Shown: in pieces, positions 1 to 40,849 of the stretch
How the letters are laid out: each line of letters starts with the position of its first letter
How positions within the stretch are numbered: position 1 is the stretch's first letter
DNA from: an uncultured Acidobacteriota bacterium
Lineage (GTDB): Bacteria > Acidobacteriota > Terriglobia > Terriglobales > Acidobacteriaceae
Length of the DNA stretch: 40,849 nucleotides
Assembly: GCA_903851035.1 (NCBI GenBank)
Contig: CAINND010000064.1
Location: forward strand, 1 to 40,849
Direction of reading: 5' to 3'
Program-made: the position numbers and the translations under genes
The notes under the pieces: model-generated
What the model was told of the DNA's origin: nothing
Seen by the model: the letters and a program-made list of their open reading frames with translations, nothing else
Database searches by the model: none

Positions 1-2235
1 CGCATCCCCGGCGGCTTCATCAAGCGCGAAGGCCGCATGAGCGAGCGCGAGACCCTGACCAGCCGTCAGATCGACCGCCCCATCCGCCCGCTCTTCCCGG
101 AAGGCTTCCGCAATGAGACGCAGGTCATCGCCTTCGTCCTCTCCGCCGACCATGAGAACGATCCTGACGTTTCCGGCATCAACGGCGCCTCGGTCGCCCT
201 CTCGCTCAGCGACATTCCCTTTAACGGTCCCGTGGGCGCGGTTCGCGTCGGCCTGGTCAACGACCAGTTCGTCATCAACCCCACCTACGCCGAGCAGCAT
301 GAGAGCAAGGTCAACATCATGGTCGTCGGCACCGCCGAAGGCATCGTGATGATCGAATCCGGCGCCAACGAAGTGGATGAGGACAAGGTGGTTGACGCCA
401 TCGAGTTCGCCCACGCCGAGATCAAAAAGATCTGCGCCTGCATCAGCGACTTCGCCGCGCAGCACGGCAAGCCGAAGCGCCACTTTGAAGCGCCGGTCGT
501 CGACCAGCCCTTCATGGACAGCCTGCGCGCCAAGGTCGGCGAGGCCCTGGCCGATGCCTGCAACACTGAAAAGTACGGCAAAATCGAAAGCTACGCCAAG
601 ATCAAGGCTCTGAAGGATTCGGTCAAGGCCGAAATTCCCGAGGATCAGCCGGAAGTCCGCACCAAGGCCGGCAAGTACTTTGACGCGCTCCGCGAGTTGG
701 TCTTCCGCGAGGAAGTCATCAACAAGCGCCGCCGTCCGGATGGCCGCGCCTTCGATCAGATTCGCCACATTTGGACCGAGGTCGGCGTGCTGCCGCGCGT
801 GCACGGCTCCGCGGTCTTCACCCGTGGAGAGACGCAGGCGCTGGTCACCACCACGCTTGGCACCTCCGACGACAAGCAGCGCCTTGAGCGCTTTGAGGGT
901 GAAACCAAGAAGCGCTTCATGCTGCACTACAACTTCCCGCCCTTCTCGGTTGGCGAAGTCGGCTTCCTGCGTGGAGCCGGTCGCCGCGAAATCGGCCACG
1001 GCGCACTCGCCGAGCGCGCTCTGCTCGCCGTTCTGCCGCCCGAGGAAGATTTCCCCTACGCCATGCGCGTCGTCAGCGACATCATGGAATCCAACGGCAG
1101 CTCGTCGATGGCCACCATATGCGGCGGTTCGCTCAGCCTGATGGATGCTGGTGTGCCGTTGAAGGCTCCGGTGGCTGGCGTGGCCATGGGACTGGTAAAG
1201 GAAGGCGACAACTACGCCATCCTTACCGACATTGCCGGTGCCGAGGATCACTATGGCGACATGGACTTCAAGGTCGCCGGAACGGCTGCGGGCATCACTG
1301 CTCTTCAGATGGACATCAAGATCGGCGGCATCACGCCGCAGATCATGCGTGAGGCGCTGGCCCAGGCCAAGCGCGGACGCCTGTTCATCCTGGACAAGAT
1401 GTCCGAGTCGTTGACCAGCGGCCGCGAGAACGTCAGCACGCACGCGCCGCGCTTCTACACCGTGATGATCCCCACCGACAAGATCCGTGAACTGATCGGA
1501 CCTGGCGGCAAGGTCATTCGCGGCATCGTGGAAGCCACGGGCGTCAAGATTGATGTGGAGGACAACGGTCAGGTACGCGTCAGCAGCAGCGACAGCGCCG
1601 CAGCCGAAAAGGCTCTCCAGATGATTGGAGACATCACGGCCGTGCCCGAGGTTGGCCGCACCTACCTTGGAACCGTCACCCGCCTGGCTGAGTTCGGCGC
1701 ATTCGTCGAAATCATCCCCGGCACCGACGGCCTGCTGCACATCAGCGAAGTCGCCGAGCACCGCATCAAGGACATCAAGGACGAGCTGAAGGAAGGCGAC
1801 CAGGTTCTGGTCAAGGTCCTCAGCGTCGAAGGCAACCGCATCAAGCTCAGCCGCAAGGCCATTCTCAAGGAGCAGCGCGCCAAGATTGAAGCGGAAGGCG
1901 GCGTCGTTCCTCCGGTTCCCGAGGATGAGGACGGTGGTGGCGAGCGTCATGAGCGCCACGAGCGTTCCGAGCGCCCTGCCCGCCGCGAACCCCGTGAGCC
2001 GCGTGAACCGCGTCCCGCACGTTCGCTGGAAGGCGCAGCCGCGACCTTCGAAGGAGGTTTCGAGGGCGGTGCCGATGCTGAAGAGGATGAAGACAACTTC
2101 AACCACGAAGGCACGCCGAACGATCCGCCCAGCCACAGCGATGTGCGTCCTGCTGGTGGAGCCGGTGCGGGTGATCCGCGCCGCCGCCGCCGCGGCCGCA
2201 GTGGACCGCCCCGTGGTCCTCGTACGCCCCGTTAA
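1..2235 (+). CDS. pnp: Polyribonucleotide nucleotidyltransferase (PNPase), 5'-truncated
   Basis: Phosphorolytic 3'-5' exoribonuclease of mRNA decay. The frame is open from base 1 and the first codons already match the interior of the first RNase PH domain, so the true start lies outside the window; the ATG at 37 is internal. Visible in order: end of RNase PH domain 1, the linking helical domain (about 430-700), RNase PH domain 2 with DGRAFDQIR near 740 and the catalytic acidic stretch TDIAGAEDHYGDMDFK near 1225-1275, a KH domain with IRELIGPGGKVIRGI (about 1480-1530), and an S1 domain (about 1655-1870). The C-terminal tail of about 110 residues is unusual: runs of Arg/Glu/His/Pro, an acidic patch, then an Arg-rich end, probably RNA- or partner-binding. 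A strong terminator follows directly. Identity is secure. Confidence 0.97.
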   Translation, partial: RIPGGFIKREGRMSERETLTSRQIDRPIRPLFPEGFRNETQVIAFVLSADHENDPDVSGINGASVALSLSDIPFNGPVGAVRVGLVNDQFVINPTYAEQHESKVNIMVVGTAEGIVMIESGANEVDEDKVVDAIEFAHAEIKKICACISDFAAQHGKPKRHFEAPVVDQPFMDSLRAKVGEALADACNTEKYGKIESYAKIKALKDSVKAEIPEDQPEVRTKAGKYFDALRELVFREEVINKRRRPDGRAFDQIRHIWTEVGVLPRVHGSAVFTRGETQALVTTTLGTSDDKQRLERFEGETKKRFMLHYNFPPFSVGEVGFLRGAGRREIGHGALAERALLAVLPPEEDFPYAMRVVSDIMESNGSSSMATICGGSLSLMDAGVPLKAPVAGVAMGLVKEGDNYAILTDIAGAEDHYGDMDFKVAGTAAGITALQMDIKIGGITPQIMREALAQAKRGRLFILDKMSESLTSGRENVSTHAPRFYTVMIPTDKIRELIGPGGKVIRGIVEATGVKIDVEDNGQVRVSSSDSAAAEKALQMIGDITAVPEVGRTYLGTVTRLAEFGAFVEIIPGTDGLLHISEVAEHRIKDIKDELKEGDQVLVKVLSVEGNRIKLSRKAILKEQRAKIEAEGGVVPPVPEDEDGGGERHERHERSERPARREPREPREPRPARSLEGAAATFEGGFEGGADAEEDEDNFNHEGTPNDPPSHSDVRPAGGAGAGDPRRRRRGRSGPPRGPRTPR

Positions 2236-2253
2236 ACAGAGGTAAGCCATCAC

Positions 2254-2288
2254 AAGGCCACGGTTCACGCCGTGGCCTTCGGCTTTTC
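2254..2288 (+). terminator. Rho-independent terminator after pnp
   Basis: Perfect 10-bp stem (2254-2263 with 2270-2279), six-base loop, followed by a short T-rich stretch. It lies 18 bases after the pnp stop codon. Confidence 0.8.
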
Positions 2289-2365
2289 CACTGCATCATT
2301 TAGTCGCATTTGTGGTGGTAGAATCGTCCCGGCAACTGCCGTCACCATTGATACTGTGAGGCGTG

Positions 2366-3070
2366 ATGAACGAAATATCTACATTCCTTTGGCATGTGGA
2401 GCATGCTACGGCCGCCACCACCGTTGCCGATGTGGCGTTGCGGTTAGCCATGGCTGCCCTGTTCGGCGGACTCATAGGCATTGAGCGTCAGCTCAAGCAT
2501 CGGCCCGCAGGGCTGCGAACCAATATGTTCATCTGCTTTGGCGCCGCGCTCTTTACCATTGTCTCCTCGCTCATGGCCGGTCCGCAGGAGGACACGCGCA
2601 TCGCCGCGCAGATCGTCACCGGCATCGGCTTTATCGGCGGCGGTGTCATCCTGCGCGCGGGAGGCACCATTCAGGGTGTCACCACGGCAGCAACTATTTT
2701 CGTCGTGGCCGCCATCGGCATGTGCGCCGGCTCCGGCTTGCTCTTCCCGGCCACGCTGGCCACCATTTTCGTCATCTTTGGATTGCTCATCCTGGGATTG
2801 CTGGAGCAGCACGTCTTTGGCCGCTATGTGGCCGTAGCCTACACCGCAGGCTTGCTCTCTCCCGCCGATTTGCCGCGCCTGTTGCACGATGTGCGGGCCG
2901 CGCAAAAGAGCAAGCTGGTGGATGTCAGCTTTACCAACAAGGAAAATGGAGTCGAGGCCGCATTCATCCTGGATGCCGCGCCCGCCACGCATAGCGCATT
3001 GCAGACCAAACTTCGTGAGTCGCTGGCCACCCATACCATCACCTCCTTCAGTTGCAGTGAGCAGGAGTAA
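2366..3070 (+). CDS. MgtC/SapB family membrane protein
   Basis: Integral membrane protein of the MgtC/SapB family, linked in other bacteria to growth at low magnesium and to control of ATP synthase or membrane potential; the transport role is unproven. The 234-residue product has several hydrophobic segments in the first 150 residues and the family signatures GGLIGIERQ, AGLRTNM and GIGFIGGGVI. A soluble C-terminal domain of about 70 residues has the ACT-like look of longer MgtC proteins. The ATG at 2366 was chosen because a GAGG (2358-2361) sits four bases upstream; a GTG at 2363 is the only close alternative. The stop is four bases before the TTG of the next gene, whose ribosome site lies inside this gene, so the two are probably co-translated. 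No magnesium riboswitch was recognised upstream. Confidence 0.88.
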   Translation: MNEISTFLWHVEHATAATTVADVALRLAMAALFGGLIGIERQLKHRPAGLRTNMFICFGAALFTIVSSLMAGPQEDTRIAAQIVTGIGFIGGGVILRAGGTIQGVTTAATIFVVAAIGMCAGSGLLFPATLATIFVIFGLLILGLLEQHVFGRYVAVAYTAGLLSPADLPRLLHDVRAAQKSKLVDVSFTNKENGVEAAFILDAAPATHSALQTKLRESLATHTITSFSCSEQE

Positions 3071-3074
3071 AGCC

Positions 3075-3875
3075 TTGTACATCCCATCGCGCATCCCCTT
3101 CGTCAAGGCCAGCGCCTACGGCAACGACTTTCTCATCATCGACCGCGAATTCCAGGGCGCGGATGCGGCGGCCCGCACGCGCTCGCTGTGCAATCGCCAC
3201 AACGGCGTCGGCGCCGATGGTGTCGAATGGATCAGCCAACGCGAGGGTTGCGACGCCCACATCGAACTCATCAACGCCGATGGTAGCTTCGCTGAGCTCA
3301 GCGGCAACGGCACGCGCTGCGTCGCCGCCACACTGGCCCACAACCGGGGCGGGGAAGAGTTCACGGTCTCCACCGACGCAGGACCGCGCCGCTGCCGCCT
3401 CACCGGGCACTCCGGCAACCGCTACGACTTCCTTACCGAGATGGGCCACCCGCTGGTGGGCCAGCCCTTTGTCGTCGAGATCGGCTCCATGCGCCGCGAG
3501 GGCGTTCCGGTCAGCATGGGCAACCCGCACTTCGTCATCTTTGTGGAGGAGTTTCCCGCAGAGTGGCAGCGTGAGTCGCAGATCATCCAATCCCGCGCCG
3601 ATCTCTTTCACCAAGGCGTAAACGTGGAGTGGGTGCAGTTCCGCTCGCAGGACGAGATGGTCATCCGCATCTTTGAGCGCGGTGCCGGGGAGACGCAATC
3701 CTCCGGCACGGGAACCTCGGCCTCGGCCTCGGCGGCCATTGCCACGCGCCAGGCGCCGGAAAAGCTGATGGTGCTTGCCCCCGGCGGCGCGCAGCGTGTC
3801 GAATGGCATCCCGGCCAGCCCTTGCAGTTGGAAGGTGCCGCCGTGCTCATCTGCCAAGGGGAATTCTTCCTATAA
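3075..3875 (+). CDS. Diaminopimelate epimerase homologue with both catalytic cysteines replaced by serine
   Basis: DapF interconverts LL- and meso-diaminopimelate with a two-base mechanism that uses a pair of cysteines. The 266-residue product has the family framework: ASAYGNDFLII at the N-terminus, NADGS-x4-S-GNGTR around residue 67, GNPHFV in the middle and ERGAGETQ-S-SGTG near residue 203. The family signature requires Cys before GNG and before G-S/T-G. Here the codons are AGC (Ser76, 3300-3302) and TCC (Ser210, 3702-3704). I checked both in the nucleotide sequence and the frame is intact. A TTG start at 3075 is supported by AGGAG at 3063-3067, seven bases upstream, and by the match of the product N-terminus to the family. 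It lies between mgtC and the recycling genes ldcA and mpl. Either it is inactive as an epimerase or it catalyses a related reaction without thiols; the true DapF may be elsewhere. Family membership is sure, function is not. Confidence 0.85.
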   Translation: MYIPSRIPFVKASAYGNDFLIIDREFQGADAAARTRSLCNRHNGVGADGVEWISQREGCDAHIELINADGSFAELSGNGTRCVAATLAHNRGGEEFTVSTDAGPRRCRLTGHSGNRYDFLTEMGHPLVGQPFVVEIGSMRREGVPVSMGNPHFVIFVEEFPAEWQRESQIIQSRADLFHQGVNVEWVQFRSQDEMVIRIFERGAGETQSSGTGTSASASAAIATRQAPEKLMVLAPGGAQRVEWHPGQPLQLEGAAVLICQGEFFL

Positions 3876-3911
3876 CCCTTTGGCAGGAGAATTTCGTTTA
3901 ACATCGTATAT

Positions 3912-4874
3912 ATGCCCAACTCCGAATCAACTCCGCTCCGTCCGCACGCCCTTGCCCCAGGCGGCAAACTGGGCGTGGTAGGTCTGGCCAGCCGCGCCGA
4001 TGAAAGCCTGCTGCGCGAAGGCTGCACCGCCTTGCAGCAGGTCAGCGGCCGCGCCGTCGAGTGCATCACCATGGAGCGCGATGGCGACTTTGCCGGTTCG
4101 GCCGACGCTCGCGCCCTGGCTTTCATGTCGCTCTGGCAGCGCGGAGATGTTGAGGCCATCGTCACTGCGCGTGGCGGTTACGGCTCTAATTACCTTTGCC
4201 CCTGGCTCTGCCAGCCGGAGCAGCAAGCCACGCTGCGTCAGTCGCCCAAAATCTTCGTCGGATACAGTGACAACACCAGCGTCCTGCTGGCGCTGGACCG
4301 CGCCGGTCTGGTTGGCTTTCACGGCCCCATGGTCGCCAGCGACTTCGCCGGCGGCCGCGCCGATGCCGCATCTTTTCTCTCCGCTCTTGGTGGCCTTCCG
4401 CTGGAGTTCTCCTTCGACGCCGCCAGCAGCGTGCAGTGCCTGGTCGGCGGAGAAGCGCAGGGGCCCATCATCGGCGGATGCCTCTCCGTAATTGTCAGTT
4501 CGCTCGGAACTCCCTGGGAGATTCAGACCGCGGGCCGCATCCTCTACATGGAAGACATCAACGAAAAACCCTTTCGCATTGACCGCATGATCATGCACCT
4601 GGCTGCCGCCGGAAAGCTCGACCACGTGCGCGGCATCATCTTTGGAGAGATGCCCGGCTGCACGCCCGCCGCGCAGGGTGAGGAATCTCTGCGGCAGACC
4701 ATTGAGCGTCTGCTTAGCGATCTCGGCGTGCCACTGGTCATGGGCTTCCCCTCGGGGCATGGCGATGCGCAGAACCTTACCGTGCCCTTTGGCGTTCCCG
4801 CCGCGCTGGCCGCCGGAGCGGGCGGCGTGCGCCTGCAGATTGAGCCGGCTGCCCTTCGCGGCCATGCAAAATAG
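3912..4874 (+). CDS. ldcA: LD-carboxypeptidase, peptidase S66 family
   Basis: Cytoplasmic serine peptidase that removes the terminal D-Ala from murein tetrapeptide released during wall turnover, giving the tripeptide used by Mpl. The 320-residue product is of normal family length and has no signal peptide. Signatures: TARGGYGS (residues 86-92), VGYSDNTS with the probable nucleophile Ser119, YMEDINE with the probable catalytic Glu214, and GFPSGHGDAQN with His283, forming the Ser-Glu-His triad known from LdcA. The start ATG at 3912 has no clear ribosome site; an AGGAG is 20 or more bases away. A TTGGCA/TATATA-like pair in the 36-base gap could be a promoter, but this is weak. Only 19 bases separate it from mpl, the next enzyme of the pathway. 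Confidence 0.92.
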   Translation: MPNSESTPLRPHALAPGGKLGVVGLASRADESLLREGCTALQQVSGRAVECITMERDGDFAGSADARALAFMSLWQRGDVEAIVTARGGYGSNYLCPWLCQPEQQATLRQSPKIFVGYSDNTSVLLALDRAGLVGFHGPMVASDFAGGRADAASFLSALGGLPLEFSFDAASSVQCLVGGEAQGPIIGGCLSVIVSSLGTPWEIQTAGRILYMEDINEKPFRIDRMIMHLAAAGKLDHVRGIIFGEMPGCTPAAQGEESLRQTIERLLSDLGVPLVMGFPSGHGDAQNLTVPFGVPAALAAGAGGVRLQIEPAALRGHAK

Positions 4875-4893
4875 AAGATAAGGACGCGTCGCG

Positions 4894-6312
4894 TTGAGCA
4901 CTCCCCGCAACATTCATCTCATCGGCATCTGCGGCACGGCCATGGCATCCCTGGCCGGAATGCTGCGCCAGCTTGGCCATCGCGTGCAGGGCTCGGACGT
5001 TGCCGCCTATCCGCCTATGTCGGATTTTCTCGCCCGCCTCGGCATCCCTGTGATGCAGCCCTTCAGCGAGAAGAATCTCTCGCCCGCGCCAGACCTCGTC
5101 GTCGTTGGCAACGCCATCTCGCGCGGCAATCCCGAACTCGAATACGTCCTCGACCATCGCCTGCCCATGGTCAGTATGGCCGAGCTGATTCATCAGGAAT
5201 TTCTCACCGGACGGCACTCGCTGGTCATCGCCGGTACTCACGGCAAGACGACCACCACAAGCATGACGGCCTGGATTTTCCAGTCTGCCGGTCGCGATCC
5301 CTCGTTCCTCATCGGCGGCATCGCGGAAAACTTCGGCTCCAGCTTCGCCGTCACTGGTGGATCGGAGTTCATCATCGAGGGCGATGAGTACGACACAGCC
5401 TTCTTCGACAAAGGCCCCAAGTTTCTGCATTACTTTCCCGACGCTGTCATCCTCACCTCTGTCGAGTTCGATCACGCCGACATCTATCGCGATCTCGACG
5501 CCGTGAAGTTCGCCTTCCAGCGCCTCATCAATCTTGTGCCGCGTCGTGGCCGAGTCATCGCCTGGGACGGCCACCAGAACGTCAGCGACTGCGTCGTCCG
5601 CGCCCTTTGCCCGGTGGAGCGCTACGGCTTCGCCCCGGATTCCTACTGGCGCATCACCAACCTCGCGCACTCGCCGCAAGGTTCAAGCTGGAGCATCCTG
5701 CGCGATGGACAGCCCTTCGGCGACTTCCACTTCGCGCTCAGTGGGGATTACAACGTACTCAACGCCACGGCCGCCATCGCCCTGGCCCACGCCTACGGCA
5801 TCACCGCCGCACAGAGCGCCACGGCCCTCGCCGGCTTTCTCTCCGTCAAGCGCCGCCTGGAAGTACGCGCCGAAGTCGCTGGCGTCACCATCATCGACGA
5901 CTTTGCGCACCATCCTACGGCCATCGCTGCAACGCTCGAGGCGCTGCGTTCGCGCTATCCCGGTCGCCGCCTGTGGGCCGTGCTGGAGCCCCGCTCCAAC
6001 ACCCTGCGCCGCAATATTTTTCAGCATGAGCTTGTCGCCGCGCTGGCCTCGGCCGATCGCGTCCTCATCGCTGCCGTCTTCTTTAAGTCCACGGATGCGC
6101 TCAAGCCCGAGGAACGCCTCAACGTCACCGAAGTCATCGCCGAGTTGAAGGCCCGCGGCACTCCGGCCGCAGAGTGCGCCGATGCCGACACCATCGTCGC
6201 CACGCTCGCGCCGCAGTTGCAGTCGGGCGATGTCGTCGCCCTGCTCTCGAATGGCGGCTTCGGCAATATCTATGAAAAGCTCCCGGCGGCGCTCAAGGAG
6301 CGTGCTCTGTGA
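4894..6312 (+). CDS. mpl: UDP-N-acetylmuramate:L-alanyl-gamma-D-glutamyl-meso-diaminopimelate ligase
   Basis: Mur-ligase family enzyme that joins recycled L-Ala-gamma-D-Glu-meso-DAP tripeptide to UDP-MurNAc with ATP, returning wall peptide to synthesis. The 472-residue product follows E. coli Mpl closely by eye: HLIGICGTAM at the N-terminus, GSDVAAYPPMS, GNAISRGNP, the P-loop GTHGKTT at 114-120, EGDEYDTAFFDK, LTSVEFDHADIY, DDFAHHPTAI and LEPRSNT, the last two typical of Mpl rather than MurC. The TTG start at 4894 is supported by AAGGA at 4880-4884. The stop overlaps the GTG of the following peptidase gene by four bases. This gene makes it likely that the organism has DAP-type peptidoglycan. 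Confidence 0.95.
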   Translation: MSTPRNIHLIGICGTAMASLAGMLRQLGHRVQGSDVAAYPPMSDFLARLGIPVMQPFSEKNLSPAPDLVVVGNAISRGNPELEYVLDHRLPMVSMAELIHQEFLTGRHSLVIAGTHGKTTTTSMTAWIFQSAGRDPSFLIGGIAENFGSSFAVTGGSEFIIEGDEYDTAFFDKGPKFLHYFPDAVILTSVEFDHADIYRDLDAVKFAFQRLINLVPRRGRVIAWDGHQNVSDCVVRALCPVERYGFAPDSYWRITNLAHSPQGSSWSILRDGQPFGDFHFALSGDYNVLNATAAIALAHAYGITAAQSATALAGFLSVKRRLEVRAEVAGVTIIDDFAHHPTAIAATLEALRSRYPGRRLWAVLEPRSNTLRRNIFQHELVAALASADRVLIAAVFFKSTDALKPEERLNVTEVIAELKARGTPAAECADADTIVATLAPQLQSGDVVALLSNGGFGNIYEKLPAALKERAL

Positions 6313-8282
6313 GGTCAACTCCGCGCCGTGCCATTTGCCTGCCCGCAATCCGTCTGTTGGCTGCCACGCTCACGCTGCTTGCGCTCGCCGCGCCGCTTTT
6401 TGCGCAGGCGGAGAATTTCTGGTGTCCGGCGGAAGGTGTCGCCTACGGTGTCTCGCTCAAAAAAGCCAGCGAGCACATCGTGCATGTGGATGCCGTCACC
6501 CACCAGCCCGCCGCAGACTTCGCTTTGCCGGTGTGGAATGCGCTTTACCAGGTGCGCGATTTTGCCGCGAACGTTCAGCATGTTGAAGCCTACGAGGGCG
6601 TGCCGGAGTGGCTCTGCGATGGCTGCACCACGCGCGAGGCCACGGCACGCAAGCTCGATAAATCCACCTGGCGCGTGGAGAGCAAAGCGCACCATCCCTG
6701 CCTTACCTTCAGCTACGACGTCGTCGCCAACGATCCCGGCCCCTTCAGCAGCAGCCACGACACGCAGCACGCATTCTTCAACTGGGCGCAGCTACTCGTC
6801 TATCGCCCGGAGAAGCGTGATGCGCCGGTCACGCTGCGCCTGCTGGACGTGCCTGCCGCGTGGCGCCTGCGCGATGGCGGTGTCTTTGGCGCTCTCTCGC
6901 AGGAGGAGCTTTTCGCTCAACCAACGGCCGCCGCAGCAAATTACGATCGCCTCGTTGACGCGCCCGCGCTCTTTGGCCGTCTGCATGAGGCAAACTTCGA
7001 GCAGGATGGCGCGCGCTATCACATCGCCGTGGATTCTCCGGAAGTCGATCTTCAGGCCCTGCAATACATGCTGCGCCGCATCACCGCCGCGGGCGTGGAC
7101 TGGATGCATGACCGCCCCTACGATGACTACACGTTTCTCTATCTTGTCGCGCATGGCAGCGGCAGCGGTGGCATGGAGCACGCCAACTCCACGGCTATCG
7201 ACGTTTCACTCGACCGCATGAAGCAGGATGTGACTGCCGCCGCCGGGGTCAGCGCCCACGAGTTCTTCCATCTCTGGAACGTCAAGCGCATCCGCCCGCA
7301 GTCGCTGGAGCCGATTGACTACAGCCGCGAGCAGTACTCGCGCGCGCTCTGGTTCAGTGAAGGCGTCACCACTTCGGTCTCGGAGATTCTTCTTTATCGT
7401 GCTGGCCTCAGCGACGAAAAGCGCTTTCTCACCCGCCTTGCCAACACCATCGGCAACGTGGAGCAACGACCCGCGCATCGCACGCAATCCGCTGAGGAGT
7501 CCAGCCTCGATACATGGTTCGACAAGTATCCTGAGTATCATCGCCCGGAGCGCAGCATCTCCTACTATTCCAAGGGAGAAATTCTCGGCTTCCTCATCGA
7601 TCTTGAGATGCGCCGCCTGACCAATGGCCGCCGCTGCCTGCGCGACCTGATGCAGTACCTCAACCAGCGTTACGCGCAGCCTGGACTTTACTTCGACGAC
7701 AGCGAGGGCATTCGCCTTGCGCTGGAGGTTCTTACCGGCAGTGACTTCCGCGACTTCTTTTCGCGCTATGTCAGCGGCACGGCAGATCTCCCCTATGAGC
7801 GCGACTTCGCCTACATCGGCCTGCAACTGACGCATCGCCAAAGCGAGCAGCCTTACAGCGGCATCCTCGCCACACACGCGCCCGGCAAGCCGCTCACCAT
7901 CACGCGTGTGGAAGATGGCTCACCGGCCGCCAAGGCGCACCTGCTTACCGGCGATGTCATTCTGGAAGCTGATGGACACGCCCCGCAGGGCGATCTGCAC
8001 TCCATCCTGCAGCGTCATGATGCGCATCAGCCATTGCGGCTTAAGATCAGCAGCGCAGGTGTCACGCGTGACGTTGAACTCACGCTCACCCTTCGCAAGA
8101 GTGATGAGTGGTTCTTTGAAGATGCGCCCAACGTCACAGCCGTGCAGCGCCGCCGCCGCGCGTATTTCTATCGTGGAGAGTCCGAGGAGGCCGCGCCCGC
8201 CGACCATGGTGCAGTCGTCATGCAGAGCCGCGTCGAGGATCGCGACCCAGGCTCGAAACAAGAATCGGGCTGGAATCAATGA
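6309..8282 (+). CDS. M61 family metallopeptidase (glycyl aminopeptidase type) with PDZ domain
   Basis: Exported zinc peptidase. The 657-residue product starts with a signal peptide (basic N-terminus, hydrophobic core, likely cut after LFAQA near residue 34). A beta-rich N-terminal domain follows, then the M61 core with GGMEHANS and the zinc motif HEFFHLWNVKRIRP (His317, Glu318, His321); Glu351 in WFSEGVTT is a likely third ligand. A PDZ domain covers about residues 515-600. Family members such as Sphingomonas glycyl aminopeptidase release N-terminal Gly or Ala. Gly/Ala are also wall-peptide residues, but a link to the recycling genes upstream is only contextual. The GTG start overlaps the mpl stop (GTGA), and its own stop overlaps the next ATG (ATGA), so all three genes are translationally coupled. 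Confidence 0.9.
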   Translation: MRSTPRRAICLPAIRLLAATLTLLALAAPLFAQAENFWCPAEGVAYGVSLKKASEHIVHVDAVTHQPAADFALPVWNALYQVRDFAANVQHVEAYEGVPEWLCDGCTTREATARKLDKSTWRVESKAHHPCLTFSYDVVANDPGPFSSSHDTQHAFFNWAQLLVYRPEKRDAPVTLRLLDVPAAWRLRDGGVFGALSQEELFAQPTAAAANYDRLVDAPALFGRLHEANFEQDGARYHIAVDSPEVDLQALQYMLRRITAAGVDWMHDRPYDDYTFLYLVAHGSGSGGMEHANSTAIDVSLDRMKQDVTAAAGVSAHEFFHLWNVKRIRPQSLEPIDYSREQYSRALWFSEGVTTSVSEILLYRAGLSDEKRFLTRLANTIGNVEQRPAHRTQSAEESSLDTWFDKYPEYHRPERSISYYSKGEILGFLIDLEMRRLTNGRRCLRDLMQYLNQRYAQPGLYFDDSEGIRLALEVLTGSDFRDFFSRYVSGTADLPYERDFAYIGLQLTHRQSEQPYSGILATHAPGKPLTITRVEDGSPAAKAHLLTGDVILEADGHAPQGDLHSILQRHDAHQPLRLKISSAGVTRDVELTLTLRKSDEWFFEDAPNVTAVQRRRRAYFYRGESEEAAPADHGAVVMQSRVEDRDPGSKQESGWNQ

Positions 8283-9031
8283 TCCGAGCCATCTTCTGTT
8301 TTGTGATATGGGTCTTGCTCGCCATCCCCGCTGCGCTCATCGGCTTTCCCGTGCTCTTTGTCACTGGCCGCATTGATCTGCTCTGGCGACTCTCCATCTG
8401 GGCCGGACGCACGGGCCATCGCCTGGCAGGCGTCAGCACCCGCGTGGAAGGCTTTGAGCAGCTTGACCCCGCGGGCACATACATCTTCATGGCCAATCAT
8501 GCCAGCAATCTGGATCCGCCGGTCATCACGCCACTGCTCGGCCGCCGGGTATTCATCCTCGCCAAGCAGGAGCTTTTTCGCATCCCCATCTTTGGCTACG
8601 CCATGCGCCGCGCGCGCTTTGTTGCCGTCAATCGCACGGATCGCCGCTCTGCAATCGACAGCATTCGCCAGGCCGTCAGCACCTTGCACTCTGGATTGGG
8701 TTTGCTGGTCTTTCCCGAGGGCACGCGCTCGCGGGATGGAAAGCTGTTGCCGTTCAAGAAAGGGCCATTCCACCTGGCGATGGAGGCCGGTGTACCCGTC
8801 GTTCCCATCACCATCGTCGGCAGCCACGATGCCTGGCCCAAGGGCAAGCTGCGCCTGCGCGCCATGGAACTGGTGATACGCTTCCACGCGCCGATTGACC
8901 CGCACAACTTCGCTGATCACGACTCTGAAAATAAAGATTCTGGAAATAAAGACGCACTGCTTGTTGCCGTGCGCGCGGCCATTGAAAGCGGACTGCCTGC
9001 AGAATACCGCCACACGGCGCCGCCGGCCTGA
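8279..9031 (+). CDS. plsC: 1-acyl-sn-glycerol-3-phosphate acyltransferase
   Basis: Membrane-associated acyltransferase that acylates lysophosphatidic acid to phosphatidic acid in phospholipid synthesis. The 250-residue product has an N-terminal hydrophobic segment (about residues 3-28), the HX4D catalytic motif NHASNLD (His74, Asp79) and the substrate-binding motif FPEGTRSR (145-152), followed by PVVPITIVG. The ATG overlaps the stop of the M61 gene. Its stop (ending 9031) is one base from the stop of the convergent lipoprotein gene, so no separate terminator fits between them. Some PlsC-like proteins acylate other lysophospholipids; the exact acceptor cannot be read from sequence. Confidence 0.9.
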   Translation: MIRAIFCFVIWVLLAIPAALIGFPVLFVTGRIDLLWRLSIWAGRTGHRLAGVSTRVEGFEQLDPAGTYIFMANHASNLDPPVITPLLGRRVFILAKQELFRIPIFGYAMRRARFVAVNRTDRRSAIDSIRQAVSTLHSGLGLLVFPEGTRSRDGKLLPFKKGPFHLAMEAGVPVVPITIVGSHDAWPKGKLRLRAMELVIRFHAPIDPHNFADHDSENKDSGNKDALLVAVRAAIESGLPAEYRHTAPPA

Positions 9032-9032
9032 G

Positions 9033-9383
9033 CTACGGCCGCAAAGTCTTCTCGCTGATTACGAATCCCGGCCCAACGTTGAACTCAACTTCCAGCGGAC
9101 ACTTCGCGCCCAGTTCGAACTGCTGTTTGTGCTCGGTGCGGTGAGTGTCTTCAAAAAAAACGGCGAAGCTGCACGGTTCGCCCTTGGGCACCATGCGGCT
9201 GTTGGTCAGCCCGCTGCGCAGCTCAGGCATACCGAAGATGCCCGTCGGATACTTCAACTCAACATTGCGGATCGCCTCGCCGGAGTTGTTCATCAGGTTC
9301 ACATACATCACCGGTTTGGTGTAGTTGCAGCCCGCAATCGCCATCAGCAGCATGGCCGTAGCAGCCGCCAGTAACTTCTTCAT
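9033..9383 (-). CDS. Small putative lipoprotein of unknown function
   Basis: The product is 116 residues from the preferred ATG at 9383: MKKLLAAAT followed by a hydrophobic stretch and the lipobox AIAGC, so it is probably exported and lipid-modified. The mature part has no recognisable domain; it looks beta-rich with two further cysteines. GGAGAG lies eight bases upstream of the 9383 start. An ATG at 9404, overlapping the upstream regulator stop as ATGA, would add seven residues before the signal peptide and cannot be excluded. It is the last gene of the lpxD-regulator run and faces plsC tail to tail. Confidence 0.7.
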   Translation of the reverse strand: MKKLLAAATAMLLMAIAGCNYTKPVMYVNLMNNSGEAIRNVELKYPTGIFGMPELRSGLTNSRMVPKGEPCSFAVFFEDTHRTEHKQQFELGAKCPLEVEFNVGPGFVISEKTLRP

Positions 9384-9400
9384 CCCGCACTCTCCAAAAC

Positions 9401-10198
9401 TCATTTGCGCTCCATCAGCCGCGCGCTCAGCACCGCGCCATCGCGCCCATCATGCAGCTTCAGGGGAAACAGCAGCACATTCCACTGCCAGTGTTGGCTC
9501 TCCTCGGGCAACTGCGGCAGGCTGTGATGGCTGCGCCGGTCGATGTAAGTTTCCCGTGTATCGGCCACCGTGCGCACAATCTCCGCCCACTCCTCGCGCA
9601 TGGCAGGGAAGTGATCGTATAGATTGCGCCCCACATACCAGGCCCGCCGCTGATTGTTCAGCGCGGCAAAGTAGTCGTTCACATATTGCCAGTTGCCCTC
9701 GCGGTCCAGAATCTCCACCACCATGTCGTCGCCCATGGCCATCACAATGCGGCTGTAGTAAAAGTCGCGGCTGTCCACCACCACGGGCTTGCCCCGCTGC
9801 TTCGCCTCCAGGCTGCGCAAGGCCGCCAGCAAATCCTCCACTGAACTGTGGCCCTTCAGCAGATGCATGTCCGCAATGCCGCCGAACTTGCGCTCCAGCG
9901 TGGAGGACAGAATGATGATCGGCACCTCCGGACGCCGTTCGCGCAGGGTCTTCGCAACCTCCGTGCCGAACTTGCCCGCCCCCAGGTGATAGTCCAATAC
10001 CGCGATGTCAATTTCGTCGAGGATCTCCTGCGCCGCCTCCGCGCTCGTCGAGGTCAGCACCCGGTATCCCTTTTGCCGCAGGATGGTCGAGCGCAGCAGC
10101 AGGTTCTCCTCGCGGTCGTCCAGCAGCAACACGCAAATGGGCCGATGCGGCTCATCGCGACCGCCGCGCACCACCTCGAAGCCGCTGCCATCGTCCAT
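9401..10198 (-). CDS. Response regulator with REC and PAS-like domains
   Basis: The 265-residue product has an N-terminal receiver domain with the acidic pair Asp27/Asp28, phosphoacceptor Asp69 in AVLDYHLG, Ser98/Ser99 and Lys115. A PAS-like domain follows (about residues 140-262; DREGNWQYVNDYFAALN is typical). There is no DNA-binding, GGDEF or kinase output domain, so it may act by protein contact or sense a ligand. ATG 10198 has AGGAG a few bases upstream; a TTG at 10201 directly abuts the lpxD stop. It is therefore tightly coupled to lpxD, an odd partner for a signalling protein. No histidine kinase is encoded nearby. Confidence 0.82.
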   Translation of the reverse strand: MDDGSGFEVVRGGRDEPHRPICVLLLDDREENLLLRSTILRQKGYRVLTSTSAEAAQEILDEIDIAVLDYHLGAGKFGTEVAKTLRERRPEVPIIILSSTLERKFGGIADMHLLKGHSSVEDLLAALRSLEAKQRGKPVVVDSRDFYYSRIVMAMGDDMVVEILDREGNWQYVNDYFAALNNQRRAWYVGRNLYDHFPAMREEWAEIVRTVADTRETYIDRRSHHSLPQLPEESQHWQWNVLLFPLKLHDGRDGAVLSARLMERK

Positions 10199-10201
10199 CA
10201 A

Positions 10202-11215
10202 CTACTCCTTCTCCTCGCCCTTCGCCAACTTGCGCAACGTGCGCGCCATCTCCGGCAACTTGTGGAAGACGGCCACCGCGCGCAGCCACTGCCGGTTGTC
10301 AATCGCCGGGTAGCCGCTCACCGTCGCACCCGCCGGCACGTCACCGGGAATCCCCGTCTGCGCTGTTGCCACTGCGCCATCGCCAATCGTCAGGTGCCCG
10401 GCCACACCCACCTGCCCGGCCAGTATCACGTTGTCGCCAACTTTCGTTGAGCCGGCCAGCCCCACCTGCGAGCACAGCATCGTATGCTTGCCCACCGTGC
10501 TGCCGTGGCCAATCTGCGTCAGGTTGTCGATCTTCGTGTCCTCGCCCACCTCGGTCACGCCCAGGCTGGCGCGATCCACGCAACTGTTGGCCTGCACCTC
10601 CACCCGGTTGGCCAGCCGGGTAATGCCGGATTGCACAATTTTGTGCCAGCCCTGTCCGCCGTCGCGGGCAAAGCCAAAGCCGTCGGCGCCAATCACCACG
10701 CCATTCTGCAAGCGCACGTCGTCGCCCAGCTCGCAAAACTCGCGCACCACGGAATTCGCATGGGCAAAAAAGCGGTCGCCGATCTTCGCTCCGCGATAGA
10801 TGACCACATGCGCCAGCAGCACCGCGTCGCGGCCAATCTCCACATCGGCGTCAATCACAACGTAGGGGCCAATATGCGCGCCTTCGCCAATCTTTGCCGT
10901 GGGGTCAATCACCGCCGTTGCATGGATGCCCGGCTCGTACTGTGGTGGCGTATAGAACAGCTCCAGCGCACGCGCAAAGGCCAAATAAGGATTGGCATGG
11001 CGCAGCACGGGCCGCCCCTCGGCCGCCGCGTCAGGGCTTACTATCACCGCCGCCGCCTGTGTTGTGCGCGCCAGCGCGGCATACTTGGAGTTGGTAAGAA
11101 AGGTCAGTTGACCGGGGCCGGCCTCTTCCAATGTGGCCACACCGGTAATTTCCACGTCCGGCGACGCGTTTTCCAGCGTCGCGCCCAGCTTTTGCGCAAT
11201 CAGTTCGAGTTTCAT
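10202..11215 (-). CDS. lpxD: UDP-3-O-(3-hydroxyacyl)glucosamine N-acyltransferase
   Basis: Third enzyme of lipid A synthesis; transfers a 3-hydroxyacyl chain from acyl-ACP to the 2-amino group of UDP-3-O-acyl-glucosamine. The 337-residue length is standard. The N-terminal uridine-binding domain (about 1-95, ATLEEAGPGQLTFL) is followed by left-handed beta-helix hexapeptide repeats (about 97-310), the GADGFGF segment at 177-182, and the probable catalytic His237 in DNLTQIGHGST. It ends with a charged helix. Other lpx genes are not in the window, so lpxD stands apart from the usual lpxD-fabZ-lpxA cluster. Confidence 0.95.
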   Translation of the reverse strand: MKLELIAQKLGATLENASPDVEITGVATLEEAGPGQLTFLTNSKYAALARTTQAAAVIVSPDAAAEGRPVLRHANPYLAFARALELFYTPPQYEPGIHATAVIDPTAKIGEGAHIGPYVVIDADVEIGRDAVLLAHVVIYRGAKIGDRFFAHANSVVREFCELGDDVRLQNGVVIGADGFGFARDGGQGWHKIVQSGITRLANRVEVQANSCVDRASLGVTEVGEDTKIDNLTQIGHGSTVGKHTMLCSQVGLAGSTKVGDNVILAGQVGVAGHLTIGDGAVATAQTGIPGDVPAGATVSGYPAIDNRQWLRAVAVFHKLPEMARTLRKLAKGEEKE

Positions 11216-11313
11216 GCTGCGCCTAGCCTACAGCAGCAATATCTGGAGCATCAATGTTTTAAGTAGATGGAAGGGAGATGATGCTGCACGGGGAAGCGGT
11301 TGACCCGGCCCGC

Positions 11314-11805
11314 CTACTCCACCGGCAGTTCGCCAAACAGGCTGGGAACCTGGGCCGCCACTTGCTGACGCCGCCGCTTGGCCGCCGCCGAGCCGATTAC
11401 GGCCAGCACCGTCAGCTCGCTCACGGCCGCCCGCGGGGCAAAAATCCGCTGCACGTTCCCCCGCGTATCGGGAGGATTCAAAAAGTAGCCTTCCGGCCGA
11501 ACCAGCGTCAGGTCGTTGGGCATCAACCCTTCCAGTGTCTCGCCATCGCGGAAGCGCAGCCGCAGCCACAAGCCCTCCACCCGGGGACGCGTGGTAAAGG
11601 TCTTGCGCGGCAGGGTACTGGCCTCGCTGAATTCGCGCACATAGTACACGCCTTTGATCTCAGCCAAATCCACCAGCACCACGTTGCCGGCCGTGTTCAG
11701 CAGCTCCACCTTGCCGCCCACCAGAAAGTCCTCGGCGGCCACGTAGCCGTTAACGCTGTCGCGGTCCATCTTGCGGACGATTACCTTCTTGTGCGTGGAA
11801 GCCAT
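11314..11805 (-). CDS. Conserved-looking hypothetical protein
   Basis: The 163-residue product begins MASTHKKVIVRKMDRDS when started at ATG 11805; an upstream start at 11874 would add 23 residues that look non-coding. The sequence is soluble and beta-rich, with GYVAAEDFLVGGKVELL, DLAEIKGVYYVREF and LRFRDGETLEGLMPND, resembling small acidobacterial proteins that may form a PilZ- or SH3-like barrel. I cannot assign a family or function. It precedes lpxD on the same strand, with a gap of about 100 bases. Confidence 0.62.
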   Translation of the reverse strand: MASTHKKVIVRKMDRDSVNGYVAAEDFLVGGKVELLNTAGNVVLVDLAEIKGVYYVREFSEASTLPRKTFTTRPRVEGLWLRLRFRDGETLEGLMPNDLTLVRPEGYFLNPPDTRGNVQRIFAPRAAVSELTVLAVIGSAAAKRRRQQVAAQVPSLFGELPVE

Positions 11806-12170
11806 CTCGCCATCCCAAAGTATCGCGGTAGATAAGTGCACACCACAACCCGTGGCGTTGACCGATTGTCGCACCGCCCCGCCAAAGGCCGCAGCAAAAT
11901 CCTCGAATGGGTCATCAATCGGTTAACCTCTGCTGGCTCAGCCTTGTGCCACTTTGCAACAATTCCTCAAGGGATTGGATTCTTTGTAGCCAAAAAGCCG
12001 CGGTCTGTGATATCGTCTCGGTTTGTAACGGAATTGTGGCATTAGGTCTGTAAGTGGTTACACAGTAAAGACTTATTGAGAGCGTTGCGCAGCCATTTCC
12101 ACCAGCTGCCAGCTCCGTCCGGAGGGTTTGCAGGGGCAGTTAAATCGTTGATTCAACACCCCTTAGGACC
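11806..12170. other. Divergent intergenic region without a recognisable gene
   Basis: This gap of about 365 bases lies between the hypothetical gene on the minus strand and the CCA-type nucleotidyltransferase gene. It must hold promoters for both, but no convincing -35/-10 pair was found. A small inverted repeat (TGTAA, four bases, TTACA) at 12049-12062 could be an operator. Confidence 0.4.
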
Positions 12171-13907
12171 ATGGCCGATTACATTTACACGATGGAGACG
12201 CGCCTTTTGCCGGAGCAGATGCGCACAGTGCAGGCCGTCCAGAACTTTGCCCGCGCCCATGGCATGAACGTCTACCTCACGGGCGGGGCCATCCGAGACA
12301 TCCTCACCGGCTACCCGATCCGCGATCTGGACTTCAGCGTCCAGGGTAACCCGTTGAAATTACAGCGGGATATCGAAAAAGCGGGCGGCATCGTGGACAT
12401 GGTGGACGAGCACTTCCACATCCTCCACGCGGTGCTGAATGGGGTTCGGCTGGAAATCAGCATGGCGCGCCTGGAGCACTACGACAAGCCCGGCAAGCCG
12501 CCGCAAATTAAGCCCGCCACCATCAACGAGGATCTGCGCCGCCGCGACTTTAGCTGCAACGCCATGGCGCTCTCGCTCAACGAAGGCTCCCGCGGACTGC
12601 TGCTCGACCCCTTCAACGGCGCGGCGGACATTGAAGCCCGGCTGTTGCGCGTGCTGCACACCTACGCCTTCCTGGAAGACCCGGCCCGACTCATCCGCGC
12701 CATCCGCTTCTCCACTCGCTTCGGCTGGGAGCTGGAGGACCGTACCCGCGCCCGCTACAACAGCGCCATCGAAGGCGAATACATCCAGTACCTGGCCCAC
12801 CGCTCCATTGGCTATGAGATTGAGCAGATTGCTCACGAGGAGAACCCACTGCCGGTGATGAAGGCTCTGGAGGCCGAAGGCTGGCTTAAGGTCCTGTGCC
12901 CCAAGTGGACGGTCAGCAAGGCCGACGTACCTGAGCTGACGCATCTGCTGAAGACGCGCGCCCTGATGGCCGCCTACGGCATCACCGTCGATGCCTCTCC
13001 GGCCGTCATGCACTTCCTTACGCTCAAGCTCAACGACGCCGACGTGGCATGGATACAGAAACAGATTCCGCACCGCGAGTTTGTCGCCGCATGGAAGCGC
13101 CTGGAGCATGACGCCAAGGAGCTAAGCAAAAAGCTCACCTCGCGCGAGGCCAACACCAACAGCGGCACATGGAAGCTGCTCACCGAGGCCAAGCCCGAGG
13201 CGATGCTCTATCTCGACGTTACCGGACGCAATAAGACGGTCACGGAGAAGATCAAGAACTTCCTCGGCAAGTGGCGCCAGTTCACCGAGCGCATCCCCTA
13301 CGCCAAGATGACCGAGCTGCGCATCACGCCGCAGTTGCCGGAGTACGCCAAAATCTGCCAGGAGGCTTTCTTCCTCCTGCTGGACGGCAAGCTGCGCAGC
13401 GAGGGTGAAATCGCACGCTTCCTCGCTCCCTACGAGCCGCCACCACCGCCTCCGCCGCCAACGCCTGTGCGCCGTGGCCGCGCCGCCGTCAAAAAGCCCA
13501 CCGTTGCCAAGCCCGCCGCGGTTGCTCCTGCGGCTGTCGCGGCACCCGTGGCCGCCAAGGTTGAGCCCAAGCCCGCAAAGGTGGAGGCCAAGCCGACGGC
13601 CGCAGCCAAGCCCGCTCCCGTGGCGAAGCCTGTTGTTGCGCCAAAGCCAGTGGCCAAGCCTGCGGCGAAGGCCGTCAAGAAGCCCGCACCCGCCAAGCCT
13701 GTGAAGAAGGCGGCAAAACCGGCGCCGAAGCCTGCTAAAAAGATTGCCAAGCCCGCGCCTAAGAAGGCTGCTTCCAAACCGGTGAAGAAGGCCGCCAAGC
13801 CTGTAAAAAAGGCCTCGAAGCCGGCAAAGAAAGCCCCCAAAAAGCCGGAAGGGAAGAAGCATCACGACTCCGGCAAGCACAAGGGCGGTAAAAAGAAGCA
13901 TCGCTGA
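12171..13907 (+). CDS. CCA-adding/poly(A) polymerase-type nucleotidyltransferase with histone-H1-like tail
   Basis: Class II template-independent nucleotidyltransferase that adds or repairs tRNA 3' CCA, or polyadenylates RNA. Core motifs: LTGGAIRD (37-43), metal-binding DLD (52-54), RRRDFSCNAMA, DPFNGAADIEARLLRVL, EDPARLIRAIRF and HRSIGYEIEQI. The core of about 420 residues is followed by a run of eight prolines and then about 150 residues of Lys/Ala/Pro/Val repeats ending in a His/Lys-rich tip (residues 423-578). Such tails resemble eukaryotic H1 and bacterial histone-like proteins and would bind nucleic acid. Start 12171 has a poorly spaced AGGA; ATG 12192 is an alternative. CCA enzyme and bacterial poly(A) polymerase cannot be separated here by eye. 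A strong terminator follows. Confidence 0.88.
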   Translation: MADYIYTMETRLLPEQMRTVQAVQNFARAHGMNVYLTGGAIRDILTGYPIRDLDFSVQGNPLKLQRDIEKAGGIVDMVDEHFHILHAVLNGVRLEISMARLEHYDKPGKPPQIKPATINEDLRRRDFSCNAMALSLNEGSRGLLLDPFNGAADIEARLLRVLHTYAFLEDPARLIRAIRFSTRFGWELEDRTRARYNSAIEGEYIQYLAHRSIGYEIEQIAHEENPLPVMKALEAEGWLKVLCPKWTVSKADVPELTHLLKTRALMAAYGITVDASPAVMHFLTLKLNDADVAWIQKQIPHREFVAAWKRLEHDAKELSKKLTSREANTNSGTWKLLTEAKPEAMLYLDVTGRNKTVTEKIKNFLGKWRQFTERIPYAKMTELRITPQLPEYAKICQEAFFLLLDGKLRSEGEIARFLAPYEPPPPPPPPTPVRRGRAAVKKPTVAKPAAVAPAAVAAPVAAKVEPKPAKVEAKPTAAAKPAPVAKPVVAPKPVAKPAAKAVKKPAPAKPVKKAAKPAPKPAKKIAKPAPKKAASKPVKKAAKPVKKASKPAKKAPKKPEGKKHHDSGKHKGGKKKHR

Positions 13908-13928
13908 TTAAAGTGAACGGCAAAGCAG

Positions 13929-13957
13929 AAGGCCCACCAATCGGTGGGCCTTTTCTG
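13929..13957 (+). terminator. Rho-independent terminator after the nucleotidyltransferase gene
   Basis: Perfect 10-bp stem (13929-13938 with 13943-13952), four-base loop, then a T-rich run. It lies 21 bases after the stop, between convergent genes. Confidence 0.85.
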
Positions 13958-13973
13958 TTTTCTGCGGATGAAT

Positions 13974-14270
13974 CTACTTGCCGCTTTTGGTGTTGCTGGC
14001 GGCTTCTGTCTTGGCGGGAGCCGCGTCCCCGGTCTTTTTGTGGCACTCGCACTTGCTGATGATGGCCGAGTGCAGCCGTCCGCGAAGCTCGTCGGGCAGT
14101 TCGTACACCTCGGTGCCGCGATAGATCTCAATGGTGCTTTTGGTGGTGTTACACACCACATAGCAGTTATGGCACCACTGCAAATGCTCCTCGAGGTCCG
14201 CCTTGGTCTTGGCGTCCATGGTGTTGTCGAGGTAATCGCTAAGCTCTTTCAGGAAGTCAGAGCACTTCAC
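13974..14270 (-). CDS. Soluble zinc-type anti-sigma factor
   Basis: The 98-residue product has the ZAS/zf-HC2 anti-sigma motif His29-x3-Cys33-x2-Cys36 with Cys3 upstream, the layout of zinc-binding anti-sigma factors. It has no transmembrane segment, unlike RseA/RsiW, which suggests cytosolic sensing like RsrA or ChrR. Extra cysteines (Cys40, Cys74, Cys76) could support a thiol-disulfide switch. The GTG start overlaps the stop of the sigma factor gene (GTGA), the normal arrangement for a sigma and its antagonist. It presumably holds the upstream sigma factor until a signal releases it; the signal is unknown. Confidence 0.82.
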   Translation of the reverse strand: MKCSDFLKELSDYLDNTMDAKTKADLEEHLQWCHNCYVVCNTTKSTIEIYRGTEVYELPDELRGRLHSAIISKCECHKKTGDAAPAKTEAASNTKSGK

Positions 14271-14893
14271 GGTCGAAACTCTCCATCGCGTCGTTTGAAA
14301 TACTTATTCAGTCGCTCGCGCAACTGTAACCTTGCCCGCAGCAGCCTGCTCTTTACGGCCGGCACGCTCAACTCCAGGGCCGCCGCTGTCTCTTCCGTGG
14401 ACAAACCTTCCACGTCGCGCAGTACGAATACCGTTCTAAAGCCCGCAGGCAGCCCCTGGATGGTCTTGCCCAGGATGTCTTTCAACTCCGACTGCGAGTA
14501 CTGCTGCTCCGGATTCGGGCTCCAGTCCGCGACCTCGCGCGGCATGGAATCCTCTTCCGTCTTTACATCCTCGTCCAGGCTGATCATGCGCTCCGGACGT
14601 CTCCGCCGCAGCCGCATCAGGGCCTCGTTCACTGCAATGCGCACCAGCCAGGTGTAGAACTTCGACTGCCCCTGGAACTGCCCGAGGTTCTGATACGCTT
14701 TCAGGAACGCGTCCTGCACAACGTCCTCGGCATCTTCGCGGTTCTGCGTAATGTGCTGCGCGATGCGGAATACGTTGCGGTCGTACCGCTTCACCAGCTT
14801 CTCAAACGATGCAATGTCTCCGCCGCGCGCGGCGTTTACAAGCAGCGTCTCTTCGCTGGGTGCTTCGGCTACGTTCTTTTCGATGGTTTCCAT
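14267..14893 (-). CDS. ECF-type RNA polymerase sigma factor
   Basis: Sigma-70 family protein of the extracytoplasmic-function group, 208 residues from ATG 14893. Region 2 includes FEKLVKRYDRNVFRIA and the DAEDVVQDAFLKAY segment; region 2.4 has FYTWLVRIAVNEALMRLRR. An acidic linker follows, and region 4 is LPAGFRTVFVLRDVEGLSTEE with the helix-turn-helix VPAVKSRLLRAR. An earlier start at 14929 adds 12 residues without sigma similarity. No clear ribosome site precedes the ATG. The four-base overlap with the anti-sigma gene implies coupled, roughly equal synthesis. Confidence 0.92.
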   Translation of the reverse strand: METIEKNVAEAPSEETLLVNAARGGDIASFEKLVKRYDRNVFRIAQHITQNREDAEDVVQDAFLKAYQNLGQFQGQSKFYTWLVRIAVNEALMRLRRRRPERMISLDEDVKTEEDSMPREVADWSPNPEQQYSQSELKDILGKTIQGLPAGFRTVFVLRDVEGLSTEETAAALELSVPAVKSRLLRARLQLRERLNKYFKRRDGEFRP

Positions 14894-15102
14894 GGGTAAA
14901 TGATTCACAAATTGCACAACAAATCTCAATCGTCATTGTATCGGGCCGCGCGCAGGATGACAAAGCCTGTGCGCGGCAGGGCACCGGCCGAGGATGGCAA
15001 AGTTGAGTCTCCTGCCGTTGACAGCCCGCCGCACCCACACCATAATCCGTATCATATGTCGATTTGTCCCACGCGCACGGTGTGCGGACGTTGAAAGCAG
15101 CC

Positions 15103-16671
15103 ATGGCCAACGAAGAACGCTACAGGGAAATAGCCGCCGCCACCATCGAAGAGTTGCTCCACTCCCGCACCCAGGAGGTGGCAACGGAGATTGCGCGCCG
15201 CGTCGCCGCCGAAGTTCCCGCCGCCAGCAGTGACGACCCGCTCTCTGCCTCCATGGACGCACCGGCCGGCAATCTGATCGAACTCCGCGACGGCTCCCTG
15301 GCCATTGCCGCCACCGCCACGCAGACCGAGACTCTGGAAGCTCTCATCGCCGCCGCCTCGGCCATCACGCCAGGCTGCGGATTGCTCATCCTGCGCGGCT
15401 CGCAGGCCGTTGGCTGGAACAGCCGAGGACTGGTCGAGGGCGATCGCTTTAAGCGCGTGGTGCTGGATTGCGCCCACGGTACCGCCGCTCACGTAGTCAG
15501 CACCATCCAGCCCGCCGAGGTTGCCGCCAGCGAGTTGGATAAGACCTTCACCGCCGCTCTCGGATTGCAACCGCAGGCCCGGCTGGCTATCCTGCCCGTT
15601 CTGCTCAAGGATCGCGTGGCCGCCCTGCTGGTGGCGCTGGTTCCGCATGGCAGTGAAATGCCCGCTCTGCAAATTCTTTTGCAGATGGCGCAGTTTGTCA
15701 TTGATCTTCAGGCCTACCGCAAAGCTGCTCCGGCACCTGCGCCAGCACCAACAGCTACTGCACAGCCAACTGTGCCGGCTAAGCCGCCTGCCGCTGCAAC
15801 GGCAACTGTGGCCGCGCAACCTGCTGCCGCCGCGCCCGCTCCGGTGGAATCGCCTAAGCCCGCAGCCGCGCCGCCGGAGCCGGAGCCGCCGCATATCCCT
15901 GCGCCAATCGTAGCGGCCGCCGTGCCAGTGGCCGCTGCGGCCGTGGCAGCCGTATCGCAGGTTGTCACCTCCGCGCTGGGCGTGGAGCACACGAAGCCCG
16001 CTCCGCCTCCGCCTCCACCGCCACCTGCGCCCGTTCATGCTCCCGTCGATGTAGTTCCAGTAACTGTGCCTGTGGCAGCCGCTCCGGAGTATTCTTTAGC
16101 CAACGCGCCTGAGCCTCATCCCGTCGTCGAAGCTGCGTATGAGGCTCCGGTGATTGCGCCGCCGCAGCCGCCAGTGCCTGTGCCGGTCACGCCCTATGCT
16201 TCGTCCTACACCAATCCGCAGATGGAGCAGATGGTCGAGGCGCACGCCTCCAACGCTCCGCAGGGAGAGGATTCTTTCTACCGCTCGGCCCTGGCTACGG
16301 CCCTGGAGATTGAGCCCGGCGCCGCCCGTCCTGATGATGGCCTGGCCGCCGCTGCCGCCGCCCTGCGCCAGAGTGCCGCGCAGGTGGCCATGGCTCAGCC
16401 CAGCGACGAAGCGCACGACAAGGCTCGCCGCTTTGCCAAGCTGCTGGTGGAAGAAATCAAGCTCTACAACCAGGCCAACGGTAAATTTGCCGAGGGCCGA
16501 AAACGTGGAGACATCTATGGCGTCCTGCGCGAGGACATCGACAAAAGTCGCGCCGCCTATCAGAAGCGCTACGGAGATAGCGTCAGCGACGTGGACTATT
16601 TCTCGCAGGAGCTGGTGCGCATCTTAGCTGACAACAACCGCGCCATGCTGGGACCCGGCTATCAGGGGTAA
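15103..16671 (+). CDS. GAF-like protein with Pro/Ala-rich linker and conserved C-terminal helical domain
   Basis: The 522-residue product has three parts. Residues about 1-205 hold a helix and a GAF-like alpha/beta fold (ITPGCGLLILRG, VALVPHG). About 210-400 is a low-complexity Pro/Ala/Val linker including a run of nine prolines. About 430-522 is a helical domain with KARRFAKLLVEEIKLYN, VLREDIDKSR and YFSQELVRILA, a tail I know from acidobacterial and deltaproteobacterial regulatory proteins of unsolved function. No catalytic domain is seen. ATG 15103 is preferred over a TTG at 15064. It ends 16 bases before the lytic transglycosylase gene, so they are probably cotranscribed. It may be a scaffold or sensor. 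Confidence 0.72.
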   Translation: MANEERYREIAAATIEELLHSRTQEVATEIARRVAAEVPAASSDDPLSASMDAPAGNLIELRDGSLAIAATATQTETLEALIAAASAITPGCGLLILRGSQAVGWNSRGLVEGDRFKRVVLDCAHGTAAHVVSTIQPAEVAASELDKTFTAALGLQPQARLAILPVLLKDRVAALLVALVPHGSEMPALQILLQMAQFVIDLQAYRKAAPAPAPAPTATAQPTVPAKPPAAATATVAAQPAAAAPAPVESPKPAAAPPEPEPPHIPAPIVAAAVPVAAAAVAAVSQVVTSALGVEHTKPAPPPPPPPPAPVHAPVDVVPVTVPVAAAPEYSLANAPEPHPVVEAAYEAPVIAPPQPPVPVPVTPYASSYTNPQMEQMVEAHASNAPQGEDSFYRSALATALEIEPGAARPDDGLAAAAAALRQSAAQVAMAQPSDEAHDKARRFAKLLVEEIKLYNQANGKFAEGRKRGDIYGVLREDIDKSRAAYQKRYGDSVSDVDYFSQELVRILADNNRAMLGPGYQG

Positions 16672-16687
16672 ACTGGCTGTAGTCGGC

Positions 16688-19081
16688 ATGACCCATAACT
16701 TAAGACTCTTCGCCATTCTCCTGCTCTGTTCCGTCGCCAGCGCGGCTGCGTTTTCGCAGTCCAACGGCGATTCCGCATCCACGCCGAAAAAAGCAGCTTC
16801 GTCCAAGACTGCCGCGCACAAGTCCGCCGCAAAGTCAGCAACCAAGCCCGCGCCCGCAAAATCATCTGCGAGCAAGGCCGCGGCTGGCACAAATAAAGCT
16901 GCGGTCGGCGGCAAAGCCACGGCAGGGAAGTCCCGTCCCGCAGCGCATCGCGTTACGCAAAAGCCGGTGCATCCCGCGCGCGTCATTCGACTGAAGAAAG
17001 CCTTCGTCGCCAGCGCGGAGCTCAAGCCCATGGCGCGTCAGCTTGTCGATTCTCCCACCCCAACGGCCTTTACCGCCGTGGAAGGCTTCGCCCGCCGTCA
17101 TCCCGACAGCGACGCCGGATCGCTGGCCTGGCTCGCCCTCGGCTACGCGCACCTGCGGCAAAAGGAATTTCCGCAGGCCATCGCCGCCCTGGAAAAAGCT
17201 CGCCCTCATGCCGGTGAGCTCTTTGACTATGTGCTTTACTTCGAAGCCAGCGCCGAAGCCAATCTCGGCCATCAGCCCCGCGTCGCCGAGCTGATTAAGA
17301 CCCTCAACGCCTCGGCCGACGAATCCATCTTCGCCAATGCCGAGGCCGTCGAGCTCTACGCCACCGCGCTCGACACACAGGGTCATCCCGACGAAGCTGC
17401 GCGCTATCTTGAGGGCCATCGCACGCCCGCCCGCGCCGCCGTCGAACTTGCCCTGGGCAAGGCTGATCTGCATGCCGGCCGCGCCGAAGGGGCCAACGTG
17501 CTGCGTCATCTCTACTACACTATGCCGCTCAGCGAGCAGGCGGAGACCGCCGCCACCGTGCTCTCCGCGCAGGGCTATCCGCTGGATGGCAACTATGCCG
17601 AGGAAAAACTTCGTGGCGATCTGCTGGCCAAATCCAGCCATTGGGCGGAGGCCATCAAGAGTTATCGCCGCGCCGAATCGCTCGCCGTCGGATCGCAGGT
17701 TGGCGATGTCCGCATCGCACTGGCCGACGTGCTGCGCCACACCAACGCCGGAGAGAGCCGCCGTCTTTTGCGTGACACCGCAGCCATTGGCGAGGCCAAC
17801 GCTCAGCGCCTCTATCTCATCGGCGAAGTCGAGCGCAACGACTCCAATGACTCTGCCGTCTTCGCCAATCTTGAAGTCATGCGCCAGAGCTATCCGGCCA
17901 GTCCGTGGTTTGAGCAGGCATTGCTCTCGGCGGCGAACATGGCGTTGCTGGAAAAGAACTACGATCGCGCCATCGTTTTCTTCAACGAGGCGGCACAGCG
18001 ATTCCGCCAGACCCAGCGCGCCAGTTATAACCACTGGAAGGCCGCGTGGATCATGTATCGCCAGGGCCGCATCAACGAAGCCCGCCGCGCCTTCGAGGAG
18101 CAGGTCGAGCTCTACTCCGACCGTCCCGAGGTTACCGCCGCGCTCTACTGGCGTGCCCGCCTTGCAGAAGACGATGGAGACATCAGCATGGCCCGCGCCT
18201 GGTACGCCAAGCTTAGCGAGCGCTATCCAAACTTTTATTACGCGGTGCTTGCCCGTCAGCGTTTAACCGCGCTCTCCGCCACGCCCGCGCCCGTACACGC
18301 GCAGGATGATCTCCTCACGCACATTCCGCCGCGTAAGCCCACGCCGCCGGAGGCGCAGCAGACCGAGCCGCCGCCCAACCGCCTGCGCGCCGAAAAAGCC
18401 CGCCTGCTGGTCAACGCCGGACTCTTCGAGTACGCCATCCGCGAGCTGCAATCTGAAGGCGCGGGCCAGGGTCCCAACTGGATGACCCTGATGATCGCGC
18501 GCATCCACGCCGACGACGCCGATTACAAGGCCATCCAATATCTTAAAAAAGCCGTGCAGGGTTATTACAGTTACGACTCTCCGGGCCTGCCGCGCGCCTA
18601 CTGGGAGCTGCTCTTTCCGCGTCCCTATTGGAGCGATCTCGTCGCCGGCGCGCAGGCCAACCAGCTCGACCCCTATCTGGTCGCGTCGCTCATCCGTCAG
18701 GAGAGCGAGTTCAATCCTTACGTCGTCTCGCACGCCAACGCCTATGGACTGATGCAACTGCTGCCCAAGGTCGGCAAGCAGGAGGCGCACGCGGCGCACC
18801 TCAGCAACTTCACCACGCAGTCGCTGCTTACGCCACGCACCAATCTGCAACTCGGTACGCATTACTTCCGCAAAATGGTGGAGGCCTACAACGGGCAGGT
18901 GGAATACGCTCTGGCCGCCTACAACGCAGGCAGCAATCGCGTGGATCAATGGTTGGCCGATGGACACTTCCGCGACGTGCCGGAGTTCGTTGAGTCCATT
19001 CCGTTTACGGAGACGCGTGAGTACGTGCAGGCCATCCTGCGCAACGCACAGGTTTACCAGCGGCTGTACCCAAGGGAATAA
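16688..19081 (+). CDS. Soluble lytic murein transglycosylase with TPR-like superhelix
   Basis: Periplasmic enzyme that cleaves the MurNAc-GlcNAc bond of peptidoglycan to give 1,6-anhydro products, the substrates of murein recycling. The 797-residue product has a signal peptide (likely cut after AAAFS), a Lys/Ala/Ser-rich linker (about residues 30-100), a long alpha-helical repeat region as in Slt70 (about 110-600), and a C-terminal SLT domain with LIRQESEFNP (probable catalytic Glu672), YGLMQLLP and LAAYNAGSNRV. The Lys/Ala linker is unusual and may anchor the enzyme electrostatically to wall or DNA. The family is clear; the paralogue name is not. Confidence 0.92.
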   Translation: MTHNLRLFAILLLCSVASAAAFSQSNGDSASTPKKAASSKTAAHKSAAKSATKPAPAKSSASKAAAGTNKAAVGGKATAGKSRPAAHRVTQKPVHPARVIRLKKAFVASAELKPMARQLVDSPTPTAFTAVEGFARRHPDSDAGSLAWLALGYAHLRQKEFPQAIAALEKARPHAGELFDYVLYFEASAEANLGHQPRVAELIKTLNASADESIFANAEAVELYATALDTQGHPDEAARYLEGHRTPARAAVELALGKADLHAGRAEGANVLRHLYYTMPLSEQAETAATVLSAQGYPLDGNYAEEKLRGDLLAKSSHWAEAIKSYRRAESLAVGSQVGDVRIALADVLRHTNAGESRRLLRDTAAIGEANAQRLYLIGEVERNDSNDSAVFANLEVMRQSYPASPWFEQALLSAANMALLEKNYDRAIVFFNEAAQRFRQTQRASYNHWKAAWIMYRQGRINEARRAFEEQVELYSDRPEVTAALYWRARLAEDDGDISMARAWYAKLSERYPNFYYAVLARQRLTALSATPAPVHAQDDLLTHIPPRKPTPPEAQQTEPPPNRLRAEKARLLVNAGLFEYAIRELQSEGAGQGPNWMTLMIARIHADDADYKAIQYLKKAVQGYYSYDSPGLPRAYWELLFPRPYWSDLVAGAQANQLDPYLVASLIRQESEFNPYVVSHANAYGLMQLLPKVGKQEAHAAHLSNFTTQSLLTPRTNLQLGTHYFRKMVEAYNGQVEYALAAYNAGSNRVDQWLADGHFRDVPEFVESIPFTETREYVQAILRNAQVYQRLYPRE

Positions 19082-19121
19082 CTTGATTGATTAGAGATGT
19101 GAATTGAGCGAAGCGCAGGAG

Positions 19122-19625
19122 CTAGTCCTGCTCTCTGTGTCCTTCGAAGCCGAAGATCAGCTCCCAGCCCAGCAGCACCGCGCCGCAGACAATCGCCGAA
19201 TCCGCCAGGTTGAAGTCCGGCCACACGTGCGTGCCAACGTAGAAGTGCAGAAAGTCCGTGACCCTGCCATACAGAATGCGGTCGTAGAGGTTGCCCACCG
19301 CGCCGCCGAGAATAAACGCCAGCGCCAGGCTCATCACCATTGAGCGTCCCACCGAGCGCCACAGCATCCAGCCAACCACCAGCATCGCTGTCGCGCTGAA
19401 GCCAACCAGCAGCGGAATCCTTACGTGTGCGGGCCAGTCGGCAAACATGCTGAAGGCCGCGCCGGTGTTTTCCACGTGTGTAATGCTGAAGAAGCCCGGC
19501 ACGACGGGAATGCTCTCGTAGTTCAGCACCACGCGGTGCGCCACCACGTACTTGGTCAGCCGGTCGGCGGCAATCACCAGTGCGGAGAGTCCGAAGTACG
19601 CTCCCCGCAGGCTGCGCTTATGCAT
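19122..19625 (-). CDS. lspA: Lipoprotein signal peptidase (SPase II)
   Basis: Inner-membrane aspartic protease that removes prolipoprotein signal peptides before the lipidated cysteine. The 167-residue product has four hydrophobic segments and the family blocks FFSITHVENTGAAFS, GGAVGNLYDR (catalytic Asp115) and FNLADSAI (catalytic Asp142). ATG 19625 overlaps the ileS stop by eight bases; a TTG five codons upstream is possible but less likely. The ileS-lspA order is common in bacteria. Its substrates here would include the lipoproteins at 9033-9383 and 33501-34022. Confidence 0.95.
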   Translation of the reverse strand: MHKRSLRGAYFGLSALVIAADRLTKYVVAHRVVLNYESIPVVPGFFSITHVENTGAAFSMFADWPAHVRIPLLVGFSATAMLVVGWMLWRSVGRSMVMSLALAFILGGAVGNLYDRILYGRVTDFLHFYVGTHVWPDFNLADSAIVCGAVLLGWELIFGFEGHREQD

Positions 19626-22479
19626 TGGTCGCGCCCACAATCGTTTTCAGGTTGGCCGAGCAGCGCTCGCACACCGTGGGATACGTCGCATCCTCGCCCA
19701 CATGCGTCGAGTAGTTCCAGCAGCGCTCGCACTTCTCGCCCTCGGCCTTCGTCACTTCCACGCTCAGGGCCGAGCCCTCGCGAATCTCCACCTGGCTGGC
19801 CACGAAGAACGCCGGCAGCTTGTCGGCATACAGACGCAGCCGCTTCAGCTCGTCGCCCGTGGCCGTCACCACAACCTTGGCCTCCAGGTTCGCCTTGATC
19901 GTTTTGTTGTTGCGCAGCTCTTCCAACTGGCGCAGCGCCAGCTCGCGCACGGCGAACAGCGCGTCCCAGTCAGCGCGAATCTGCGCCGCCTGTTCGCGGT
20001 CGCGAATCTCGCCCGTCACGTCGCTCGCGTTGGGGAAGAGCGCGAGGTGCACGCTCTCCGGACGCGACAGCATCTTCGGCATGTACTGCCACACCTCGTC
20101 GGCGGTAAAGCTCAGCACAGGTGCCACCAGCCGCAGCAGCGCCTCGCCAATCCTCCACAGCGCCGTCTGCGCCGAAAGCCTCTCAGGCGATGTCCGCGGG
20201 AAGGTGTACAGCCTATCCTTCAGCACGTCAAAGTACACGGCGCTCAGGTCCACGGCAAAAAATTCATTCAGCCGCTGGTAGATGCGGTGGAAGAGCATCT
20301 GGTCGTACCAGCCTCTGCACTCCTCGGCCACGTCGGCCATGCGCATCAGCATGTACTGGTCCAGCGGCTCCAGCTTGTCAAAGTTCACCGCATCCTGTGA
20401 CGGACGGAAGCCATCGAGGTTGCCCAAAATGTAGCGGAAGGTGTTGCGAATCTTGCGATAGTTCTCCGCCACCCTGGCCATCAGGTGCTCGCTGGCCCTC
20501 ACGTCCTCGCGGAAGTCCACGCTGGCCACCCAGAATCGAACGATCTCTCCGCCCATGCGCTTGGCAATATCCACCGGGTCCACGGTGTTGCCCAGGCTCT
20601 TGCTCATGGCGCGGCCGTTCTCGTCCAGCGTCCAACCATTGGTCGCCACTGAGCGATACGGCGAAACGCCGTTCAGCCCAATCGAGCACAGCAGAGATGA
20701 GTGGAACCATCCGCGGTATTGATCTCCGCCCTCAAGATACATATCCGAGGGCTGCCACCGTCCGTAGATGCCGGGCAGCACGCTCGCCTGCGAGGCGCCA
20801 CTCTCAAACCACACGTCGATGATGTCCATCTCCTTGCGGAACTCCGCGTGGCCGCAATGCGCGCACAGGCTTCCTGCCGGAAGAATCTCCGCCGCGCTGT
20901 GTGAGTACCATGCATTGGAGCCCTCGCGCCCAAACAAATCCACCACGGCGCGGTTCGCATCTTTGGACTCATGCAACTTGCCGCACTTTTCGCAGAAGAA
21001 GACAGCAATCGGCACGCCCCACAAACGCTGACGGCTAATGCACCAGTCCGGACGCGTGGCCACCATGTTGGCAATGCGCTCCTCGCCCCACGCCGGATCC
21101 CACTTCACTCCGGCGATGGCCTTCAGGGCCTCTGTGCGCAGAGTGCCTTCACCCAGCTTGCCTTCCATGCTGATGAACCACTGCTCCGTGGCGCGGAAGA
21201 TGACCGGCTTGTGGCAACGCCAGCAGTGCGGATAGCTGTGCTCGATATCTTCGCGTCCCATCAGCACACCGCGCTCTTTCAGCAGCGCGATGATCGGCTC
21301 GTTGGCCACGCTGACCTTCAAGCCCTCGTACTCCGGCAGCCCGTCATGCAGCACGCCCGCCTCGTCCACATGGCACGTCGGGTCCAGCCTATACTTAACG
21401 CCTGTGTAGAAGTCATCCGCGCCGTGCGAAGGAGCCGTGTGCACCGCGCCTGTGCCCGTGTCCATGGTCACGTAGTCGGCCAGCACGCCCAGCACATCGC
21501 GCTCTAAAAACGGATGCGCAAACACCACACGCTCCATCTGCGCGCCCGCAAAACGAGCCACCACGTCGGCCTGCGATGCCGGAGCGTTCGGCTGTCTGCG
21601 GCTCTTTAAGTCGCATTTAAGAATTGTTGTCGCGGCCAGTTCGTTGGCCACAATGTACACGCCGCTATCGCAATCCAGCGCAACGTACTCCGCGCGCGGA
21701 TTAAACGTCACCGCCAGTGATGCCGGAAGCGTCCACGGCGTCGTCGTCCAGATGATGGTGCTGACCTTGTCAGCATACGCCGCCAGCTCCGGAACAATCG
21801 CAGCGGCGTCGCTCTTCAGCCGGTACTTCACATACACCGTCGGCGAGGTGTGATTCTCGTACTCCACTTCCGCCTCGGCCAGTGCCGTGCGATCCTGGAT
21901 GCACCACCACACCGGCTTCAGCCCCTTGTACACCATCCCTTTTTCCAGGAAGGCGTAAAAGTTCTCGATCACCTTCGACTCATACTCCGGCGTCATCGTC
22001 GAGTACGGATTCTTGAAGTCTCCGAACACTCCCAGCCGCTCGAATTGATCGCTCTGCGTCTTCACCCACTTGTCGGCGTACTTGCGGCAGGCCTCGCGAA
22101 CCTCCAGCGGATCCATCTGCAGCTTTTTGCCGCCCAGTTCCTGGTCCACCTTGTATTCAATCGGCAGGCCGTGACAGTCCCAGCCCGGCACATAGGGCGA
22201 GTCGTACCCAGCCATCGTTTTCGACTTGACGATGAAGTCCTTCAGACACTTGTTCAGCGCGTGGCCAAGATGAATCGCCCCGTTGGCATACGGAGGCCCG
22301 TCGTGCAGCACCCAAGTCGGCGAACCCTTGCGTGCCTGGCGCACCAGGTCGTAGATGCCAATCTTCTGCCAGTGCTCGAGCATCTTGGGCTCGTTCTGCG
22401 GCAGGTTGGCTTTCATCGCAAAATCGGTCTTGGGCAGGTTGACTGTTGCCTTCAGGTCCACGCTGGTATCGTTCTCCAC
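19618..22479 (-). CDS. ileS: Isoleucyl-tRNA synthetase
   Basis: Class I aminoacyl-tRNA synthetase charging tRNA-Ile. The 953-residue product has the HIGH motif in GPPYANGAIHLGHALNK, PGWDCHGLPIE, a CP1 editing domain (TTPWTLPASLA, GTGAVHTAPSHG), CISRQRLWGVP, the KMSKS loop as AMSKSLGN (Ala in place of the usual first Lys) and a C-terminal zinc cluster CERC...CERC. The start codon is GTG at 22479; the out-of-frame ATG at 22487 is not used, and no clear ribosome site is seen. The TATAAT at 22503-22508 is a candidate promoter element. The tandem repeats at 22533-22699 lie upstream of it. Confidence 0.96.
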   Translation of the reverse strand: MENDTSVDLKATVNLPKTDFAMKANLPQNEPKMLEHWQKIGIYDLVRQARKGSPTWVLHDGPPYANGAIHLGHALNKCLKDFIVKSKTMAGYDSPYVPGWDCHGLPIEYKVDQELGGKKLQMDPLEVREACRKYADKWVKTQSDQFERLGVFGDFKNPYSTMTPEYESKVIENFYAFLEKGMVYKGLKPVWWCIQDRTALAEAEVEYENHTSPTVYVKYRLKSDAAAIVPELAAYADKVSTIIWTTTPWTLPASLAVTFNPRAEYVALDCDSGVYIVANELAATTILKCDLKSRRQPNAPASQADVVARFAGAQMERVVFAHPFLERDVLGVLADYVTMDTGTGAVHTAPSHGADDFYTGVKYRLDPTCHVDEAGVLHDGLPEYEGLKVSVANEPIIALLKERGVLMGREDIEHSYPHCWRCHKPVIFRATEQWFISMEGKLGEGTLRTEALKAIAGVKWDPAWGEERIANMVATRPDWCISRQRLWGVPIAVFFCEKCGKLHESKDANRAVVDLFGREGSNAWYSHSAAEILPAGSLCAHCGHAEFRKEMDIIDVWFESGASQASVLPGIYGRWQPSDMYLEGGDQYRGWFHSSLLCSIGLNGVSPYRSVATNGWTLDENGRAMSKSLGNTVDPVDIAKRMGGEIVRFWVASVDFREDVRASEHLMARVAENYRKIRNTFRYILGNLDGFRPSQDAVNFDKLEPLDQYMLMRMADVAEECRGWYDQMLFHRIYQRLNEFFAVDLSAVYFDVLKDRLYTFPRTSPERLSAQTALWRIGEALLRLVAPVLSFTADEVWQYMPKMLSRPESVHLALFPNASDVTGEIRDREQAAQIRADWDALFAVRELALRQLEELRNNKTIKANLEAKVVVTATGDELKRLRLYADKLPAFFVASQVEIREGSALSVEVTKAEGEKCERCWNYSTHVGEDATYPTVCERCSANLKTIVGATNA

Positions 22480-22502
22480 TTCGTCATGCTAGGAATCTTT
22501 CC

Positions 22503-22508
22503 ATTATA
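22503..22508 (-). promoter_or_regulatory. Candidate -10 element for ileS-lspA
   Basis: Exact TATAAT on the minus strand, 24 bases before the ileS start codon. The -35 position is GC-rich and does not match the consensus, so the site is tentative. If real, the leader is very short and no leader-based control is possible. Confidence 0.35.
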
Positions 22509-22532
22509 AATCCCCCGCGCCTGCCCGCGCCT

Positions 22533-22699
22533 GCGGCCGGAGGGCCATCTGTTGGCCCGTACCCTACTTCATCACTAGCCAAGCGCCAGCGGCCGGAGGG
22601 CCATCTGTTGGACCGTACCCTACTTCATCACTAGCAAGCGCCAGCGGCCGGAGCGGTATCCTTTGGCGCGTACCCGACTCTTTACCCGCCGGAGCGGCC
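22533..22699. repeat. Intergenic tandem repeat, 55-56 bp period
   Basis: Copy 1 (22533-22588, 56 bases) and copy 2 (22589-22643, 55 bases) differ by one substitution and one missing C. Copy 3 starts at 22644 and is clearly related but diverged, with the same GCGGCCGGAG opening and a shared TTGG/CGTACCC core. A fourth partial copy begins near 22688. It fills the gap between the divergent ileS and TPR genes and holds no open frame of its own. Confidence 0.85.
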
Positions 22700-22821
22700 T
22701 CATTCCACCTGCCAAACCCCTTATCGCTGGATTTTCCCCCGGCCCCTAGAGCATGATAGATAGATGGTAGAACTCTGCGTGGGCGCCGTAGCACGTTGAC
22801 GGCCGCCGCAGCCTGGTGTGG

Positions 22822-24057
22822 ATGAGCGACTCCAAGGGTATCTGCAAATACTGCCGTCAGCCGCTGAGCACAGATGGCCGCTGCCTCCACTGTCTGGAGG
22901 ACGGTCATGTGTGGACCTTGCGTGACTGGCGTCCGCTGCTGCTGCTGGCCCTCATCATCATCTTTGGATTCAGCTTCACCCGTCTTGTCGTCGGCCACTA
23001 TCAGCAAAAGACGGCTTTGCTCGCCCAGCAATATGCGGCCCAGGGCGATCGTCAGCTCGCCGCCCACCATCCGGCAGAGGCCGTACAGGCCTATGAGAGC
23101 GCCCTCGCCTACTCGCCCGACGAGCGCCACATCCGTCTGAGCCTTGGCGATGCCCTCATCGAGAGCGGCTATCGTAATGAGGCCATGGCCCAGCTCCACA
23201 ACCTGTGGGAGGGCCGTCCCGACGATGCCGCGGTCAACCTCAAACTAGCCCGTCTTCAGGCCCTGGCACGGCAGCCGGAACTGGCTCTGCGCTTCTATCG
23301 CAACGCCATCGAGGGTGCCTGGCCCGGCCGCAACGACCAGGCAGCCGCCAACGTCAGTGTCCGCCTGGAGGCCGCCGAGTACCTCATCTCCCTCGCCCGC
23401 CGTGAGGAGGCGGAAACCGTCCTGATTGGCACGGAAGAGTCCATGCCCGTCTCCAGCGACCAGCAGCCATTGCTCGCCAGCCTCTTCCTCCGCAACGGAG
23501 ACGCCGCCCGCGCGCAGATGCTCTACCAGTTGCTTCTCGTCCGCAATCAGCATGACTCCGATGCGCTCCTGGGCGCCGCCCGCGCCAACTTTCTGGCAGG
23601 GAACTACGATGCCGCGCGCCAGTATCTAGCACGCATCCGCCCCCTCAGCGCTCCCGCCGGCCTGCTCTCCTCCGAGCTCGACGCCATCGAGGCTCTCGAC
23701 CCCTTTGCCCCCGGAGCCACGCCTCGCAGCCGGGCCCAGCGCACCATCTCCGCCTACCAGATCGCCCGCCACCGCCTGGATGCCTGCGACCTGGACAAAG
23801 TTCCGGCCGCCACCCGCGAGGCCGCCAACGTGCAATGGGTGGGACTCCGCCAGTGGGCTGCGCAGCTTGACCCCTTTATGAATCCGCGCAAGCTCCATGG
23901 CCGCGACGATGTGATCGAAAGCTCCATGCGCTTCGCCTTTCAGGCCGAGCTCTCCTCCAACTCCCTCTGCGGCCAGCCCTCCGCGGATGATGAACACCTG
24001 TTGCAGCTAGGACGTCAACGCCTTGGCGTGCTGCAAAGCCCGGGAGGTGTGCGATGA
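22822..24057 (+). CDS. Membrane-anchored zinc-ribbon/TPR protein
   Basis: The 411-residue product starts with a short zinc ribbon (Cys8-x2-Cys11 and Cys21-x2-Cys24), then one transmembrane helix (about residues 36-57), then tetratricopeptide-like helical repeats to about residue 290 and a helical tail. The likely topology is a cytoplasmic zinc ribbon and periplasmic TPR arm. I do not recognise a specific family. A GTG at 22816 adds two residues and is an equal alternative start. The stop overlaps the ATG of the chloride channel gene (ATGA), suggesting a functional link such as assembly or regulation of the channel, but nothing in the sequence proves it. Confidence 0.78.
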   Translation: MSDSKGICKYCRQPLSTDGRCLHCLEDGHVWTLRDWRPLLLLALIIIFGFSFTRLVVGHYQQKTALLAQQYAAQGDRQLAAHHPAEAVQAYESALAYSPDERHIRLSLGDALIESGYRNEAMAQLHNLWEGRPDDAAVNLKLARLQALARQPELALRFYRNAIEGAWPGRNDQAAANVSVRLEAAEYLISLARREEAETVLIGTEESMPVSSDQQPLLASLFLRNGDAARAQMLYQLLLVRNQHDSDALLGAARANFLAGNYDAARQYLARIRPLSAPAGLLSSELDAIEALDPFAPGATPRSRAQRTISAYQIARHRLDACDLDKVPAATREAANVQWVGLRQWAAQLDPFMNPRKLHGRDDVIESSMRFAFQAELSSNSLCGQPSADDEHLLQLGRQRLGVLQSPGGVR

Positions 24058-25838
24058 ATCAGCGCTCGCGCCAGGTGCTGCAGGACCTGCTGGCCACCCC
24101 CGTCCGCCGCAAGTATTTTGAGAGCCTGCGCCACATGGCCGGGCCCACCGGCGTCCTCAGCATCCGCGAGGAGCAGTTCTTCCTCGTCCTGGCCATCGCC
24201 ATCGGCATCCTCGCCGGCTTTGTCGTGGTCTGCTTCCGCATTGCCATCGGTTGGGCGCGCCTTCTCCTGCTGGGCGGAGGCATGCACCCCACCTGGCCGC
24301 GGGTTGTTCTCGTCCCGGCCCAGACCGGACTTGTCATCGCCTACCTCGCCCTTCGCTTTTTCCCCAAGGCGCGTGGCAGCGGCATCAATCAGACCAAGGG
24401 CGCGCTCTACATCTACGACGGCTTTATCGCCCCCGCCACCATGGCCGGCAAGTTTCTGCTCTCCGCCCTGGCCATCGGCAGCGGCCAGTCGCTTGGTCCG
24501 GAAGACCCTGCCTTGCAGATTGGCGCCGGTGTGGCCTCCGCCCTCGGTCGCTGGCTCCGCGTCAGCCGGGAGCGGTTGCGCCTCATGGCTCCCATCGGTG
24601 CCGCCGCCGGCCTGGCTGCCGCCTTCAACGCCCCCATCACGGCTGTCCTCTTCGTCATAGAGGAGATCATCGGACGCTGGAGCGCAGGCATCCTCGGAGC
24701 CATCGTGCTCTCCGCCATCTCTAGCGTGGTGGTCGAGCGCTGGTTCCTCGGCGATGCGCCACTTTTCCACGTTCCGGAGTATCACTTCTCCGGTGCCACC
24801 GAGCTGCTGGCCTTTGCTGCCCTGGGCGTTGCCGGAGGCGTGGCCTCGCTGCTATTTGTCAAACTTATCAAGAACTTACGGCCATACCTACGCCGCCAGC
24901 CGCAGTGGACGCAGTATCTGCAACCGGCCCTTGCCGGTGGCATCATCGGCTTTGTCGCCATCCGTTATCCGCAGCCCCTCGGGGCAGGCTATGAGTGGAT
25001 CGACCTGGCCATGCATAACCGCTTTGCCTGGAAGATGTTAGCCCTGCTGGCCGTGCTCAAGATCTTCACCACCGTGCTCAGCTTTGCCACCAGCACGCCC
25101 GGCGGCTTGTTCGCGCCAGTGCTGTTTATCGGGGCCATGCTCGGCGCCTCGGTCGGCTCCTACGAGCAGCATCTGTTCCCGTATCTATCTGTACCCATTG
25201 GGGCTTACGCGCTGGTCGGCATGGGCGCGCTCTTTGCTGGCATCATGCGTGCCCCCATGACATCGGTGTTCATGGTCCTGGAGGTGAGCGGAAACTACTC
25301 CATCATCCTGCCCGTAATGATCTCCAATTCAATCGCTTACGTCATTTCACGCTGGGGCCAGCCCACCCCGCTCTTTGATCTGCTGTCGCGCCAGGATGGC
25401 CTCGACCTTCCTTCCATTGAGGAAGAGCGCGAGAACACCGTGCTGCATGTGGAAGATGCCATGCGCCCGGTGCAGGGAAGAGCCCTGCTGGGCGATGAGC
25501 CGCTGAGCTCCGCGCGCACCCTGGTGGCCGCCAGCCCGGAGCCATACCTGCCCGTGGACCTCGGCGAGGGGCGCTGGAGCGTATTGAGCCGGGAGGACTT
25601 ACTGGCCGATGGGCTTGATATGTCGCAGCCTGTCCGCACGATTGTCCGCAACCGCGTGCCCCGACTCTTCCAGGATCAGACGTTGGAAATAGCCCTGCGC
25701 TTTGTTGAGGATCGCCACCTGCTGCCGGTGGTGAACCGCGGCAACCTGGGAATGCTGGTGGGAGTTGTCTCCCTGGAGGACATTTTGCGTGCCTACCGCA
25801 GGGCCGGAGTCACCGATATGCATGTGCAGGATGGTTAA
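24054..25838 (+). CDS. ClC-family chloride channel or H+/Cl- antiporter with C-terminal CBS pair
   Basis: Membrane protein moving chloride, in many bacteria in exchange for protons. The 594-residue product has about 10-11 hydrophobic helices and the selectivity-filter segments GSGIN (108-112) and GPEDPALQIGAG, where Glu150 matches the gating Glu of E. coli ClcA and Asp replaces the usual Gly. AAFNAPITAVLFVIEE and STPGGLFAPVLFIGA follow. The cytoplasmic tail from about residue 470 is a CBS-domain region, a nucleotide-sensing module absent from E. coli ClcA. Channel and antiporter cannot be told apart safely. It is translationally coupled to the TPR protein upstream. Confidence 0.92.
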   Translation: MNQRSRQVLQDLLATPVRRKYFESLRHMAGPTGVLSIREEQFFLVLAIAIGILAGFVVVCFRIAIGWARLLLLGGGMHPTWPRVVLVPAQTGLVIAYLALRFFPKARGSGINQTKGALYIYDGFIAPATMAGKFLLSALAIGSGQSLGPEDPALQIGAGVASALGRWLRVSRERLRLMAPIGAAAGLAAAFNAPITAVLFVIEEIIGRWSAGILGAIVLSAISSVVVERWFLGDAPLFHVPEYHFSGATELLAFAALGVAGGVASLLFVKLIKNLRPYLRRQPQWTQYLQPALAGGIIGFVAIRYPQPLGAGYEWIDLAMHNRFAWKMLALLAVLKIFTTVLSFATSTPGGLFAPVLFIGAMLGASVGSYEQHLFPYLSVPIGAYALVGMGALFAGIMRAPMTSVFMVLEVSGNYSIILPVMISNSIAYVISRWGQPTPLFDLLSRQDGLDLPSIEEERENTVLHVEDAMRPVQGRALLGDEPLSSARTLVAASPEPYLPVDLGEGRWSVLSREDLLADGLDMSQPVRTIVRNRVPRLFQDQTLEIALRFVEDRHLLPVVNRGNLGMLVGVVSLEDILRAYRRAGVTDMHVQDG

Positions 25839-25860
25839 TATTTCCAGTGGTTCCAGTGTC

Positions 25861-25873
25861 AATGTAATACATT
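25861..25873. promoter_or_regulatory. Perfect 13-bp palindrome in an AT-rich promoter-like stretch
   Basis: AATGTA, one base, TACATT. It sits in the only markedly AT-rich gap of the central window (about 25840-25910), 48 bases before the next start codon, where an operator could lie. TAAAAT-like hexamers follow near 25900. Tentative. Confidence 0.35.
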
Positions 25874-25920
25874 AACTAATGAACGTAATGTGATGTAGAT
25901 AAAATGAATAAAGGTAGTGC

Positions 25921-26295
25921 ATGACTATGACTGATAACGATATTGCAGCCCGGCAGCTCGCAGCCCTTTACGCCGATGGTTACTCATTAGAAACCTTTGA
26001 GCGTTATCCAAAGGCCATCGGAATCAGCCGCGGTAATTGCCTTGTGCTCGTGGAGAATACAGAGACGGGACTGCGCATGATCGGACGTCCTGGTTGGAAG
26101 ATGGGCGGTTTGATGGGCGTTCTAGTGGAGAGAGATGGACGCCAAGTGTTTCAATACAAAGAGGAAATGATAGAGGCTACCGACGAGCGTCTGGACGAGC
26201 TGCAGAAATTTACTGCCTACGTCGAGGTCATCTTGCACGGCGGAGAGCATGAGCAGCAATACCTGAACTTCTTTGGCAAGCGGACCTCGAACTAA
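25921..26295 (+). CDS. Small hypothetical protein
   Basis: The 124-residue, soluble, acidic product contains YSLETFERYPKAIGISRGNC, LRMIGRPGWKMGG and VLVERDGRQVFQYKEEMIEA. No domain is recognised. It resembles small proteins seen in acidobacteria, but this is a loose impression. ATG 25921 has AAGG six bases upstream (25911-25914); a second ATG follows two codons later. Its composition is less GC-rich than its neighbours, and it stands alone between the chloride channel and truB with its own likely promoter. Confidence 0.72.
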   Translation: MTMTDNDIAARQLAALYADGYSLETFERYPKAIGISRGNCLVLVENTETGLRMIGRPGWKMGGLMGVLVERDGRQVFQYKEEMIEATDERLDELQKFTAYVEVILHGGEHEQQYLNFFGKRTSN

Positions 26296-26356
26296 AACAA
26301 CCCATCCTCGACGTCTGAATAGACGATTAAACACAACCAGGTGAAAGAGTTATAGG

Positions 26357-27484
26357 TTACTCAGGCATCGGTTCATTGCCGCTGTAAAGGACGACCTTTG
26401 GCTGAAAGAGCGTTCCGGCGATGCGCTGGGCCACCGCGAGCAGCAGATCGCGGCTGGCAAATACCTTGACCAGCGGAGCATCCGAGTACTCCGGCAGATT
26501 GACCGGACGGCCGTTGCGGATGGCGGCGACGACGTCTGGCGCGGCGGTGACCGACGGCATGTGGGTTAGTATGCGGCGTGGGTGCAGGTATGGAGTCGGC
26601 GCCTGGGCAATGGCCGCAGCTGGGGCAGGAGACGCCTTCAGGGACAGAGCGGCAGGCGAGGAAAAGGGGCTATCAGCGACGTTGCCGTTGACCTCCTCGC
26701 CGGTAGTAACGCCATACGCAACGTCCGATAATGAAGATTCTGATAAATTAGTATTGCTGCGCGCCAAAGCTAGACTTTGCTTTAGCTCTTCGGTGTACGC
26801 CATTAATTCATCGATAGTTATAGCGTTGGTAATATTGAATTCCCCGCTGGCGGTACGGCGCAAAGAGGCAAGATGCGCCCCGCAGCCAAGCACTTGACCG
26901 AGGTCATGAGCGAGCGAGCGGATGTAAGTTCCGGCAGAGACTTCGGCGACAAAGCGGACGCGGTCGCCCTCCATACTGAGCAGTTCGAAGCGATGCACCT
27001 CCACTTCGACGGGCGCCAGCTCGACGGGTTTTTCCCGGCGGGCCAGCTTGTAGGCCGGGACGCCCTTCACCTTCTTGGCAGAAAAGTCCGGCGGACGTTG
27101 CAGGATGCGTCCGGTGAAGGCCGGTAGCTGGGCTCGGATCTGGTCGAGCGTAGGGAGAGTCTGGGTGGATGGTCCGATGGTCGATGGAGCCTCGCCTGCT
27201 GGCAGCGGTTCGCCGGTGGGAGCCACGGGGTCGCCCTCGGCGTCGTAGGTGGTGGTGGCAAAGCCCAGGCGAATCTCGCCTTCGTAGGTCTTGCGGGCAT
27301 CGCTGAAGAACTGGGCCAGGCGGGTGTAGCGGCCCAGGACCATGGGCAGGACGCCGGTGGCCATGGGGTCCAGGGTGCCGAGGTGGCCGACGCTGCGCTC
27401 GCCGGTGATGCGGCGGAGGCGGTTGACGACGTCGTGGGAGGTGAGTCTGGCGGGCTTGTCTATGATGAGAACGGCGTTTAGCAT
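26357..27484 (-). CDS. truB: tRNA pseudouridine-55 synthase
   Basis: Converts U55 of the T-loop in tRNAs to pseudouridine. The 375-residue product is longer than the usual 300-315. Signatures: LIIDKPARLTSHDVVNRLR, GHLGTLDPMATGVL with catalytic Asp39, the RPPDFSAKKVKGVPAYKLAR block and VSAGTYIRSLAHDLG. Between the catalytic domain and a C-terminal PUA-like domain is an insertion of about 65-70 residues (about 232-300) rich in Ser, Asn, Ala and Pro. It looks like an unstructured linker and accounts for the extra length. GAAGG precedes ATG 27484 at close spacing. A neighbouring rbfA or infB, the common context, is absent. Confidence 0.94.
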   Translation of the reverse strand: MLNAVLIIDKPARLTSHDVVNRLRRITGERSVGHLGTLDPMATGVLPMVLGRYTRLAQFFSDARKTYEGEIRLGFATTTYDAEGDPVAPTGEPLPAGEAPSTIGPSTQTLPTLDQIRAQLPAFTGRILQRPPDFSAKKVKGVPAYKLARREKPVELAPVEVEVHRFELLSMEGDRVRFVAEVSAGTYIRSLAHDLGQVLGCGAHLASLRRTASGEFNITNAITIDELMAYTEELKQSLALARSNTNLSESSLSDVAYGVTTGEEVNGNVADSPFSSPAALSLKASPAPAAAIAQAPTPYLHPRRILTHMPSVTAAPDVVAAIRNGRPVNLPEYSDAPLVKVFASRDLLLAVAQRIAGTLFQPKVVLYSGNEPMPE

Positions 27485-27661
27485 TCCCTTCCATGGTCAT
27501 GGCAAAGGGGTGCGGCGGTCAATGGAAGGATTCGGCAAAGCGAGTGGATTTCCTGTTTTACGTGTTTCTACGGTGACGGGCTGAGTGTGTCCCGGGGTAT
27601 CCCAAAGGCGGTAGTGATGCCGTATGATGTTTAGACCAAGGACAACTGACAGCCACCTACC

Positions 27662-28414
27662 ATGCTCCCACTGAAAGACGACACCCCCCGATATTCGGCG
27701 CCGCTGGTGAACACCCTGCTGATATTGATCAACGTGGTGGTGTACCTATTTGAAGGCACGCTGGAGCCGCGGGCGCAGGCGCAGTTTGTGAAGCTTTTCG
27801 CGCTGAATCCGGCGCGGCTGGTGGCGGCCCTGGAGTCGGCGCTACATCCTGTGGTGCTGCATGGCGCACATGGAGTTGCCCACGGCGTGGCCAGTGGCGC
27901 GGCGTGGCAGTGGGCGTTGCTGCCGGTGATGACCAGCATGTTCATGCACGCCAGCTTCTGGTATCACCTGCTGCCGAATATGTGGTTCCTGTGGGTGTTT
28001 GGGCGCAGCATGGAAGACGCCCTTGGGCATGGCCGCTATCTGATCTTTTACCTGGTGTGCGGCGTGGCGGCCGCGGCGGTGCAGGTTATCAGCGATCCGG
28101 CGACGACGGTGCCGATGGTGGGGGCGAGCGGCGCTATTGCCGGCATCATGGGTGGATACTTTGTGCTGTATCCGCGGGCGCGCGTGCTGATGCTGGTTCC
28201 CTTCCTGTTTATCTTCTTTTTGTGGCTGCCAGCGTGGGCGGTGCTGGGCTACTGGTTTGTGATCCAGTTCCTGAGCGGAGTGGGCACGGCGCTGGTGCAG
28301 AATGAGCGCGGCATGGGCGGCGTCGCCTTCTGGGCACATGTGGGCGGCTTTGTGGCCGGCTTTGGACTGATCAGCCTGTTCCCTGCCCGGGTGCGCAGAT
28401 ACATGTACCGGTAG
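27662..28414 (+). CDS. Rhomboid family intramembrane serine protease
   Basis: Integral membrane protease cleaving within or next to transmembrane segments. The 250-residue product has about six or seven hydrophobic helices, the rhomboid landmarks MFMHASFWYHLLPNMWFLWVFG, catalytic GASGAIAG (Ser156) and the dyad histidine in AHVGGF (His226). An insertion of about 40 residues follows helix 1. The substrate is unknown. It is divergent from truB; the 177 bases between them (27485-27661) contain a TATGAT near 27622 but no clear -35. Confidence 0.9.
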   Translation: MLPLKDDTPRYSAPLVNTLLILINVVVYLFEGTLEPRAQAQFVKLFALNPARLVAALESALHPVVLHGAHGVAHGVASGAAWQWALLPVMTSMFMHASFWYHLLPNMWFLWVFGRSMEDALGHGRYLIFYLVCGVAAAAVQVISDPATTVPMVGASGAIAGIMGGYFVLYPRARVLMLVPFLFIFFLWLPAWAVLGYWFVIQFLSGVGTALVQNERGMGGVAFWAHVGGFVAGFGLISLFPARVRRYMYR

Positions 28415-28440
28415 CTCTGACTGCTCGCAGGATAAATCAA

Positions 28441-28493
28441 ATACAAAAACAACTGCCCCACTCTCCGCAAAATATCGGCGGAAGAATGGGGCA
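28441..28493 (-). terminator. Rho-independent terminator for the 28516-28827 gene
   Basis: Imperfect hairpin: 28454-28460 pairs with 28487-28493 and 28464-28468 with 28478-28482. On the minus strand it is followed by TTGTTTTTGTAT. It lies between convergent genes. Confidence 0.65.
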
Positions 28494-28515
28494 TGGCGCT
28501 AAGCCGCGAATGCGG

Positions 28516-28827
28516 TTAGCGACGGTAGTCGCGGTGGTCGCCATCAGGATGATGATTGTCATGATGGTTGCCGTCGCGGTGAGCGCGGTCGTTGTTCCAA
28601 TCGCGATGGCCGCCGTAGTTGTGGTCATAGTGGCGATATCCGCGGGCGTCGCGCTGGTAACGATAGCCATCCTCGTAGTAGTAGCCATCGTGGTAGCCGC
28701 TGGTAAACACCACGGCCGGGCCTCCGAGCTGGACTCCTACGGCGATCTGGGCTTCGGCCTTGGGCGGCGAAGCCAGTGCAAATGTAAGCACCAGGCCAAA
28801 TACGGCAAATGCGATTTTCTTGATCAT
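28516..28827 (-). CDS. Small exported His/Asp/Tyr/Arg-rich protein
   Basis: The 103-residue product starts MIKKIAFAVFGLVLTFALA, a typical signal peptide with likely cleavage after AEA. The mature protein opens with QIAVGVQLGGPAVVF and then becomes a tail packed with His, Asp, Tyr, Asn and Arg. GGAGG lies about ten bases before ATG 28827, which fixes this start; a longer frame to 28983 is not supported. No domain is recognised. The His/Asp content suggests metal or polyanion binding, which is only an inference. Similar YXH-rich secreted proteins occur in acidobacteria. Confidence 0.72.
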   Translation of the reverse strand: MIKKIAFAVFGLVLTFALASPPKAEAQIAVGVQLGGPAVVFTSGYHDGYYYEDGYRYQRDARGYRHYDHNYGGHRDWNNDRAHRDGNHHDNHHPDGDHRDYRR

Positions 28828-28984
28828 ACTTTTGGAACCTCCGTTAGAACTTTGTAGCAGCCATTCGCGGGGAATCTTCGTGCACCCCGGACAATTGAGC
28901 GTAGCAATCGCCAACTGAAAATGATGGTCAATATAGCTCGCCTTTGCCGTTGGTTCATTTGCCGCGATGTGGCATGGATACATG

Positions 28985-29017
28985 AAAAGGCCCCGCGCGG
29001 ATGGCGGGGCCTTTTTT
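28985..29017 (-). terminator. Rho-independent terminator after the SDR/pterin cluster
   Basis: Perfect 12-bp stem (28985-28996 with 29004-29015), seven-base loop. It is flanked by A-runs and T-runs, so it can work in both directions. It lies about 33 bases after the stop of the SDR gene at 29050. Confidence 0.85.
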
Positions 29018-29049
29018 AATGCGCATTTTGCTGCGCGTGAATTGCGCGG

Positions 29050-29811
29050 CTATGGGTAGTCCTGGCGCGTGGGACGCACGACGACATTGCTGAGATGGAC
29101 ATGCGCGGGCAGGCTGACGATGCCGAGGATGGCATTGGCAACGTCTTCGCCATAAAGCAGGGGGCCGAAGTTATCGTGAAATTTTTTGACCAGCTCGTCA
29201 CTGTATCCTGCGACATCCTGAAATCCGCTGATGACGATGCCGGGCTCGACGAGCGAGACGCGCACGCCGACGGGGCCGATCTCACGGCGAAGGCCCTCTG
29301 CCAGTGAGTGCACGGCGAATTTCGTGGAGCCGTAAACGGCGCTGAAGGGCGAGACCGAGCGCCCGACGACCGAACCGATAACGATGATGTCGGCCGGATG
29401 CTGCGGAAAGCGCGTCTTCTGCGCGGCGACCATCTGGCGCGCGGCCTTCTGCATGAGAGCCAGTGCGCCGACGACGTTGACCTTGAGTACGTCAGCAAAG
29501 TCGGTGCGGTCGCAGTCCTTGACCGAGCCTCCGAGACCGCGGCCCGCGTTGACGACGACGAGATCGGCGGAGCGGCCAAAGCGGGCTTCGGCGGTCTCAA
29601 ACAGGCGGTCGAGGACGGATTCATCGGCGGCGTCTCCGGCGACGCCCACAAAGGCCGCGCCAAGTTCCTTCTCCAGGGCGGAGAGCTTGGCGGCCGTGCG
29701 TCCGCTGCCGATGACGGCGTATCCGGAGGCGATGAACTTGCGGGCCGTTGCTTCTCCTATGCCTCTGGTGGCGCCAGTGACGATGGCAATGCGAGGGTAG
29801 GAATCGATCAT
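29050..29811 (-). CDS. Short-chain dehydrogenase/reductase
   Basis: The 253-residue classical SDR has the nucleotide motif TGATRGIG (12-19), VVNAG (86-90) and catalytic Ser147, Tyr160 and Lys164 (YGSTK). Arg38 in SGRTAAKL favours NADP(H). The substrate cannot be read from sequence; similarity is to general serine/3-hydroxyacid or carbonyl-reducing SDRs. It is the last gene of a same-strand run with a second SDR, folE and two PTPS/QueD genes, followed by a strong terminator. Sepiapterin reductase also belongs to the SDR family, so a role in pterin reduction is possible. Confidence 0.88.
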   Translation of the reverse strand: MIDSYPRIAIVTGATRGIGEATARKFIASGYAVIGSGRTAAKLSALEKELGAAFVGVAGDAADESVLDRLFETAEARFGRSADLVVVNAGRGLGGSVKDCDRTDFADVLKVNVVGALALMQKAARQMVAAQKTRFPQHPADIIVIGSVVGRSVSPFSAVYGSTKFAVHSLAEGLRREIGPVGVRVSLVEPGIVISGFQDVAGYSDELVKKFHDNFGPLLYGEDVANAILGIVSLPAHVHLSNVVVRPTRQDYP

Positions 29812-29926
29812 GATGTGTCTCCCTGGGTACAGTTTACGCCTGGATGGCGCGAATTACGATGCGATGAGACTCGTAAAGAGCGGATGTGTCAGAGGTTTCG
29901 AAGGTTTCAGAGGTGAAGAGCAACGA

Positions 29927-30625
29927 CTAGAGCTTGCCGGCCGAGGGGGTGATGACGATCTCCTCGACATTGGCGTTGAGCGGCAGGGTGACGGCTTCGG
30001 CCACCAGGCGTCCGACTGTATCGGGTGCGACCATGGAGCGGCGCGGCGCGTTGGGCCAGAACTGCTTCCAGATGGCGGTATCTGTGGCGCCGGGCAGCAG
30101 GGCGACGACGCGGATTTTGCGCTCGCGCATCTCCTCGCGGAGTGTATCGGTAAAGCCCAGCAGGCCGCGCTTGCTGGCATTGTAGGCGGCCATGTCGGGA
30201 AAGCTGGTGCGGGCGGCGACGCTGAGATTGTTGACGATGACCGCACCCTTCTTCATCAGCGGAAGGATGGCCGTTGTGACCAGGAACGTGCCGTGAAGAT
30301 TGGTTTCGACCACTTCGCACCAGGTGGCGAAGTCGAGCGTGGCGATGGGCTGCAACGGTCCGGCGATGCCAGCGTTGTTGATGAGCACATCCACGCGGCG
30401 CAGTTTGCGCAGGGCCGCGCCAAGGCGGGCGACGGATTCGGGATTGCGAATGTCGCAGGCATGGGCGGTGGAGTTCGGCAGGCGCGCAGCAATTTTGGCT
30501 AGCAGGCGCTCATCGCGTCCGACGAGGATAAGGCGGAAGCCGCGCTGGGAGAGCTGTTCGGCAATGGCCAGGCCAATGCCGCGAGTGGCTCCGGTGACGA
30601 CGGCGATTTTTGCGCGAGCTGCCAT
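29927..30625 (-). CDS. Short-chain dehydrogenase/reductase
   Basis: The 232-residue classical SDR has TGATRGIG (11-18), NNAG (83-86), catalytic Ser135, Tyr148 and Lys152 (YNASK). Arg37 in VGRDERLL suggests NADP(H) preference. The product is shorter than the other SDR and distinct from it, so the pair is not a recent duplication. ATG 30625 is preferred because the longer frame to 30688 has no SDR-like sequence in its first 21 residues, although no good ribosome site precedes it. It follows folE by about 100 bases. Substrate unknown; sepiapterin-type reduction is a contextual guess. Confidence 0.87.
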   Translation of the reverse strand: MAARAKIAVVTGATRGIGLAIAEQLSQRGFRLILVGRDERLLAKIAARLPNSTAHACDIRNPESVARLGAALRKLRRVDVLINNAGIAGPLQPIATLDFATWCEVVETNLHGTFLVTTAILPLMKKGAVIVNNLSVAARTSFPDMAAYNASKRGLLGFTDTLREEMRERKIRVVALLPGATDTAIWKQFWPNAPRRSMVAPDTVGRLVAEAVTLPLNANVEEIVITPSAGKL

Positions 30626-30727
30626 GCGGAAAGAGTAGCACGGAAAGGTAAGCCCCATCGCAAAGGATGGGGCCGGTGGGTTACGCAAGATTCGTGTTGA
30701 TGCGAGAGTGGCTCGCGGCGCTAGGCG

Positions 30728-31363
30728 CTAGAAGCTGCTGCTCTGCTTTTTGCGTACGAGCGAGAGAAACTCATTGCGCGTGCTGGGCTGGCGGAAGCTG
30801 CCGAGCATGGCCGAGGTGACGGCCGAGCTGTGCTGCTTCTCCACGCCGCGCATCATCATGCAAAGGTGGCGCGCCTCAATCACCACGCCGACGCCCTGCG
30901 GCTGGATGATCTCCTGAATGGCTTCGGCGATCTGGGTGGTCATGCGCTCCTGCACCTGCAGGCGGCGGGCGAAGACCTCCACCAGGCGCGGCAGTTTGCT
31001 GAGCCCGATGACCTTGCCCTTGGGGATGTAGGCGACGTGCACCTTGCCGAAGAACGGCAGCATGTGGTGCTCGCACATGCTGAACATCTCAATGTCTTTG
31101 ACGATGACCATCTCGTCGTAATCAACGGTGAAGAGCGCGTCGTTGACCACGTCGGCGGGCTGCAGTTGATAGCCGCTGGTGAGGTATTCCATGCTCTTGG
31201 CTACGCGTTGCGGCGTATCCAGCAGGCCCTCGCGCGAGGGATCTTCGCCGACACGGGCCAGCATCTGGCGGACGAGCTCCTCCATGCCAAGGTTTTCGTG
31301 CGACTGCGTGGCGTGCTGCTCCTGGTGGGGAACGCGCTTGTTGTTAATTGCGACTGCCTTCAT
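30728..31363 (-). CDS. folE: GTP cyclohydrolase I
   Basis: Converts GTP to 7,8-dihydroneopterin triphosphate, the entry point to folate, tetrahydrobiopterin and queuosine. The 211-residue product is of normal length. Zinc ligands Cys97, His100 and Cys168 are present in [10 protein letters not shown] and RHLCMMMRG, together with [21 protein letters not shown] and the [15 protein letters not shown] block. ATG 31363 is preferred, with GGGAG about 11 bases upstream; a TTG at 31381 would add six residues. It lies 42 bases after a PTPS-type gene whose substrate is its product, which supports a dedicated pterin pathway rather than folate alone. Confidence 0.95.
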
Positions 31364-31405
31364 AAAATACTGATCTCCCAAAGCCTTGCTTTGACGCCGC
31401 TACAC

Positions 31406-31846
31406 CTATTGTACGGAGGAAGGCGCGTTATCGCCCAACCCGTCACCCAACGCCTCAAAGGAGTTGTTGCCGGTCTCCTCAAGGCGAATACCTTCCAGAT
31501 GAGCCGGCAGCCCGGCGCGGCTCAGAATTTGCTGGATGGCGAATGTGAGATTTTCCGTAGTAGGTACGACAGAGGCAAAATCTTGCAGCTCATTCAAATT
31601 TACATGATCGTAGCGATTTAATACCTGCTGGCTCACGATGGCGTCCAACTGGCCGAGGTCGCAGATCATCCCGGTGTGCGCGTGGGGCGTGCCGCTGACG
31701 GTGACCTCGAGAAAGTAATTGTGTCCGTGGCCGTGCGGATTATTGCACTTGCCGTATGTGGCATGATTGGCCGCCGCGCTGAGCGCAGGCGAATGCAGCC
31801 GGTGCGAGGCCGAAAAAAGATAGCGACGGGTAAGGTGAACCTTCAT
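31406..31846 (-). CDS. 6-pyruvoyl tetrahydropterin synthase / QueD family enzyme (downstream copy)
   Basis: Zinc-dependent enzyme acting on dihydroneopterin triphosphate to give 6-pyruvoyl-tetrahydropterin or, as QueD, 6-carboxy-tetrahydropterin for queuosine. In the 146-residue product His15, His40 and His42 are zinc ligands and Cys34 in YGKCNNPHGHGHNY is the catalytic cysteine; this block is close to the animal PTPS sequence. YDHVNLNE and PTTENL are conserved. ATG 31846 overlaps the stop of the sister gene (ATGA). QueD proteins are often shorter (about 120 residues), so this copy looks more PTPS-like, but activity cannot be decided by eye. Confidence 0.9.
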   Translation of the reverse strand: MKVHLTRRYLFSASHRLHSPALSAAANHATYGKCNNPHGHGHNYFLEVTVSGTPHAHTGMICDLGQLDAIVSQQVLNRYDHVNLNELQDFASVVPTTENLTFAIQQILSRAGLPAHLEGIRLEETGNNSFEALGDGLGDNAPSSVQ

Positions 31847-32295
31847 CGCGCATCCCCGTTCGTGATTTCGGAGCCTTCGCCAAAGCAATCCACAAAGAGG
31901 TCGGGCTGCTCGTACAGGCGCACGCGATAGAGGCGCGCGGGGGCAAGCTTCCCTTCCAGGCGCCGCCAGATGGCGATGGCAATATTTTCCGTGGTGGGAA
32001 TGGCCGTGGCGAACTCCAGCACTTCCTTGTTCAGGTGGCGATGGTCGAAGTGGTCGAGAACGGCCTGCTGGAGGATTTCCTTCAGTACCTTGAGATCGAT
32101 GACAAAGCCGGTGATGGCATCCACCTGCCCGGCGACGGTGACCTCCAGAATGTAGTTATGCCCGTGACCGTTGAGGTTGGCGCAGCGGCCAAAGGCACGC
32201 TCATTCTGCTCGGCATTCCACTCCGGACGGTGGTAGTAGTGCGCGGCGGAAAACTCGGCTCGGCGCGTGAGGTAGATTGTGGCAGGGACAGTCAT
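31843..32295 (-). CDS. 6-pyruvoyl tetrahydropterin synthase / QueD family enzyme (upstream copy)
   Basis: First gene of the pterin cluster. The 150-residue paralogue of the following gene has zinc ligands His19, His44 and His46, catalytic Cys38 in FGRCANLNGHGHNY, FDHRHLN and PTTENIA. The two copies share the fold and motifs but differ at most other positions, so they diverged long ago and both keep a full active site. One may serve queuosine and the other tetrahydrobiopterin. The 129 bases upstream, shared with a divergent glycosyltransferase gene, show no recognisable preQ1 riboswitch. Confidence 0.9.
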   Translation of the reverse strand: MTVPATIYLTRRAEFSAAHYYHRPEWNAEQNERAFGRCANLNGHGHNYILEVTVAGQVDAITGFVIDLKVLKEILQQAVLDHFDHRHLNKEVLEFATAIPTTENIAIAIWRRLEGKLAPARLYRVRLYEQPDLFVDCFGEGSEITNGDAR

Positions 32296-32424
32296 TGGTA
32301 TGCCAAATGGTAGAAATGCATCTTCCTTATAGATGACAACGGGCGCGGAGCGATGCGGAATATTTCCTACCTGCTAGGATTGTAACCCGTGTAATCTTTT
32401 CGGGCAGAATCAACCTACGAGCCG

Positions 32425-33492
32425 ATGCGCTTTCTCTTCCTTACCTCCACGCCGATGAACATAGCCGCCGGTAGCGGCACGCACGTTGGCATCTCCAATT
32501 TAGTGCGCGGCTTGCAGGCGGCCGGGCACAGGGTGGAGTTGGCGTGCGACACTCCCCGATTGCCCAACTACACACTGGCACGATGGATATTCAACCGGCG
32601 GCTGCGAAAATTGGACACATCTGCGGCGGATGTAGTGGTGGGCTTCGATCTGGATGGCTACCAGATGCCGCACAGACCGGGCGTGCTGTATGTCGCATCG
32701 CTGAAGGGCGTGGTGGCCGACGAGGCGCGCTTTGAAAGCGGTTACACGCGATGGTCGATGACGCGGCAGGCAGCGTGGGAGCGGCGGCACGTGCAAGAGG
32801 CCGATCTGGTCATCTGCACCAGCGAGTACTCCGCCGGGCAGGCGATGCAGATGTATGGACTGAAGACCAAGCCGGTACTCGTACCGGAGGCGATTGACCT
32901 GCCGCGATGGCTGCGGCTGCTGGCGGAGGCGAAGGCCGAGGCGCGGGCGGATCGATTCACGGTGCTGAGCGTCTGCCGCTTCTATCCCCGCAAGCGGCTG
33001 CGGATTTTGCTGGAGGCGGCGGCGCGGCTGCGGACGAAGATTCCCGGGCTGGCCATGCGCATTGTGGGCGGCGGTCCGGAGGAGCGGAAGCTGCACGAGC
33101 AGGCGTCGCGGCTGGGGCTGGCCGATGTGGTGGAGTGGAGGAAGGACATCTCCATGAGCGAACTGGCCGCGGAGTACAAAAACTGCGATCTGTTCTGCCT
33201 GCCCAGCGTGCAGGAGGGCTTTGGCGTGGTGTTTCTGGAGGCGATGGCGGCGGGCAAAGCCGTAGTGGCCGCGAGGGCCGGTGCGGCTCCGGAGGTGGTT
33301 GGCCATGGCATATTGGTTGAGCCGGAGAGCGCCGAGGCCCTTGCCGACGGCATCGAGTGGGCCTGGCTCGAGCCTGCTTTGCGGCAGAAGATTGTGGAGG
33401 ATGGATTGGAGCGTGTCAAAGAATTTGAGCTGAGCACGGTCACCGAGCAGTTCCTGGCAGTAGTCGCCAGGGCCCGTGCGACATTACAATAG
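32425..33492 (+). CDS. GT4-family glycosyltransferase
   Basis: Cytoplasmic or membrane-associated retaining glycosyltransferase with a GT-B fold, 355 residues. N-terminal: FLTSTPMNIAAGSGTHVG. C-terminal: VLSVCRFYPRKRL, MRIVGGGPEE and the EX7E donor-binding motif with Glu264 and Glu272 (EGFGVVFLEAMAAGKAVVA). The sugar donor and acceptor are unknown. It is followed eight bases later by a TlpA-like gene and then a GT-C-like membrane protein, so a role in surface glycan or protein glycosylation is plausible. Confidence 0.9.
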   Translation: MRFLFLTSTPMNIAAGSGTHVGISNLVRGLQAAGHRVELACDTPRLPNYTLARWIFNRRLRKLDTSAADVVVGFDLDGYQMPHRPGVLYVASLKGVVADEARFESGYTRWSMTRQAAWERRHVQEADLVICTSEYSAGQAMQMYGLKTKPVLVPEAIDLPRWLRLLAEAKAEARADRFTVLSVCRFYPRKRLRILLEAAARLRTKIPGLAMRIVGGGPEERKLHEQASRLGLADVVEWRKDISMSELAAEYKNCDLFCLPSVQEGFGVVFLEAMAAGKAVVAARAGAAPEVVGHGILVEPESAEALADGIEWAWLEPALRQKIVEDGLERVKEFELSTVTEQFLAVVARARATLQ

Positions 33493-33500
33493 AAGAGAGA

Positions 33501-34022
33501 ATGGCGAAAAATATTATGCAATCACATTTCCGAGTGAACCGAGTTCTCTTCTCTCTGATGGTCGTGGCGCTGGTCATGGCGCTGGGTTCCTGCCGCAACA
33601 GCGTGCCCGCCGCGATTGGCACCACGGCTCCGGACTTTACGGTGAGCGACGGCTCGCGCAACATCACCCTGAGCCAGTTGCGTGGCAAGCCCGTGCTGCT
33701 GGTCTTTTGGGCTACATGGTGCCCGCCCTGCGTGCAGGAGACTCCGGCGCTGGTGGCCTTGCAGCAGCAGATGGGCAGCAAAGTTACGGTATTTGCCGTG
33801 AGCATGGACGAGGACGAGGCGGCCTACAAGAACTTTACGGCGAAGCATATGCCGGGCATCCTGACGGCGCGCGACGGCGAGCATAAATCCAGCGCTGCCT
33901 ATGGAACCTTTGCCTACCCCGAGACCTTCCTGATCGACGCCAAGGGCAAGATCATGCGTAAGTTCATCGGACCGGTGGAGTGGACTTCGCCGGAGATGCT
34001 GGATTACTTCAGCAAGATTTAA
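33501..34022 (+). CDS. TlpA-like lipoprotein thiol-disulfide oxidoreductase
   Basis: Membrane-tethered thioredoxin-fold protein facing the periplasm. The 173-residue product has a hydrophobic N-terminus with a lipobox-like MALGSC (Cys31) and the active site WCPPC (Cys74, Cys77), preceded by GKPVLLVFWAT. A cis-proline context, YPETFLID, is present. This CPPC type usually works as a reductant for cytochrome c maturation or other exported thiols; the tetraheme cytochrome at 39009-40103 could be a remote client. AGAGAG precedes ATG 33501; a start at the second Met (codon 6) is possible. Confidence 0.9.
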   Translation: MAKNIMQSHFRVNRVLFSLMVVALVMALGSCRNSVPAAIGTTAPDFTVSDGSRNITLSQLRGKPVLLVFWATWCPPCVQETPALVALQQQMGSKVTVFAVSMDEDEAAYKNFTAKHMPGILTARDGEHKSSAAYGTFAYPETFLIDAKGKIMRKFIGPVEWTSPEMLDYFSKI

Positions 34023-34048
34023 GGCCGGAAGATTGAAAGGAAGCGGCG

Positions 34049-35761
34049 ATGAGTTGGCGCAAAGCGCGTAACGCAGCTTTCCTATTACTGGCTTACGCCG
34101 TGGCACTGATGCCGCGTCTATACGTTGTTCGGAACCCGGGCGCGGCGGTGCTCTACCGCGATGGCGCCACTGGGCTTTACAACGGCGATGAGTTGATGGT
34201 TCTCTCCGCGATGCTGGACCGTCTGCTGGGAGTGCCAAGCCTGGGGACGATGTGGCCAGTCGTCACTCTGCAAATGCTAAGCCTGCCGCTGTGGCTGGTG
34301 AGGGCACTGGGGGGCACGCATCTGCCGCATGGTCATGCTGCCATCCTTGCCCGTTTGGCGCAGGAGTTGGCCACGGCCGTTGCCAATCCGATCGCTTCCC
34401 TTACATTGATGCGTACAGTTAACGCCACGACGAGCGCCGTGGCAGCAAGCCTGGCGGCGGCCATTGCGCTGCGCTGCGGGGCTAGCCGCAGCTTCACCCT
34501 GTTGACGGCAGCGGCTGTGGCTGTGTGCCCTATTTTCTTTCTGCAATCCGTGATGGCCTCCGGCGAAGGTCTGATGTTGACCATGGAACTGGCCGCGCTG
34601 GCATTGCTGCTTCCCTTTTACATGGAGGATGAGGACGGTCGGCACCTAGGGCGCTGCCTGGCGGCAGGATTCTGTTTTTCGGCCGCGATCGCAAGCAAGT
34701 ACACGGCGGCTCCGGCCGTGCTGTTGCTGGGCGGTGTGCTGCTGCAATGGAGGCGGCCTTGGCAGAGCCTGCTGCGGTTGGCATCCTTTGCCGTGGGTGC
34801 AACCATTGGCGCGATGGCCTTGATCCCATGGATATGGCTGGAGCCGCTTCGGCTGGCCAAGGGAGTACTGGGAAATCTGTCAAAGACAGGCTCGGCATCC
34901 AGTTTGCCGCAATGGCTGGAGTTGCATCGCCAAGCTTACGGCGTATCGGGTTGTGTGCTTGTGGTGGCCATTGTTACCGCGGGTGTGTGGGCGCTGGCAG
35001 TCAGCCATGGGCGTCAGAAGTCCTGGCTGGCATGGAGCCTGCTTACCCTGGTGGCAGTCAACCTGCCGGTTTATCAACATGCCACGTCGGCATATGCGCG
35101 CTACCTTGTGCCGGAGATGCTGCCGCTGCTGGCCCTGGCGCTGGGAGCGCATCTGCAATGGCAGCGCACAACTGCAAAGCACGGACTGCGCATAGGCACG
35201 GCCCTTGTGGCGGCGCTGCTGCTGGCGGGAGCCGGCATCAGCCTGGTGGGCGATATGCGCTACGCGCGCAGCAGCGATGGCATGGAAGAAGCTTTTGCCC
35301 TGCGCGGCAAGATTGCGGCGGAAAACTGGTATCTGCCCGATGATGTATTGTCGCTGCATAAGGGGATGTTGAATGCTGCGTACCTGGACGGTGCGTGGAC
35401 ACGCGCATTGCAACTTGAAAAATCAAACGATGGGCTTAGGGAGTGGTTGACCACGCACGGTTTGCCATTGGATTCAGCCGATGTGCTGGAAAGAAATTTT
35501 TCCGAGTATGAGCAATCGCAGGCTGTCCATATCCGCCTGTTGCGGCACTATGCACTACCGGGCGGCGGAACACAGGTGGTATTTGGCGCGCGCAATCTGC
35601 CCGATGCTGCGCTAGGCAGAAATGCTCTGCTCAGCTTGAGCTATAACGATGCGCAGCGCAGCTACCTTGAGAAGTCCAGCGCCGCCATGCTGGACCGTTG
35701 CCAACTGCACGCCGAGGTTCCTCTGCTGCATGCCAACGAGTGGTGCTGGTACCAGCATTAA
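34049..35761 (+). CDS. Polytopic membrane protein, probable GT-C-type glycosyltransferase
   Basis: The 570-residue product has a long series of hydrophobic helices (about ten) up to residue 410, then a hydrophilic C-terminal domain. After the first helix, YNGDELMVLSAM carries an acidic Asp-Glu pair in the position typical of GT-C enzymes of the PMT/ArnT/dolichyl-phosphate-mannose class. Assignment is by topology and this motif only, and the donor is unknown. AAGGAAG lies six bases before ATG 34049. It is the last gene of the glycosyltransferase-thioredoxin run and is followed by a terminator. Confidence 0.7.
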   Translation: MSWRKARNAAFLLLAYAVALMPRLYVVRNPGAAVLYRDGATGLYNGDELMVLSAMLDRLLGVPSLGTMWPVVTLQMLSLPLWLVRALGGTHLPHGHAAILARLAQELATAVANPIASLTLMRTVNATTSAVAASLAAAIALRCGASRSFTLLTAAAVAVCPIFFLQSVMASGEGLMLTMELAALALLLPFYMEDEDGRHLGRCLAAGFCFSAAIASKYTAAPAVLLLGGVLLQWRRPWQSLLRLASFAVGATIGAMALIPWIWLEPLRLAKGVLGNLSKTGSASSLPQWLELHRQAYGVSGCVLVVAIVTAGVWALAVSHGRQKSWLAWSLLTLVAVNLPVYQHATSAYARYLVPEMLPLLALALGAHLQWQRTTAKHGLRIGTALVAALLLAGAGISLVGDMRYARSSDGMEEAFALRGKIAAENWYLPDDVLSLHKGMLNAAYLDGAWTRALQLEKSNDGLREWLTTHGLPLDSADVLERNFSEYEQSQAVHIRLLRHYALPGGGTQVVFGARNLPDAALGRNALLSLSYNDAQRSYLEKSSAAMLDRCQLHAEVPLLHANEWCWYQH

Positions 35762-35783
35762 AACTCACAAACAGGAAATGCCG

Positions 35784-35813
35784 AACGGCGCGGAGAAATC
35801 CACGCCGTTTCTA
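35784..35813 (+). terminator. Probable Rho-independent terminator after the GT-C-like gene
   Basis: Seven-base stem (35784-35790 with 35803-35809) with partial inner pairing, followed by TTTCTATTT. It lies 22 bases after the stop. Confidence 0.6.
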
Positions 35814-35881
35814 TTTGCGTTGAAGCCGGGCACGACAGCACATTCCTGGCGAGATGGCTCGCGATGGCGTGGGCGCGATCC

Positions 35882-38329
35882 TTACAATTTAGCGCGGCCC
35901 AGGCGCAGAGCGTTTGTAATCACCGAGACGGAGCTGAAGCTCATGGCGGCGGCGGCAAAGATCGGGCTTAGCAGCCATCCGGTGAAGGGATAAAGAATTC
36001 CGGCGGCGAGCGGAACGCCGAGCGCGTTGTAGAAGAAGGCGAAGAAAAGATTCTGGCGGATGTTGCGCATGGTGGCCACGCTGAGGTGGCGGGCGCGGAC
36101 CAGCGCCGCAAGGTCGCCGTGCAGCAGGGTGATGCCGGCGCTCTCCATGGCAACGTCGGTGCCGGTGCCCATGGCGATGCCGACATCGGCTTGCGCGAGG
36201 GCGGGAGCGTCGTTAACGCCGTCTCCGGCGAAGGCCACGGCTCTGCCCTGCTGTTGCAGGCGGTTCACGGCGTCGGCCTTGGCGGCCGGAGAGAGCGCGG
36301 ATTGGTACTCGCGGAGATTGAGCTGGCGGGCGATGAACCCGGCCGTGGTGGGACTGTCGCCGGTGAGCATGACGATGCGCAGTCCCTGGCGGCGAAGTTC
36401 GTCGAGCGCGGCGGGCGCGCTGGGCTTGATGGCATCGGATAGCGCGAAGAGCGCAACGAGTTTGCCGCTGGCGGCCATCTGCAGCACGCTCTTCCCTTCC
36501 GCGCGGAGTTCCTCGGCGCGGCGGGTGGCCTGCTCCTGAATTGCGACGCCGTGGGTGGCGAGGAAGGCGGCACTGCCGAGGAGAACTTCCTGAGAAGAAT
36601 CCTGCGTGACGATACGGCCGCTGACTCCTCCACCGGCGGTGGAGGAGAATCCTTCGATGGCAAGCGGCTTCAATTTACTTTCATCAGCCGCGCGCAGGAC
36701 GGCCTGGGCGAAGGGATGCTCGCTGCGAGCTTCCAGACTGGCGGCCCAGTGCAGCGCGGTAGCCTCGTCCACATCGTATGCAACGATTTCGGCCAGCGAG
36801 GGACGCCCCTCGGTGAGCGTGCCGGTTTTATCCACCACCAGGGTGTCTATGCCGGCGAGCGATTGCAGGGCGGCGGCGTTGCGGACGAGGACTCCGGCGC
36901 GTGCTCCGCGGCCTGTGCCGACCATGATGGCCATGGGCGTGGCCAATCCCAGGGCGCAGGGGCAGGCCACGATGAGCACGGCAACGGCGTTGACCAGCGC
37001 GCGCGGCAGCGCAGGCGCGGCTCCGAAGATCATCCAGAGGATGAACGTGAGCGCGCTGGCGGTGACGACTGCGGGAACGAAAAAGGCGGCGACACGATCC
37101 GCAAGCTGCTGGATGGGGGCTCGGCTGCGTTGCGCCTGGGCGACAAGGTGGACGATCTGCGCCAGCAGAGTTTGCTGGCCGACGCGCTCGGCGCGCATGA
37201 GCAGCGCGCCGCTGCGGTTGACGCTGCCGCCGATAACGCGCGCGCCGGGTAGCTTTTCCACGGGCACGGATTCGCCGGTGATGAGCGATTCATCCACCGC
37301 GCTTTGGCCTTCGACAACAACGCCATCGGTGGGAACCTTTTCACCGGGGCGCACACGCAGGTGCCAGCCGGGGAGTACGTCGGCCAGCGGTACATCACGT
37401 TCGCGGCCATCGGCTTCCACCAGACGCGCAGTGCGGGGAGAGAGGTCGAGCAGCGCGCGCAGGGCGAGGCTGGTGCGCCCCCGGGCACGAAGCTCGAGAA
37501 TCTGGCCGACGATGACGAGCAGGATGATGGCGGCCGCGGACTCGAAGTAAATATCCGGCTGGCCGTGCGGGCCGCGCAGCGAGGGCGGAAACCATGCGGG
37601 CGCCAGGGTGGCCACTGCGCTGTACACATAGCTTGCGCCCACTCCAAGCCCGATGAGGGTGAACATGTTGGGGCTGCGCAGGCGAATGGAGTTGACGGCG
37701 CGCTGAAAGAATGGCCATCCGCACCAGAGGACGACGGGAGAGGCCAACGCGAATTGCAGATAGGCCATGGCGCGGGCGTCCACACGATGTGCGAGCGGAG
37801 TGAACATGTGCAGCATGGCCAGCAGCAGCAGCGGCGCGCCAAAAAGGAGTCCCACGCGCAAGCGGCGCGACATGCTGAGCAGCTCGGGATTGGGCGCGTC
37901 CTCGGAGTCGGAGAGAGAGATGGTCTCGGGCTCCAGGGCCATGCCGCAGGAGGGACAGGCATCGGGCTTGGGAGAGCGAACCTCCGGACACATGGGACAG
38001 ATGTAAAAAGTGGCTGGCTGCGCAGGGCTAGCAGGTGTTGCCGCCGAAGGTGTTGCGGCGGGAGCCGCCTTGATTCCGCCAAGCTGCACCATGCCGGAGG
38101 AAGGCGCGGAGTGTGCACCGCCGAGTTGCGTCAGTGGCGCGGGCATCATGCCGGCGGGGCGGTAGGCGGGGTCGAGATAGACCTCCGGCGTGGCGCGGAA
38201 GCGGTCGTTGCAGCGCGGGTTGCAGAAGTAGTAGTCGACGCCTTTGTAGTGGAAGTGGCCTCCGCGCGGGGCTGCGGGATCAACCATCATGCCGCAAACG
38301 GGGTCTTTTGACTTCTCGAGCTGTGCCAT
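35882..38329 (-). CDS. P1B-type heavy-metal (copper) translocating ATPase with YHS and heavy-metal-binding domains
   Basis: Exports copper or silver ions from the cytoplasm with ATP. The 815-residue product has a YHS domain at the N-terminus ([10 protein letters not shown], Cys12, Cys36, Cys40), a short Pro/Ala-rich linker with a duplicated QLGG motif, then a rubredoxin-like heavy-metal-binding domain (YICPMC, Cys111, Cys114, Cys125, Cys128). The P-type core shows TGES, the CPC metal site at 456-458, phosphorylated Asp500 in DKTGT, SEHPFA and GDGVNDAP. There is no classical N-terminal HMA domain; this layout is that of the CopB/SilP-like group. ATG 38329 is preferred over the frame-extended 38374. 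It is divergent from a small HMA-fold gene. Confidence 0.93.
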
Positions 38330-38448
38330 GGAGACTCTTTTCCGCCGGTGGCGCACGGCGTGCCCGTGTGCCACACACGCTGATATAGTAAATGCAATTG
38401 GCCGGCGGTTGTTTCAAGCATTCATCTGCGAGCCGGTGGGAGATGGCA

Positions 38449-38661
38449 ATGACCTGCGTGGAAGTGAGCTACAACTATGGCGTGGCGCCCGATGCGGCCG
38501 TGCTGCGCGGCATGGACAATATTCGCGAGGTGTACGGCATCCGCCGCCTGCGCATGGACGAAGCAGCGCACCGCTTGACCGTGGAGTACGATGCGACCCG
38601 TATGAATCAGGAGACGGTGGTCAATCTGCTGCGGCGCACGGGATTGGATCTGAAACAGTAG
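38449..38661 (+). CDS. Small HMA-fold protein without metal-binding cysteines
   Basis: The 70-residue product MTCVEVSYNYG ... TGLDLKQ has the beta-alpha-beta-beta-alpha-beta rhythm of copper-chaperone/HMA domains (VEVSYNYG, AHRLTVEYDATRMN, ETVVNLLRRTGL) but lacks the CxxC copper site; its only cysteine is Cys3. GGTGGGAG (38435-38442) is six bases before ATG 38449, which favours this start over ATG 38443 or the longer frame from 38392. It is divergent from the copper ATPase, about 120 bases apart. It could be a regulatory or partner domain split from the ATPase. Fold by pattern only. Confidence 0.65.
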   Translation: MTCVEVSYNYGVAPDAAVLRGMDNIREVYGIRRLRMDEAAHRLTVEYDATRMNQETVVNLLRRTGLDLKQ

Positions 38662-38749
38662 GCCGCAAGCTATTCGGCGTCCTCGTGCTGCACGGAACAA
38701 TTTATTGCGGCGATTCACACGCTGCAAAGCGGACTTCCACAGGCTCGGC

Positions 38750-38779
38750 TTGCCGAGGGCGGCGCGCGTTGTGTATATT
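38750..38779 (+). promoter_or_regulatory. Candidate promoter for tRNA-Arg
   Basis: TTGCCG (38750-38755), an 18-base spacer and TATATT (38774-38779). This predicts a leader of about 60 bases before the tRNA, which contains a small CGGGC/GCCCG hairpin at 38816-38830. Confidence 0.45.
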
Positions 38780-38847
38780 AAATGAGGTCGCTGCAACGGC
38801 GTCCAATGTAGTGCGCGGGCTCTTTGCCCGTGTAGGTAACAAGGTAC

Positions 38848-38924
38848 GCGCCCTTAGCTCAGCTGGATAGAGCGTCTGACTACGAATCAGAAGGCCGGGA
38901 GTTCGAATCTCTCAGGGCGCACCA
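38848..38924 (+). tRNA. tRNA-Arg (anticodon ACG)
   Basis: A full cloverleaf can be drawn: acceptor stem GCGCCCT (38848-38854) pairs with AGGGCGC (38914-38920); D arm from AGCTCAGC; anticodon stem TCTGA/TCAGA with loop CTACGAA (38880-38886) and anticodon ACG at 38882-38884; T arm GTTCGAATC. Discriminator A at 38921 and an encoded CCA at 38922-38924. A34 of this tRNA is normally changed to inosine so that it reads CGU, CGC and CGA. Confidence 0.97.
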
Positions 38925-38947
38925 TCGAAATCAATCTATTTCCCGAC

Positions 38948-38968
38948 GCGGCCACGATGGCCGCTTTT
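38948..38968 (+). terminator. Rho-independent terminator after tRNA-Arg
   Basis: Seven-base perfect stem (38948-38954 with 38958-38964), three-base loop, followed by TTTTCTTT. It lies 23 bases after the tRNA and also faces the end of the cytochrome gene. Confidence 0.75.
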
Positions 38969-39008
38969 CTTTGCCGCAACTTCGGATGGAATCCGTACTT
39001 CCCGCACA

Positions 39009-40103
39009 TCAATAGGCTGTGCCCACGTTGGAAGCGCCGTAGTACTCACTGGAGTACCAGAAGTGGCACTGCTGGCAGAAGCGCATTGTGGAAGGAACGT
39101 GTGTCGGGTCATAGGGCGCTCCCGGGTTATAGGCGCCATTGACGAAGAAGGTAGTGCGTACCTGCGTAATGCCAACTGGAACCGTCTCGCCGCTCTGTCC
39201 GCCGCCATACACGGCCATATTGTGCTGGTTGTGGCAGGTGGTGCAGACAAGAAAGTTATCGGCGACATTCGTGGAATTCGCCTGAGAAATTGTAGCCATG
39301 ACTGCGCCTGGATAATAGGTGGCGACGAAGTTGGCATAGGGACTGTTCGCCGTGAGCGCAGACACGCTGATGGAGTTGCCGGAAACGCCGGCGGAAAGGC
39401 CGTAGTAACTGTTCGTCAAAATATTGCCCAGCACCTTGCCGAGGTTGGCCGTTTGCCCCAGAGGATGCTGATAGGTATATCCCAGGCCGGTGTTGCCACC
39501 CAGGTAGGTTGGGATCGGGTTCGGACCGTAAAGCGTCGTACTCAGCACTCCGTTACGGTTGGTGTTGAGTCCAACCGGGGCAGTGCCGTTCAGCAGGCCG
39601 AACGCCTGCTCGTAGGAGACGCCACTCATCATAGCGCTGCTGGAAACCGAGCCATCGTGACAACTGAGGCAGGTAGCAACGCCGCGATAGGTCGCGTCCT
39701 GCCAGGCGGTCGATGGATTCAGGGCACCGGGAGTCCATGTCAATTGTCCACTGTAGCGGCTGTTGCCGCCGTCAAAGCTGATGCCGGATGCGTAGTTGGA
39801 CATGATGGCGCTGGTGTCCACGCCCCAAAGCGCACCCTGTGTTCCGTCGGTTGCCGTGCCGCCATTGCCAGTGGAGCCATTATGCGGTGAGTGGCACCCC
39901 GCGCAACTGCGTCCGCCGAGATCATGCGCACCCAACACATCGAAGTTTGGAATGTAATTCAGTTGCCCGGTCACATTGCCGGTAAATACTCCGGCCACGC
40001 CACCCTGCAGAGGAAGGTTCAACAGTGTTCCGGCGACACTCTGCGCCGGCAAATGACCGCTGGACAATAAAAGCAGAACCATCACATAGAGAGATGTTTT
40101 CAC
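39009..40103 (-). CDS. Exported tetraheme c-type cytochrome
   Basis: The 364-residue product starts at GTG 40103 with AGGAGG (40112-40117) eight bases upstream, and opens MKTSLYVMVLLLLSSGHLPAQS, a signal peptide. Four CxxCH heme sites are present: CAGCH (67-71), CLSCH (145-149), CTTCH (287-291) and CQQCH (343-347). Between them lie long stretches rich in Gly, Asn, Ser, Thr and Tyr with no enzyme motif. The heme pattern and sequence around CAGCHSPHN resemble cytochromes of the NapC/doubled-CxxCH type found in acidobacterial and deltaproteobacterial genomes. A role as periplasmic electron carrier is probable; partner and redox substrate are unknown. It stands alone, with no oxidoreductase gene beside it. 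Confidence 0.88.
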   Translation of the reverse strand: MKTSLYVMVLLLLSSGHLPAQSVAGTLLNLPLQGGVAGVFTGNVTGQLNYIPNFDVLGAHDLGGRSCAGCHSPHNGSTGNGGTATDGTQGALWGVDTSAIMSNYASGISFDGGNSRYSGQLTWTPGALNPSTAWQDATYRGVATCLSCHDGSVSSSAMMSGVSYEQAFGLLNGTAPVGLNTNRNGVLSTTLYGPNPIPTYLGGNTGLGYTYQHPLGQTANLGKVLGNILTNSYYGLSAGVSGNSISVSALTANSPYANFVATYYPGAVMATISQANSTNVADNFLVCTTCHNQHNMAVYGGGQSGETVPVGITQVRTTFFVNGAYNPGAPYDPTHVPSTMRFCQQCHFWYSSEYYGASNVGTAY

Positions 40104-40368
40104 CGCATGACCCTCCTGAAAGCGCCTTCTTCCGTCCATTGACGGCATATGCGGCGCTACATTGCCCGCGCGGTGCATGGTGATGATTGCAGCGCAACGG
40201 ACATACGACGGCAAAATCAGGAAAAAGAATCACACGCTCCAGCGAGCGATCTAAAGCACTTCCCTCTCAATTTTTGTCGGCGAATTTCAGAAGTGTCCGG
40301 TGTGAACGGTGGCACTAATTTGGGAAATAGGAGACGAACTCCGGCAGGTGCATTAGAGCCGTGTAATA
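40104..40368. other. Non-coding stretch upstream of the cytochrome gene
   Basis: About 265 bases between the cytochrome start and the next terminator. It contains the AGGAGG ribosome site at 40112-40117. I looked for a c-di-GMP riboswitch and for a clear -35/-10 pair on the minus strand and found neither. The open frames here look like chance. Confidence 0.4.
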
Positions 40369-40403
40369 AAAACGGAGTGCTCGCGATGAGAGCACCCCGT
40401 TTT
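40369..40403 (-). terminator. Rho-independent terminator of the OmpA-like gene
   Basis: A 14-base stem with one mismatch: 40369-40382 with 40390-40403. On the minus strand it is followed by TTTTTATTA. It lies 18 bases after the stop at 40422. Confidence 0.8.
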
Positions 40404-40421
40404 ACTAGGTTGAGATTGCGT

Positions 40422-40769
40422 CTAGCTCTTTTTCTCCACGGTGCTGTTGCGCTTGCGCGACTCGGTCTTTGCAGTGGGCTTGGCGTCAGCGGGAGCCGTG
40501 TCCTTTTGCGTCGCGGGCTTAGCATCCCCCGTGGGTTTGGAGTTGGGCTTGGTTTTCTCCGTGGGCTTTAACGCCCTGGGTGCAAGCGGTTTGCGCGGAA
40601 TGGCCTTGATCTTGGACTCATCCACGATGGCCGTGCCTTCTGCTTTGAAGCCGGCGCCGGCGGGGATAAGCCAGAGATCGACCGTCTGTCCGGCTGCATC
40701 CGCCGTGCGAACCTCGATGCGTGCCGGGTCGATACCCTTCTCGCGGGTCAGGTAGTCCTTGCTGATGAT
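40422..40769 (-). pseudogene. C-terminal fragment of an OmpA-like protein, broken at its 5' side
   Basis: The frame is open for 115 codons but is closed upstream by an in-frame TAA at 40770-40772, and no proper start exists (only a GTG at 40625). The first residues, KDYLTREKGIDPARIEVRT, match the end of the OmpA peptidoglycan-binding fold, then come VDLWLIPAGAGF and VDESKIKAIPRKP as in acidobacterial OmpA-family proteins, and a Lys/Pro/Thr/Ala-rich tail. The expected upstream part of the domain is missing and replaced by AT-rich sequence. This is either a real disruption (insertion or deletion) or an assembly artefact at a contig end. Confidence 0.6.
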
Positions 40770-40849
40770 TTAGTAAACAACCCAGGCTCTTGGGTTAAAA
40801 CTATATGGTTGGATTCAACTAGTAGCTTAACCACTCCCAAAACAATGAC
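40770..40849. other. AT-rich terminal segment of unknown origin
   Basis: By hand count 31 of the last 79 bases are G or C, far below the rest of the window. It starts where the OmpA-like frame breaks. It contains an inverted repeat AACCCA/TGGGTT (40779-40784 and 40791-40796). No coding sequence is visible. Confidence 0.5.

Follow-up and report, generated by a model that had tools for sequence, protein, structure and literature searches.

The DAP epimerase DapF, an antibacterial target, is a textbook example of two-base thiol/thiolate catalysis. The window analysed here, i.e. the whole stretch of 40,849 nucleotides from an uncultured Acidobacteriota bacterium, contains a dapF homologue with serine at both catalytic cysteine positions, and the question is what a protein of this kind does. 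The gene (positions 3075–3875, + strand) encodes 266 amino acids. Its frame is open from the TTG start at 3075 to the stop codon at 3873–3875 and is preceded, 7 bases 5' of the TTG, by AGGAG (3063–3067, +), the probable ribosome-binding site as read from the sequence; the intact frame and good ribosome site described in the earlier note are both present. The translation contains the motifs NADGSFAEL-S76-GNGTR and ERGAGETQS-S210-GTG. As had been claimed, Ser76 is encoded by AGC (3300–3302, +) and Ser210 by TCC (3702–3704, +), and pairwise alignments with solved DapFs place the two residues on the catalytic cysteines. The protein scores 179.6 bits against TIGR00652, the curated NCBIfam DapF equivalog model (cut-off 114.65), and 136.8 bits against PF01678 (cut-off 34.7), which was the only family found in the Pfam scan; PF05544 (proline racemase superfamily) was not matched. 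The two catalytic cysteines expected of a DapF are replaced by Ser76 and Ser210. The protein is thus a DapF homologue without one of the features that define the family, and for the time being it is named here a Ser/Ser DapF variant rather than simply a DAP epimerase. By TIGR00652 a protein devoid of the catalytic residues would be annotated just as an epimerase.

The window genome (98.9% complete) has a single PF01678 locus, the gene at 3075–3875. A second, cysteine-bearing DapF, for which the earlier note had advised a search, was not found in this genome and is rejected as a candidate. Among the window genome and 60 relatives a DapF match was obtained in 56 of 61; the proteins extracted from these 56 are Ser/Ser without exception. 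A sequencing error is excluded because the same pair occurs in all 56 homologues from independent genomes, and the earlier view of a selected, not decaying, gene holds as well. Sequencing error or gene decay taken together thus deserve practically no credence: besides the recurrence of the same residues in 56/56 proteins, the frame is intact, and among 66 pairs from 12 of the 38 loci of the window's family the six in which dS is below 1.6 give dN/dS values of 0.13–0.40, a weak indication with dS near saturation. No DapF match was found in five of the 61 genomes (G001, G049, G050, G052 and G055). G001, G052 and G055, one of them from the window's genus, are at least 98% complete and possess LysA; the gene may be missing or fall into an assembly gap.

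The distribution of the variant is wide. In a sample of the phylum TIGR00652 was matched in 188 of 199 genomes. Relatives and phylum sample together gave 238 matching genomes; 183 of these were classified, the other 55 including 3 of the 17 genomes of family group f32. The classified genomes form 71 Acidobacteriota family groups: 45 contain Ser/Ser only, 23 Cys/Cys only, two Cys/Ser (f17 and f50, one genome each, with loci L097 of G066 and L149 of G129) and one, f32, is mixed. Ser/Ser is the ordinary DapF form of most Acidobacteriota families sampled, and the conservation of the pair in the lineage, which the earlier note had left to be checked, is evident from both the relatives and the family groups. 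The Ser/Ser DapF is a real, widespread variant. In f32, of which 14 of 17 genomes were examined, each of the 14 has a Cys/Cys gene, and three of them (G123, G134 and G163; loci L088, L117 and L119 versus L255–L257) have an extra Ser/Ser gene, the Cys/Cys one being divergent; the Ser/Ser protein may therefore do another job in f32. Outside f32 both forms were found together in no classified genome. This is as expected if one form replaces the other. One Ser/Ser genome, G219 (f58, L072), has two TIGR00652 matches. In f36 (L274, L278, L279 and L281) the conserved Arg that follows GNG has been lost from the Ser/Ser DapF (SGNGMA), and SGTG is replaced by SSTG, a further drift of the active site.

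Named genomes were scanned with patterns drawn from Ser/Ser sequences, and the best 80 loci among the matches listed, which cannot gauge the absence of Ser/Ser elsewhere, comprise 21 Ser/Ser, 56 Cys/Cys (from many phyla) and three Cys/Ser. The 21 Ser/Ser loci belong to Acidobacteria, Blastocatellia, Pyrinomonadaceae, Aminicenantes and the bins HR08 and HR10 (phylum unnamed). All three Cys/Ser loci (L196, L206 and L224) are from Hydrogenedentota, of which no further loci were found, with Cys at the first position and Ser at the second, possibly a halfway form. Two of the named proteins, one from an Acidobacteria bin and one from a Blastocatellia bin, reach a rounded identity of 1.00 with proteins of genomes from the window's phylum, by which the window is placed in Acidobacteriota. 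Given the Cys/Ser proteins of the two Acidobacteriota groups and of Hydrogenedentota, the second cysteine may have been the first to go.

The serines themselves have been maintained over this range. Among 135 distinct sequences Ser76 is encoded by TCN in 118 and by AGC in 17, and Ser210 by TCN in 122 and by AGY in 13. No single base change joins the TCN and AGY codon sets. Among the 135 sequences, parsimony on a FastTree tree requires at least ten switches between these codon sets at Ser76 and at least two at Ser210; since the residue persists through these switches, it is serine itself that is maintained. In an 80-row tree, from a subset that left out the window itself (L003), the Ser/Ser rows group strongly but form no single clean clade (minimum four changes, two of them forced by starred branches), and a single Ser/Ser clade is not rejected by the AU test (p 0.135).

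The predicted structure corresponds to an ordinary DapF. For modelling, the window protein was aligned with 48 relatives, selected from the 80 named loci (L168, L172 and L229 were omitted owing to a stop codon within their coordinates, the others for size). The window protein was modelled with a mean pLDDT of 95 and a pTM of 0.91. The top Foldseek match is 9mro_A (E 1.1e-25), and with a VIA Z of 34.9 to this cyanobacterial DAP epimerase (9MRO; 253 residues, 1.8 A) the model has a DapF fold over its full length. O-ureidoserine racemase and DapFs of plants and bacteria also rank among the best structural matches, and hydroxyproline epimerases and a dehydratase were matched as well. In the model Ser76 is the final residue ahead of helix 77–91 and Ser210 the final residue ahead of helix 211–223. 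For the related histidine racemase HisR, the N-termini of the central helices are described as the site of the catalytic residues (PMC11602996).

The pocket for DAP is retained. C. glutamicum DapF is almost inactive when N15, N74, N85, N159, N194, E212, R213 or T223 is replaced by alanine, according to the accessible text of PMC5296763. The window protein has every one of the equivalents, mapped by alignment as N17, N67, N78, N150, N183, E201, R202 and T212, in agreement with the earlier statement that the surrounding family residues are kept. The alignment comprises 145 Ser/Ser rows besides the query, among them the locus of the window itself and a few genes that occur in duplicate; the window pieces L001 and L002 and the duplicates L233–L235 and L250–L254 were left out. 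The octet is complete in 138 of these 145 rows (T212 counted as Thr or Ser), whereas it is complete in only 55 of the 117 Cys/Cys rows, the deviations being mainly Val150 (39 rows, as counted all Acidobacteriota) and Asp67 (17 rows). In their DAP pocket the Ser/Ser proteins are thus nearer to an ordinary DapF than many Cys/Cys proteins of the phylum. The columns that differ most between Ser/Ser and Asn150 Cys/Cys proteins include 199, 235, 117, 111, 75, 160, 119 and 209; residues 75 and 209 directly precede Ser76 and Ser210. At position 152 DapF has His, which partners the first catalytic Cys. Its replacement by Gln, Asn, Phe or Val in 50 of the 145 Ser/Ser rows speaks against a working epimerase, though Gln is also found in 15 of the 117 Cys/Cys rows.

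It could be supposed that another cysteine, Cys39 or Cys82, supplies the acid/base thiol and that the chemistry is still thiol-based. Cys39 occurs in 134 of 137 Ser/Ser rows and is less frequent in Cys/Cys (56 of 84), and Cys82 occurs in 128 of 137 Ser/Ser rows. Neither residue is invariant in the Ser/Ser proteins, and Cys82 is present in 80 of 84 Cys/Cys rows; because both are common in Cys/Cys proteins too, they do not look like compensation, and we regard a substitute thiol as very improbable.

Loss of both catalytic thiols with retention of the binding residues might also point to a non-catalytic DAP-binding or regulatory protein, LL-DAP being used directly or epimerised elsewhere. E. coli DapF reportedly binds the RNA pyrophosphohydrolase RppH, and RppH-DapF complexes are present in the PDB. 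The persistence of serine at both sites through switches of codon family, which mere binding does not need, and the retention in most relatives of LysA, which requires meso-DAP, make such a role improbable.

The lysine and peptidoglycan pathways show what the protein would have to provide. LysA acts on meso-DAP and needs it. A LysA match was found in 60 of the 61 genomes (the window's and its relatives), in 57 of them over the cut-off. In the phylum sample 96 of the 199 genomes have a LysA that exceeds the cut-off, 75 of them in Ser/Ser-only and 15 in Cys/Cys-only families. In that search 19 of the 45 Ser/Ser-only families are without LysA over the cut-off; eight of the 19 were covered only by the search of relatives, where LysA is over the cut-off in seven of the eight, the exception being f9 (G057). 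The window genome retains LysA, an Mpl over its equivalog cut-off and a MurE with the DNPR motif, which presumably marks the DAP-adding enzyme. No report on acidobacterial peptidoglycan chemistry (meso- versus LL-DAP) was found by title in the open-licence literature.

Other sources of meso-DAP were sought in the same genomes. Meso-DAP can be formed independently of DapF by a known enzyme, the meso-DAP dehydrogenase Ddh. Ddh (PF16654) was found in none of the 61 genomes, and in the phylum sample only two of 199 genomes have a match, both partial and both in the Cys/Cys group f37; a Ddh bypass in the Ser/Ser genomes searched is therefore rejected. The DapL route, put forward earlier as an alternative, does not remove the problem: DapL produces LL-DAP, so the need for an epimerase would stay, and it is Ddh, not found here, that would be the real bypass. 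With the DapL model TIGR03540 aminotransferase matches were obtained in all 61 genomes, none of them over the cut-off. A proline racemase homologue (PF05544) as a replacement is also rejected: the window genome has none, a match occurs in 24 of the 61 genomes, and the weak matches of G055 and G008 look PhzF-like by eye. As no Ddh, second DapF or PF05544 protein was found in the window genome, the Ser/Ser protein is its only known candidate for the step from LL- to meso-DAP. Either the thiols are dispensable in such a case or a meso-DAP route exists that has yet to be discovered.

The surroundings of the gene were considered as a further indication of function. On the + strand an mgtC-family gene (2363–3070; PF02308, E 1.1e-35) ends 4 bases 5' of dapF. 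It is followed, after dapF, by an ldcA-like gene for an LD-carboxypeptidase of family S66 (3912–4874; PF02016 and PF17676; 146 bits, under the NCBIfam equivalog cut-off of 378), by mpl for the UDP-MurNAc:L-Ala-D-Glu-meso-DAP ligase (4894–6312; TIGR01081, 438.5 bits, cut-off 388.7) and by an M61-type peptidase gene with a PDZ domain (6309–8282; PF05299, PF17899 and PF13180), which overlaps the end of mpl. The closely packed order, with dapF between mgtC and ldcA-mpl, is as reported before. Farther along, an ORF at 12171–13907 resembles by eye, in translation, a tRNA nucleotidyltransferase/poly(A) polymerase; its long C-terminal tail is rich in Lys, Pro and Ala.

The murein-recycling tie drawn from this order by the earlier note does not extend beyond the window's own family. 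In flanks of 1.5 to 6 kb LdcA adjoins the Ser/Ser dapF at 38 of 38 loci of this family and Mpl at 37 of 38, but among the other Ser/Ser loci both are near dapF at only one of 99 (L048). Over all 137 Ser/Ser loci LdcA is found at 39 and Mpl at 38, all but one of them in the window's family, and with the same flanks neither was a neighbour at any of 84 Cys/Cys loci. The expectation that Ser/Ser would always stand next to ldcA-mpl thus fails, and recycling linkage as a defining property of the Ser/Ser DapF is rejected. Because the linkage is local to one family, the cluster is to be seen as a family arrangement that gives no clue to the chemistry. A dap/lys operon around the Ser/Ser dapF in other lineages finds no support either: no dap or lys gene was present in the five neighbour clusters scanned (of 29), which are a trypsin-PDZ protease, a PfkB kinase, a sub-threshold PMT_2 match, an AIRS-domain protein (presumably ThiL-like) and one frame without a match. 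In contrast, the Cys/Cys dapF of G251 directly adjoins lysA.

The protein might instead be a DapF-fold enzyme with a changed reaction (an elimination, as in a dehydratase, or epimerisation of another amino acid or of a DAP-containing peptide), meso-DAP coming from another epimerase. Several observations are in line with this: O-ureidoserine racemase is among the nearest structures, dapF stands beside ldcA-mpl in the window's family, three f32 genomes hold both forms, and the near-complete genomes G001, G052 and G055 have LysA but no DapF match. There are also precedents in the accessible parts of two reports, namely a dehydratase with a Ser/Thr pair in the proline racemase superfamily (eLife 03275) and F. 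nucleatum HisR, predicted as a DapF and actually a histidine racemase (PMC11602996). Against it, the DAP-contact octet is nearly always complete in the Ser/Ser rows, and with Ser/Ser as the sole DapF form in 45 of 71 groups and no Ddh found, a second epimerase would be needed in every one of these; PF05544 is absent from the window genome and matched in fewer than half of the genomes searched. We consider a changed reaction unlikely, though it has to be taken seriously. Dehydratase or DAP-binder roles account less well than an epimerase for the wide distribution.

On balance the Ser/Ser DapF is probably a working DAP epimerase, which would convert LL-DAP to meso-DAP with two serine hydroxyls as the acid/base groups; this reading is inferred from the sequences, their conservation and the predicted fold. 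DAP would be held by the conserved Asn/Glu/Arg/Thr set, and the alpha-carboxylate of the substrate would lie between two helices that oppose each other with their N-termini. Ser76 and Ser210 would then face the alpha-carbon from opposite sides, with their hydroxyls in place of the thiols, one serine taking a proton and the other giving one. The meso-DAP formed would serve both lysine synthesis (LysA) and peptidoglycan (MurE and Mpl). The new epimerase chemistry offered earlier as one possible meaning is accordingly a live option, supported by the retained octet and by the sole presence of Ser/Ser in most groups. For the broader statement that a large set of cofactor-independent amino-acid epimerases is thiol-free, uses two serine hydroxyls and constitutes the standard DAP epimerase of most of the phylum, we see the chances as evenly balanced.

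The hydroxyl of serine is a much weaker acid than a thiol, and the strong impairment of Cys-to-Ser mutants of related enzymes also argues against a thiol-free epimerase. The activity of such HisR mutants is greatly reduced (PMC11602996, accessible part), and in DapF and its relatives Cys-to-Ser replacement reportedly impairs catalysis (PMC12039745, accessible part); the accessible part of a racemase review (PMC8142540) contains nothing on DapF cysteine mutants. As to the cause of the replacement, Aminicenantes are largely anaerobic. Since they are also Ser/Ser, oxidative stress alone seems an unlikely reason. The two cysteines of C. glutamicum DapF can form a disulphide that closes the active site, as given in the accessible text of PMC5296763, and a Ser/Ser enzyme would presumably escape this switch.

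If the Ser/Ser protein does epimerise DAP, the unactivated alpha-carbon of an amino acid can be deprotonated without the cysteine pair deemed indispensable for this step, and Ser/Ser bacteria should not be hit by inhibitors directed at the thiols of DapF. The variant is apparently unreported: no natural Ser/Ser DapF was found by title or abstract start in the open-licence literature on DAP epimerase, which is not proof of novelty.

Comparison with known enzymes places the variant closest to the classical DapFs (TIGR00652, PF01678; C. glutamicum 5M47, H. influenzae 1GQZ and cyanobacterial 9MRO). It shares with them the full-length fold, a score above the cut-off, the contact residues and catalytic positions directly before two helices. 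It differs in the absence of both catalytic cysteines and in shifts at residues 75, 209 and 199. O-ureidoserine racemase (7VDY), which has a role in an antibiotic pathway (PMC8142540, accessible part), is a close DapF relative by fold and sequence but keeps Cys/Cys. Serine at the same positions, with the structure preserved, is known from H. influenzae DapF C73S and C217S (2Q9H and 2Q9J) and from HisR C67S/C209S (PMC11602996, accessible part). These are single engineered changes, strongly weakening the enzyme in the case of HisR, whereas the pair described here is natural and conserved. Natural replacements are described in the accessible part of eLife 03275 for enzymes of a related two-domain fold, family PF05544. 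The Ser/Thr 3-hydroxyproline dehydratase acts on a different substrate. In the Ser/Cys 4-hydroxyproline 2-epimerase, likewise with another substrate, a single serine is paired with a cysteine; in this epimerase a natural Ser stands for one catalytic Cys and the enzyme still works, a precedent for serine in such a role.
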